Assembly (NCBI GenBank): GCA_028753945.1
Contig: JAPNXP010000013.1
Span: 2,170,001 to 2,234,000 of the forward strand
Source of the DNA: Hexactinellida sp. DTS-2022
Taxonomy: Eukaryota; Porifera; Hexactinellida
DNA length: 64,000 bases
Direction of reading: 5' to 3'
Under the pieces are notes generated by a model. The model was not told the origin of the DNA, ran no database searches, and saw nothing but the letters and a program-made list of their open reading frames with translations. The number at the start of each line of letters is the position of its first letter. Within the stretch, counting starts at the first letter, position 1. Positions 1 to 64,000 of the stretch are shown here, piece by piece. Made by a program: the position numbers and the translations under genes.

Positions 1-535
1 GAGTCGAGGCTGGTTGTCGATAGGGTATCAGTAAGTAGGGCTTTAGCATGTAACCACTATCCCCGAATATGTGCTCCCCGATTAATAAGTTGTTTCAACA
101 TATATTCCAGCCCGGGAAAGCTTCCAAATGCGGGAATCGTGAACAGACCCAGGAAAACGAGCCAACACATAACTAAATATACCATCCGATCGACATATAA
201 CTTGGACATTAAATCAGTGGTAAAATGTCGATTCACGTAATCTGCTTCATTTTCAGATGGTTTTTGAATGCGTATATGTGTCCCGTCAACTAGTCCAAGG
301 AACCCTGGAAAATGAGCAATTTCGTAAAATTTGTTCTTGACTTCTGCCTTCTCAGCTGAACTTGGCATTCTAACATACTGGTTGTATATATCCTGAAAAC
401 CTTGTGAAACATCATGAATATAGCGAGAAGCTAAAGACTGGCTTACATTAACTCCATCTCCACAGATTATCTGGACCGTTCCAGAAGCAAAAAACTGAAG
501 TGCAACACAAACCTGTAATGACTGTGAAGTTGGCT
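1..535 (-). pseudogene. PIF/Harbinger-type DDE nuclease fragment (broken, runs off left edge)
   Basis: The minus strand encodes part of a Harbinger-class transposase (DDE_Tnp_4 family), the nuclease that cuts and joins transposon ends. The first catalytic block is visible as GFLGLVDGTHIRIQKP near 290, with upstream sequence open to about 535 that reads like the helical region before the catalytic core. After the histidine of NRHF (about 225) the frame is lost. The second catalytic block (PGSVHDSRIW-like, about 130-160) continues only in another frame and later parts carry stops. The left part lies outside the window. It resembles, but is clearly different from, the Harbinger nuclease at 32992-34017. 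No terminal repeats of its own are visible. This is a dead fragment. Confidence 0.75.
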
Positions 536-725
536 TAGTATTCGACCAGGCTCACTTCAGTCAGATATTTGACTCACTTCTAGTCATTAGATTTGAATAA
601 ATTTAGTGTCGTTCGAAAGAGGAGATACGGAGGTTTTCCGTGATATTATTTATTTTAAAATTTTTAAACTTTCAGTTGGTTATTTTTATCATACAAAGCC
701 GCACTGGTATCTCATCATAAATCAC
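533..725 (+). repeat. Repeat copy, inverted partner of 6215-6470
   Basis: The segment from TTAGTATTCGACCAGG through GAGGAGATACGGAGG to a block like TTATTTTTATC matches the reverse complement of 6215-6470. The two copies flank the Ty3-type/P-like block. They could be two independent insertions of one family or the outer inverted repeats of a larger element. No target duplication was identified. Confidence 0.6.
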
Positions 726-849
726 ATTCTCAAAATTTAATGGATATTAGTGTTGTTTCACGGCATCAGAAGTTTGTCAAGCCATCAGTGGTTTGTTAAA
801 CCGCCCGTTGATTATTCTTTACCCACCAGAAAAGTCAGGTGGTGGCTTA

Positions 850-1425
850 ATTAGCCACCATCTAAATTTGATTTTGTCGAGCACTGCTACGTCCACAGGC
901 TAGAGTCCTTTCCAGAGCCCCATTCAGTAACAGAGTTACAAGGTTTCATCGGGGCTGTTAACTATTATAGATGCTATATCAGGGACATGTCGACAATTGC
1001 CGAACCGTTATATCGTTTGCTGAAGAAGGGGAAACAATGGTTTTGGGATTCGGAGTGTCAAACGGCGTTTGACGAGCTTCGCACTCGCCTAGTGCGCGAA
1101 CCTGTTTCCCTGTTGTACACAGATTGGAGGGCCGAGTTTTACGTCGAAGCAGACGCCTGCTCGACAGGTGTCACAGCGGTACTATCTCAACTAGACAATA
1201 GCACAAGTAACTTGATGCCTATACAATTATTCTCATCTTCCCTGAATTCCAGCCAACGTAATTACTCAGCTGGGCAGCTGGGCAGCTGGAAGCCTGGGCC
1301 CTAGTGGCGGCCACACGTAAGTGGGCAGTATACCTACAGGGGGCACCGGCAATCACTCTAATCACTGATCATTGCCCGCTTCAATGGCAGAAAGGACAGA
1401 GAGACCCGAAGCGTATGTATGCATG
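850..1425 (+). pseudogene. Ty3/gypsy-type retrotransposon, reverse transcriptase C-terminus and RNase H start
   Basis: Reading from about 890, the sequence has the region just after the reverse transcriptase active site of Ty3/gypsy elements: a block like ELQGFIGAVNYYRCYI, then AEPLYRLLKKGKQWFW, QTAFDELRTRL, and the RNase H start with FYVEADACSTGVTAVLSQ. The frame shifts near 1290 within the AWALVAATRKW-like segment, then resumes with a TDHCPLQWQKGQRD-like block up to about 1420. There the coding sequence stops at the foldback insertion (1450-2322). The 5' part of pol and gag are missing and no LTR is visible. The other half is at 2330-4022. Confidence 0.8.
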
Positions 1426-1449
1426 AAGGCTATAGTGCAGCGGCACATC

Positions 1450-2322
1450 CAATTGTTCATTTTTGGATAAAAGCACCAAAATTTGTACACATGTACTTTG
1501 ATGTAGTGAGAACATTTTTGGATATTGATTCAATAGAAAGAGTGTCTATAACGGCCATGACAGCTCGTCGAAATTAACACGTCCAATAGTGTTCGCCGGA
1601 CTTGTTTCCCATAAAAACTTGTTCAAATTAAGTTATATCGTCTTTATTGTTGAATTCGGTTTCGAAGTAAAATTTCCGAAAATTTGGTATATCACATGAC
1701 CATATTTTGAAGAGTTTTTTCCATAGCAACGCTGGAATGTAGCAGGAATGTGTCAAAAATTCCATTCTCCAATTGTGTCCTTACCCAATCGAGTGACCCC
1801 TCTTTCGACTCCAATCAACTACCTGAGTATAATTATACACATACCGACCCTGTAAAACGTGATTTGATAAAATTATTCGGGATTCACCGTGATTTACCAT
1901 AAATATCGACTCCACTCAACTACTTGAGTATAACTATATACATACCGACCCTGTAAAACGTGATCTGATAAAATTATTCGATATTTATGGTAAATCACGG
2001 TGAATCTCGATTTTTTTTGACACATTCCTGGTACATTCCAGCGTTGCTATGGAAAATTCTTCCAAATATGGTCATATGATATATAAATTATCAGAAATTT
2101 ACATGGAAACCGAATTCAACAATAAAAAGACGATATAACTTAATCTGAACAAGTTTTTTGGGAAACAAGTCCGGCGAACACTATCGGACTTGTTAACTTT
2201 GACGAGCTGTCATGGCCGTTATAGACACTCTTTCAATTGCCTCAATATCCAAAATGTTCTCACTTCATCAAAGTACATGTGTACAAATTTTGGTGCTTTT
2301 ATCCAAAAAATGAACAATCTGT
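1450..2322. mobile_element. Foldback element with ~300-bp inverted arms inside the Ty3-type pol
   Basis: The left arm starts ATTGTTCATTTTTGGATAAA at about 1451 and the right arm ends with its reverse complement at about 2322. The arms run roughly 1451-1780 and 2015-2322, with good but imperfect identity. The centre holds a smaller inverted repeat (GATTCACCGTGATTTACC at 1881-1898 against 1987-2004) and a ~75-bp direct duplication beginning CGACTCCA at about 1808 and 1909. No transposase is encoded. It interrupts the RNase H region of the retrotransposon, so it is younger than that element. A target duplication was not clear. Confidence 0.75.
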
Positions 2323-2329
2323 TGAAATT

Positions 2330-4022
2330 TTATGTCTATGCCGCTGGACTACTAATGGAGCTGCAAGAGCTGCCCATTAGGATCTCCTTCAGGCCGGGGC
2401 GGGAGAATCAAGTGGCAGATTACTCAAGCCGAAATCCAGGACTGAATTATGACGAAACAGTCAACCAGGAAGAACAATTTGAAGATAGAATATTCAATAC
2501 AAATGATCCAATGAGGTTATATGACGCATAAGCGGAGAGCAGATGGAAGACCCAAATATCAAGAGAGCAGTAACAGAATTCCTAGAGCGCGGACGAGTAT
2601 GGAGCTGCCAGCTGAGGAGAGTTTCTCACCACAAACTTTAATTCGCCGAGCGGAACCTACTCTTCGAAGGCCGCATAGTGACCCCAAAACATCTCCGGCA
2701 GGAAGCGGTGGACGCCAACCATACGCAGCATCACCTGGGCCAAGCCGATACACTAAGAGCATTAAGGAGAAACTTCTTTTTTGGCCACGGATGAGACACG
2801 AAGTCCAGGCATTTTCCCGCGGGTGTATGGTTTGCCAGAAAGCTAAAAGGAAAGTAACCGGTCGCGAACCTATGCAGCCAATGTCGATTGGGAAAGGCCT
2901 ACCTGGCGAAGCGATTGCAATGGATATCGAAACTTTACCATGGTCCTGCAGCCCAGACAATGGTTATAGATACGTGCTACTGATGGTAGACCTGTTTACT
3001 CGGTATGTAGAATTACAACCACTCAAAGATCAGGAAACGGAGACCGTTCTTAGGGCATTCCAGCAAACTTGGGTCTACCGTGGACACGGGATGCCAGCGA
3101 TCATCCTCACAGACCAAGGTGCCAATATCGAAGCAAAAACATTTAGTGAATTTTGCGAGATGGCAGGAGTAAATAAGAAACACACAACACCGTACCATCC
3201 GCAATGCGACGGAATGGCGGAGAGAAACATTGGTCTGGTTAAGCAAGTTATCAGATGCCTCCAAATGGATCGCCACCTCCAGAAAGAATCTTGGCCGGGG
3301 CTCTTAACTGAAGTCAGTTTTCATATAAACGGCATGGAAAACGCCACTAGTATAATATCTCCACATCTGCTCACGTACGGATGAGAGCCAATGTTCCCAC
3401 TCGACTCGTGGTGCGAACTCCTGAGTCCCGGGGAAGTAAACACCCATGGCGAATACCTAGAGGCTCTGACCCAAAAGAGAGGAGAGTTGCAGAACATTGC
3501 GAGAGAAAACATCGTAAGGAACCTCATGAAGTCGAGAAGTCGGTGTAATAACAACAGGACGGCTTCCAATATTCAAGAGGGCGACATGGTGATGTTAAGA
3601 CGCAACGAAACAAAGGATTCCCTATCACCCCGGTTCGACGTTCTCCAAAGGAGAGGAGCCAACGAAAAGTCCGCTTGAGACGTAGAGACAAATGGATACA
3701 CTTAGACCATGTGAAAAGATACGTTGGATCAACCCCCGCGATCTTCCCTGCTAGGCCAGCTGAACCTGGCGTGGAGCCGCTACCGCAACAACATGAGGCC
3801 ACCCGATCTGAAGAAGATATAGGTCCGTCAGATGGAGGGTGTCTATCTCCAGAGAACGAATCGAACGAAGGCCACGAAGAGGGTGAGACGAGTCAGGCCT
3901 GGGAACGAAGATACCCCGAAAGAATTAGAAGACCCCCTAAAAGATTCACAGATTATGTCCCATGGGGAGACGCCTCGAATGGGACCGGAAGTGAGGGGGA
4001 TTCGGACGGAGAAGTTTCTTAA
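2330..4022 (+). pseudogene. Ty3/gypsy-type RNase H end and integrase (broken)
   Basis: This continues the pol gene from 1425: RNase H end (MELQELPIRISFRPGRENQV at about 2355), then integrase. An HHCC-like zinc region is present (HHLG near 2730, CMVCQ near 2828), but the frame changes between its two halves at about 2780. The catalytic core shows AMDIETLP, LTDQGANIEA and GMAERNIG (the D, D, E positions). A TGA after HLLTYG at about 3384 and further frame changes near 3660 break the C-terminal part (DKWIHLDHVKRYVG, then PERIRRPPKRF). The end at about 4022 abuts a P-element-like pseudogene, and no 3' LTR is visible. Family assignment is secure; activity is excluded. Confidence 0.85.
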
Positions 4023-4029
4023 GGAATCC

Positions 4030-5890
4030 ACACATTCCTTTTCTCAGGAACAGAGGCATGTCATTATTCAAATGGATGAAATTCACGTGAAATCTGATAT
4101 TTCTTATAAAGGAGGGAGATTGTTTGCTTCAAACCTCGATCCAGATAATCCTACCAAGACAGTTTTCGCTATCATGGTGTCGAGTCTGTATAAGAAATGG
4201 TCTTGTATTGTTCGTCTACTCCTATGTGCTTCTGTAACAGCTGAAAAGTTATTCGACACTATCAAATCTTGTATTCATGATGTTGAAGATTGTGGCTTGT
4301 TCGTTGAAATCATCTCCACTGACAACTATCCCCTTAATAAAACTTTTCAAATTGTTTTCCCCTAATAGAAAGCTGGAAACTCGAGTACCACACCCTTGTG
4401 ATATACGCAGAGGTATTTTCCTTACATTTGACTTTGTACATATTCTGAAAACTATTCGCAATAATTGGTTGAATCAACAAACTGATAATAAGCTCTTTAC
4501 TTATCCTGATTTGAAATGTTTTTCTATTGACCGATGCGCTTATGCATTGAAAATCTGTCATGCTTCTTTCCGTGATATCCGTATAGTATACTATATAATT
4601 CTGAGAGAGATATCCTTGCTAAACTTGCCCCTCGTTTGACTTCTAAAGCTTGTTATCCATCCAATTTAGAACGTCAAATGTTAAGTTGGTCCTAAAAGTA
4701 GTACACGAATCTACAATTTCCGCTCTAGCTATCCAGGATGAGCAGCGTTCTCCTGCATTCAAATGCAACACCTCTGATTTCGTTGAGATTCTCCTATCTC
4801 TCTGGAAAATTTCAATATCAATATGCCATATAAACATATCAGGTTGAACGACCCATTGTCTAATCCAATAAGATTTAACGATGAGCGTTTTCTCTTACTG
4901 ACTAGGATTGTCTATTGGCTAGAAGCTTGGGAGTCACTGTCTGGGAAAGGTGTCAAATTAAGCAAGCAGACGTTTACCAGCTTCAAACATGCATGCCTCG
5001 TGTTGCCACAGATAGCAAATTTCTAACTCAGGACTGTGGGTTTTCATACCTCTTGACATCTTTCTTGCAGACTGATCCATTGGAACATCACTTTGGACTA
5101 TATCGTATGATGTCAGGAGCTAATTATCATGTTTCCTATCTTCAGATCTTAGAATCAGAACGTCGTCTTAAAGTATCCAATATACTACGTCTATTTTCCT
5201 ATCAGAATGATTCTAGTACTTCTTTGCAGGAATTCATCAAATCATTTTCACCATCGGATAGCGCAGATTCTACCAGTGAAGCATGAAGTTGACCTTGATC
5301 CTTTCTTGAGCACTATATCAGACCTCTCTGCCATTGACTGTAAATTTCAGGTACTTCAGTCATTAGCCTTTATTGCTGGCTATTCAGTACATCAATACTT
5401 GAAACGTAGTCAACCATGTCGTATATGCCGGGATTCTTTGACTATTGAAAGAGATTTACTCGTCGATGAATCTGATACTATATCTAAGTTCAAACTATTA
5501 GAACTCTCTGATCGAGGAGGTTTGAAATATCCATCGGAGGTAGTCCTAGAATCTATTGTCACTGTTTGGAAGATCTTTATCTGCATAGAAAATGATAGCG
5601 AACTAATGGAGATATTTGTGAAATGTCATTGTAGAAATATTCTTGTTGACTTATCTATGAATGTATTATTTATTAGATGCTGATTGTTGTAAATTATGGA
5701 TAGAGAAGTGTTCATCTTGTAGTGTGAATGGTTCCCATGTCCTTCAGAAGCTTGTATTCGTAGCTGGGAATTGTTTCTTAGCGAATAAGGTTAAAAATTA
5801 CAATTCTATGGTGATTTTCAAGAATACTGAGAAGCGAAAGTTTAAAAAATTCCATGAAAGCATACCTATTCATGTGTGTATTCTTAGTTG
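4030..5890 (+). pseudogene. P-element-like transposase, intronless copy with several frameshifts
   Basis: The reading begins with QMDEIHVKSDISYKGG and VSSLYKKWSCIVRLLL (RNase H-like core of P-element/THAP9-type transposases). It goes on, with changes of frame near 4355, 4600, 4690 and 5010, through TFDFVHILKTIRNNWLN, ERDILAKLAPRLTSKACYP, TDPLEHHFGLYRMMSGANYH and FIAGYSVHQYLK. The C-terminal CRIC and CSSC cysteine pairs follow. The THAP DNA-binding domain is absent, so it is truncated at the 5' end. Compared with the spliced copy at 34430-38330 it lacks two introns (after the ITYK-like and SQAAF-like positions). No terminal repeats were found; the 5' border abuts the Ty3-type fragment. Confidence 0.8.
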
Positions 5891-6061
5891 ATTTGATTTT
5901 GTGTATTGTTAATTGGAACCACAAATATATTTAATCATTTTACACTAGGTAACAGAATGGAGAAATCGAATTTGAAACCTATTGAGAAATTATAAAATTC
6001 TGAAAGAAATGGCAAGAGAGTAAGAGAAGACTGTTTTTTTTCGGGTTTTTTCTAAGATTTC

Positions 6062-6195
6062 ACATTGTTAAATTTGACTATTTAGACATATTTACGCTTT
6101 ATAATCAATGTAGAAGTGTATAAACGACACATCAACCGCGAAGCGGGTGGTGTGTGGTTGTGTTCTGCGGCGAATCGACCTGCAAGCGTAGCGCG
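6062..6195 (-). repeat. Repeat family A, partial copy
   Basis: This is a minus-oriented copy of a recurrent family whose hallmark is TAGCGCGCTTCG, a conserved GGTCGCTTCGCGGCAGAACA-like block, an imperfect palindrome around CAACCGC/GCGGTTG, and CATTGATTATAAAG followed by AATTTAACAATGTGA. Other copies: 6478-6590, 11985-12312, 29468-30680, 39308-39570 and 62338-62402. No coding capacity and no tRNA-like A/B boxes were recognised. Confidence 0.7.
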
Positions 6196-6214
6196 CTAGT
6201 AAAATTTAAATCAC

Positions 6215-6470
6215 AGAAACCTCCATTTCACCAAAGTATGATTACATGAATTTTCATTTAGTTATTTTTATCGTACAATGCAGGGTTGGTGAAATACCAA
6301 CCCTGCATTGTACGATAAAAATAACTAAATGAAAATTCATTTTTTTGAAAATAAATCATATTATTGTAAACCTCCGTATCTCCTCTCTCGAATGATAAAA
6401 AAATGTATTCAAATCTGATAACTAAAGTGAGTAAAATATGTGACTGAAGTGACCCTGGTCGAATACTAAG
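6215..6470 (-). repeat. Repeat copy, inverted partner of 533-725
   Basis: Reverse complement similarity to 533-725 is clear over GAGGAGATACGGAGG and the block ending TTAGTATTCGACCAGG. It contains a perfect 45-bp inverted repeat (6246-6290 and 6296-6340) with a 5-nt loop. Confidence 0.65.
6246..6340. repeat. Perfect 45-bp hairpin
   Basis: The two 45-nt arms (6246-6290, 6296-6340) are exact reverse complements around the loop GAAAT. The related copy at 533-725 has only one arm. Confidence 0.9.
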
Positions 6471-6477
6471 TCAACCT

Positions 6478-6590
6478 ATCACTCGTACACCAACCGCGAG
6501 GTGGTTTGTGAGTGGTTGTGTTCTGCCGCGAAGCGACCTAGCAATCGAAGCGCGCAAGTACCTATTGAATCGGAATGATTGCAAAATTTA
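6478..6590 (-). repeat. Repeat family A, partial copy
   Basis: The palindromic CAACCGCGAGGTGG region and the GCGAAGCGACCTAGCAATCGAAGCGCGC block match the 5' end of family A in minus orientation. It lies next to the 6215-6470 repeat. Confidence 0.65.
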
Positions 6591-6700
6591 TTCACCATGA
6601 CCCACCTAGAAGTCCACATGTTCAAAAGACCAAAATAAATGCAAAAGTATTTCAGATTCACCTAACAATAATACATATAAATAAAGAATGAACAAAAGAA

Positions 6701-7705
6701 CTAATTCAATTGCCCATGGAATCCATCTTTAAGAATAAGGGATTGTCGACTTAATATCAACAAATAGATACTCTGAAATGAACCAAGTGTAGAGTCAACT
6801 ACATCGTTTCCAATACAAATATTATCATCTGTTATCCATCTTTGCAATTCCCTTCGAATACCAAATCTAATGAAAAATAATTCTTTTAGGGCATTAATAG
6901 TTATCCCCACAGGAACATTAATCTCTATTACCTTTTGATCATTTTCATCTAGATTTTCAACAAGTATACGGAGTAAGGACAAGGTCGAAACATTATTTCC
7001 TGCTGATTTATTATCAAAAATGAATTTTCTATGAGATTCAGGAAGACCACACAACAAATTTAGCCAATAATGGCCTTCAATGACATTACCACTCTCCAAC
7101 GCCATTTGTAACGGAAGTGATAGTAAAGTCAATTCTTCTGCACTTAGAGAAATAGGCTCTTCGCAAATATTATCAGATCGAATTACGGAATGAAGTGGAT
7201 CGATTAATGTGTCAAAAGAATCTCTTGGTCCAAGTTCGTATTGAATTAGGTCTTCAAACTTATTTGCAAAGTTCATTCCATCATTTCTAACTAAGAAAGA
7301 TATCCCCCATATCTCGTCTTTAGTGTTATTTCGGTCATTAAGTTGATATAAGTAATCATCTAAATTCACAAAATAAAGTTTACTCGTAATTGAATACTCA
7401 AAGAACTTGGTACCAGACCGTTTGAGTGAAGCTGAGACAATACTTTTCCCTTGTATTTTGTATAATTGTACGACACAATTGCGAGAATTCTCGAGGTTTG
7501 TCCAAGAATTATTCTTAGTATCAAACTTATAAAGAGAACATTGTACTGAATATATGAATTCTTGATGTTGAATACGTGGATTGATTGGGATTTGAGAATC
7601 CTTTGATAAAAAGGAAGTCAAATGTTCGTGAGCAAAGTGACTCGAATTAAGGGTTTGATTTATGTTGCTATGAGATGCAACATGATGCTCATTCCTAGCA
7701 GCCAT
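6701..7705 (-). CDS. SHARPIN-like protein (PH-like domain plus ubiquitin-like domain)
   Basis: This is a 334-residue open frame from ATG at 7705 to a stop at 6701-6703. Residues about 48-155 look like the PH/WH1-type fold (YSVQCSLYKFD, then the strand-rich block ending near WGISFLVRNDG). Residues about 255-320 are a ubiquitin-like domain whose LKELFFIRFGIRRELQRWI and SIYLLILS segments match the LUBAC accessory proteins SHARPIN and HOIL-1, where this domain binds HOIP. In those proteins LUBAC makes linear ubiquitin chains in the cytosol. PH-like then UBL is the SHARPIN order; the NZF zinc finger of vertebrate SHARPIN is absent, so the frame ends just after the UBL. No intron is evident, and AATAAA (minus strand) lies near 6588. 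Family inference rests on the UBL; it could be a HOIL-1-related variant. Confidence 0.65.
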   Translation of the reverse strand: MAARNEHHVASHSNINQTLNSSHFAHEHLTSFLSKDSQIPINPRIQHQEFIYSVQCSLYKFDTKNNSWTNLENSRNCVVQLYKIQGKSIVSASLKRSGTKFFEYSITSKLYFVNLDDYLYQLNDRNNTKDEIWGISFLVRNDGMNFANKFEDLIQYELGPRDSFDTLIDPLHSVIRSDNICEEPISLSAEELTLLSLPLQMALESGNVIEGHYWLNLLCGLPESHRKFIFDNKSAGNNVSTLSLLRILVENLDENDQKVIEINVPVGITINALKELFFIRFGIRRELQRWITDDNICIGNDVVDSTLGSFQSIYLLILSRQSLILKDGFHGQLN

Positions 7706-8130
7706 ATGTGAGAATAAACAAGCTAAGGTAATACAAAAAGTTGGAATTATGTATGTATAATGAATTCAAGGTGTCCCTACAAATTTAATTAGATTGATAA
7801 AATAGGCTGAACTAATCGATAATAAATAGAATTTTTTTAATGTGAGGAATTAAGTGGACAAGATTTTCAAAATCTGTTTAATTCCTTGCTAATAATAATT
7901 GTACCCATGAAAAATTATGCAGTGTTGTATTATAGTCGATGAGAAGCTAAAATTAGATATTCAAAAAATGTATATCAAGAAACATGAAGAAAGTTCAGCT
8001 ACTAGGCTTAAAATTCCTTTCATATATATCCAGTGTTGTTACGGAAGTAGCTAAACAATCGCTTGATAAACTAATGCTCTACTTAATAAGCAATTCAAAC
8101 TATGAGTGGCCTAGCGTTAATCCCATTACT
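7706..8130. other. Upstream of SHARPIN-like gene, no feature seen
   Basis: AT-rich sequence that should hold the promoter of the minus-strand SHARPIN-like gene. No confident TATA box or initiator could be singled out. Confidence 0.4.
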
Positions 8131-8380
8131 AAATATTTCTTCTCCCAACAGACGCAGAATTTTATGGTGAAATAAAAATTGGAGGTTTAGTATAAGATTT
8201 TTTGAGTTATGGACCAGACAAATTTTGAGAAGTCATAAATTTGTTAATACAAATTAGTACCCCAGATGCAAATTATACGGTCCGTGCGCACCTACATGCC
8301 AAGTGTGAGCCCATCAAATATAAAGCTCTGACCAGGGCAGTCTACGGAGATAAAAATCCAAAATTGCAGCCTGTGCCGAG
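8130..8380. repeat. Direct repeat, partner of 9105-9365
   Basis: Shares with 9105-9365 a GAGTTATGGACCAGACAAAT block, the CAGACGCA motif before it and GCACCTACATGCCAAGT after it, in the same orientation. The two copies are diverged and of unknown class. Confidence 0.7.
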
Positions 8381-8472
8381 CGCATTTCCCTTTGTAGGCA
8401 CTATATTTTGGTGGTGGTTTATTGATAGTGCCTTCAAAGGAACATGCTGTCGGCCCAACTGCAATTTTGGAT
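8357..8472. repeat. Imperfect hairpin / small foldback
   Basis: TCCAAAATTGCAG at about 8357 pairs with CTGCAATTTTGGA ending at about 8472. Inner arms TAGGCACTA and TAGTGCCTT also pair. Probably a degenerate MITE inside the direct repeat. Confidence 0.6.
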
Positions 8473-8878
8473 TTTTTTCGCCATGTCAAGAACGCCCCAT
8501 GGTGTTAGACTCATTTAAAGGACAAAGGAACGATAGTTGAATTTGAAGTTTATTTCTATCTTGAACCATCTTGAGATCAATGTCATTCATTAGTTGTGTA
8601 TTGATAATAAATTATATTATTAGTTAATTATTTTAGCAATGTAATCCACGTTGAGTTGAGTTAATTAAGTCAACAAATTCCTTATATTATTTTATATTAT
8701 ATAATCTTTTGTTTAGTGATACTACAATTAAATAGAAGCCAGCTGGAATTTATAAGTTAAATCAATATATTCATCGCAAGTTGAAACAATAGAATTAGAT
8801 TTAACAAGTTAAATCAATAGAATTATTACAAGTTGAAGCAATAGAATTAGATCTAAAGGTTTACTAAAAACTGAAGTA

Positions 8879-9051
8879 CAGTGGTGTTCGCCTAATAGCA
8901 AGTCGAATTTTGCACGAAATTTCCTTGTTAATAGGCGAACTTGCTATTAGAGGAACAAATTTAACATTAAATGCTCGCTTGGGGACAAAAAGTAACTTGC
9001 TAATAGAGCAATATTGCTATTAGAGCAATTGCTATTAGGCGACCACTACTG
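8879..9051. mobile_element. pogo/Tigger-type MITE, TA target duplication
   Basis: 173-bp element beginning CAGTGGTGTTCGCCTAATAG and ending with the near-reverse-complement CTATTAGGCGACCACTACTG, flanked by TA on both sides (8877-8878, 9052-9053). CAGT-starting ends with TA duplication are typical of Tc1/mariner-pogo elements. A related degenerate copy lies at 50140-50295. Confidence 0.85.
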
Positions 9052-9104
9052 TATGAGTAAACAAAGAAATTTCAAACCCCAATAATGGCATTAATTAAAT
9101 CAAT

Positions 9105-9365
9105 TATTAAATATGTCTTTTTCCCATCAGACGCACAATTTTATCGTCAATCCAATAGTGAAATGAAAATTATGGCTTTAGTATAACATTTTTTGAGTTA
9201 TGGACCAGACAAATTTTGAAAGATGTTAAAAATATGTCCAAAAAATTTGTTAATCAAAAATCGTAACCCCAGGTGGAAATTAGACGGTCACTACGCACCT
9301 ACATGCCAAGTTTCAGCTCTGTATTTATAAAGGTGTGGGCAGGGCACCTGCTACGGGGAAATAAA
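9105..9365. repeat. Direct repeat, partner of 8130-8380
   Basis: Second copy of the repeat with the conserved GTTATGGACCAGACAAATTT and GCACCTACATGCCAAGT blocks. It is followed by AAT-rich simple sequence at 9360-9400. Confidence 0.7.
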
Positions 9366-9762
9366 AATAATAATGATAAAAATAATAATAATAAAGGCAG
9401 TAATTTCAATACTGGGCCACTATACTAAAGTATAGTCGGCACTGTAAAAAATAAAATCATAAAGCCCCTCACAGACGGGATGGGAGCGTGCTTCTTCTGA
9501 TTGCACTTCCCGAATGTTTTATTTAACTAGAATTTCTATATTAAAATTAAAATTTAATCTTAGTGTAATAGAATTTATTAATGTTTGAATTGTGAAGACT
9601 ACAAATGTTTAAATTAATCAAAGATTAATTATTACAAATAGAATTAGGAATACGTGTAGTATTACGTAACTATTTTGAATAATAGAATTGACATCATCAA
9701 CTTTGTAAAATGTTCCAACTTCCAAGTGTTTTCATTGCACTTGTATGAAACACATATTCACT

Positions 9763-10470
9763 TACAGGGATGGATTTTAGCACAAAATATCTTGGGGGTG
9801 CATCAGAGGCGTAGCTATAGGCGGTTCATTGAATCAGCACCCCGATGTATCGGGGGCCCCAAAGGCTCCAATTTTCACGTGAACATTGGCCAAAATCCCT
9901 GTAAACCTCCTAAAGAATTTTCTCGCTCGCTGAGCTCGCTCGTCCAGGTATTTACAATACACTTACATATCAAAATTATCACTTTGAAAAGGAGAAACCA
10001 TTGAATTACGTATATACTGTACAGGGAATCCCTGTTCGCTTGTATAAATATATAAATCAGTTGTGCCTTTATGTGGTCAATGCAGAATGCATGGTACAAT
10101 ATACTATCATCACTGTAGACCTTTTAGACATTATTTGACACATAATTAGTATATTAAAAATCTCTGTACGCCTGTACAGAACAGCCAAAATGGTAAAATC
10201 CCTATACTGTACAAGGAATCCCTGTACGGTCTTCAGGTATTCAAAGGTTCCAAAGTTCTCCATCTGCAGATATACTTCAATCATACTTCGTCAAAATTTC
10301 TGGAAATGGCATTTCCGAACCCAAATTTACCCAGATGTATGCCGCGAACCTCCTTTAAATTTTACAACTCCAATTTGAACTATTGGGGCCGGGAGCCCCG
10401 GCACATACTTTTGAACCGGGGCCCCCGAAACCTTAGCTACGCCACTGGGTGCAATGCCCAGGGTTGGGCA
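9763..10470. mobile_element. Composite hAT-type repeat (CAGGGATGGAT outer element with nested family B)
   Basis: The outer element starts CAGGGATGGATTTTAGCACA at 9763. A family B element (9804-10447, about 644 bp) is nested in it, beginning CAGAGGCGTAGCTATAGGCG and ending CTAGCTACGCCACTG, with a degenerate ~8-bp duplication (GGGTGCAT / GGTGCAAT). The same nesting at the same site recurs in opposite orientation at 53970-54436. No transposase is present. Confidence 0.7.
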
Positions 10471-11630
10471 TTATAATTGTGGACGCCGTAGGATGCGCCC
10501 GCGAGTCAAATGTGCCAGTTTTGGAGGTTATTTTTAAGAAATGCATTTGCGAAAGCAACTTTCAAAAAAGTTGAAATATATTTAATATACGTCAAATAAA
10601 TCTATTCTAAATTCATATATAACTATAAATTTATAATGAATTTATAATGAATTAATCAAACTATCAATTAACCAACATTCACCATGAATCAACATTTAAA
10701 AATTATTTATTAAACGATTTCTCATGATATTTGATATACAACGTTCCCAAAAGTACTCACAGAATAGATAGGGAAGAGACCTCTCATATGTTTCTCTCAA
10801 CCAATCTCGGAAATTGGGCCTGTCCCTAGATATAATTTTGGAATATATTATCATATTCTTGGGGGGGAGGGGTAGTGGCGTATCCCGGATTATCGTGAGG
10901 TGCTCTGGAGCGAGCGAAGCGAGCAACGGTAAGGGGGGGATCTAGGAGCCAACCCCCCATAAATTTCTTTGAATCTTAGACGCTCAAACATCGATGTACA
11001 GCTATTCTTGTCACATAGTAGGAGGAGTGTAATATTGTGCAGTTGTATCACTTACAAACCAATCAATAACAGTCATTATCTAGCTGATTCTAGCAAATAG
11101 TAGGCTTATGTACAGGGCCGGATTATGGCATAAACTAATTAAGGGGGGGGGGGGGGGGGCTCAGAAGTCAATATAGCTTAGGGCCTCACCATGGCTTAGT
11201 CCGTCCCTGCTTATGTAATATGTTCTATAGTATTTAAGTATACTATAGAGTAATTACAATATGGAGTAGATGGCTGATTTATGTAAATAATCGTTGATAA
11301 AACCTAGAGTTGGTTAGCTACCTATTCATTTTAATTGTTAAATAGAAAGAAATCTTTAGGAGAATACAACCTCTATAATTTCAATTGATAATTCGAATTA
11401 TTAAAGAGTCACTGGACCAGAACACAAATTTCGATTTAACTGACGAACGAAAACGAAATTGAGAAACCGGGCTTCGAGGTCATCATCTCCAGGAAATTCT
11501 ATATCTACTGTCGAAATTTAAAATGTCTATCCCTAATGGTTTAGTCAGGCCATCGCGTACCACCGGCCGGAAGTCCGACAGAGGTAAATTCAATACTGTG
11601 CACTTATAGTATAAAATTATAGTAGGACCC
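10471..11630. other. AT-rich intergenic stretch
   Basis: No coding sequence recognised. It holds a fragment of another CAGTGGCGTA-type repeat near 10870-10935 (GGTAGTGGCGTATCCCGG) and a run of 17 G at about 11143-11159. Confidence 0.5.
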
Positions 11631-11635
11631 TACTA

Positions 11636-11792
11636 CAGTGCACATCGATTATCCGGACTTTGATTATCCGCAAATGGGTCCAAATCCCACTCCTATACTA
11701 TTATATATAGAATGACCTCGTTTATCCGGACTTTAGCTTATACGGACATTTTCGTTCTCTCCCAATGGGTCCGGATAATCGAGGTTGCACTG
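11636..11792. mobile_element. pogo/Tigger-type MITE, TA target duplication
   Basis: 157 bp from CAGTGCACATCGATTATCCG to the partner CGGATAATCGAGGTTGCACTG, with TA on each side (11634-11635, 11793-11794). The internal TTATCCGGACTTT motif is repeated. No coding capacity. Confidence 0.85.
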
Positions 11793-11984
11793 TATATCGT
11801 TTTACTAGAAGAAGCACAATAAAATAATTTAAATAAAGGCAGTGATTTCAACACTGTGCCACTATACTATAGTAGTCGGCACAGTAATTACAGTGCAGTC
11901 TATTGTTAGTATAGTGGCTCAGTTCTAATCTTACTGCTTTTAATATAATAATAATATTATTATCAAAATTTCTCACACCTCAAC

Positions 11985-12312
11985 AAGTTATGACGTCATT
12001 GTCACATTCGAGAACCCTGAAAATGCACTTAAGTTAATCGCCCAGAATTCCCGCCCTCAAAGAGATAAAAATCTGAAAATTTAATAGAACATGCACATTA
12101 ATGACAAGGACACGTTGGTCACGCTAGATTGCCACAATGTTAACTCATTGTCGCAAAATGACGTAATCGATCAAATTTGACATTGTTAAATTTCACTATT
12201 TATGCCTATTTCAGCTAGAAGTATAAATTTAACTAAACACCGCCCGCTTAGTGGTTGGTGTGTGGTTGTGTTACACTGCGAAGCGACCTAGCATTCGAAG
12301 CGCGCTAGTTTT
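11985..12312 (-). repeat. Repeat family A, long copy
   Basis: A minus-oriented copy spanning most of the family: the GTGACGTCAT-like end (TGACGTCATTGTCACATTCG near 11990), GAACATGCACATTAATGACA, AATTTGACATTGTTAAATTT and the 5' GCGAAGCGACCTAGCATTCG block near 12285. Confidence 0.75.
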
Positions 12313-12399
12313 AGATAAATTCATGGCATACTAAATACACGACTTGCTAAGTTCCCGAAATGAAACAAAATTGCTAGTTGCTGTTAATTTATTCATTTG

Positions 12400-13249
12400 C
12401 AGTGGGCTAGTGGCGTAGCCAGCTCTAGACTTGTGGTGGCGCAACGGTGGTGCATGAGCTCATCTCGGTGGTGAATGGGCTCATCTCGGTGGTGATGGGC
12501 TCACTCGGTGGTGCACAGGGTTGTATTTTCTGCCCTCGCCTCCCCCTATATCCCAAACAATCCTTGGTAATTCACAAAGTGCAAATCAATTTGCGAAAGA
12601 AGTATAATCGGACCGGTGATAGGCGAATTAACTACTGCAGAAACGTCGAGGGGATTTTACAAAAGTTCATGCGCAGTCCAGAAAAAAATATATCCGAGAT
12701 GTATTCCATTTCAAACATAGTGTATACAAGTATCGAAGATGATTGGGAATGCCGTTGTGCAGTTCTCAGATATTGAAGTATCTCCTTTGAAAATTTTCGA
12801 ATTTCTGATCCGATCGAAGGGGCTATCACCCTAACTCTGCAGGGTAAAAATGCCAAATTAGGAGAACTAAAGTTTCAGATCTCGGGCATACGTTTTCGAA
12901 TTTGGGAATGTCTCCAGATCAATTTAACGTAGAATTGATTATTTAATGGCCTCATCCTCAAGTCAAAGAGAAGTAAACATTTCTTGGGATAAGCAGGATA
13001 TTATCGTAGATACATCAAAGATTTTGCTCCTATCGCAAATCCATTATTTTCCTTGCTGAGGACAGATATGAGTTTTAACTATGTTATTTTTAAGTATTCA
13101 TTTCAATCAAGGTTATTTTTGAGTAGTAATTTCAATCATTACAAGTGATGACTTGGGAATTAATGCTTACTACTTAAGGTGTATAAAAAAATGCGCACCA
13201 ACTGAGGTGGTGCGCCGCCCCACCGCGCACCACCCTGGACCACGCCACT
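12400..13249. mobile_element. hAT-like element, 850 bp, with captured Ty3-type fragment
   Basis: Ends are AGTGGCGTAGCCAGCTCTAG near 12409 (preceded by CAGTGGGCT) and, at the right, the inverted GGACCACGCCACT. TCATTTG occurs directly outside both ends (12393-12399, 13250-13256), consistent with an hAT target duplication. GTGGTGCG-type repeats lie inside both ends. It contains a reverse transcriptase fragment at 12950-13085. Confidence 0.7.
12950..13085 (+). pseudogene. Ty3/gypsy reverse transcriptase fragment inside hAT-like element
   Basis: Across one frame change the sequence reads TFLGI, then YYRRYIKDFAPIANPLFSLL, the conserved block that follows the active site in Ty3/gypsy reverse transcriptase. 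It is only about 45 codons long and sits inside the 12400-13249 element. Either an insertion remnant or sequence carried along by the element. Confidence 0.7.
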
Positions 13250-13510
13250 TCATTTGGAACTAAGAAATAATCTCAAAAAAACCAGCAGGCCATATTTATG
13301 CACCATAATTTGTTGTTAGTTAGGTATATGTACTTTTTTTTAGCTGAATCAATTATTATATATATTTATTTTAGTATGCATGCTACTCCAGTGCACTTCG
13401 CGGGGCGGGTTATTAGTATATGCGGGGGCTCGGGACCGAATTTCAACCCGCGCTTTCCTCTAATATATTCATATTTTCTTTACGTATCATAATTTTTCTC
13501 TATCTAGTAT

Positions 13511-13723
13511 ATGCCTGAAAAGTGCTCAGTGGTTGGATGTAAATTTGGTTACCTAAATGGTCCTACATGTCCACGCTTTAGATTTCCTTCTACATTGATA
13601 TATGATCTTCGTTCTAAATTGATTTTATTCTTCAATCGTCCATATTTATATGAGATAATTGCTAATTCGCGGGTTTGTGCTGATCACTTTGAGGCCCAAT
13701 ACATTAAAGAAAACGAAACTTGA
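13511..13723 (+). pseudogene. THAP-domain fragment (P-element-like N-terminus)
   Basis: A 70-residue frame from ATG has a THAP zinc-binding pattern: MPEKCSVVGCKFG (C-x4-C), FPS, then VCADHF (C-x2-H-F). THAP domains bind DNA and form the N-terminus of P-element/THAP9-type transposases. The tryptophan usually found in the middle is not at its expected place (a leucine appears there), and the frame stops soon after the domain. A P-type C-terminal piece occurs at 15550-15720, but the two cannot be joined with confidence because the end of the CACAGTG element lies between them. Probably a remnant. Confidence 0.7.
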
Positions 13724-14288
13724 ACCCGATTAGTTCCCTTTTCGCGAAATCTTATTCCAACGATCCACCCACTCAGGTCCTAAAAGCCAGACAGTAGTTC
13801 CCATCCAACCACGTAGGCCACCAAAAGTGCGTGTTTTCCAATTAGATGAACTTTGTTCCTTATATGGAAAAATGCCCATAAATTGATTTTGATGATTTCA
13901 TCAGGTTCCAGAAGAAGAGCCCGGAATATCAAGACTTTACTTCACGCTCAACAGAGGACTTCATTACTGCTTACCATATAGTAATCGATGCTGAAATCGC
14001 ACCTATCAAGCAATGTATTTCTATCGATCGACAAATCCTTTCGTGTCACACTTAGTTTTGAAGGTTCTCCAGTTCCTCTTCCTGAATACATCGATAGAGC
14101 TACAGGATCTAAGCTTACTCATTTGTATCTACTTAAAAACCTCATAATTATTTCAGGAACGTACTTCAGATTTCGACATACAGCTGTTTAAGGAGTTACT
14201 AAAACTTGTTACATTATACCTCGTGGGAGACTTAATCACACTATCAAGTATCAGCGGCTTGATAGAGACAAAAAGGAGCATGATTGAC

Positions 14289-14525
14289 CACAGTGGGCAT
14301 TTTCAGGGGTTTAAGTGGAAATAGGAAAACTATGCTAGATAGACTCTAATGAAGTATTATTGACATATAGGTTATCGGTAGCTGCAAACCGAATGGCAAC
14401 ATCAAAAATGATATATGTAGTCTCCTAACAGTAGTTTTGGACGATCAATGGTAAATTCATGATTTATTATATTTTTGGTTTTGTAACAATCATATATTAA
14501 TCACCCATGATTATTGATAATACAT
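14289..14525. repeat. Left terminal inverted repeat of the RAG1/Transib-type element
   Basis: Starts with the heptamer-like CACAGTG. A block GGAAATAGG lies 21 nt inside it and is matched 20 nt inside the right heptamer. No ACAAAAACC-like nonamer at a 12- or 23-nt spacing is convincing. Confidence 0.75.
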
Positions 14526-15545
14526 CTTAAACTTGGGTAAAATAATTTTAATGTTATTCTTATCCCAGATATTCTATATCTCATTGAATTTATAGAAGGG
14601 TAGATGGATGCTGAGTGTAACTATCGCAGGTGCAATTACTCTTAGGAAACCCTAGATAGTTTTATGTAGCATAGTTGTATACTATGGAACATTGCTAGGG
14701 CCTAAATTTATTCCGGATCTCATAAAATTATTTTACTGAAATTCAAAAGCATGGATGAATTTTAACTTGGTATACTGATTGAGAGATTTGACTTTAAAAT
14801 ATAATAAACTGCTTTGTTATTCATTATCACTATCAGTTAATGGAAGAAAAAAACTAATTAATTGGATAAATAGTGGAGAAATTCAATTTACATTATATGA
14901 ATTTTCTGAGGGGACAATGGTAAATTGAAAAAAATCATTCCGAGGCGGATTTGGGCGGTGCAAAACTAATATAAATATTTTGCTAATATGTCTATGTAAC
15001 ATTTAAAAGCATTAGAATATGTGACCACGACCGAGCACCTAATGTTTTTGAACCAAAATGCCAAATAAATTCCGTCCGAAATCCATAAATCCTTCCATAA
15101 GATATTGTAAACTTAGCTTCAATTCCACAATGAAATTGTATTTATAGCAATGACATCAAGAAGTTACAGTCTTGAGTCTTGATATAAATTACATAATGAT
15201 AGTATGAATCATCATATGGGTAGAAATTGTATGAGTTTGATTACTATCTTAATATCACAACAGAATTATTGATAGAAAATATATTTAGATCAGTCATTCC
15301 AATTCATATTATTCGTTACCCCGATAGTATATGACTTCGAAAATTAGTATTTCTAGATTTGAAACAATGGTGAATCTGAAAAAATATAAAAATTTCGTAA
15401 TCCAAGGGTGTTGACAAATAACTCTATTTTCCCTGGTTTGCCCACTGTTTACAGATCCATGTATGTCAATTTGTGCTAAATAAATTTCTAAATTCTCAGA
15501 TTTGTACCCCGATTGTTGTTCAGTACTCACTAAAACTATACGGAA
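14526..15545. other. Interior of the CACAGTG element, no gene recognised
   Basis: AT-rich; no coding sequence with recognisable motifs on either strand. Confidence 0.4.
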
Positions 15546-15549
15546 TTGA

Positions 15550-15720
15550 ATGGAAATTGAAGACCCGGATTTTAACTTTTGCCTTTTGATATGCCTTTTT
15601 GATCGTGGCTGCTTAAAATGGCCGTCCAATTACGTGCTAAATGTGGTGTTTACACCTTGGAAAGTGTTTACAATGATGTTTTCAATCGGATTCAAGCAAA
15701 TCCCTCTCCTAAAACTCGTT
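15550..15720 (+). pseudogene. P-element-like transposase C-terminal fragment
   Basis: The block FDRGCLKWPSNYVLNVVF followed by PWKVF corresponds to the DRGGLKxPS segment in the C-terminal part of P-type transposases, as also seen near 5510 and 34790 in this window. It is about 55 codons long and ends at a stop after VSEKC. A frame on the opposite strand (15309-15629) has no recognisable content. Confidence 0.6.
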
Positions 15721-16216
15721 AGTGAAAAGTGCTAAGACTTCGTTGATGAGTGTATAGATTGCTTAGACAGAAGGAAAATCAATTTATTACAGTACTTTAA
15801 ATTTTAACAACAGTAACCAATTGTTACTTAACAACAAGAAGGCGAAGAACCATATCGTTCCTACTACCTGCCCCAAATAAAATCATAACAAATTCCTCTA
15901 AACATTTGCTTAGTTTTCATAATTATACTATCTAGCTAGTTTGCATGTAATAATAATACTTGAGCTTGAATTTATGTTGGGATCAACTATGAACGATGTA
16001 TACTACTTTGATATGTGTAGTTGATATAATGATTCTAATATTAATCAGGTAATTGGTTACAGTTAGAAAAATAAACCCGCCTTTATCTTATTCCTGCTCC
16101 AAAGCAGTGAAATGGCCTTTATATAGTAGTCTGGAAATTTTTATTTATTTATATATTTTATTATAATAATAAAATGCTCACTACTACCTTATATTTCAAT
16201 ATGAGAGGGTAGAAAC

Positions 16217-16400
16217 CAGGCTTTCATCCAGGCTAATTTTCCCGAGCGCCTAGATTAAATTTGAGCTCACTCACACGCGCCTAAAATACTCAATTTTTAT
16301 TACGTCTATGGGAGCATCTCACGATTTTCGCGCGCCTAGATAATTTCTTTTTGAAATTACGCGCCTGGAGGCGCGTTGCATGCGCCTGGATTAAACCCTG
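16217..16400. mobile_element. hAT MITE, 184 bp, perfect 8-bp target duplication
   Basis: Ends CAGGCTTTCATCCAGGC and GGATTAAACCCTG. The direct repeat GTAGAAAC occurs at 16209-16216 and 16401-16408. Internal GGCGCG-type motifs are shared with the second copy at 27644-27827, which has the same length and its own perfect duplication. Confidence 0.9.
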
Positions 16401-17288
16401 GTAGAAACTAATTGATAGGTAGAGAAATGTTTTTGTAATGCCTTTTATTCAGGTATTCTTGCTAATTTAACTAAAATACTGACCTCCCGCTTTTTCTCCC
16501 TCTTTTAGTGTATCTACCTCCCGCTTTTCGATCAAACTCCTCCACAGGTCCCACTTTTGGGATATTTTAGGTTGGAAGTACTGTATTAATTAATACAGCA
16601 TTCAAAGCCTCTGGAAGTGCTGAAATTTAAAGTCCTCAATATTAAATTGTTCATATCTCTGAAGATATTTGGCGCAAAGATTCAAAACCAAATTCTTTCT
16701 ATGGATATGTTACAAGCTAAGTGGTGAGACACAAAAAGTTGGAATTATGAAAATTTTTCAAGGGAAAATACATTTAGGTGTAAGGGATACCGTTAATGCT
16801 ACAAGTTAATAGAAGCCAGTTCGAATTCACAAGTAGAATCAATTTATTTATCCCAAGTTGAAACAATATAATTAGATGTTAAGAGAAAATGAAAACAAAA
16901 TAGAATGTTATAAATTTTTGGCAGAAAACGTTGTAAATTTTTGGCTTAAATTACTGTAAATAAAAAATTCTTTAGAAATCTGTAATTGTGAGACATGAAT
17001 CCCTATACAATAGAAAGCAATAAACCATGGCCTACTTAATATACGGCCGTGTATGTCACCGAGAAGTCCATTTTATAAATTTCATTCTAAGCTAAACTAT
17101 GCCTCCTATTGTTATCATTTGCATTGTATAAGGGGTAATCAACCATCGCGAGTCCAATGGAACCACTTTTGAGAATCTGAGATTTGAGGTTAAACTGTTT
17201 AGGCGCCTTCACATGAAATGGCGTCTAAACAGCTTAACCACAAATCTCAGAGTCTTCAAAAATATCCAACACCTTGGAGGATTCTTTA

Positions 17289-17457
17289 GATGTTTCAACA
17301 GATAACGAAGACGAACATTCTGAAAAATGTCACGTATGTCTGTTGCCTAGATCAGAAAATTATGCACTCTTGCATGATGAAATCGTGCATGGAGGATTTT
17401 GTCAAACATGTGCAAATCGCTTACTGAGCATGAAAGCTGATTGACCTATTTGCAGAG
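17289..17457 (+). pseudogene. RING-type zinc-finger fragment with a stop in place of a cysteine
   Basis: The frame encodes acidic sequence (STDNEDEHSEK), then CHVCLLP, IVHGGFCQTCANRLLS, then a TGA at 17442-17444 followed by PICRG and a GT splice-donor-like site (GAG|GTAAAA at 17458). Spacing fits a RING domain (C-x2-C ... H ... C-x2-C ... C-P-x-C), and the HGGFCQTCA stretch is reminiscent of the MDM2-type RING of E3 ubiquitin ligases. The TGA stands where the conserved cysteine of the CPIC pair should be. The fragment lies wholly inside a P-type element, so it looks like a captured exon of a host gene. The exact parent gene is uncertain. Confidence 0.6.
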
Positions 17458-17827
17458 GTAAAATAAATTGCGTGCTTAAAGTTTTTCAGTGATTTTGCAA
17501 TTTCTATTAGTTAACTGCTTTTATGTCATTACCTCTATTATCACTGTCCTTTATTACTACTAGATTTAACAGTATAATTATCATTACCTATGTTATCACT
17601 GTCCTTTATTACTACTAGATTTAACAGTTTATTTATCATTTAGTATACACATCTTGTCGTTGAAGGGCAATCTCTTTCCTAAATAAAATCATTTTGCACT
17701 AATTCAAATGGTAAACGTGGTTGTGTACGAATACATTTGGAGGGGTAGTGTAAATATTCCTACTGTATCCGTTATTTTTTGTAGTTATGAAATACTGGGA
17801 AGACAAATTTCAAGATCCGATTTACCT

Positions 17828-18100
17828 TAGGACAAATTCCGAACTCGGAATTTCTTTAGGACAAACTCATAATTTAGAATTAGGACAAATTCCGAACTCG
17901 GACTTTCTTTAGGACAAACTCATAATTTAGAATTAGGACAAATTCCGAACTCGGACTTTCTTTAGGACAAACTCATAATTTAGAATTAGGACAAATTCCA
18001 ACCTCGGAATTTGTTTAGGACAAACTCATAATTTAGAATTAGGACAAATTCCGATATAATTGATTTAGGACAAATTCCATAGTTATTTAGGACAAATTCC
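17828..18100. repeat. 53-bp tandem array (AGGACAAA repeats)
   Basis: About four copies of a 53-bp unit built from AGGACAAATTCCGAACTCGG and AGGACAAACTCATAATTTAG, followed by shorter partial units. It lies inside the P-type element. Confidence 0.9.
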
Positions 18101-18262
18101 AGCTACCCGTTCCATTGGATTCGCGATGGTTGATTACCCCATATACAATGCAAATAATAACAATAGGAGGCATAGTTTAGCTTAGAATGAAATTTATAAA
18201 CTGGCCTTCTATTTTTTTGGCCTTCTCGGTGACATACACGACCGTATATTAAATAGGCCATG

Positions 18263-18955
18263 AATAAACCAAAAATAATATGTCTCTATCTACTATACTT
18301 TTTATTTTTTGTGAGTATAAAAATTTGGCTAATACAAATCTCCCATAGGGGACTTTCCTTAAGTGGTGGTTGTAAATATATAATATTTTGGCAATGTGGC
18401 TATGTGTGCTATTAGTTGTCAGAATTAATATTTAAAGATTATAAGCGTACGCTGTTGGTAGTCTTGAATTATGACTCCAATTTTTTTTAATTTATTCCCT
18501 TCAAAAAGTCACAATTTTTTATTTAGGTTGAATCAAAATTCTAATCCAGTCACCTTTTGCCCATAACGATGGTCTATGTGATATAATAGGACACAACAAA
18601 ACTAAGGGTATAATTAATTTTCACACTCATTTTGAAATATTTTTCGAAGTTCAATTTTTAAATGGATATCCACAATACCCATGGATATGACGAAAACTCT
18701 ATATCCTACTAATTAATTTTATTGCTATTTACTAACCCAATATTTACCTTCACAGTAAATTGTTTGATTATTTATTCGCTGCATTACTCTCATCAATATC
18801 AATGTAATCAATATATTGTCAAATAACTTTGATAGTAATATTATGCATAATTATGTGATTGACGTGAACTAATGATACATCAAACTGATGTAAGCCAAAC
18901 TGGATTAATCGAATTATGCAATTTCGGAAATTTATTTAGTCAAGATTAAATCACC
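18263..18955. other. Interior of the CACAGTG element, no gene recognised
   Basis: AT-rich sequence without recognisable coding content or repeats, between the P-type element and a MITE. Confidence 0.4.
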
Positions 18956-19200
18956 AGGGGCCTTATTCACTAACAATCTCAACTTTTTTCGTGACTAAGA
19001 ATATGACGTCATGCTTAAGTTAAATGGTGGCATATAATTTTGAATAAATTCTGAGGATTCGAACAAAATTTATCCTCCAAGGTGTTTTAGGTATTTCGAA
19101 CCTTTAGACTGGTAATTCAAGTATTATTTCGATAACCTCTCACAATTTCAATTATACAAAGTTCTGAAAAAGTTAAGAATTGTTAGTGAAAAATGCCCCA
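18956..19200. mobile_element. Harbinger-type MITE (GGGGCCTTATTCACTAAC ends)
   Basis: Ends AGGGGCCTTATTCACTAAC and GTTAGTGAAAAATGCCCC form inverted repeats with AAGTTGAGATT-like inner extensions. They match the ends of the Harbinger element at 30758-39262. It was probably mobilised by that type of transposase. The 3-bp target duplication could not be resolved. Confidence 0.75.
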
Positions 19201-19880
19201 GACCTCGATTATGGCAATGAGGTAGCAATGGGTGTTTCCTTTTTTGCTAACACCTGGCACAGATTCACAGTGGATTGACACGGGAAATAGGCTTGATTTT
19301 CAAGTTGTTCAAATCAATTCAAGAATAAGTTAATCTTGATATGCACTATCGAAACATAGAAAGCATGTCAATTGGCAATTTATTCGTGTTATAACCACAC
19401 TCCCTTGGCTATAACTTAGTAACGTTGAAATGTTAATTATTTTGTCCATATTTGTGGTTAAAATCACTTAGCTAATGTTTCTTCTAAATCTCTTTTTGTA
19501 TTAGGCGCATAGATTCCTAATTTTCAGTAATAGAATGAGATGTGTAGTAAATGTTGAATAACAGTAGTTAGCTTATCTACTTACTAAAATATTCGTTGGC
19601 GTAACATTTTGACATTCATGAGCTTACTACCATTTCGGACATCATATCCCCTCATTATAAAATGTTGAAACTTGCTGTGGCCAGTCGTGGCCACATAATT
19701 TTAAACTTTTATATTATACATTTATATAAAGACTATATAAAAAAATAAATTCCAGCCCCGCGAAAAGGCGCGACGGTGAGCATATATTCTGTTAAATAAT
19801 AGGCCTTAGATTTCGACATATTCATTAAATGGAATAATATATTTGTTATAGACTCCCATTATTGAATATACATCCATTTT
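19201..19880. other. Upstream of RAG1-like gene, no feature seen
   Basis: AT-rich interior of the CACAGTG element that would contain the transposase promoter. Nothing specific could be identified. Confidence 0.35.
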
Positions 19881-19894
19881 AATTGATTATTAGA

Positions 19895-22009
19895 ATGAAT
19901 AATAAGCAAGCATTTGAATTCTTAAATACTCACTCATCGATAAGATCTGCTACTGAAGAATTTATAAAACAATACGAAGTTCCGGATGAAGAGAACACAT
20001 CAATCCGTCGAAAACTTTCCTATCTAAAACCAGATCGTGTTCTCTACAGGAAGAATAATGACCTCGAAACTTGGGAGGACTTATTATTTCATACATGTAC
20101 TTCATTACACTATCCGAAAAAGCGAATTTCTGATCAGGAAATTATTTTCCAAACGGAGATTAGTTGTGATATACGAAAACCACTGTCCGAACTCACAACC
20201 AAAGGTTTACGACACCGGCTTAATCCTATCCTCCAGCTGATTAACACATTTGCAGAAAATGAGAATGTAGAATCTAAAGTGATTGCTACTTATGTTTTAC
20301 AACTAATCCAACCAGATTCATGACAGAAAGACATCAGACATTTGTAAATCCTGGATTGGCGAAGGCACTTTCGGAAAGATACCCAGTTTTATGTCAACTT
20401 CCAAGTCTGCTTTTCTTTTAGACCTACTGGAAATCGGGAAAAGGCGATACAATGCACTTCGAGATCTCTGTAAATCAGAAAATATAATTCTTTCCTCATA
20501 TGATAAGGTGAGTAGTTACCGCAATAACATTATTCTCTCTGATGATATAGAATTTGTTCGAAAAAATGACCATATAATTGGCGTTTCCATCTCTTATCAC
20601 AAAATTTCACACCAAACTGTCGAACGTATTCTTGAGGCTCATGTTTCCGCATCAGTACAATTTCCGATCACTGTGAGGGTAATTGATGGGCTTGATGGAT
20701 CAGGTTCACATCAGATTTACAGTCAATTTCATGAAAATATTGACTTGAGTACGAAGAATTATATACTCTTTGCCTTTTCGCGTCACAAGAATTTCTGATT
20801 CCAATGGTGAATGTGTATTTTCCAATGAAAATCCTAATGCTACTTTCGGTATTAGGCCAGTGGCATTGATTGCACTAAAGGAAAACGCGGAAAATGTGCA
20901 ATTTATGATGGAACAACTAATTAATCATCAAGTCACTCTCATTCAGAAGGGTTTCGAGTTTCCAAGTGGAAATGTTAACGTCTCCATAATTCGAAGTATG
21001 TTGGACGGTAAAATGTCGGGGATATTAAGTGGTGCTGGTGGTGCAAGCTGTCAATTGTGTACAGCTACCTCTAAGGAACTAAGAGATTTAGACCTCGTTA
21101 AGTGCGGATTCCCGATAAACAGAACAATCTCAAGTGCTAAAGAAATTTTCAATTCTGTAAATAGAGAAGAATTCTTATCCCTTCCATCTCAACAAAGATT
21201 CGGACTGACTCATGAACCAATATCTGATATTGATATTCTATCGGCTTCGCCTTTACATAGTTATACTTGTGTCTTTCGTTGGTTCATGTTAGTCATTTAT
21301 CATCTACAGTCTGGAACCTATAAATGGTCTCCCACTTCCAAGAAGATAGAAAGTACCATGAAATTTACCCGCTCGTTTTTATGAGAAAACAGGTTTCCGT
21401 ATCGATCAGCCAAGTAGCGATGGGGGAACGACATCAACTGGTAACATTGCGAGACAATGTTTTCTTGACCAACATGATTTTATTTACTGGGTTAAAACTT
21501 TAATTCCTTCTGATATCGGAGACAAAATTTCAAGTGTCCATGCTAGTCTCTCAGCGATTTTACGTGTATACAATTCCAGTCAGGCGATTAACACCGATTA
21601 CCTCGATAAATTGTGCAAAGATACTTACGAATTAATCCTTACTGAATTTCAATGGGCAAGTATAACTCCATCCTTACACAAGTTATTAGCGCATAGCACA
21701 GAACTAATTAAGGAGTGTAATGAGGGGCATGGGTTGAAGGAATTCTCAGAAGAAGGGTTGAAAGTTGTAACAAGTTATTACGTAGGTATCGCGAACACCT
21801 AGCACGAAAAAATTCCTTCTCTTAATTCAAGGGATGTTTTTGTCCGTTTACTAACCCAGAGTGACCCAATATTACAAACCTATCGCAAGGTATTAATTTG
21901 CAAAGATTGCGGAGAATATGGGCATACCAATCGGGTTAGATGCAAGAGCCGTACTCAACCAGTCTCATCACAAGATTGTTTGATGAATTCATTACTTTCT
22001 CTTACATAG
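19895..22009 (+). pseudogene. RAG1/Transib-like transposase (frameshifted)
   Basis: A DDE recombinase of the RAG1/Transib superfamily, which cuts at paired CAC-starting ends through hairpin intermediates. ATG at 19895. Order: N-terminal helical part to about 20320, then after frame changes near 20325 and 20775 the first acidic block VIDGLDGSGSHQIYSQ (D codon 20685). Next come MLDGKMSGILSGAGG and CQLCTATSKE (D codon 21004, zinc pair), then GNIARQCF and SLHKLLAHSTELIKE after a change near 21385. Last are FSEEGLK (E at 21749-21754) and RRYREHLARK after a change near 21785. The C-terminus has CKDCGEYGHTNRVRC (21899-21943), a C-x2-C-x3-G-H-x5-C motif like the one in ProtoRAG RAG1-like tails. The block order parallels vertebrate RAG1. 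At least five frame disruptions make it inactive. No RAG2-like kelch gene is nearby. Confidence 0.8.
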
Positions 22010-22039
22010 ATAGTATCGTAATTGAAATGTATATCATAT

Positions 22040-22267
22040 TCAAGTAGTATAACCAATAATCATGGGTGAACAATAAATGTTGTTAACAAACCAAAAATGT
22101 TATTTTTGACTGAATTTTCATTAATTGTCTAGAACCACGTTTAGGAGGCTACATACATCATTTTCAATTCCCAGCTATCAATAACCTATATGTCAATAAT
22201 ACTTCATGAATGGCTATCTGCTACTAAAATGCCTATTTCCCCTAAATTGTCATTCTCGCCCACTGTG
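22040..22267. repeat. Right terminal inverted repeat of the RAG1/Transib-type element
   Basis: Reverse complement of this segment aligns with 14289-14525 and ends in CACTGTG at 22261-22267. It begins about 30 bp after the transposase stop codon. Confidence 0.75.
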
Positions 22268-22858
22268 AGATTAAATGTGAAAAATATAGAAATTTGAAGA
22301 GCATGCAATGCAATATATTTTATGTTACAAAAATGTAAGAGCCGAATCCAAATTAGTTCCCACGTGAATTCATAATCCCATAAATCAGTATAAGTATGTC
22401 TCATTTCATGTTGTCTTGCCATCTGAAATTGTGGCGAATCGGATGAAAACTGAAAGAGTTATTCCAAATTCTTTGCTTTATGATGTCAATATCCCGCTAT
22501 TTCGTTCAGAAACCCAATAGATCGTTATCAGCGTGTAAGATAATATTACGCACACACACACACACACACACATCAGTGGCGTCGAACTTTTCCATTTTTC
22601 GGAAAATCATGACGGGGCGAACTACGAGATTTTTTAAATATCACCTAGTATAAAACTTGTCTCATAACTGTTGTTTATTTATTGTGTAACTTTTTCTAAA
22701 GGTTGGGTTTATCTTGATGAGAATTTCCCGATAAATCGCTTTCTTTAATCTTTCTGACACAACAAATACATTGCATTATTGCTATAAACATGGCGGCTTT
22801 AACGGTTCGAATTAAGATCGGACAAATCAAATTAGTTTAGTTCTCAAATAACTAAATA
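22268..22858. other. Intergenic, with a short CA microsatellite
   Basis: No gene recognised. A (CA)n run occupies about 22552-22572. Confidence 0.5.
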
Positions 22859-23351
22859 CAGTGTACTCCGGTTAATTGGGACAACGCCCCAAGAACAAGA
22901 TCCTTTCATTATAAGCTATTACTAAATTTTCGGTTAATCGGGACAAACTAAACAAATTTGGTTCAAAATTGGTGCTCGCTCAATAGAAAATTCATATTGA
23001 TCAGAACATATTTTCTAATAATGTTTGTCAAATCTGATGAAAGCAATAAAAAATATCTAAATATTGTAAATTTCTTATTGATTTCAGTAATATCGAATTT
23101 TCCAGAGATTATGACCTTGTGGTTCAGGGATATATCAAACGGTCCACAGAATATTACTGCTCATTCTATGGGTTTATGAAGAATCAAGGGTCCGCAGGCA
23201 TTGGAGGATTTGTTGTAACAGGTTTAAAACCAAAATTTGTTTAAATCACAGGTAAATCATTACTTTACAAAGGTTTTTCGGTTAATTGGGATCTCCGCTT
23301 ATGGGACAAGATGCCTGGAACAAACGTGTCCCAATTAAGCGGAGTAGACTG
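22859..23351. mobile_element. pogo/Tigger-type MITE, TA target duplication
   Basis: 493 bp from CAGTGTACTCCGGTTAATTG to the partner CAATTAAGCGGAGTAGACTG with TA on both sides (22857-22858, 23352-23353). The GGTTAATTGGGAC motif recurs internally. A lone right end of the same kind is at about 61388-61412. Confidence 0.85.
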
Positions 23352-23800
23352 TAGGTTCATCCGAATCAATTAGGTTCGTACTGAACTAGGATCAGAAAAA
23401 CTTTTCCCGAGGATGAATTTCAACTGTCACTAATTTATGTTAACTAATTACCTTTCGAACAGAGATGATATGGATTGATTTAGAATTTTTAGTTCAGCCG
23501 AAACCAAAAGTTTTTTGGGTTCCACTCGAATCCAATCGAATTGATGCCGGGGCGGAACAGTGCCCGCCCCGGCATGGTCGACGCCTATGACACACATAAC
23601 AATTGTCCTTTTGATACAATGCATCAATATTATTGATGCATTGTATTAGTTTTCTAGAGACAATCAATGATTAAGATTAGGTAATGTTATTTTGTTGATA
23701 CTATCCAGGTTCTACTATACATATCAAATGCATTTTATTGTACAATGCAATTGACTATATTTCTTATATTTCAGATTATTTTTTTAGTCAATATCTTAAA
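23352..23800 (+). other. Creatine kinase upstream region with possible 5'-UTR splice acceptor
   Basis: A pyrimidine-rich tract ending TATTTCAG at 23774 lies 26 bp before the creatine kinase ATG and could be the 3' splice site of a 5'-UTR intron. In-frame upstream ATG at 23738 would add 21 residues, but the sequence there is intron-like and would bury the MGCGSS motif. No TATA box could be assigned. Confidence 0.45.
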
Positions 23801-26092
23801 ATGGGGTGTGGTTCTTCTACCCAATCATCAACAGTCCAACCAGTCACCAACCCTGTTCGAATGCAAGATGCGACATCGATTACCAGAGTGGAAATAATGA
23901 ATTATCCGCATTTAAGTACTATGCATAATAACTACATGGCTAAATGTCTAAGTAGAGAAATATACAGCAAGTTGTACTCTCTATCTACCAAGTCCGGTTT
24001 CACTATTGATCGTGCTATACAGACTGGTGTTGATAATCCAGGGCATCCGTTCATTATGACTGTAGGATGTGTAGCAGGAGATGAGGAATCTTACCAACTC
24101 TTTTCTGACTTATATGATCCGATCATTGAAAATAGGCACAATGGATACAAAAATGATTCTCAACATACAACTGATTTAGATTATACTAAGCTAGTTGGAG
24201 GAGATCTAGATGCTGATTACGTGATTTCTAGTCGTGTCCGTACTGGGCGCAGTATCCGTGGTTACTCTCTCCCGCCTCATTGCACCAGAGCAGAGAGGAG
24301 GAGCGTGGAGAATATTGTGAAAGAAGTTCTGTCTGGTTTCTCAGAGGATTTCAAAGGCAAATATTATCCGCTGAAAGATATGACAGACGAAGAACAGATG
24401 CAGTTGATTAATGATCATTTCCTCTTTGACAAGCCTGTCTCTCCTCTGCTACTATCTTCTCGCATGGCTAGAGACTGGCCCGATGCACGCGGCATTTGGC
24501 ATAATGAGAAGAAGAATTTGTTAGTATGGGTAAATGAGGAAGACCACACTCGTGTCATATCGATGCAACAAGGAGGAAACATGAAAGAAGTGTTTACTCG
24601 CTTTTGTGATGGACTAAATAAGTTTGAGACAGAACTTAAATCTCGTAATCATGAATTGATGTGGAGTGAACACCTGGGTTATATTCTCACTTGTCCTTCT
24701 AACTTAGGCACTGGACTGAGAGCTGGTGTTCACATAAAGTTAATCAATTTGTGTAAATCTCCCTTGTTCACTGATATTCTTCAAGCGCTTCGTCTTCAGA
24801 AGAGAGGGACAGGCGGTGTAGACACAGATTCATTAGATGGGGTACTTGATATATCAAATCTTGATAGACTTGGGTTTTCTGAGCTTCAGTTAGTACAAAA
24901 GGTGATTGATGGAATTCAGTTATTGGTACAAATGGAAAAGAGACTTGAGAAGAATTCCTCTATCATTGACATTCTTCCAGTAAACATGAAATATTACGGT
25001 CCTCTTACCAGTTATCCGAATATTTTACAGCACAACAATCTCATGGCAATACATCTCTCTCCTTCCATCTACTTCAGGCTCAAAGAGAAGACAACTTCAA
25101 AAGGATTTACTATCGATCGTGCTATCCAGACTGGTGTTGATAATCCAGGCCATCCGTTCATTATGACGGTAGGGTGTGTAGCAGGAGATGAAGAGTCTTA
25201 TCAATTATTTTGTGATTTATACGACCCTATTATTGAAAGTAGGCATAACGGATATACGAAGGATTATATCCATAAAACAGATATCGACCCGACGCATTTA
25301 AAAGGAGGAGAGCTAGATGCTGATTACGTGATTTCTAGTCGTGTCCGTACTGGGCGCAGTATCCGTGGTTACTCTCTCCCGCCTCATTGCACCAGAGCAG
25401 AGAGGAGGAGCGTGGAGAATATTGTGAAAGAAGTTCTGTCTGGTTTCTCAGAGGATTTCAAAGGCAAATATTATCCGCTGAAAGATATGACAGACGAAGA
25501 ACAGATGCAGTTGATTAATGATCATTTCCTCTTTGACAAGCCTGTCTCTCCTCTGCTACTATCTTCTCGCATGGCTAGAGACTGGCCCGATGCACGCGGC
25601 ATTTGGCATAATGAGAAGAAGAATTTGTTAGTATGGGTAAATGAGGAAGACCACACTCGTGTCATATCGATGCAACAAGGAGGAAACATGAAAGAAGTGT
25701 TTACTCGCTTTTGTGATGGACTAAATAAGTTTGAGACAGAACTTAAATCTCGTAATCATGAATTGATGTGGAGTGAACACCTGGGTTATATTCTCACTTG
25801 TCCTTCTAACTTAGGCACTGGACTGAGAGCTGGTGTTCACATCAAATTAACAAAGCTCTGTCAGCAAAAGGACTTTGCAAATATTCTCACATCTCTCCGT
25901 TTACAGAAGAGAGGGACAGGTGGCGTAGATACCGAGGCAACAGATGGAGTATTCGATATTTCTAATCTAGATCGCCTCGGATTTTCAGAAGTAGAACTAA
26001 CTCAGAAGGTGATTGATGGCGTAAATATCCTAGTAAAGATGGAAAAATCTCTTGAGAATGGTGATTCAATATCTCCTCTAATCCCTGACTAA
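23801..26092 (+). CDS. Two-domain creatine kinase with acylation-type N-terminus
   Basis: 763 residues, phosphocreatine plus ADP to creatine plus ATP. Two complete phosphagen kinase domains in tandem (about 33-385 and 402-763). Each has the arginines of SSRVRTGR (145/147; 514/516), the NEEDHTR block, the reactive cysteine of [11 protein letters not shown] (298; 667) and the RGTGGVDT flexible loop. The [10 protein letters not shown] form and the [15 protein letters not shown] block point to creatine rather than arginine kinase. The start is set at MGCGSS: Gly2 then Cys3 suits N-myristoylation plus palmitoylation, as in membrane-attached flagellar creatine kinases. The whole frame lacks introns. 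Bases 24206-24735 and 25313-25842 are identical, while flanking parts differ at many silent sites. Neither domain lacks a key residue, so both may be active. Confidence 0.92.
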
Positions 26093-26120
26093 CCTATTAC
26101 TGATTTTAGTCGAAAACTCA

Positions 26121-26126
26121 AATAAA
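26121..26126 (+). terminator. Polyadenylation signal of creatine kinase
   Basis: AATAAA 28 bases after the stop codon, in a T-rich 3' flank. Confidence 0.7.
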
Positions 26127-27140
26127 TCATATTTACTCTGAATATTCTCCCATTCTCTTTTATTTAACATCTTTATTGTTATTATTTATATATCCCTTTG
26201 TACTACAATTTTCGTTCATTTTCCTTAATATACAATTATGTCACTATAACCTTCTATAATTAATCTGCCTACATTTTGAATACCGTGAGCATAGACTTTA
26301 AATTGTTCCCATTTCTCTATAGTAATATCATTATTTGATCTTCTGCTCCCTGTCTCTCCAATTATATCACCCTGTACACTATTTATCACATATGCTGCCA
26401 AATACATTTGTAATGGTATTTGAATACATGTTTTTCGATTTAATCGACACATTTCATGCGATAATCCGTATTAATCGGTTTTATTTTATGCGATACCTTG
26501 GTCTCGCTCGCTTTGCGACGGATCGGTTCCACGTCCATCAAGTTAACTGCCACTATGCGGGCTTACTCCTCACCCTTTCTACCAAGGAAATAGTATAAAG
26601 GGATGTTATATACTACATCCCTTTCTATAATTTACCATTTTAACTCGTTTACCAATAATCCCCGTAGAAAGCTAGCTTCTAGTTAATTTTGAATTTTCAT
26701 TAATTTGTTTCCCTATTTCTGTAAACAACAACAATAAATATTCATATTCGATTTTTGTGAATGGTAATTCTTGTTCAGCTTACTTGTTTACCTATAATAA
26801 CATTTGAAAGTTAGTATCTATCTCAATTAGAAATGCGTTTCTATTCCCCCATCACTACTTTAATACAATCCGGGCAAACGACCAACAATCGGGTTTTAGT
26901 AATAATATTGATTTACATGTTTTGTATGTTGTTTGTATTTATAGCTAATTTCATTTATAAATTCATAATACGTTGTGAATTTTAGCAATTTATGATTCTA
27001 TCATAAATTTATAGAAAAGTAATCAATTTAATCTAGTTTTTTACATCCCATTATTTTAGTAAAGTAACCCTTTGCATAATATATTATATATACTACTTAG
27101 TTAACATTCTTTTATAATAATAGAATAAGATTCGTACTTT
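26127..27140. other. AT-rich intergenic region
   Basis: No gene or repeat family recognised. A short hairpin GGGATG...CATCCC occurs near 26601-26624. A 75-codon frame at 26225-26452 (minus) has no recognisable content. Confidence 0.45.
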
Positions 27141-27144
27141 AATG

Positions 27145-27484
27145 CAGGCATGGGGCCAAGCCCCAAAGGGCTTAAGCCCATTTTTGAGAGGGCTTAAATC
27201 CGGACTTAAGTCCTTTAATAAAAGGGCTTAAGTCCGGACTTGGACTTAAGCCCTTTATAGATGACCTTCAAGCCCTTTTTCAAGCTCTGTTCAAGGCACT
27301 TATTCAATATAATACGGTATGGATTTCTAAATAATTAGAGTAAAAGACTTAAGTCCGGACTTAAGCCCTTTATTAAGCGCTTTTTCAAAAATCGCTTAGA
27401 AAAAGGGCTTGGGCTTAAGCCCTTCTGATTAGGAATGGGCTTGGACTTAAGCCCTTTTGAAAGGGCTTGACCCCATGTCTGCAA
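27145..27484. mobile_element. hAT-like MITE with GGGCTTAAGTCC repeats
   Basis: Ends GCAGGCATGGGGCCAAGCCC and GGGCTTGACCCCATGTCTGC are inverted repeats; the inside is full of AAGGGCTTAAG-type units in both orientations. TTTAATG occurs just outside the left end and a few bases beyond the right end, so the right border is uncertain. Confidence 0.65.
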
Positions 27485-27643
27485 GTTTAATGTATATATG
27501 CACTAAAACCTCCAAGATCGGACCTCTCAAACAAGGGCACCTCCCTCAACAGGCAAACCCTATTGGTGTAAAGCCAACTAAATATGTTTTTTACCAATAT
27601 GTCAAAATTAATCCAACAAATACATATCTTCCTTTATCCTAAC

Positions 27644-27827
27644 CAGGTTTTCATCTAGGCGTCGCAACCTGCCTCCAGGCGCGTAATTTTGGAAGGGAAT
27701 TTTTCTAGGCGCGCGAAGATCGATCGATGCTCCCATAAACGTAATACAAATTGAGTATTATAGGCGCGTGTGAGCGAGCTCAAAATTAATCTAGGCGCGT
27801 CGAAAATTTTGACTGGATGAAAGCCTG
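27644..27827. mobile_element. hAT MITE, 184 bp, perfect 8-bp target duplication
   Basis: Same family and same length as 16217-16400, in opposite orientation: starts CAGGTTTTCATCTAGGCG and ends TGGATGAAAGCCTG. ATCCTAAC lies at 27636-27643 and 27828-27835. Confidence 0.9.
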
Positions 27828-27835
27828 ATCCTAAC

Positions 27836-29465
27836 CCGTTCAAAACATCATTTTTTGGTTTTTAAATGGATCTAGACAATATGGATAATACACTTTGGGA
27901 TCGCAAATGTACTAGTCATTGTCTAACTAAGATCCAGGGAAATTCCCAGTTACGGGCACCCTCCGAACGACAGTGTCTGGATAAGGGAGGTATGAGTATA
28001 TCTATACTATTTCGAAGTACGCTGACAATACGAGTGAGCATATCGCTCCAGTATTCACATTCAAATTCATACTGCTGAATTAAACCTTTATCTATCCGCA
28101 CGGTAGCTTTGACCGTTCTCATGAACAGCAATCCTTTCTTCACCTTTCCTCCAGTTACTAAAACCTGTAACAAATGGACCATTATCACGAGCCGGATGAT
28201 CGAACAACTTCTAAGAAAAGCAAATTAACTTGTTCTTCGATATCGAATAACACAGCCAAGCCCGTTGAATTTTAACCCCGGTAAGTGTGTGAACCCTGGT
28301 AAAATACGAGGGAGAACAGCGGTGTAAAACTTTTCCGTTGCAAAAACTAAACTGCTCGGATTAAATTAGCATCTGCATTTTGGCACTCGGAGCTGCACCT
28401 TTCGGCCCAGTATTCGCTCATTGGTTCGTCTATCTTATCCCACATACCAATATCACTGACGTACCGAATTAATTATGTGCAAGATTCAGACTCCGCAACC
28501 GGAGCGCTAGCATTGGAGTGTTCAGGCGAAGAGTCCTCTATCATATATGTATTCATGAACTCATTAAGATCAGTTGGTTGAGGTAAATGAGGTTGAGATT
28601 CACCTAGACGCTAGACTGAGAAGTTGCGAACATTGTGTCCAACGAAGGCATCTTAGAGAGCATCGCAGCATCAGAGCAGCCACTTTGTGCTCGCACAACC
28701 AGATGTGCCCCTATCCGTTGAAATTTTCTGACAAAACCACGATATATTTCATGTTGAGTTTATAAGATTATTTCAATATTTATCATACTTATAGTAAACA
28801 TTGTAGTTGGAACTTAAAACAACTCCAGTAGATAATATAAATAATATCCAATCTAAACCCAAGAATACCTTGAACTCCCTTTGAACATTAGTAGTGAATA
28901 ATTCAGTCTGAATCCAATCTGAAACCTGCAAGATGAATCACAATTATTTAAAATTACTATCGAACCATTGATAACTTATTTAGATATAATAAAGCACACA
29001 CATTTACACTTCGAAATCTTCATATTACCCCATTTGGGGTAATTATCCCGGGAGCGGGAAATCTGATATAGTATAATCTAGTATGTATATAGAAAAGTTC
29101 ATCTCCTTAACTCGATGTGCGAGTTTGTGCCTGGCCCTTTCTATTTTGTTCTTTGCGAATTTTCAGGGGAGAACTCTATAGGTGCATAATTTCAAATAAT
29201 TACGATTATATTCTACTGAGTAACTGCACAATTCCATTTGTGCCACAAGTGGCACGTGATACTTATACCACTTCATGGATATTGACCAAAATGACTAAAT
29301 CATAATTTTTATTTATTTTAGCTACATATAGTAAGATATTTATAGTCTTTTCAGAGAAGTTTAAACTGCCCTTAATAAGTTACCAGACGACTATTGTGTC
29401 TGCATTAAAATTCCAATTGTTCAATTACTTTTGGCTCGTTAGTGTACATACAAATATATCTATAC
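27836..29465. other. Intergenic, no gene recognised
   Basis: Several short frames exist on both strands (for example 27916-28188 minus) but none has recognisable motifs. Base composition near 28380-28760 is less AT-rich and may hold an old element or exon that I cannot identify. Confidence 0.4.
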
Positions 29466-29550
29466 TATACTAGCGCGCTTCGGTTGCTATGTCGGTTCAA
29501 GGCAGAACACAAACAATAACCACCCGCAATGCGGTTGAATGTGGTTTATA

Positions 29551-30187
29551 CAGTAGCGTAGCAATAGGCGGTTCATTGAACCAGGGCCCCCGATGTCTCG
29601 GGGGCCCCCAAAGGCATACCTGCCAACCTATTTGTGTCATATCCCTGTACAGGGCTCCAATTTTCCCCTGAACATTGGCCAAAATCCCTATACACCTCCC
29701 AAAGATTTTTCTCGCTCGCTGCGCTCGCTCGTCCAGGAAATTACTATCACTTACATATAAAAATTAGCACTTTGGAAAAGAAAAAGCATTGAATTATATA
29801 CTGTACAGGGAATCCCTGTACGCTTGATAAATATATAAACCAACTTGTGCCTTTATGTGGTCAATGCAGAATGCATGCCAGGATATAGTATCATCACTGT
29901 AGACATTTTTAGGAATTATTTGACACATAATTAGTAAATTAAAAATCCCTGTACGCCTGTACAGAACAGCCAAAATGGTTCAAATCCCTGTACGGTTGGC
30001 AGGTATGCAAATGTTCCAAAATTCTCCATATCGTCAAAATTGCGGGAAATGCCATTTCCGAACCCAAATTTACCCAGATGCATGCCGCGAACCTCCTTAA
30101 AATATACTACTCCAATTTGAACTAGTGGGGCCAGGGGCCCCGGCACATACTTTTGAACCGGGGCCCGAAACCCTAGCTACGCCACTG
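29551..30187. mobile_element. hAT element family B, 637 bp, perfect 8-bp target duplication
   Basis: Ends CAGTAGCGTAGCAATAGGCG and TAGCTACGCCACTG; direct repeat GGTTTATA at 29543-29550 and 30188-30195. Internal CCTGTACAGGG-type palindromes recur. Related copies: 9804-10447, within 53970-54436, and pieces at 42005-42065 and 42635-42790. Non-coding. Confidence 0.9.
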
Positions 30188-30205
30188 GGTTTATATACTT
30201 CTAAC

Positions 30206-30424
30206 CAGGGTTGCCAATCCAATCCAATCGATGTAAATTTTGGCAATCGATATCGACAACCTATCCAATAAATGATATGATTTGACAATCCAATCCAATC
30301 GATAATCGATAACAATCCGTCGATAATGATCCAATCGATGAAGACTTTGGGCAATCCAATCGTTACAAAATTCAGCAATCGATAATCGATAAGTTATCTC
30401 GATTGGATTGGATTGTCAACCCTG
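30206..30424. mobile_element. hAT MITE, 219 bp, perfect 8-bp target duplication
   Basis: Ends CAGGGTTGCCAATCCAATCC and GGATTGGATTGTCAACCCTG; CTTCTAAC at 30198-30205 and 30425-30432. The body is made of CAATCGATAATCGAT-like units. Confidence 0.9.
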
Positions 30425-30843
30425 CTTCTAACATTGATTATAAAGAGTAAATAGGCCTAAATAGTCAAATTTAACAATGTGAAAGATCACGTCATCATGC
30501 GACAATTATTAAGCATATTACAATCTGGTGTGACCAACGTGTCCGCATCATTAATGTGCATGTTCTATTAAATTTTCATATTCTTATCTTTTCAGAGGGT
30601 GCGAATTATGTGCGATTAAGTGAATCATCATGATTATCTTTGTGTTAATGGCATCATAACTTGGCGAGATGTGACAAATTTTGCATGGAAACCTAAACTT
30701 CTTGTCGGGCGCCAAAGTTTATCCCCATACACCAATATCAGATTTGGAAACCGTCCTGGGCCCTTATTCACTAAACTACTTAAACTAAGCATAAACTTAG
30801 TTTGTGATTAGTTCAAACTAAGTCTAAACTTAGTTTGAACTTA

Positions 30844-31194
30844 CCTTATTATAAGATTAACGCGCCATGAAATTAACGCGAATTTCTCCAAATCGCGTTA
30901 ATTTCATGGAGCGTTAATTTCCTGCTATTTAGCAAAATTATACAATGGATGGACAAAAAGCCGAGCTACATATTTTCAGATGTGCAACTAGTTTGAAAGG
31001 ATATACCATGTCTATCAAGTAGATTGGAAGCCTATTTGGGCACAATAATAGTATTCAATCTGGAGATTAATAATCCTGAAATTTTTTTATAAAATTTATT
31101 CGCGTTAATTTTCATGTATTTGAAAATGTTCATCTCCAATTCGCGTTAATTTCATGGAGCGTTAATTTCCTTCGCGTTATTTCCTATAATAAGG
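30844..31194. mobile_element. MITE family D with TTAACGCG motifs, TA target duplication
   Basis: Ends CCTTATTATAAGATTAACGC and CCTATAATAAGG with TA on both sides (30842-30843, 31195-31196). The body matches the copy at 58815-59143 (for example ATACCATGTCTATCAAGTAG). Nested in the Harbinger left end. Confidence 0.85.
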
Positions 31195-31349
31195 TAGTTT
31201 GTGCTTAGTTTTGAGATAAACTTAGTTCTTGCTTAGTTTTCTGTTGAAAAGTAAGCAAAAAGTTAAGTCTACTTCTTTCCAGACTTAACTGAATATTTCA
31301 CGATAATATACTTGTATTTGACAATTATTTAATTTATTTACGAATTATA

Positions 31350-31765
31350 TCCAGGGGTGGTGAATCTGCTGTTAACAGCCATTCTGGCTGTTTGCTGTTG
31401 ACAGCTAAGAATTCGTCCCAAATTGGCATTCAACCTTCTGCATTTCAGTCGCCTTTAAGCTGATAACAGCCAATGTGAGCTGTTAACAGCCAATTCTAGC
31501 TGTTAACAGCCAATTCAAGCTGTTCAAATTCAATAATTGTATCAGTAAAAATTAAGGAAAAGGGACAAGTAAAGAAAGTTAGACTCATAAATGTTTAGAT
31601 TCGAATTGAATATCATATTTACATAACAGTGAAAATGAAACTAAATGATTATATGATAATATTTCAATTATTGCATTGGTTAGCATCTAGCTGTTAACAG
31701 CTTCGATTTTCATTTGCTGTTGACAGCGCTGTTAACAGCTTGGCTGTTTCCTTTCCTGATTATAT
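31350..31765. repeat. Palindromic repeat with AGCTGTTAACAGC units
   Basis: The 5' part (31370-31520) carries about five AGCTGTTAACAGC-like units and the 3' part (31688-31760) three more, around an AT-rich centre. This looks like a MITE with subterminal palindromes. Each unit is itself a palindrome. Confidence 0.65.
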
Positions 31766-32180
31766 CTCGCATTCATTGTAGTTTACAAACATAATATACT
31801 GTGTTATTTCTTAAGTTGTTGTATTTTCAATCCTTCATTACTACATTAATTCCATTTTATGTAATATGACGAAGTTCGTATATATTGGGCTACGTTAACT
31901 CGATAAACTATCAACAATTAACTCATCTATGCAATATTGCGAAATATTCTATAATAGTGAAGACATAGGGAAATCACTGTCAAAGCTATGACAAAATATA
32001 TTTGGAGTGAGTGAAAGTTCTTTCTAGTACCAGGGGCGGCGGTAACTGTATAACTAATCACTTTGTAACTGCGCCTCCGAGTCGTCATAGATAGCATTTG
32101 AAAAGATATAAAATCTGGTGCGTTTGTTTGTAAAATTAATTCGATCACTTGTTCATTAAAATCACTAACTTTGGAATATA

Positions 32181-32604
32181 ATGGTAATATCATTGAAAAC
32201 TCGTTCAAAGAACTTTTCACACGAGGAAATTTCAATGCTAGTGGACTTAGTTCAAGAAAACAAGTCCAAACTCTTTGGTTCATTGAGTTCATCTTTGACC
32301 AACGAAGAAAAGAACAGCATTTGGAAAGAAATCGCGGAAGCTATTTCCCAGGCGCATGGAAGTTTGAGGACTAAAGAAGTGGTCAAATGTTTTGGCAAAG
32401 CATAAGCCAATTATAAGAGAGAAGATTTCTTCAGCTCGCAAAATTGGCGGCGGCTCTCCTGGAGCCGAATTTACAGAGCTCGAGGCCAAGGTGAAGATCA
32501 TTAAGGGAAAAGAATTGTTTGTAGGAGTTGTAGGAGGAATCGACATAAGTACCTCGTCACTCAGTCCTCTGAGTGATTCAGATATGCAATTTCTGAAGAG
32601 ATGA
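32181..32604 (+). pseudogene. Myb/SANT-like DNA-binding protein of the Harbinger element (one frameshift)
   Basis: The first frame starts with ATG at 32181 and reads KNFSHEEISMLVDLVQENKS, then the SANT-like block through WKEIAEAIS. A single extra base near 32378 moves the reading to the next frame, which continues WSNVLAKHKPIIREKISS, TGGG-like SARKIGGGSPGAE and FTELEAKV to a stop at 32604. In Harbinger transposons this accessory protein binds the element ends and brings the nuclease to them. With the one-base slip repaired on paper it would be a protein of about 140 residues, normal for the family. The slip makes it non-functional as it stands. Confidence 0.8.
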
Positions 32605-32991
32605 AGCCTCCTAGGAAGCGGAAATTTTTTTATGAGAGGAGTGATCCAATTGACAAACAAAGAAGCTACTATTGGAGAACGAAAAAGTGAAAATAATTAT
32701 TTTAAGAAGCATTGACCAAAAGATGGATTGCATGGTAGATCTCTTGGGACAGATAGTTGCTAGCCAATACGATACCTCAAATGCACTCACAATATGGATC
32801 AAATCCTCCAACGTTTCTCCCACCACTTCCCCCTCAAGTGTACCCTCCTACATTTATGCAACAACATTTATTGCGGCAGTAAGGACGTGTAACCTGTTGT
32901 CTTCGATTATTATAAACTCTTTATATAATATGTTAAGATTAAATGAAATACACCGTGTCTAAAATTCATGAACAAATATTTGGGAATTATA

Positions 32992-34017
32992 TTAATCAAA
33001 GTAATCTGTAACCACAGAATGGGTTGTTTCATCAGGAGCGGCAATAATATCATCCTCTTCTGTAACAAAATTTGCTTCCCCTTGTAAGCCATGATGAATG
33101 CAGATATTATGCAATACCATTGTTGCAACTGCCAATCTACATAAGCGTTCCGATGAATAGCAGAGTGTTCCTCCTGTTTTATCCATTGATCGCCATCTAC
33201 TTTTTCCATATTCCAAAAGCGCATTCAATATTTTTTCTTGTATTTAAAAAGGCTCGATTGTATCGTCTCTGGCCTGGAGTTACTGGAGAATGTATTGGAG
33301 TGAGAAGGTTCGGTGTTAGTGGGTACCCGCTATCGCCAAGAAACCAACCATTAACTATTGGTATTTCTCCACATAATATTTTTATTTATTTATACCAGAC
33401 TGCCTCCATATGAATGCATCGTGAGTGCTTCCTGGTCACTTGGCGACGATGTCGATAAATTTCCATTTATTATCACATATCGCTTGAATGTTGATAGAGT
33501 GAAAGTTCTTCCTATTCACAAAAATATCTTCATTCTCTGGAAGTGCCAATATGGGTACATATGTACCATCAATACAGCCTAGAACCTTGGGGAAGCAGTG
33601 TCTTTCAGCAAACCATTGTTGGTTTAGCAATTGCTCAGATACTCTAGGGAACACTATGAATTCTTTAGCACAGAAGCATAATGCGTCTGTTACGGTACGA
33701 ATACACCTAGACACTGATGGCTGGGATATTCCATGTGATGAAGAGATTACATTTTGGAAAGAACCAGTAGCCAGAAACTGTAACGAGACAGCTAATTTAG
33801 TGGCAGCAGGAATAGCATATGATCGGAATCTTGATCGATGCAGGAAGGTTGAGACTTTCTCTTCGAGCTGAATGAAAATATCCCTTGTAACTCTGTATCG
33901 TGAGATAAACTCGATTTCATCATACACATCTAAAGGATTTAATCTATCTCGAAATACTCTCTGCCGTGCTAAACTCCGAGAAGAATAGAGATCAAGTAGA
34001 AAAAGAGCAGCTGCCAT
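32992..34017 (-). pseudogene. Harbinger DDE nuclease (broken)
   Basis: Start codon at 34017 (MAAALFLLDLYSSRSLARQR). The N-terminal helical region includes LQFLATGSFQNVISSSHGIS. The catalytic core shows VLGCIDGTYVPI (first D), PGSTHDAFIW (second D) and NTRKNIECAFG (E), as in DDE_Tnp_4 nucleases. Defects: a TGA where a tryptophan is expected before PGSTHD (about 33438), a frame change after SGINK, and another near 33215. The C-terminal part is VATMVLHNICIHHG, ending at 32992. It forms the partner of the Myb-like protein at 32181-32604, with which it is convergent. Length is near the family's usual 330-350 residues. Confidence 0.85.
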
Positions 34018-34899
34018 TTTAAGATAATATATAGATAAGTAAATGTTTGTAGATAGCAAAGGAAAATTGTATTTATACGTATAACTTATCGTGGTTGTAT
34101 CACTAATAGTCGTTGTATCACTCTGAGTTTAGTTTTGACAAGTTAAGAAACATCGCAAAAAGTAAGCAATTACTTAGTTTAGACTAAGTTTAAGTTTGAG
34201 CAAAACTAAGTCAATACTTAGTTTAGACTAAGTTTAACCATAGCCTACTATACATAAGGCCTATTCACTCATTAAAACCAGGGATAACATGAAGTCGAGT
34301 TTTCCATAAGTGTTATAATTAAATATAGTGATACTGATATCATATGTACTTACACTAAATGAGTTACAATTACCACAAAAGTGAATTTAAGGTATCAACA
34401 AAGAATACATTATTACTTTGAACTAAGTTCTAAAATTTTCCTTTCAGAGTCTTTCGAAAGGGCATGGATGGGTAGCTGATATGTAGATCGATATTCTTTG
34501 CTTTATTATTAAGAAAACAGTTGCTCGCAGTCACCAACACTCCATGTAACATTTCTCTACCTGTTGCATTACACTGGAAACACTCATAGGTAACCTCATC
34601 ATTTTCTTCGCTTTCAAGTTTTAAGAGAGCGAGTTGGACTAAAATTGAGCGAGAATTGGAAGTGAGAAAGTTATTTAATAGAATAGGAGACTGTTCTAAC
34701 TCGATAAATAATTCCAAAGGGTAATAACTACGCCTAAAACAGTTTTCGATGGCCACTTTAATCCACCACGATCAGACAGCTGAATCAGTTTAAAAGTAGG
34801 TGGAATTTCTTCAATATCGAGAGATTTATCTTGAGTTAAAAATAGGATACAACATGGCCTACTATAATACGGCTATACATGCTGCCGAATCATAGTAGG

Positions 34900-35520
34900 A
34901 AATAAGAGTCCATTGATAAATAGGTTATTTATATTTATCTCCATAACTAGTAATGATAGACGTCATAAATGTACTACAGGTAAACCTCCCAAAGCGGCAC
35001 CCATCGGGAGAATGATTTTGTGCCGCTTCTTGGAGGTTGCCGCTTTGGGAGGTTGCTCGTAAGGTAAAACTCCCAAAGCGGCACTCATCGGGAGAATGGT
35101 TTTGTGCCGCTTCTCGGAGGTTGCCGCTACTCGGAGGTGCCGCTTTGGGAGGTTTACCTGTATAACTATATAGGAACTTTGTATCAAGGTATACATAGCA
35201 TTCTTCAGAATTGTGCTATGTCATCATATGATGACGTAATCGATATTTTGGGAGCGAAATATCGTGTTTTTATAACCTGCTTTTACCATAGTTAAATTCG
35301 TTATAAATGTTCAAGATTGGAACATGATGATGGCCATAACTAGTTGATTAAAAATATATCGAAATTATAAATGGAATGTTGACACATTCCTCGGTTGCCA
35401 GGGAAATGTATATTTCCTAAAATGAGTCATAACTCAAAAACTATCGATTCTATGTAAACTGGGCTAGTTCTGATCTATCCGGAATAGGTAACTTCCTATT
35501 CATTGATAATACATAAATTA
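34900..35520. repeat. Repeat R, interrupted by a MITE; inverted copy at 43700-44160
   Basis: Reverse-complement match to 43700-44160 over long stretches, for example ATGTTGACACATTCCTCGG and TAACTTCCTATTCATTGATA. A 184-bp MITE (34977-35160) splits it. A hairpin GATAATTAGCTTAGAAAA with its complement (35552-35599) lies at the right border. Confidence 0.75.
34977..35160. mobile_element. MITE with CCTCCCAAAGCGGCA ends, TA target duplication
   Basis: 184 bp; ends CAGGTAAACCTCCCAAAGCG and its exact reverse complement at the right; TA on both sides. The inner half is a tandem duplication of a ~70-bp unit containing ATCGGGAGAATG. Confidence 0.9.
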
Positions 35521-37764
35521 TGTTCAACTTCATTAACTTTTTAGATAATCAGATAATTAGCTTAGAAAAAGCAAATAATTTTCTAAGCTAATTATCTCAT
35601 TCTGCTTGAGTGGCAAGCTATCTCGATCTCTGAGATGGATACCTTTCCAAGGGGTATTGACGTTAAATATTTTCCATACGCGACTAATTATTTCAATAAA
35701 GCTACCGGTCTGGGATTTGCTAATTTGGTCCATACTCGATTGCTGGATATTAAGAGCAGCGACGTTGGAACAATTGAAGATTCGTAGAGATAGTTTAACA
35801 TTCTGTCTTTCTAGAATAGATGGCCAACAAGCCTTGTAAGTTAGCATCGGTGCAAGTTTTGCAACAGACAGCTGTTCAGATTTATACTGTAGCCTCAAAT
35901 CCTAAGTATATAATGTAGTGAGTTATTTGTAATGTAATAAGTAATCAAGAATAGTCAAAGATTACCTGAAAGGCTGCCTGCGACAATCTCATTGGATAGT
36001 TGGAGTGCAAGATATCTTCAAAGTGTGGGAAAATGTATGTACAGTTAATTTCTTTTTGATTGAGCCAATTATTTCTAATAGTCTTTATAATATGCACAAA
36101 ATCGAACATCAAGTAGAGCGATCGTTGGTCATTGTATGGGTGTTGCACACGAGATAGAATTTCTTTGCTATTTCCAAGCAATTTGAAAAAGTTGACATTA
36201 AGGAAATAATTGTCAGAGACAATTACATCAACCAAAAGACCAAACTGTTCGACATCTTTAATAACTTGCACGGTAATAGGAAGTAGATCATAAGCTTTCG
36301 GATTAACTAACGGGAGTAAACGTACAACAGAAGACCATTTATTTCATAAACTTGACACCATAAAACATAAAATAGTCTTGGCAGGTTCTATCCCACCAAA
36401 ATATTGGGAACCTTCGGCATAACCATAGATCCTTCCGCCTAATAAGAGATGTTTGGTTTAAAACAGGTCTTGTATACTTTTGTATGTTCCATAAACTGAT
36501 ATTTAACATAATGATATACTGTATATACAGTATAGAGCATTCAACTAACTTTTATATGTGATATTAGATTTAATATATATTTCATCCATATTTAGACAGA
36601 GATGACGTTCGAATTGATTGAAGTCATTCGTTTCAGCTCTTAAAAATGTTAAAAACTCTGTGTCGAGACCATAACTAGAGTATAAACGTCGTAATGATGA
36701 CTCGTCGGCAAGAAGATACAGTCCATATTGCGTAGTTGTTTATAGCAAGCATGGGATGACAAATGATACTTAAGTGAAAGAATCATTGTAATCATGTTAT
36801 AGCGCCGTCTAGGTTTTTTAACTATCGAGTTCTCCAGTTGACCCAAAATAAAGTGCAATTGAGTTAACAGATCTGGAAAATTATGCGTACCTATAGTCAG
36901 TTAATAAAAAGTGAGATTCAAAGCAGTAAGTGTAGTTAATAATTATTAGTTACCTGGCTCGTGTAATGTATCTTCAATTAGTGTAATTGCTTGTTTTACA
37001 GATGATATGCTCTTTTGTACCTCTAAAGGACATTTGATTAGCTCTAATGAACCACCAAATTATAAAATGATTACTTTTAACTTACCGATTAATACTCGAT
37101 CAACACTGTAATTTCTCAGTAGATCAATCAAAGTACTGATTTGACGAATGTCATTAATGATTGGAATATTAAAATCAACTTGAGTTCCATGGTGGCAACA
37201 TCTGACTTGTAGAGTATGGTCAATTGCAAGATAATTTTGAAGTATAATCGGATGAGTGGATGTAAGGTTAACAAAATTCAATGCACTAGAATCAGGTTGC
37301 CAAATAATCCATCCAGAGGGAACTTGTATATCAGATAATTTGATAATGAGTTCATCAAAACTTCCTATTGCAAACTTTCTCTGTTCCGCTTCAAAACACT
37401 CACTACTTAAATGTATTGCCTAAAGATAAATAGAACATAAATTAAATTCAGTTAGCCATAAAAACGAAATTATTTTTCTCTACATACCTGAATCTGCAGC
37501 TCAGATTCCCTTCTATCCCTATCAAAGCGCTGTTGTTTTATAGAAGTATCATTAAAGTAAGTAGTACAGTTAGAAAGATATTTAGGTAATGCTCCTTTCT
37601 TCAATCTAGCTTGTATACTTCGAGTTTTATACATGCCATCAACGTCTAAATATGTTTGGGTATTGACTATGTCCTGGGGATCGAAATGCTTGGCACATAG
37701 GTAAACCTTTTTTAGTTGGTCAGCATCTGAAGTTAAACAATTTTTATAAATGCAAACTCTAAGG

Positions 37765-38135
37765 CAGTGGTTCTCAACCGGAGATATACGTGCCTTGGGG
37801 TACGCAGAGGTTCTCTAGGTGGTGCGTATGCGAATATTATTTCTGTAGTAAACTAGTAAGTATTATTTATACGCAGTGGCGGCGCTAGCGAGGTACCACT
37901 GGTGGGGCACAGCCTACCTTAGGTGGGGCACACTAACATTAATTTATGCCTGTACCCGACTCAGGTGGGGCACGCTCAAATTCAGTTGGGGCACAGGCCC
38001 CATCTGGCCCCACCCTCTCGCCGCCCCTGTTTACATGTAATAGTTATATATTACTCAATGCTGTGTATTGTGTTAATAAATAAAGGCATCAGATTATACA
38101 AAGGAGTACGTAGTATAAAAGATTGAGCACCACTT
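37765..38135. mobile_element. hAT-like element in intron 1 of the P-like gene, with a smaller one nested
   Basis: Left end CAGTGGTTCTCAACCGG and right end GATTGAGCACCACT are inverted repeats of a common hAT type. Within it, 37876-38030 has ends CAGTGGCGGCG and CGCCGCCCCTG with a degenerate duplication (TTTATACG / TTTACATG) and internal GGTGGGGCACA repeats. Confidence 0.65.
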
Positions 38136-38331
38136 CCCAGAGGAATATCTACAAATTTATAGAAATGAATTTGTATATTGGTAAATAAATAACTTACCAT
38201 CTCTGTGCAAAAAAAGTCTCCACTTCTGCTCAATGTCTGGACAGTTAGTCGGCATCTGGAAGACTGGTATACCACTGTGGTCGTTGTAGTAACCAGTTTG
38301 ACATCTGGATGCAGAACAAGAATTTGGCATA

Positions 38332-38868
38332 CTACAGTCGAAATCGGGTTTTTTTGCCAGGGGTTTTTTTTGCCTTATCGGGTTATTTTGCCTCCTTGCT
38401 TCTCCTTGTTTCTTCATAACCTCATAGAACTGTATATTGTTAAATACGGGTTTTTTTGCTAAGTTGTTTAATACGAGTATTGCGTATAATACGTATTATA
38501 CGTGATACGCTATCCACCAGTACGTATTATACGTTAAATCTATGATCAACCAGGGATATCTTTGAAGTAAATTCAATTGAATATTTCTAATTCTTGTTGT
38601 AAAAACAACATCTAACAAATAATCATATTTGTACTATACAAACTATACTACGAGTCGATTAACAATAAAAGAATAACGATTAAACCAAAAGTTATTCAAA
38701 TCAAATTTCATGAGCTCGATATTATAAGTAAGGTATACGTATAATACGTATTACATTATAAGTATTATACGTAATACGTAGACAATAAAAGACGTATTAA
38801 ACAACTTAGGTTTTTTGCCTCTTTTTCCATGCATTTAGGGGGGCAAAAAAACCCAGTTTCGACTGTAG
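38332..38868. mobile_element. pogo-type MITE at the start codon of the P-like gene, itself split by a MITE
   Basis: Ends CTACAGTCGAAA and TTTCGACTGTAG with GGGTTTTTTTGCC inside them; TA duplication at 38330-38331 and 38869-38870, where the first T is part of the CAT that encodes the gene's ATG. It is split by the element 38462-38806. Confidence 0.8.
38462..38806. mobile_element. MITE family with TACGTATAATACG palindromes, copy 1
   Basis: Ends AGTTGTTTAATACG and CGTATTAAACAACT, TA at 38460-38461 and 38807-38808. Nearly identical over its length to 41019-41372, so recently mobile. A diverged third copy is at about 45259-45582. Confidence 0.9.
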
Positions 38869-39307
38869 TACGTAAATTGAGAAATAATTATAAGGAAATT
38901 AGTCAAAAGGTAGAAGAGACGAAATAAATGTACTGAGAAGAAGGAAAGTGAGAAATAAAACCAAAATTCTAGTATAAGTAGGTACACAAGTAATATTATA
39001 ACAGGAAATGGTTGTTATTGTTGTCTATAATTGTATAATTTTTATTATGGGTGAATAATAAAATCGCCTTCCTGTTATCCCTGGTCTTAGTGAGTGAATA
39101 GGCCTTATGTATAGTAGGCTATGGTTTAACTTAAAGTTTAAGCAAAAATTAAGTTTTTGTATAAGTTTTGAGAAGTTAAATAAACTTAGCATAAACTAGG
39201 TCAAGACTTAGTTTAGACTTAGTTTAAGTTTAAGTTTAAGAGATGTTAGTGAATAAGGCCCCAGTTTCTTTAATCAAGTCGGAATATACAAACAAATATA
39301 CATATAT

Positions 39308-39570
39308 ATATTTACTAGCGCGCTTCGTTGCTAGGTCGCTTCACGTCAGAACACAACCACCACCAACTGCTTTGCGGTTGGTGTGTGGTTATTATGCTTC
39401 TAACATTGATTATAAAGCATAAATAGGCCTAAAATAGTAAAATTTAACAATGTGAAATTTAATGATTACGTCATATTTGGTAATGAGCAAGCATATCGGA
39501 GTGACCAACGTAGTGGCATCATTAATCTGCATGTTCCATTAAATTTTCACATTTTTATAAAACATTTACA
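39308..39570 (+). repeat. Repeat family A, uninterrupted copy
   Basis: CTAGCGCGCTTCGTTGCTAG through GCGGTTGGTGTGTGG, CTTCTAACATTGATTATAAAG and GAGTGACCAACG to a T-rich end. Serves as the reference for the split copy at 29468-30680. Confidence 0.75.
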
Positions 39571-39821
39571 GAATTCTTTTATTCTAATAATTTTTTTAGT
39601 TTTCTCTTTCTCGAGCCACAAAGTGCCGAGTTAAACACACAATGTTGCGAGGGGTGCCACGCGTCGCGAGCTATGCTTGTTCCGAGTTCATTATATACTG
39701 GAGGGCTTCCAAATCTATTTTTGAGATTAATAGGAGTAATTATTGGCGCCCGGCAAGTTTAGGTTTTCATAACTGGCTCGTCGCTGCAGAAGGATCGCCT
39801 CTCAAGGATGGCCTCTCAAGG

Positions 39822-40862
39822 ATGGCCTCTCACTTAGTCCTATTGGACTACCGAAAGGCTTTTGACCATGTTGACCACACAGTGCTGATCAACAAATGTA
39901 AGATGTATGAATTACCCGGATTCGACATCAGATGGATAGGGGCTTTCCTTTCCGACAGGTCCCAGAGGGTGGGACTAGTTCAGGTTCTCTCTGACTGGGT
40001 CCATCTGAAGGGATCTATACCACAGGGAACATGGCTTGGGCCGCTCCTCTTCGTTATCTTGATTAATGTTCTGACTCCTCCATGTGCTACTCACAAGTAC
40101 ATGGACGACACAACGTTAACGGTCAGGGTCGGGAAGGGGAGTGTTAGCTCAATGCAATCCATCATGGACCTTACCACCTCATGGTCCTCAATAAACAACA
40201 TGGTTCCCAACATTAGAAAAACGAAAGACATGGTCATCTGTTTCCATAAACAACCAACAGCTATCCCACCTGTAACCATCCAGGGGATGGAGATAGAGCG
40301 AGTGCCATCCTTTAAATTGTTAGGTGTCGTTATTAATGACAAGCTAACCTGGGCCGATAATACCAACTATATATACTCCAAGGCCTCTAAACGCCTCTTC
40401 CACCTAAGGCAGCTTCGCAGGGCTGGACTATACAGCCTAGACCTGCTGATGTTCTACACAGCTGTAATAAGACCGGTTATTGAATTTGCATGCCCCGTTT
40501 GGCATCACTCTCTGACCGCAGCCGATTCAGCTAACCTCGAAAGTATTCAGAGGAGGTCGATAAAGATCATCGAACCGAAATTGACATACGTATTGGCATG
40601 CGCTAAACACAAATTATTTAAGACATCCGCTCGGAGGGAGAAATTATCTAAAAGATTCTTCTCGACAATTTGTTTGAATTCAAGCAGATTGCATTACCTT
40701 CTACCGCAACCTATTAACACCAGGTATTCCCTCTCCGAAATAAGCGTAAACTGCCTCCCCCCAAAGTCAAGACTAACCGATTTATACTTTCTTTCATCCC
40801 GCATGGGTTATTTAACTATCAATAATATACCATTAACCCCGCGGTCTGAGTCTCTCCTTTAG
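39822..40862 (+). pseudogene. LINE (non-LTR) reverse transcriptase, 5'-truncated
   Basis: From about 39828 the frame reads LLDYRKAFDHVDHTVL, SIPQGTWLGPLLFVILINVL and KYMDDTTLTV (the YxDD active site), then FKLLGVVINDKLTW, FYTAVIRPVIEFACPVWH and LESIQRRSIKII. These are typical of jockey/CR1-like non-LTR reverse transcriptases, which copy their RNA at a nick in the target. The frame is open to the stop at 40860-40862, followed by a T-rich 3' region that was hit by a MITE at 41019. The endonuclease and the first reverse transcriptase blocks are absent, as expected for 5' truncation. The open frame upstream (39642-39820) has no similarity to the family and is probably chance. A short triplication GGCCTCTCAAGGAT sits near 39795-39830. 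Confidence 0.85.
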
Positions 40863-41018
40863 ATACAAAACACCTGGAGTTGAAGAAGACTAAGCGGAAG
40901 TTTCGGAGGTGCGATGAACTCGTTGTAGCAGTGTATTCGTATTGTTTGTGTCATGTAACGTTTTTTATTTTATTTTTTATTCTTCTTTTTTTTCATTTTA
41001 TTTATATATTTTTATCTA

Positions 41019-41372
41019 AGTTGTTTAATACGAGTATTGCGTATAATACGTATAATACGTATTATACGTGATACGCTATCCACCAGTACGTATTATACGT
41101 TAAATCTATGATCAACCAGGGATATCTTTGAAGTAAATTCAATAGAATATTTATAATTCTTGTTGTAAAAACAACATCTAACAAATAATCATATTTGTAC
41201 TATACTAACTATACTACGAGTCGATTAACAATAAAAGAATAACGATTAAACCAAAAGTTATTCAAATCAAATTCCATGAGCTCGATATTATAAGTAAGGT
41301 ATACGTATAATACGTATTACATTATACGTATTATACGTAATACGTAGACAATAAAAGACGTATTAAACAACT
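41019..41372. mobile_element. MITE family with TACGTATAATACG palindromes, copy 2
   Basis: Ends AGTTGTTTAATACG and CGTATTAAACAACT with TA on both sides (41017-41018, 41373-41374). Inserted in the T-rich 3' end of the LINE. Differs from copy 1 at only a handful of positions. Confidence 0.9.
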
Positions 41373-41672
41373 TAGATTTTTATTATTATTTCTTTTATAT
41401 ATATATATGTTTTTTGTATACATTTTAAAATCCTTCGAAGGATTCCTGATCAATGTGGGATAAACCCTGGTGCAGATAGATAGCTTGTTTTCCAGCGTAA
41501 ACCCTCCAGGCTCCAGGGTATCAGGATGCCTGCCTGTTAATTGGCCATCGGATTTATTTTGGTGGGGAGGTTTGTTTTTTTCTAAGTACTTTTCGATATT
41601 CTAAGGCTCGACCCACACCTTGAAAACTATGATTCCATTCTGATCCATAGTTATATCAGTTTTAGCCTAATC

Positions 41673-42173
41673 CAGGGGTGGGCAAACCTTTTAGGCCGCG
41701 GGCCAAAATGGATAAATTTCATAGTATCGCGGACCTGAGAGTGAACATTTCCTATTTATCACATTTTTTATTTTATTTGTAGTAGCATTAAATGGGAAAT
41801 AAACTATGATACTGAGGAAGTATTAACTAATTTAATGACATATTAAGAAGTATAAAGAACTGGTGGGAGTTGTGCCCCCACCAGCGTTTTTATTAGTTTA
41901 TCAAAATTTGGTTCTCTGGCTGAAGTAGCAATACACATAATATGAGAAAGGTATTTATCTGTCAATACTGATCTTGACATATTTTTGACAAACTTTATCT
42001 TACCTTCCAATCGTACAGGAATCCCTGTACAGTAAATAATTTTAACCATTTTGGACATTCTGTACAGGCGTAAAGTTATCTATTCCATTTATACAGGCAA
42101 AAATATCGACTTCTGTTGAGGTCAAGCGGGTCGGTTAAATATCGTAGGCGGGCCGTAGTTTACCCACCCCTAG
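41673..42173. mobile_element. hAT-like MITE (CAGGGGTGGGCAAAC ends)
   Basis: Left CAGGGGTGGGCAAACC and right GTAGTTTACCCACCCCTA, with GGCCGCGGGCC and GGCGGGCCG inside. It contains a family B piece (about 42005-42065). The 8-bp duplication is not exact. Confidence 0.7.
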
Positions 42174-42235
42174 TAATGTCTATAATAATAACAAATCCGC
42201 AATCAAAATTGAATTCGAATAATATCAGGGTTGCC

Positions 42236-42863
42236 AACCCTCCCGCTTTTTGCCTTTTTCTCTCCCATCCTCCCGAAGTCCGGCCAAACTTTTAAAACTC
42301 CCGCATTTTGGAAATTGTTTATATATTTAGATTTTATGATATTGAAGTAAAATAACGGGATTTGTTAGATTATTCAAGTAAATTAGTCAACCTACGAGTA
42401 ACAAGTTTTTTTTAGTTTTAGTTTTTTTCAAATTTTTTTAATTGTAGTTTTTACTTTTTACTTTGTTCGAGTACCAATTTTTCCTAATTGTAGATATCTA
42501 ACATACTAAATAATCATATTGTATCAATCTATTAATGATAGATTTTTTAAAAGGTATATATTTTGATTCTCCCGCTTTTTCTTCTTCGACCTTTTTAATT
42601 TACTAATTATGAGTAAATAATGCCTAAAAATGTCTACAGATGTGATAGTATATTCTGCCATGCATTCTGTATTTACTACATAAAGGCACGATTTTGTTTC
42701 TATATTTATTCAAGTATATAGTAATTCCCTGGACGAGCGAGATTTTTTTGGGAGGTGTACAGGGATATGATTCAAATATGTTGACAGTCCCGCTTTTTTG
42801 TTAAAACTCCCGCCAAAATGGAAAAATCTCTCGCTTTTTGGTTTCTAGAGGTTGGATTCCCTG
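42236..42863. mobile_element. hAT-like repeat with CTCCCGCTTTTT motifs
   Basis: Left CAGGGTTGCCAACCCTCCCGC and right GGTTGGATTCCCTG are inverted. CTCCCGCTTTTT-type motifs recur internally in both halves, and a family B fragment lies at 42635-42790. No perfect target duplication. Confidence 0.55.
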
Positions 42864-43700
42864 TTAACATTCGCTCCAGTGATTGAGTTTAGTTCCATAT
42901 TACGTAATATTGTATATACTTCATTCACTAGGAATCATATATAGTGGTATTCACTTATTGAAAACTTTGTTTTAGTTGAATTATTTGGTTATAAGTCATA
43001 GTGGCATTCATTTGACAAAATAATCTCTATACATTAACGAGACAGTAAAACTATCAATAAGCTGATGTTTAGCAATATAATATGTATCAGTAGCACCATA
43101 GACGGGGAACCAGGCAGATTCTAGAAACACACGGGCGGCCCGGGTAGATTTTGGATCGAATTATCAATTTACTATAATAGTATTATTCTTACCAATGATG
43201 CCTTCTCAAAAACTTACATAGTCAACAGCGGATTCCTGGGGGGCATGGGGGGGAAATTGACCCCCAATTTTTCAACATTAGAATAACTGAAATTAATTTG
43301 TATCCAATAAATTTATAATTTATTGGAAATTCTAATAGGATGAATGTGTATTAGCTAGCATGGACAAATTGTAGTTTTAGTATGTGTACTGTATAGTATT
43401 CTATAATGGAATCAAAAAGTAGCTCTGATAAGTTCAATTTTGCCCCCCCAAGAATTTTTTAAAGAATTCGCCACTGTTCATAGTGCACTTCATTGAATTT
43501 CCATTTAATTGCGTAAACCTTATTTGTTAGTGTTGTAGTTACTTGCTATATACCTTGACAAGTGCAAGTCTCCCACCTGCTCTCCGAGATTGTCTAAAAG
43601 GTATATTGACGATGGCTCAAAACAACCAAGTATCGCTGACTAGTTCCCGTGAGTGTATTACCTCATAAGGAATTAAGTGCTAATTATTTTATTATCTCAA
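42864..43700. other. AT-rich with a poorly bounded MITE
   Basis: An inverted pair AACAGCGGATTCCTGGGGGG (about 43233) and CCCCCCAAGAATTTTTTAAA followed by CGCCACTGTT (about 43482) suggests a ~250-bp MITE. Nothing else recognised. Confidence 0.45.
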
Positions 43701-44160
43701 AGATTATTGTAGTTAGGCATAGAAAATGTATTATCAATGAATAGGAAGTTACCTATTGCGGATAGATCAGCACTAGCTTAGTTTACATAAAATACATGTA
43801 GATAGTTTTTGACTTATGGCTCATTTAGGAAATATTCATTTCCTTGGAAACCGAGGAATGTGTCAACATTCCATTGATAATTTCGATATATTTCATCTAA
43901 CTAGTTAGTTATGGGCATCATCATGTTCCAATTTTGAACATTTATAACGCGACTAACTATGTTAAAGGCAAGCTATAAAAACACGATATTACCCACCAAA
44001 AATAGCGATTACTTAATCAAATGATGACATAGCTCAATTCTGAAGATGCTATGTATACCTTGATATCATGTTCCTATAAAGTTATAGAACATTTATGGGG
44101 TCTATCACTACTAGTTATTTAGATAACGATAAATAACTTATTTATCATTAGCCTTCTTTT
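43700..44160. repeat. Repeat R, uninterrupted inverted copy
   Basis: Reverse complement partner of 34900-35520; shows that 34977-35160 is a later insertion there. Confidence 0.75.
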
Positions 44161-44785
44161 AATCCATGGTTCAGTTTCAGGAAGTTTGTGCATAGCCCTT
44201 ATATAACGTAGGTCACGCTTAACGATATTTTTAAGTCGATCTTAACTAAGATCGATCTTAAGAATTAAGATTGATTTTAGTACTTAAGATCTTAGTGAAT
44301 ACGGCCGCAGATTATAGTTTACAGTTATAAAGTTTAATAAAATAATTCATAAAAATTAGTGAAAAGAGAATTAGTATTACAAACTTATAATATATTATCG
44401 ATTCGTTAGAATAATCATTAAACTTGTTTATTAATAGAATAAGTATAATACAAAGTAAAAATTGAACCCGTGTGTTGTTTGCTTAGGTAGCTTGACCACA
44501 TGTCTATCCTTTCCATAATTACATCCAACTGTCTAAGTGTACGATAATTGGCTTTATGAGCTTAATCTTATATGTCAAATTACCATAATTAATGTACAAG
44601 ACATATAATCTATAAACAAAATAAGATATATGTGGTCTCCTCCTCCCCTACAGCCACATTCAAGTCCTCTCCATTTATATATTAACATACCGTACTACGT
44701 AGGCTTCGATATGGTTGGTAGGGCCATGGACTTACCAATAATTTGTTGATTTTAGCAATTCTCCCCAGGAAAAGTAGTAGCCCCC
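44161..44785. other. AT-rich, with a Harbinger-type end
   Basis: CTTAAGATCTTAGTGAATACGGCC near 44285-44307 resembles the right end of the Harbinger-type MITEs; its left end is not recognised. No gene. Confidence 0.4.
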
Positions 44786-44999
44786 TCTACTTCTCAGAGA
44801 GGCCCATGCGCCCCATGGTGGCGCAACCGGATGCAGCTCGACTTCCATACTTCCTAGACAACTGGCTGTTAATCCATCCCGGGCTTACGCAGAAGGTATC
44901 CAACTGAACCATACCAAACACATTGTGTAATTCTGCCCCACAACGGAGTATTAACCGCTGCACAATTCATTGCTGAAGATCAGGAATTTCCCGCCTATT

Positions 45000-46200
45000 G
45001 GCTATGTGTGCTATCGAGAATGTGGGCCAGCCACGTCCATTCTTTCTCCGGCTCAAGAGCTCTGGCCAATGGAGACTGATACACAACTTCAAGGGCTTGA
45101 ACAAACTACTCGATTCTGCCTCACTTCAAGATGTAGGCCTGCACTGTCTACAGTACACACTCTCCAAAGGGGACTGGATGGCCAAGATAGACAGTGGCGC
45201 CCACAGGGGTACGCAGTATAAGCACGTGCGTATACAAATTTAACTGGGTAATTTTCTTGGTTGTTTAATACGTTTTTTATTGATACTTATTATTCGTATA
45301 TCTTACTTATCATATCGCGCTATTGGAATTGTAATGAACAACTTTCGGTTTAATCGTTATTCTTTTACTGTTAATCGACCTTAGTATAGTCTTGTATATA
45401 GTATAAATTTGATTACTTGCTAGCATCTTGTTTTACAATCAGATTTAAACATATAGTATACTATACAACTGAATTTACTTTGAAAACATCCCTTGTTGAT
45501 CATATATTTAACTTAAAATACGTACTGATGGATAGCGTATAATGTATGATACGTATTATACGCGATACGCGTATCAATCAACTTAAGTTGATATCTTACT
45601 TGCAGCTCTCGCACACAATTTTTGACTCACGGGTCTTGCACTAATGCACGTGCATCGAGATATCCGATCGACGTTGAGAGGGTTATACATTCGTTTGATG
45701 CATAAGGACATCGGCGAATTGCACTTCTCTCAAATAATTAAGAATTTAAGATTCAATATAATGCACAATCATATACTAATATTTACAGCCCAAATTTCCA
45801 TACAACATTGTGCGTTACTTTTTTTAGGGGTCTGTGGGCGCCTCTGAAGATAGATCTCAAGTACGCCTATCTTACAGTAGCAGTGCCAGAGAAGTCTCGT
45901 AGGTTTCTTCAATTCCTCTGGAAGGGTATAATTTATCAATACAAAGCAATGCCATTCGGGCTAAACATAGCCCCTACGTGTTCACCAATTTGCTGAAAAG
46001 CCTCTCTCCTTGCTCAGATCCCACGGGATCAAGATCATTGCATATCTAGACGATTTGATACTGACAGCGTGCAGCAGGCAACTCCTAACGGATCAGGTCA
46101 ATGCCACCTTATTCCTACTTCAAGCTTTGGGCTTCAGTATGATGAAAGAAGTAATTAATCACTCCCCATCAAACCTTAGAGTTTCTAGGGATTGAGATAA
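45000..46200 (+). pseudogene. DIRS reverse transcriptase, split by an hAT element
   Basis: The 5' part reads FFLRLKSSGQWRLIHNFKGL and ends DWMAKI at 45189. After the insertion the code resumes LKYAYLTVAVPEKSRRFLQF and AMPFGLNIAPT, and in another frame GIKIIAYLDDLIL with the catalytic YLDD (about 46040). If the insertion and one target copy are ignored, the two halves join in frame across the conserved first aspartate (KID-LK), which shows the insertion interrupts the catalytic palm domain. Frame changes near 45995 and 46185 show decay independent of the insertion. The family is DIRS rather than Ty3 because of this RT type together with the downstream tyrosine recombinase. Confidence 0.85.
45192..45846. 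mobile_element. hAT element, 655 bp, perfect 8-bp target duplication
   Basis: Ends CAGTGGCGCCCACAGGGGT and GGGTCTGTGGGCGCCTCTG; AAGATAGA at 45184-45191 and 45847-45854. It hosts a diverged copy of the TACGTATAATACG MITE (about 45259-45582). Non-coding. Confidence 0.92.
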
Positions 46201-46559
46201 ACTCAGTCCAAATAACCGTACGTGCGCCCCAGTCTATCTTACGCAATATAAAAACCCAGTGCCAAAGACTAGCACACAAAGAAACTTGCTCAGCCAGAGA
46301 GGTATCAGCACTAATCGGCTTGTTAACCTTTACGGAGATATCGATCCCAATCGCTCCCCTGATCTTCCGAGTTCTTCAGTTCGACTTAATATCGGCAATC
46401 CGACTGCCGAACGTTTACAACCAGAATGTCTCGCTCTCCCTAAACTCCCTAAGGAATATCGCTTGGTGGATAAAGGAGGCTCCGAACTGGAACTCCAATT
46501 TAATTGTGAGCGGGAGTTAGACCTAATAATCCAGACCTACGCCTCACTGACAGGACGGG

Positions 46560-46995
46560 CAGCTTCCCTCAAGGGCAGACAGCCGTAGGAGCATGGTCTC
46601 CCGATGAGAAAACCTTTCACATCAATGTACTGGAACTGAGAGCAGACTTTTTTGGCGTGAAGTTGTATGCTTCTCCCAAAACACATGTCTTGTTGCAAAC
46701 GGACAACACTACTGCAATCCGATATATAAATAAATTTGGAGGGACTCATTCGCTGCCTCGATGTCAGCTGGCTATACAGCACCTGGAGTATACAAAGCAA
46801 CGCCAGATAACTGACTCGGAGTACAAACCAGGGAAAGAGAACACTACTGCCGATTCTCTCTCCCGACAATCGAACCCACATCAGCACGAATGGCGATTTT
46901 TCCCGAGGATATTCAACAGAATCCTCCACCACACTCGGACACGTCCCAGAGTGGATCTATTCACCTCACGCCTGAACAACCAGGGAAGTTTGTGA
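46560..46995 (+). pseudogene. DIRS RNase H domain
   Basis: Begins AWSPDEKTFHINVLELRADF-like sequence near 46588 in one frame. Then LLQTDNTTAIRYINKFGG (the DN pair of the RNase H active site) and SEYKPGKENTTADSLSRQ follow, a motif that closes RNase H in DIRS and other retroelements. It follows the reverse transcriptase; the intervening 46200-46560 is a decayed connection region (LALPKLPKEYRLVD and similar in shifted frames). A frame change beyond 46900 separates it from the recombinase. Confidence 0.8.
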
Positions 46996-47399
46996 GCTGG
47001 CGCCCAGACTCCAGAGGCCATAGCGGTGAATGTCTATGTACTGGACTGGATAAAAATTGGGGGAGCTATAGATGTTTCCGCCACCAATCTTCATTGGACG
47101 AATCCTGGCCAAACTAACCGGGGGAGAAAATGGCATCAGCTATACTGATATCGCCTCTCTGGCCGACCAGACCACGGTGGCCCCTACTCCTAGAATCCCT
47201 GATTCAGCCACCTCTGCTCTTACCTCAGAGCCAATCACTGCTCACCAACCCAGTGGGGACTCGCATCCCCTCTTCAATCTGCAACAGATGAAACTGCTGG
47301 CTTGTGTGTTTTTCGGGGACTCCTCAAAATCAGAGGAATTCCGGACCGGCCTATCGAAATTATCCTCAAATTATGGTGTGACTCAAAAATAAATCTTAT

Positions 47400-48790
47400 G
47401 CATCTGGATGGAACACCTGGGCACGTTGGTGCCTGCAGAGGTCAGCTGATCCCCTGAATCGATCTACAAATAACCTGCCAACCTTCCTATCTGAAAATCT
47501 TCACGCGGGGAAATCATAAAGCTGGATTTCCTTTTTACGATCGTCATTGTCGACCATTTTGGCCATTGCCGGAAACACAGAGTCTATTAAAGGCCTCTGC
47601 TATCAGGAGAGATTCATGGAATCGACAACATCGAGCCTAAGAAAATCAGATATGCAAACACTTGGGACGTGGGTATCCTACTATACTATCTAAAGCCATC
47701 TCTACTGGACCTAACTGAGCTCAAATGCCTTACAAATAAAACTGTCACGCTACTAGCTATTACTACAGCGGCACGCTGCTCCGAGATAGCTGCTATAGAC
47801 CAGGGGCGTAGGGGCCCATGTCAAGTTGGGGGCTCCACAACTTCAGCTCCGACGAGTTTATATTAATCCAACCTAACCAATGATTACTAAAACATACTCA
47901 TTAAATAGGTACATAATCGAGTTTTGCTAACCAAAACTACTCAAAATATATTGTGTACTTAACACATTTAAAATGATATAAATGTTTAATACATTAACAT
48001 ATTTTCACGGTATTTATGATGCCAAAATGAGTTGATGAGCTCATCTATTCGATTTTCAATGATGAATTCAGTTATGTTCCTTTCAATATTCAGAATTGCA
48101 GTGTTTAGACTATTTATCAAATTGATCATTCTAACTTTTTCCACCCATTCTAACTTTCCCCCCTGAACTTAACTATCATTTTCCTTCCTTCCTCCCTACT
48201 CTATTTCCTCCGACGAGATCCAGTGGAGCACCGACTGGGGCTCCATGGAGACCCCTTCAAATACGCCCCTGCTATAGACGCGATATATTGTTACCCCAAG
48301 GGTTTAACCTAATATGTCAAATTTCTCATTCCAAAACTTGGAAAAAACGATCGATTAAAAAATAATAATATCCCACTATCGTGAAAATAACTTATTATGC
48401 CCCAAATCTTCCTTAAACATGTACTTAAGCATGACGAAGGAAATGAGGCCAGCGGGCACATTTGCTGCATTTATCAGCCTCACCAAACCTCACAGGGGAG
48501 TTACAGCCTCAACAGTCGGCAGATGGATCAAGGACACCCTAGCCATAGCTGGCATCAACACGATTACATACCAAGCACACTCTACTCGGTCTGCTTCCAC
48601 CTCGTGAGCTGCTATTGCAGGAGTTCTTATTGAACAGATAGTAAAAGTGGATGATTGGTCAAATTCCTAGTACACCTTCAATAGGTTTTACCACAGAGAA
48701 ACAGCTAACGACTCGCAGATCACAAAAGCAAGTAACACATTTATTCAAAATGTGCTAGACATACCCAATAGTTCTCAAAATTGGCAAAGT
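47400..48790 (+). pseudogene. DIRS tyrosine recombinase, split by an hAT MITE
   Basis: From about 47590 the frame reads WDVGILLYYLKPS and LLAITTAARCSEIAAID; the arginine of ARCSE is the first catalytic residue of tyrosine recombinases. The code is cut at 47800 by the 471-bp hAT element and resumes with RYI at 48275, followed by stops. Near 48560 AHSTRSAST supplies the H-x2-R box, and near 48665 the expected tyrosine region follows (TFNRFYHRE-like after a TAG). DIRS recombinases integrate circular cDNA without an integrase. Several stops and frame changes are independent of the hAT insertion. Confidence 0.75.
47801..48271. mobile_element. hAT MITE, 471 bp, perfect 8-bp target duplication
   Basis: Ends CAGGGGCGTAGGGGCCC and TACGCCCCTG; CTATAGAC at 47793-47800 and 48272-48279. 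The target lies between the ARCSE arginine block and the next part of the recombinase. Confidence 0.92.
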
Positions 48791-48889
48791 TACTTTAGTA
48801 GATTGTAACCACATTAGCATAATTTCTATACCTTATAACTTACATGAACCCTTGTTCAAATTGAATCCAACTGTCGGTTAAACGACTAT

Positions 48890-49225
48890 CCAAAAATAGG
48901 TTATTGTCTGGCGGAGCTACGTAATATAGTTTTTAATTCGACCACCCCGAAGGGCGACGTCGAATTGGAATTCTATAAGTGGCCAAAAATCCCAGCCACG
49001 CCCACCCCATAGAGTGACATTGGGCGTAAAAGCTGGAAAAGGTTACTATGCCTAAGCTATTATACCAATTGTTAATCGATGTGGTTCTTACACACTTATC
49101 TCAGATAAAAACATAGTGTTAAAATTGCGGTTTGCACGCACTATCCAAAGATACGTTATTGTCTGGCTTCGCCACTTATAGAATTCCAATTCAACGTCGC
49201 CCTTCGGGCTCGTCGAATTATAAAA
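48890..49225. repeat. Inverted-repeat element with CCCGAAGGGCG motif
   Basis: AATTCGACCACCCCGAAGGG ... GAATTCTATAAGTGGC (about 48935-48983) is mirrored by GCCACTTATAGAATTCC ... TCGAATT (49170-49219). TTATTGTCTGGC occurs beside both arms in direct orientation. Unclassified MITE. Confidence 0.7.
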
Positions 49226-50135
49226 TTGTTTACTATTGAAATTTTATGATTCTAAGTCGTACCCCAAATTTGTCATGATCAAAATAATAGTCTTCCATGT
49301 AAACCTTAGTAGCCACAATTTCAGGGGAAAAATTGATGAAGTTAACCTACTAGAAATTTTTATCGAAAATAATCCACTGTGCAGAGCTATCCGTTACTCC
49401 TTATACAGTGGAGTTACTGGTAAAACAAATTTTTCGTAGTCATTCGTCATTTTCTTATTTAATATAATAAGTACTATAAATGATATTAAAATAAACAATA
49501 TCCTCCTCCTCACGGTTTTACTTGACCAGCTACTGGTTTCATAAGAGCATACGGTTTTCATGGAAAATTACTAAATGAGGCATTGGACCGAGATAGGTAT
49601 ATAACAGCGACCCACTTTGGATGGCAGAACATTTTTGAAAATGAAAATATACACAATATCAATATACTTTAAAGTATTAAAATCATGAGAGCATACTGTA
49701 TAAATTCAGGAAGTCCTGCTTGGAAAAATTATTAAGTTGACCAACGTAAATCGTGTATTATACAGCCATTTGTAAATGCGCTCCTAATTCTGGTCTGATC
49801 CTATTTTCATATTCCTAAATCACAAATTTATGTTACGGTATAAGAGAGGATTCCAAATTTTCGCGGTCCTAAATTCAAATTTTCCAAAAAATCATGCTCC
49901 AAAAGGAGCGTCTTGCGCTCCTGGATAATTCCTTGACCTAAATTTTTGACACAATGCGTATGTGCACATGCTAATTTTTAAAGTAAATCATTATTATTAT
50001 TTGTGCGAGTATGGTAATTGTTGCATGTTGTTAGGCTATTTATAACTTTGAGCTGCTTAAAAGTGAACTTTTTTGTTTGTCTATTAGCATCTTTAAGTTC
50101 CTTATAGGGGAAAATATCTACACTTTAGGACCAGA
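49226..50135. other. AT-rich intergenic, nothing recognised
   Basis: No coding motifs or repeats identified on either strand. Confidence 0.45.
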
Positions 50136-50139
50136 AAAT

Positions 50140-50295
50140 AGTTTGCTAATAAACGAATATTGCTGTTAAGCGAGTTGCTAATAGGGGAAATTACTTTATA
50201 GAATTCCCCATGCTGTTGATCGGGACGTGTAAATTGACTGTTAATTAATAGAGTAATGTTGCTAATAGGCGAGTTGCAAGTAAAGCATGCACACT
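50140..50295. repeat. Degenerate pogo-type MITE
   Basis: TTGCTAATAAACGAATATTGC and TTGCTAATAGGCGAGTTGC units resemble the MITE at 8879-9051. Termini eroded. Confidence 0.6.
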
Positions 50296-50371
50296 TTGTA
50301 CTTTCACCGCTGACTATGGGAGATAGAAGATACATTCTTGCGTTACTGAAAATCAGTAATAACGCTAGAAT

Positions 50372-50414
50372 CATAGCTATACATAAGGCATATTCACTCA
50401 TTAAAACCTGGGGT
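50372..50414. repeat. Lone P-type terminal repeat
   Basis: CATAGCTATACATAAGGCAT followed by ATTCACTCATTAAAACC matches the end of the P-like element at 34239. No second end was found in the window; a minisatellite starts directly inside. Confidence 0.75.
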
Positions 50415-51155
50415 ACGGGACGAATGGACCTGAACTGGACGAATGGACCTGACAGGACGAATGGAATTTAACGTGACACATCACCTGAACGAGATGAATG
50501 AACCTGAACGAAAGGAAAATACCTGAACAAGACAAATGTTCATGAAAAAGACAAATGGATATGAATGGGACGAATGGACTTGAACGTTACAAATGATCAT
50601 AAGACAGATGGACCTGAACGTGACGAATGGACCTTTTTCGGGTCGAACTGAAATGAACGGGCTGAATTGTCCTGAACGAAAGGAAAGGAACTGAACGGGA
50701 CTAATGGAGATGAACGGAACAATTGGACTTGAATGGGATGAATGGACTTGATCGTTACAAATGACTTGAATAAGACTAATGGGCATAAACGAGACGAATG
50801 GACTTGAACGGGACGAATGGACTTCTCACAAGACGAATGGACATGAACGGAACAGATGTACTTTAACTGGGACGAAATGACCTGAACGGGACGAATGGTG
50901 ATGACGGGATGAAAGCACATGAACGGAACAAATGGACTTGAATGTTACAAATGGCTTTGACTTGAAAATGATATGGGATAAGAGAAATGGACATGAACGT
51001 GACGAAATGGACTTGACGTTAGAAATTACTTGAACTAGACAAATGTTTATGAAAAGCACAAATGAATGAATGTGACGAATGGATCTGAACTGGGGAATGT
51101 ACTTGAACGGGACGAATGGACCTGAACATGACGAAAGTAACTGAACGGGATGAAT
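50415..51155. repeat. Minisatellite, ~20-bp unit TGAACGGGACGAATGGACC
   Basis: Roughly 35 degenerate copies of a 19-21 bp unit. Open frames on the minus strand through it are by-products of the repeat. Confidence 0.9.
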
Positions 51156-51168
51156 CATATACACTAAC

Positions 51169-51396
51169 ATGCCAAAGCTAAAACACTTACCCAAAACGAA
51201 GAAGCAATCAAAGTATATTGGGACTTACACGGTGTCGAAAGTAACAGATAGCCATGTTACTATTTCTCAGACAGAATTAGGAGCCAAAAAAGACAAGAAA
51301 ATTCCAATAAATATCACACGTGCTTATTTTGTAAGAAACACTGAGAAAGTAAAACTCGATTCGAGCATAGGTGTCGACACATCACAGGTAATTTGA
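51169..51396 (+). pseudogene. Integrase C-terminal GPY/F-like segment (Ginger-type remnant)
   Basis: The 75-codon frame has KYIGTYTVSKVTDSHVTIS, a GPY/F-type motif found at the C-terminus of Ty3 integrases and Ginger transposases, followed by DKKIPINITRAYFVR. The catalytic core that should lie upstream is missing; the 5' side is minisatellite. An OTU protease frame follows in the same orientation at 51985. Ginger1-type elements are known to couple GPY/F and OTU domains, which is the basis of the assignment. The start codon given is only the first ATG. Confidence 0.55.
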
Positions 51397-51984
51397 TTAA
51401 TTCAATCTACATAACTAGTGTCAATTTAATTGAAAAGATTCAATTTAGACTTGCCTGAATATCTATGGATTTACACCAGTATCTATATTTACACATCTAA
51501 CTACTTTCAAAGTAAGGATTCCATTATGTAAATTCCTGAATTATTGTTGACAAGTCATTGTGATTTTATAATTTACTTCTCCAATTGATATCAATTTCAG
51601 TTATCTCATAAACTTCCGGGCAATAATGATTACTTGATCATTTTTTTTATTTTCTAGGAAATTCTAGAACAGAATATTCTTCAAGGAACCTCCCAACACC
51701 AATTTATTTCAGTTTTTGAATGGTGAAAAAGAAGATAAAATTGTAAGTCTAACCGAGTATAAATTAGTAAATTTTAGAATAGTAAAACACAACTTATATC
51801 CATTGAATCTATATATCTGTAGAAGAGAGACATAATTGAGACTATAATGGAATGGACACCAGAACTTTATCCTAGTTTTACAGATAATGAGAGTGCTAGA
51901 CATACACATAAAATACTGTATTTCGTGGTAAGTATTCTACACAATATTAATTGTATAATTATATTATAGTTAATGATTCCTATA

Positions 51985-52620
51985 TACCATTATTTGGCGA
52001 TGGAGTATCTCAATACGATGCTATGGGAAACGTTCGACGAAAAAGATAAAACCGTTATTACAGATGCCTATCCGGATGACCCAAAAAGTATTGTTGTACA
52101 TGAGAATTGGCAGCGTAGTAAATGTGTTCTCTTGGGGATAACAATAGATTCAGTTAGCAAGCAACCATCGGATCTCGTTGTACAGCCACTGAGCAAATAC
52201 GAACCAGAGCTGACAGAGAAAATCCAAGATGGTAATTGCCTCTTCAGATGTCTCTCCAAAATAATTACTGGGAGTGAAAACAGCCACCTACAGCTTCGTT
52301 CCATTATATGCCGGTTTATAGCCAGTGAAGGTACAACAATACTTGGATGGTATTTTAAATCAAAGCAAACGACACCGTGTCATTACCTCACACACGAAAA
52401 CGCTATCTATCGTGAATCCATATGGGGAAGTGATGTTGAAATTATGGCTGCCTCTGCTATTCTGAATGCCGATATCTACGTTGCAACAACGATTATAGAA
52501 TGTCAGGGTCTGTAATTCGACATGTGCGTTGGAGCTTGCTCAGATCTAATAACAGCCCAACTGCCAATCTTTACATCAAAAATTTCGTCCTACATTATGA
52601 ACCTGTTGTATCAATGCTGA
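51985..52620 (+). pseudogene. OTU-type cysteine protease domain (Ginger-like element remnant)
   Basis: One frame (from ATG 51973) leads to IQDGNCLFRCLSKIITGSE, the OTU signature with the nucleophilic cysteine at codon 52237. It continues through ENAIYRESIWGSDVEIMAAS and ADIYVATTI. It then shifts frame near 52505 to SLLRSNNSPTANLYIKNFVL and HYEPV, whose histidine (52593) completes the catalytic pair. OTU proteases remove ubiquitin. Here the context (GPY/F segment 600 bp upstream, transposons all around) argues for a transposon-encoded copy rather than a host deubiquitinase. The frame change and an hAT MITE at 52667 break it. The sequence after the MITE (53131-53320) may be the decayed C-terminus. 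Confidence 0.75.
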
Positions 52621-52666
52621 ATTCTCCTATCCCGACGTATGGAACTACTACAGATGAAGTCCTAAC

Positions 52667-53122
52667 TAGAGGTGCACCGGATCCCGGATCCGGCCGGATT
52701 TCCCCATTTGTGGAGGATCCGGGATCCGGCCGGATCCGAGATGAGGTTACCGGATCCACCGGATCCGAATCTGTATGTGTATCAACTATTTAATTGATTC
52801 TATTAATCCAAGTAACCTCTAATTACTTACAAAAACTATTCAATAGTGACATACTCTACGCCAATTCAAATTTATTATAATTTTCATGAAGTAATAGGAG
52901 ACATAAATTAATTAAATATCTCTGATTGACAGATTGAGACAATTTTAATGTCTTCATACTAACGAAGTTTTACTTAACCATATATCAATTACTACAAACT
53001 TAATATAACTGTATTTTTTTTCCAAGCGGATCCGGATCCGGTAAGATCCGGTTCCGGCCGGATCCGAAAATTCAGGATCCGGTGAGATCCGGATCCAAAA
53101 AAGTGGATCCGGTGCATCCCTA
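52667..53122. mobile_element. hAT MITE with GGATCCGG repeats, perfect 8-bp target duplication
   Basis: 456 bp; ends TAGAGGTGCACCGGATCC and GGATCCGGTGCATCCCTA; GTCCTAAC at 52659-52666 and 53123-53130. Both arms consist of GATCCGG-type units around an AT-rich centre. Inserted in the OTU-bearing remnant. Confidence 0.9.
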
Positions 53123-53130
53123 GTCCTAAC

Positions 53131-53520
53131 AGTGTAATAACAACTCACATCACTCTTTCGAAAGCGCACAAAGGCAAGGTACATCGAAATTGGTGGGGAC
53201 ATTTGCTAGAGGTTATTCTGGCAAGGCAATATTTATCATGGCGAGCCCAGATAATGGAAACGCGACCTGTAACGGCACATCCCCAGCTCGTCTCATCCCA
53301 GAGACGAGCTGTTATCTACGAGGTAAATAATTGATGACAACAACTAGGTAAGTGATATATATTCCTATGTAATCATGTGAGTTTTAAACTTATTTTTTAA
53401 TTGAAGTTAATATTGTTTGCGTTTTTTCTTTTAAGTTTTAGGTACATTGGAAACCGCCTCGCCTTCTTAGGGTTCTTCATAATACTTGGAACTAGATCAA
53501 CAAAAATTTACTAAGCCAAT
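53131..53520. other. Possible decayed 3' part of the OTU-bearing element
   Basis: Short open stretch near 53160-53320 on the plus strand (KGKVHRNWWGHLLEVILARQ) without a recognised domain, then AT-rich sequence. Confidence 0.4.
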
Positions 53521-53523
53521 TCT

Positions 53524-53824
53524 CAGGGGCGGCGCCAGCACAACCACCTTTTAGGGGCGAACCAATGCAGTGGAGGGGTAAACCCAATAATTGTAAACAT
53601 TCCAAAATTCACATTCAAACCAAAATAGATATTTTTAATGACTAACTTAGTTAAATAATCTGTCCTATAATAGTATACCATGGGGGATCTCAGCAAAAAG
53701 CTAATTATGGACTCCCTGTCCAGGGCATTTCCGCATTAACATTAAGTACCCCTATATCAGACAAGCGAGTTCCCGCCCCCCCCCCACAAGGGGAGCGGAT
53801 CAAAAGCCCGGGCGGCCGCCACTG
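53524..53824. mobile_element. hAT MITE, 301 bp, near-perfect 8-bp target duplication
   Basis: Ends CAGGGGCGGCGCCAG and GGCGGCCGCCACTG; flanks CCAATTCT (53516-53523) and TCAATTCT (53825-53832). Confidence 0.8.
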
Positions 53825-53969
53825 TCAATTCTTCCATTTGTCCAGTTACATAAACATATAGCGAACTCTCGATTAAATTATAATAGGAAATTATTACAAT
53901 TTACAAACAACTGGTTTTTAATAAAAAAGAAATAGAATAATTAATTTACTAATACTACACTAGGTACAT

Positions 53970-54436
53970 CAGGGATGGATCCACCTGGGGAGTTCAGTGG
54001 GGGTTGCACCCTCCCCCCAAAAATGGCTCAGGGGGAGTGCGAACACCCTCCCAGTGGCGTATCCAGGGGGGGGTTCTGCCATGCATTCTGCATTGACCAC
54101 ATAAAGGCACAACTGGTTTATATATTTATACAAGCGTACATGGATTCCCTGTACAGTATTTAATTCAATGCATTCTCCTTTCCTAAGTGATAATTTTGAT
54201 ATGCAAGTCAGTAAGTGTATAGTAATTACCTGGACGAGCGAGCGCAGCGACCGAGAAAATTCTTTGGGAGGTGTACAGGGATTTTGGCCAATGTACAGGA
54301 TAAAATTGGAGCCCTGTACAGGGATATTACACAAATAGGTTGGCAGGTATGCCTTTGGGGCCCTGGTTCAATGAACCGCCTATAGCAACGCCTCTGATTG
54401 CACCCCCCCAGATATTTTGTGCTGGATCCATCCCTG
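53970..54436. mobile_element. Composite hAT-type repeat, second copy of the 9763 arrangement
   Basis: Outer ends CAGGGATGGATCCACC and GTGCTGGATCCATCCCTG. A partial family B element (about 54054-54396) sits inside at the same GGTGCAAT-like site as at 9804, in the opposite orientation. Confidence 0.75.
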
Positions 54437-54659
54437 CAACAGCTAGAAACTACATTAATTAATAATTGTTATATAGCGCTGTCGTATGCCATAAAAATAG
54501 TATATAATTTCAGTACAAATGTCTGGCTATAATTTGGTTGTTGTTGTGGAAAACTGAGATAATAACTAGCCAAAATTTCCATTTCTCTCAGCTAGCTAAG
54601 TTAAAACTTTCGTTGTGATAATTATCATAGTTATTATTAAACCGTCTGTTTAATACAAA

Positions 54660-54855
54660 CCCTCAGTCTCATGTAATTGGTAAATTGTCCTGAGCCTAGT
54701 TCCCGCTAATGGTGTCAAGAGATAAGTTATGTGTTCTCAGGCAAGCTCTTGACATCCCTCAACCGTTAGGCTCGCGGTTGGGGAAAGGTACATAGTGTGT
54801 TCCAAGTACACTCACAGCGAAACTACTCTTTAGTAGCTAGCTGCAGCCCTGAGGG
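54660..54855 (+). ncRNA. Candidate structured RNA (multi-stem domain), class unknown
   Basis: A closing stem CCCTCAG (54660-54666) with CTGAGGG (54849-54855) encloses four hairpins: 54711-54721 with 54746-54756 (11 pairs), 54757-54765 with 54775-54783 (9 pairs), 54794-54798 with 54808-54812, and 54823-54827 with 54832-54836. The GC content is above the surroundings. It matches no RNA family that I can recognise, and it could instead be a SINE or MITE body; strand is assumed. Confidence 0.35.
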
Positions 54856-57700
54856 ACCAACCTACTATTTATTAATTAATGAATTAATTAATTTAACACT
54901 ACTTCACAGCATAATCAATCATCTCTCCATATAGGTTACTAACAGGCAGTTATCAAGACATTTTATCTTTTTACTCTGCGAGAAGAATCGAGCTTGAACA
55001 TTGTACAAGCCAGAACAAGTAGTTCCTGTCCTGAATTTGTGTATTTTGATGGATTAGTTTTATATCCTTTACACGTTAGTTATGTGGTATATTTATTACA
55101 TCTTTCTGAAACTGTTACTCTGATATTTCCCATTAAATTTATTAATAACAGATATCAATGCATAATGTAGTGGCTAATCTTAATAACAGGGTGATAAAAG
55201 TTAATTTTAAATATAAATAGCTTTTATTTAGACAGAATTTTTATAATCAAAATGTAATCAGGGAGTAATAAGGTATGTATTGTAGCCAAACAAAGTGGTG
55301 AGAGAGAAATAAGATAATAAACTAGTAGTTAGATAAATTAGATATCGTGTTGCTTAGGAAGCTTTTTAAGCTTCCAGAATGTGTGCACTTGTCGCAAATT
55401 ACACAAATTTTATAAGCCTCCAGAATGAGTGCACTTGTCCCAAATTACTTTTTGAAAGTTTCATGACTCAGTTTTGTGCTACAATGATTTATAACTTACA
55501 ACTATAAATATTAAATACCACATTAAATATGCAAAAGTAATTACAGCTATAATGGTTTCTTCAGAAAGAGACTATATTGAATTCATTGAACAGATGCAAA
55601 AAGAATACGAGGGAAAAAAATGAGCATGATAGAAGAGACATGTAAGATGATTGATGAACATAAAGAGTATCTAGATATGAAAAGGGCGGAAAAGTAAATC
55701 GAAAAAAAGCATTTGAAAAAAATCAGAAAATTAAAACAAACGATAATACGATTGGGGATATGGATTCAGATTAAGTGTAGAATTATTTAATTAAAAGAAG
55801 AGTATTAGACTTTACTTTGTGTTTTTTTTTAGTTAATTCATAAGATTAATTAAAGTCGTGCTTTACTAGTATTTTAATTAATGGTATTTTTATATTAATT
55901 AATCTATAAGGGAAATGCGTATAGCTTGACTAGATTCTGTCTTTAGAGAGTTAAATCTTTCAATAATAAGAATTATAAATATGATGTATTGTAGCCAACA
56001 AAATGCTTTAGATAGAAATAATTTAAGATTTGCAAGCTATCTAATTTAGTAATCATTTTGGGAACCAGTTATCTCATTCTTGTAATCGGAACTTCGGAAG
56101 TAATAAATAACTAACGCATTCCATTTAATTAAGGAATTTGATTGAAGGATATAGGCTGTTGGTTCGGATTACATCAAATTTAATGATCAATGCAAATGAT
56201 ATTCGTGATTACTTCGTTGAGTCTTTCTATGATCAAAGATGTATAAACTTATAAACTATAAATAAATAGGTTACAGTTTAGGAATTATTTAATTAGGATG
56301 GTTTCAATGATTTATGTGTACGAGACGTTGACAGAAGAAATTCAGAATCAGCCGAAGAGCAGATCGAGCTGCCAAGATTCAGTCGAACAATTTTAACTAA
56401 TTGATTCTTGTAATTAAGAGCAGAGGATCCCTGGAGAATGAGAGAAGAGTATGGCAGGATGAGAGAAATGCTTTGAAAAGAAAAATTAGGTAGAAAATTA
56501 GAAAACTGCAAAACATGGAGACTTAGCTGGAGGGTTCCGAGAAGTGGAGGGATATCATTGGAAACTAAAATCATTACAATTAAATCTTTAAATTATGATA
56601 ATTAAAAGGGATAAATTATTGTATTCGAGAGTAAATTTAGATAAACAATTAATTTTATAATAAATTAATCTGTAAAGTGGAAAATTCTTTTCCACTACCA
56701 GCGCCTCAAAAGACCACAGTAGATTGGAAAAACAAATCCAGAATTTACTAGTTATACTAAGTCTCAAATTCACAATTTAATTAATTAAGTATAACATGAA
56801 ACAGTAAACTTATAGTAGAGTAGATAAAATTTTCCTTATATAGTTGCTCCTCAGAATACCACAGTCTAAAATTTTGGAATAGCACATTCATGGTGTATAG
56901 TGTATCACATAGGCGTCTCAAAGTACAACACAACAGTTCTACATCTCTTGTTTGGGTGATTTTAAAATTAAATTTCAGTTCTTAGAATGCATGTCATTCT
57001 CAGGTAATTTCCCTCAATATCTAGATAATAACTCATAACTTTTGAGAATCAAACGTGCAGAAACCTTTGACATTTCCAAGTCTTTGTGAATAATCAAAAT
57101 GAGTGTGGCTGTTGACATACCAACCCTCTTTTCTAGTGCCAGCAGGCTTATTCGTCTGTCTTCGTCCAAACGCTTTGAACTGCTTCAATGATTGCCTGAA
57201 TTTTTGAAAAATTCGGAATGTCAGGATGGGGGGCGTAATGGATGTTCTCAACACCATTCTCAAGTCGCACAATTCATCTAAAGTTTAAAGGCTTTTGACC
57301 AAACATTTATAGTATTCACGAATATTCTGCAACCTAGTCCACAGGTACCAAATTATCTTGCGTTTTCCTCCTTGCCCAACTCCCTTCAATGTAAAGCAAC
57401 AAATACAAGAAAATCACTAATCTGAACAATAGGCCTAGTAGTTATAAGCAATAATTTATATAATAACTAGCATATGCAGTAACGCTTGGAATGTGATATT
57501 AGGCTTTGCGCTATACAAACCATAAAATAAATTATGAAATTATTCTCATTATATATTTAACAACCCTTTAAAGTATACCTTACCATAGTATAATTACATT
57601 CTGAATTCAAACCCTAAACTAGATGTCAGCAGAAAAACAACTAAGATTATGTAGATCAATTAAGATTAATCTTGTTACAGGTACACAAATACTTACCTCC
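54856..57700. other. AT-rich region, no gene recognised
   Basis: Very AT-rich. A short direct repeat (CCAGAATG-GTGCACTTGTC) occurs at about 55374 and 55418. Short lysine-rich frames near 55551-55770 are broken and unrecognised. Frames at 56293-56574 and 57033-57272 (minus) have no known motifs. Confidence 0.4.
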
Positions 57701-58814
57701 ATCGCTTTACAGAAACAAAAATATCTTTAAATTTTAATTCGTTTACGCAGGCAGAATACAATTTGAATGGATCAAATTGCTGGTAATACAGCTGAGCTCT
57801 CTTTGGATATAGGTATGATAATGGTCAGTAGTGTAAGGACTATGTACGTACCAAATATAATGTATGCAGTAAAATAGAAAGTTATAAATTTCGAGGGTTG
57901 TACATAATACTTGATAAGTGAATCAAATAAATTAAATACAAATACAAAAGATAGATTAATGCAATTCGAAGGCAAGATAGTTATAGTTAATGAAGTAATA
58001 ATAGAATCTATAGCTTCACTATTTCTGTTCAACGTTGAGGTGATGCTAATAATAGCAAAGAATCTATGAGAAAATAGTTGAATCCCCTTGAAACCAAGGT
58101 GAACATCCAAATTTGAAAAGATATTAATGATTTTTCGGCTTTGAAACGATAATACGAGTTTACGATTGACATCCTCCAAAAAACTAAGAGAAAAATAATT
58201 TATAGAAGTAATATTCTAAATCTTATATATTAAATTACAATAGTTTTGTATATTTGTTTGTTTGTTCAGAATTGATTGAGGAACTAGTAATAGCTACACC
58301 CATGAAATTTGGCAGGGGATTAGGAAATACTGTATTTAGAATACAATTTCAGATTTCTAAGAAAAATATTCACATCTTCCCACCCTAAAGGTGCAAAAAC
58401 TTCAGCCTATTAAATTCGATTGTTTTCCAGTATGGAATAGCAGCTAGCATTCAATTAATATACGTGAAAGAATATTTAGTGTCTCTATCAATTGTTAGTG
58501 TGCATTATAGAATGCATATCTGATAGAGTGATTTAATTGGTCGAGAGGAAATTCATTAATTCAATCCGTCTGTCTAACCATAGATTTCTAACAATATATA
58601 TACAGTAGTGTCTATTTGATATTCAAATAATACCAATCAATTTAAATAACTTCTCCACAGCTAAAAGTTAGGAGTCGGTTTATTATTATACACGGACAAG
58701 CTTTGATAGCTAGAATAATGTCAGTTCTAAATATTCAACAATACCGGCGCTGATTAGTATTTACCAATTACACCCATCCTTTGGTAAAAAAACGTGATGT
58801 AGGAAGGGGTTATA
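57701..58814. other. AT-rich region with an unrecognised hydrophobic frame
   Basis: The minus-strand frame 57772-58179 (135 codons, no ATG start; acceptor-like TTTTTTGGAG at its upstream end) contains hydrophobic stretches such as FYFTAYIIFGTYIVLTLLT. It could be an exon of a membrane protein, but nothing identifies the family. Confidence 0.25.
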
Positions 58815-59143
58815 CCTTATTATAGAAAATTAACACGAATTTCTCCAAATCGCGTTAATCTCCTTCGCGATAATTTCATGGAGCGTAAATTTCCATGACC
58901 TTAATTTCCTGCTATTTAGCAAAACTATACAATGGATGGACAAACTTCCGAGCTACATATTTTCAGATGTGCAACTAGGTTGAGAGGATATACCATGTCT
59001 ATCAAGTAGATTGGAAGCCTATTTGGGCACAATAAATAGTATTTAATCAGGAGATTAATAATCCTGAATTTTTTTAATGTAATTGAAAATGTTCAGCTCC
59101 AATTCGCGAAAATTTCATGGCGCGTTAATTTCCTATAATAAGG
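58815..59143. mobile_element. MITE family D, second copy, TA target duplication
   Basis: Ends CCTTATTATAG and CTATAATAAGG with TA on both sides (58813-58814, 59144-59145); body matches 30844-31194. Confidence 0.85.
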
Positions 59144-59177
59144 TAATCTTTGGTTAATCCTTCGATACAAAACCGAC

Positions 59178-59300
59178 ATTTAAATAATAGGAGCCTAGAT
59201 TCAGATTGAACTCAATAAGCACATACATTGCTCAATTTGTATTACGCCTATTGGAGTATGTGTTTATATACAAGTGGCATTTAATTTGAAAGGCATGTGT
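59178..59300. repeat. Degenerate copy of the 184-bp hAT MITE family
   Basis: AGGAGCCTAGATTCAGATTGAACTC and TCAATTTGTATTACGCCTAT resemble the middle of 16217-16400. Termini are lost. Confidence 0.45.
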
Positions 59301-59564
59301 TTGAATACAAGCGAGGGAAGCAGGCCGGAGAGCAAGTTGTAAGAATACGCGTGACGCGGACGAGCAGCATGTAAATATTATTGTGCCAAGTTTGGACAAC
59401 GAGAAAACTTCAAGAATAGAGGGGTTAATCAAAATAGGAAGCATGCAATGAACATATAAGTTAATTAAGATCAAGAAGAGGCGAGTCAAGATTAGGAAAG
59501 ATAAATAGTTGCATCAATGGAGAAGTTCGGAAATAAATGTAATGGGTTAATTTATAGGTACATT

Positions 59565-59732
59565 CAACTCCGCATAATAGAGCCACAAGTTAATCGGTTT
59601 CTCCGCTTAATTGGGTCAAAGTTTCACAGGATTTATAGGACATAATTACAGTTTGGGTTACAATATTTTCGGTTAATCGGTTTCTCCGCTTAAGCGCTTA
59701 ACAACCTGGTCCCGAGGTGGCTCTATTAAGCG
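59565..59732. repeat. pogo-type MITE, degenerate
   Basis: AACTCCGCATAATAGAGCCAC is mirrored by GTGGCTCTATTAAGCGAAG; GGTTTCTCCGCTTAA repeats twice internally. Related in style to 22859-23351. Confidence 0.55.
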
Positions 59733-60297
59733 AAGCCACCATAGGCGTCGTAAATGCAAAGGTGAATCATTCGGGCCGCCCGGAAATTCCGGGTAATGTC
59801 CGGGTATACTCCGGATACAGTCTTAGTAGCATAGGGGCAACCCTTCCGTGCCGCCCGGAGATTTGAGTAAATTATTATTAATTCCATTTTTCTGAAAGTT
59901 AATCCGGGAGAAAAAAGTATAAAATTAAAAATGAAATCGTTATATAGTTGAAATGCATACCATACAGTCCGGAAATTTGTGAGAATAACTATTTAAAATA
60001 TTTCTGAAGTCTGAATTATTTATACATGTGCCATAATCACAATTAATTAGTATCTATCAAGACATTAGTAATCTATTTTGCGCCCATCTTTATGTATAAC
60101 TTCTTGACACCTTTTGTGCATTGAAGCATTCAATAACGCCCGAAATTCTTGAAGCTTACTGGGGCTTCAAGAAATTCAGGGGTTATTGAAATCCAAATTG
60201 AAAATATTTCATCTCTTAGCAACATATTGGTTCCAGGGTCACTTTATATTGAGCTTATAATTCATCCAACCGAATACATTCCGATTAGAGCCGAGCG
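59733..60297. other. Intergenic, nothing recognised
   Basis: No coding motifs. CCGCCCGGA-like motifs occur near 59780 and 59850. Confidence 0.4.
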
Positions 60298-60535
60298 ATA
60301 AGACACGAACACGACACGAACACGACACGAACACGAACACGACACGAACACGACAGGAACACGAACACGACACGACACGAATTCGTGTTCGTGTCGTGTT
60401 AGACCAAAGTTTTCGTGTTCGTGTCGTGTTCGTGTTCAAGGTTTATGTCTCGTGTCGTGTTCGTGTCGTGTTGTGCCAAAACTTTCGTGTTCGTGTCGTT
60501 TTCGTGTTCAAAGTTCATGTATCTTGATCGTCTTC
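60298..60535. repeat. Minisatellite of ACACGACACGA / TCGTGTCGTGT units, inverted halves
   Basis: Units read ACACGAACACGACACGA up to an EcoRI-like centre GAATTC at about 60377-60382, then switch to the complementary TCGTGTTCGTGTCGTGTT. Another block with the second orientation lies at 60862-60990. The whole is a large potential hairpin. Confidence 0.85.
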
Positions 60536-60861
60536 GTGTGGTGTTGGGTTAAAATTCATCGAGGTTTTGTTATTAAAATTATACAATACTTGTGGTATTC
60601 AAGTTATTGCATTGTATTCCTATCTCACTTTTGTGTTCCCGTTAAATTGTTGTTCAACCACAATTGCTTTCTTATATTGTCACTAGTATTTGAGACAATT
60701 CTTCCATATTGCGTTCATAACTTAGACCGTGGTCCACGCTTCGACTTATTTACATTCAAATATAATTATGAATGTTATGATTTCTTAATTTATATATATT
60801 AATTTGATTTTTCAAAACTATGTATTCGGTGTCCGAGTTTCGAGTTTTTTATTGATATTCG

Positions 60862-60990
60862 TGATACGTGTTTCGTGTTCGTGTTTCGTGTTTCGTGTTT
60901 CGTATTTCGTGTTCGTGTCGTGTTCTGTTTGTGTGGCGAATTTCGTGTTCGTGTCGTGTTCGTGTCATATGATTCGTGTTCGTGTTAGTG
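60862..60990. repeat. Second CGTGTTCGTGTCGTGTT minisatellite block
   Basis: Same unit as the right half of 60298-60535, with GTTTCGTGTTTCGT variants, about 330 bp further on. Confidence 0.85.
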
Positions 60991-60999
60991 TAAAAGACA

Positions 61000-62335
61000 A
61001 ATTTCAACACGACGCTCACCTCTAATTCCGATGGGATTCAAGTCTTGGCTCAGATTAGGCGATTAAACGGATTTTCGGACAAATAAATCCCATTCAAAAT
61101 TTCACCATTTTGCATGTGTGCATGCATAGGAACAATGTCCTCCACTAAAAACTAGAAAGCCGGGTCTAGGTTCTCTGAATAAATTTCGATATTACGGAAA
61201 TCAATAAGACAATAGGCCCAATCTAGATACGTGTGTATTGTTATACCTTAATCAGAATTGATTAAGACTATTGTAATTCGCTTGATCAACATGAGTTTTC
61301 TATTGGGCGAGCTGAGTAGGTCAAATTAACCAAAGATCTTTAGGGCTACCGTATTAGATTCTATGAAAAATATTAGCTTATTGGGGGGTTGTCCCAATTA
61401 AGCGGATTTCACTGTATTTGACAAGGAAATAAAATAAGATTGAGCTTAATGCTGTTTCTAACAATAGCATATTATATCATTATTCTCCGAAGATTTGAAG
61501 TCAATCGGACATATTGATTTGGAGTGGCAGGAAACAAAATCTAATTTTAACCTTCCGAACATATAGAAACCAAATTATCGACCCCAGATAAAACGAAAAT
61601 TCACTCGAATCGAATGCAATCACTTTGAATACTAGTTAGTATGTCTTGAGTTAAGTAGACAGAAGCTATTAGAATTGATTTGAGTACTTAGCTTGTTTAC
61701 ACGAGTCGATTTGATCAGTTATTTTGAAATTCTGTCATAATAGTAGTGGGAGGTCTAATACATAAATTCGAACTGGAGAGCTAATATACTAGTAATACAG
61801 GGGCAAGACCTATTTCTTCATCCAACTGCTCTGTTGACCTGCCAAGGTGATGATGCAGCAAATATTTTGCTTATATATGCAGCTAGTCGAGACATTTAAT
61901 CCCTTTTTGAATGCAAAGATATAATTTTTGTTTTTATGTTATATCATTGTGCTTTTCTACCTTCTAAAGAACTATGTAAACAAAGCACACTGTCAATTAC
62001 AAAGTTATTGCAATAATCTAAGTTTAGATATTGCTTTATTATAAAGGGTGCATATAAAAATTGACTTTCCATGCTGCCCTTACAATGTCGATTTTCAAAG
62101 GGCTGGAAGAAGTCCGATTGAACTGAAATTTTCAGGGCCGCCTAGTACATATAGCATCTGCTCGAAAACACTCTAATCACATTACGGGAATTGAATACAG
62201 AGTGGATATAAGAAATTCGCATCAATAGTTACTAATTGCATCTTATCTAAGAAAGTCACAAATGTAATAGCACAGTTGTTGGTCGTGAAAATTCAAAATT
62301 ATGGGTCTGGCCCAGAGAAGTTCGAGTCTTGAAAG
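61000..62335. other. Intergenic with a lone pogo-type end
   Basis: TGTCCCAATTAAGCGGATTTCACTG followed by TA at about 61388-61414 matches the right end of 22859-23351; its left end is not recognised. No gene. Confidence 0.45.
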
Positions 62336-62337
62336 AA

Positions 62338-62402
62338 AGTACACACCTGCCATGAAATTATGACGACATTGTCACATTTTTGAAAGTGTGAAAATCCACC
62401 CA
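62338..62402 (-). repeat. Repeat family A, end fragment
   Basis: ATTATGACGACATTGTCACATT and flanks match the distal end of the 11985-12312 copy. Confidence 0.5.
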
Positions 62403-62448
62403 ATTGTTTATTACTCAAACAGAGATAGAAAATTTAATAAAATATGTA

Positions 62449-64000
62449 CAGTCAAAGCCCGCAAAACGGGGCACCTCGGGACCGGAGGTTGGGCGCCCCG
62501 TTTTGGGGGAGCGCCCCGTTTTGAGGGAGGTCGTCTCGTATGTGTGTTCTTAAGAAATACATGAACAGTATACATTACAGGATACAATTCTAACTTAACA
62601 AGCATTCCTACACTGTTTATGGACACACATAGTAGTCGGTGATTCGAGTCTGTTTTTGCTCAGCTAACCGTCTGCCGGCCACGATCTCCTGGTAGTGGTT
62701 CAGGTCGACCGGGGAGGACAGGACCTGCTCATCCCCGCGGGCCATGGCGTACAGCTGGATTATTTTCACAGCCTCCATGACGGCTTTGGAAGTGGGAATC
62801 GAGATCTGAGCCTCATCATCCGATTTGTCCTCCTCCGCATCCAGACCAGCCTTGACCATGAGCCCCTGCCCTGCGATCCTCTGCGCCTCAGCATCGATGG
62901 CGTCAGAAGCTTCGATAAACAAGTCCTCTGCCTTCGCGATGGGTGGGAATATGTTGTTGTCTTCCATCTCGGCAGCGCTCAGAGCCAGTTCCTCAGTATC
63001 ACCGGCCGCGAGTTCAGGGAGGGGCAGATCGGCCGTGACAGCCGCCGTTCCGGTGTCATCCGTACCTTTGAAGCCGCACTTTGCGAAGCACTTGGAGATA
63101 GTTCTAGGGTTCACTTTGTACCAGGCACGGAAGAGCCACACGATGGCCAAGGCGATGGTGACGTCCTTCAGGGGATTGCACATGATGTCGTTTTTCACCT
63201 TGTGCATGATGTGGGAGTGGAGGCTCTGCCTGTAGTACAACTTGAAGGCCTGGATGATCCCAGCATCCATGGGTTGGAGCTGTGATGTTGTGTTGGCTGG
63301 GAAAAAGGCGATCTGTGTGGCCTTCAAACGCTTGATCTGAGCATCGTCGATCCTGTGCACCGACGCGTTGTCCATGAGCAGCAGCACCTTTCTTCCCTGA
63401 GAGTGTTTGTGAGAATCGAACTCTTTGATCCACTCTTTGAACAGTGGGATGGTCATCCAGGCCTTTCCTTGACTGCGGTACGTCACCGGGAGTTTGCTCT
63501 TGTCGGCTCCCTTCAGGGCTCGCGGGTTCTCACTCTTCCAGATCATCAGAGGTTTCTCCTTCTCTCCCATCCAGGAAGCCGTTAACAGGAGGGTGAGGCG
63601 CTTTTTGTACTGCTTTACGCCGTGGGCATCGTCTCCAGGCATAGTCAGAGAGCGGTTGGAAGACTGTAAGAAGAACAGTCCCGTTTCATCGCAGTTGAAT
63701 ACATCGGACTCTTTGTAGTCCTTGATAATCTCCGGGAGGCGCACTGTCTTCCAGTCGGCCACGAGGATGGGGTCGACTGCTGCTGCTTCTCCGCACAGAG
63801 CCTTTCCGACGATGTCGTGGCGCTGCTTCACCCGGCTGAGCCACCCCTCAGAAGCCGAGAAGTCAGCGATGCCCTTTTTCTCGGCTTCCTCCAGCGCTAG
63901 AGTGCGCAACACGGGACCGGTCACCACCAGTCCGCGGTCTCTAGCCATCCTCAGGAACTCCACCACAACCTTCTTGATGTCCTCGTACTGTAGCTTCGGG
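62449..64000 (-). mobile_element. Tigger/pogo transposon, partial (runs off right edge)
   Basis: The end is CAGTCAAAGCCCGCAAAACG at 62449, next to TA at 62447-62448, the usual Tc1/mariner-pogo target. An inner palindrome GGGCGCCCCGTTTTG is repeated. The other end lies beyond the window. Confidence 0.85.
62617..64000 (-). CDS. Tigger-type transposase (intact as far as seen, 5' end outside window)
   Basis: The frame is open from the window edge to the stop at 62617, about 460 codons. It opens within a CENP-B-type helix-turn-helix (GPVLRTLALEEAEKKG, then ASEGWLSRVKQRHDI). It continues into the DDE/D nuclease domain: FNCDETGLFF (first D), VLLLMDNASVH (second D) and TSQLQPMDAGII (third D, 34 residues between the last two). 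This is the DDD arrangement of pogo/Tigger elements that cut and paste at TA. An acidic tail and TRITDYYVCP end the protein. No stop or frameshift is present and the gene is strikingly GC-rich against an AT-rich background, which suggests recent arrival. An element end lies 168 bp downstream of the stop. Confidence 0.92.
   Translation of the reverse strand, partial: PKLQYEDIKKVVVEFLRMARDRGLVVTGPVLRTLALEEAEKKGIADFSASEGWLSRVKQRHDIVGKALCGEAAAVDPILVADWKTVRLPEIIKDYKESDVFNCDETGLFFLQSSNRSLTMPGDDAHGVKQYKKRLTLLLTASWMGEKEKPLMIWKSENPRALKGADKSKLPVTYRSQGKAWMTIPLFKEWIKEFDSHKHSQGRKVLLLMDNASVHRIDDAQIKRLKATQIAFFPANTTSQLQPMDAGIIQAFKLYYRQSLHSHIMHKVKNDIMCNPLKDVTIALAIVWLFRAWYKVNPRTISKCFAKCGFKGTDDTGTAAVTADLPLPELAAGDTEELALSAAEMEDNNIFPPIAKAEDLFIEASDAIDAEAQRIAGQGLMVKAGLDAEEDKSDDEAQISIPTSKAVMEAVKIIQLYAMARGDEQVLSSPVDLNHYQEIVAGRRLAEQKQTRITDYYVCP

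Follow-up and report, generated by a model that had tools for sequence, protein, structure and literature searches.

Does the pair of facing V(D)J-type heptamers in this glass sponge locus delimit one large transposon, and how are the ends of such an element paired? The window, a stretch of 64,000 nucleotides of contig JAPNXP010000013.1 of Hexactinellida sp. DTS-2022 (assembly GCA_028753945.1), has the heptamer CACAGTG at 14289 and, facing it, the reverse complement of that heptamer, which finishes at 22267; an inverted similarity of about 235 bp (14289-14531 versus 22037-22267) begins at the heptamer. The original prediction took these two points as the bounds of one RAG1/Transib-type element. 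The heptamers are indeed exact and a RAG1/Transib gene is present, but the two ends belong to two different transposons. We propose with considerable confidence that 19266-22267 is a degraded copy of a single-gene, RAG2-less, cut-and-paste Transib transposon that multiplied in its host and whose mechanism pairs a short end with a long end.

Boundaries of two neighboring elements

A scan for an end pair together with a target-site duplication yielded 19266/22267 as its sole solution. The resulting coding element is 3002 bp long, carries CACAGTGG at each end, and is flanked by AGATT on both sides.

19266..22267, plus strand: coding Transib-type element B (end and duplication scan, deletion derivatives L010-L016, paralogous uninterrupted sites)
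19261..19265, unstranded: left 5-bp target-site duplication AGATT (flank comparison)
22268..22272, unstranded: right 5-bp target-site duplication AGATT (flank comparison)
14289..15449, minus strand: non-autonomous element A (copies elsewhere, end and duplication comparison)
14289..14295 (heptamer) and 14316..14325 (box TGGAAATAGG): long end of element A, the box placed by comparison with L003

The loci L010-L016 are deletion derivatives that all carry the sequence from 19263/19266 to about 19991 and then from about 22042 to 22267, the two blocks being separated by 14-16 bp in six of them and by 672 bp in L015. When the flanks 19265 and 22273 are joined, 35 of the 45 listed places match uninterrupted across the junction at 70-80% identity, as expected of paralogous sites. 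The check for other copies, empty sites and a 5-bp duplication that accompanied the original prediction fixes termini, but at 19266/22267 with AGATT rather than at 14289/22267.

Element A is a separate non-autonomous element. The sequence from 14289 to about 15448 recurs as one unit in L003, L005, L006 and L007 (94-96% identical over 1163-1179 bp), and in L003, L004 and L006 both ends are present together with a 5-bp duplication. In the window the flanks of element A have no matching duplication (TTGAC / TACAG), and the last base of the heptamer is altered at its short end at 15449. We give almost no credence to a single 8-kb transposon running from 14289 to 22267 with inverted repeats of about 235 bp, and we rejected it. 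In its favor, both ends open with the heptamer itself, and their aligned blocks, compared in inverted orientation, show about 73-82% similarity. However, each part is found elsewhere as separate copies, 14289/22267 lack a common 5-bp duplication (TTGAC / AGATT), a complete element with its duplication already lies at 19266-22267, and when 14288 is joined to 22273 none of the 40 matches listed crosses the junction by more than 4 bases. The long inverted repeat reflects two facing ends that belong to related subfamilies and are both of the long-spacer type.

The transposase and its placement

The decayed gene predicted between about 19895 and 22009, with both catalytic aspartates, CQLC, LHKLLAHSTELI and the FSEEG glutamate, is borne out by translation and by alignments to HzTransib and RAG1.

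19895..22009, plus strand: broken transposase gene (three-frame translation)
20162..20320, plus strand: segment like the RAG1 nonamer-binding domain (NBD), beginning SCDIRKPLSELTTKGLRHRL (window translation; family profile A3 against PDB)
21899..21943, plus strand: C-terminal zinc-knuckle motif CKDCGEYGHTNRVRC (CCGHC, like the published CTT1 tail; window translation)

The gene has an in-frame stop at 20321-20323 and changes frame between 20323 and 20391, near 20770-20798, near 21382 and near 21800. Alignment puts the catalytic D, D and E near positions 20694, 21004 and 21752, respectively; those of RAG1 are D600, D708 and E962 (PMC6941560, available text). In the suggested profile comparison with RAG1, the five window pieces of the transposase have no match to Pfam RAG1; seven of seven intact relatives match it (E up to 0.0021, five over the cut-off). 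Among ten HzTransib-type proteins, nine matched and one passed the cut-off.

The N-terminal family profile A3, which does not include the window's own segment, places 16 RAG1 sequences on top in a search of PDB (best 1.6e-5; next unrelated match 0.19). A like-sized N-terminal profile of 20 insect-type Transib proteins (A4; 20 pieces used, 26 kept of 38 regular-expression matches among 120 proteins) did not find RAG1 in PDB. The sponge N-terminal domain is homologous in sequence to the RAG1 NBD, and our only comparative claim on this domain is that it is closer in similarity to the RAG1 NBD than the insect-type profile. We do not claim that an NBD is exclusive to sponge Transibs, since an equivalent is reported in both Transib subgroups (PMC9435367).

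To which branch of the superfamily does the family belong? It is Transib-like, with features of the published Transib Subgroup I: it has a RAG1/Transib DDE transposase, CAC-type ends with a 5-bp duplication, and a single gene. Like Subgroup I (PMC9435367), it has one transposase gene, asymmetric ends and an NBD equivalent; a CCGHC motif in part of the proteins may match the CTT1 tail, and a stretch of about 48 profile positions that is much shorter in HzTransib may correspond to the Subgroup I alpha11-alpha12 region, which lies between zinc-binding parts. The asymmetric terminal repeats, a Subgroup I trait, are seen in nine of twelve sponge subfamilies and in the genome-wide pattern described below. 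This likeness is to a published description rather than from direct sequence comparison, and several sponge subfamilies lack CCGHC. Subgroup I hosts include bacteria, fungi, plants, ctenophores, hydra and others, and the main text of that paper names no sponge. Insect-type Transibs such as HzTransib (Subgroup II in Tao et al., PMC9435367) share with the sponge family the DDE core, the 5-bp duplications and full-length proteins of about 700 aa, and HzTransib is the family's best PDB match by sequence and by fold. They differ in that CCGHC occurs in 0 of 120 HzTransib-type proteins, their N-terminal profile misses RAG1, and only 13 residues of HzTransib stand opposite about 48 positions (408-455) of the sponge profile. 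The CCGHC pattern is found in the window translation and in 20 of 96 sponge-type proteins, many of them fragments, and is absent or altered in L034, L035, L037, L038 and L039.

It is improbable that the family is instead a RAGL transposon that lost RAG2L, and so a member of the RAG1 clade. The RAG1-like NBD, the CCGHC tail in part of the proteins, the bipartite asymmetric ends resembling those of AanRAGL (PMC9435367), and the roughly 48-position stretch, through which amphioxus RAG1L aligns, all speak for it. RAG1 itself does not align in that stretch, however, and HzTransib remains the best match. The phylogeny called for by the original prediction likewise groups the sponge proteins with HzTransib-type proteins, across a 100/100 branch from two RAG rows; this tree is midpoint-rooted, its RAG side consists of those two partial rows (the RAG1 row without its middle), a default cut position was used for 15 of its 20 HzTransib-type rows, and its Transib references are all of the HzTransib type.

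Copies and gene content in the genome

We place the family in Transib, and it is abundant in this 112-Mb genome, with at least 151 transposase matches. Perfect 5-bp duplications with exact CACAGTGG at both ends were found for the window copy and for 13 of 20 fetched loci; the loci without a perfect end pair are L035, L038, L042, L044, L045, L046 and L048. Under laxer criteria, L035 has spacers of 11/20, measured by eye to GGAAATAGG / GGAAGTAGC, and a duplication matching at four of five bases. L030, L031 and L032 have different duplications, and their main stretches share 99.1-99.8% identity. All relatives that carry an organism name come from the glass sponge Oopsacas minuta, and UniRef labels some Oopsacas proteins V(D)J recombination-activating. 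In the available text of the sources searched, glass-sponge genome papers included, we came across no description of glass-sponge transposons of the Transib or RAG1-like kind. The terms sponge, Amphimedon, Porifera, asymmetr and nonamer are all absent from the text of PMC4411706.

Coding elements near 3.0-3.3 kb contain one frame of 711-757 codons. L029, for example, leaves 605 bp before and 269 bp after its frame, and therefore no full RAG2-like gene fits. The hallmark of RAGL elements, paired RAG1L and RAG2L genes, is thus missing from the 3.0-3.3-kb elements, on which our single-gene count rests; longer elements of 3.7, 4.2 and 6.1 kb also occur. A genome-wide RAG2 search gave no match, and no control genome matched in that search either.

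Asymmetric ends and a possible pairing rule

The ends of the coding element are bipartite, and the distance between their two parts differs (sequence and motif search).

19266..19291, plus strand: short (5') end, with heptamer 19266-19272, 9-bp spacer and box GGGAAATAGG at 19282-19291
22232..22267, minus strand: long (3') end, with heptamer 22261-22267, 19-bp spacer and box GGGAAATAGG at 22232-22241

In nine of twelve subfamilies the spacer from heptamer to GGGAAATAGG is 9-10 bp upstream of the gene and 19-20 bp downstream. These nine come from a label-blind motif search, in which their short and long spacers differ by 9-10 bp; this offset is kept in eight or nine of twelve at motif widths 8-12, compared with at most two of twelve in 60 shuffles, and a simple offset scan was noisier. 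For these searches L031, L032 and L033, duplicates of L030 and L029, were not counted as extra subfamilies, and the short/long label of element A was assigned by hand. Eight of the nine are coding subfamilies, and each of these has its short end upstream of the gene. Genome-wide, the exact heptamer-box pattern has 537 matches and the reversed pattern none. Among the 100 matches listed of the 537, all on contigs C1 and C2, spacers are 10-11 bp (45), 15 bp (1) and 19-22 bp (54), and 20 of 20 neighboring convergent pairs combine a short with a long end. The end pairs may therefore follow a rule like the 12/23 rule without RAG2.

Could the offset simply be inherited from one founder and have no role, the heptamer and adjoining bases sufficing for transposition? 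All copies are related, L039, L040 and L043 break the spacing rule in the motif search, and invertebrate RAGL is expected to be relatively insensitive to asymmetry (PMC7204232, available text). Yet both spacings persist across subfamilies whose proteins are 43-69% identical, though the box letters differ, 99 of the 100 listed spacers fall in two narrow classes, and ProtoRAG favors its own asymmetric pair (PMC8289069, available text). We consider mere inheritance unlikely.

Similar ends are known elsewhere. As described in the available text of PMC8355894, asymmetric Transibs of Drosophila and Anopheles are RAG2-less and have one short and one long spacer, but these are 12/23 rather than 9-10/19-20 (to the 10-bp box), and the inner box is different. 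AanRAGL of Aureococcus also has asymmetric bipartite ends (13 bp, 4/13 bp, 10 bp; PMC9435367). By arithmetic its box begins 10 and 19 bp past the seventh base, in the sponge register, the limits of the box depending on definition; it differs in having RAG2L and other box letters. Vertebrate RAG1 shares the DDE core and NBD similarity, and its bipartite asymmetric signals share the consensus heptamer CACAGTG (PMC8289069, available text). In contrast to the sponge transposase it is domesticated and works with RAG2, a nonamer ACAAAAACC and 12/23 spacers.

In our proposal, the transposase would contact two sites in each end: the CACAGTG heptamer and the inner box GGGAAATAGG, which lies 9-10 bp further in at one terminus and 19-20 bp further in at the opposite one. 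It would then bring a short end together with a long one, cleave the DNA by a RAG-type DDE mechanism, and integrate, leaving a 5-bp duplication. The termini, duplications, spacing, short-with-long pairing, protein homology and near-identical copies can be read from the sequence. From these we infer that the RAG1-NBD-like domain probably reads the box, that the one-turn offset may impose the 12/23-like rule, and that the sponge enzyme presumably works. That a 12/23-type rule operates through a RAG1-type NBD over a spacer difference of one helical turn, in a transposon that lacks RAG2 and comes from a non-bilaterian animal, is a tentative proposal, possible though short of probable.

Finally, these elements bear on the origin of the bipartite, asymmetric V(D)J signals and of their reader. 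In the sources consulted, the case that asymmetric ends can do without RAG2 has so far been based on a few insect Transibs (PMC8355894, available text); the RAG2-less sponge family, with its exact heptamers and its two strict classes of spacing, adds to it. Because a single genome offers hundreds of heptamer ends, many paired transposases and intact copies that are nearly identical, the question of origin becomes testable. If our proposal is true, V(D)J signal geometry would predate both RAG2 and the vertebrates, and the sponge subfamilies would represent natural variation, with box letters and NBD having changed in concert.

Two transposons between 14289 and 22267

What are the units of transposition in this stretch? 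The original prediction had placed one transposon at 14289-22267, and much of what it described is borne out by the sequence: CACAGTG is exact at 14289 and, in reverse, at 22267, the approximately 235 bp inward from these positions are mutually similar in inverted orientation, and the broken gene between them bears RAG1/Transib landmarks. The RAG1/Transib transposon is real and its V(D)J heptamers are exact, but its delimitation was wrong. The features of the window are as follows.

2521-3384: integrase core, mobile-element piece (3.6e-14)
13511-13723: THAP-domain frame, 70 aa (4.3e-05, just above cut-off), 0.6 kb before element A
14289-15449 (-): element A, non-autonomous, long end at 14289
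17026-17163 and 18109-18262: inverted arms, 93-95% complementary, within 17026-18262
17274-17444: RING-like frame between those arms (E 0.0095, below the Pfam cut-off)
19266-22267 (+): element B, 3002 bp, with the broken transposase gene
23738-26092: ATP:guanido phosphotransferase, arginine-kinase-like, two-domain, intact in one 784-aa frame, 1.5 kb past element B
39642-40862: reverse transcriptase, mobile-element piece (1.3e-12)
51973-52515: OTU-like cysteine protease frame, 180 aa (6.6e-08)
62617-63966: DDE_1 transposase with Tc5-type DNA-binding domain, mobile-element piece (1.9e-39)

Genome searches scored 40 copies of the left end, 38 of which begin at base 1 of the query, and another 40 of the right end. 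When other loci of the genome were compared with the window, two separate units emerged. In L003, L005, L006, and L007, homology runs from 14286-14289 through 15448-15460, while in L010-L016 it runs from 19263/19266 to 19991 and then from about 22042 to 22267, the gap between the two blocks being 14-16 bp in six of these loci and 672 bp in L015. Scanning the window for CACAGTG-like ends bordered by a 5-bp duplication left a single solution, 19266-22267, flanked on both sides by AGATT. When the flanks of element B were joined, 35 of 45 listed places spanned the junction at 70-80% identity, as expected if element B had inserted into a single copy of a more ancient repeat. The joined 14288 and 22273 flanks were instead matched separately, with at most four bases crossing the junction at every listed place. 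The prediction had therefore fused two transposons: 14289-22267 holds a 3-kb coding transposon and a 1.16-kb non-autonomous one, their long-type ends facing each other. Between them, 17026-18262 is a separate repeat; related arms also occur in locus L002. The left flank of element A (14231-14288) is likewise a repeat, its last 50-60 bases matched at 92-98% in 38 of 40 listed places, and these matches stop no more than a few bases from element A.

Architecture and pairing of the ends

A motif search blind to end identity, covering 24 ends of 12 subfamilies, found a shared inner box, GGGAAATAGG. In nine of the 12 it lies 9-10 bp past the heptamer at one end (short) and 19-20 bp past it at the other (long), the short end being upstream of the gene in all eight gene-bearing subfamilies among those nine. 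The exceptions are L039 and L040, without a clear box, and L043, with 6/20 spacing. Across motif widths 8 to 12 the asymmetry appeared in 8 or 9 of 12 subfamilies, versus at most 2 of 12 in 60 shuffles. L034 and L037, sister subfamilies on the tree (93/90), have a common changed box (TTCGAATAGG / GTCGATTAGG). In their segments resembling the nonamer-binding domain, or NBD (L034:4998-5369, L037:5043-5474), they carry an ES pair, where the first of the two residues is K in most others. The sequences hint that box and NBD may have changed together in this single clade.

Genome-wide, CACAGTG-N(0-30)-GGAAATAG gave 258 matches in forward and 279 in reverse orientation; the reversed heptamer-box pattern gave none. 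Among 100 listed matches, all from two contigs, spacers measured up to GGAAATAG were 10 (4), 11 (41), 15 (1), 19 (2), 20 (25), 21 (26), and 22 (1) bp. Neighboring convergent pairs within 5 kb among the matches listed joined one short and one long end in 20 of 20 cases, versus about half under random pairing (p 8e-7, although copies that share an ancestor do not count as independent). From this anatomy we infer a putative short-plus-long pairing rule.

The transposase family and its published relatives

Transib Subgroup I has asymmetric ends, a CTT1 tail, and a RAG2-binding-like region and is nearer to RAG1L; Subgroup II comprises HzTransib and most known Transibs (Tao et al. 2022, PMC9435367). 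The sponge elements share the asymmetric ends of Subgroup I and may, in part, share its tail and RAG2-binding-like region; an NBD equivalent is reported in both subgroups (PMC9435367). AanRAGL ends are given as 13 bp, 4/13 bp, and 10 bp (PMC9435367), from which the inner box can be calculated to lie 10 and 19 bp past the seventh base, the sponge-element register; since box limits depend on definition, this match is only a lead. Transibs of the 12/23 type are listed for Drosophila and Anopheles (PMC8355894), relative insensitivity to asymmetry is expected of invertebrate RAGL (PMC7204232), and a preference of ProtoRAG for its asymmetric 27/31 pair is reported (PMC8289069). Neither Transib nor RAG1 is mentioned in passages of the two glass-sponge genome papers. 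Organism-named protein relatives were all from the glass sponge Oopsacas minuta (12 of 58 hits in one search, 15 of 82 in another), which makes a glass-sponge host probable.

In the 112-Mb genome, one 204-aa transposase query gave at least 151 matches and a second query 70. Twenty regions were fetched, partly for their open frames; 13 contain a single frame of 711-757 codons, and the window copy and 13 of the 20 combine perfect 5-bp repeats with exact CACAGTGG at each end. Three loci, L030, L031 (which holds a further insertion), and L032, are 99.1-99.8% identical across their main stretches and differ in their duplications, so movement was recent. The family, probably of a glass sponge, is large and recently active; its ends are bipartite and asymmetric, and its elements encode a RAG1-like NBD but lack RAG2.
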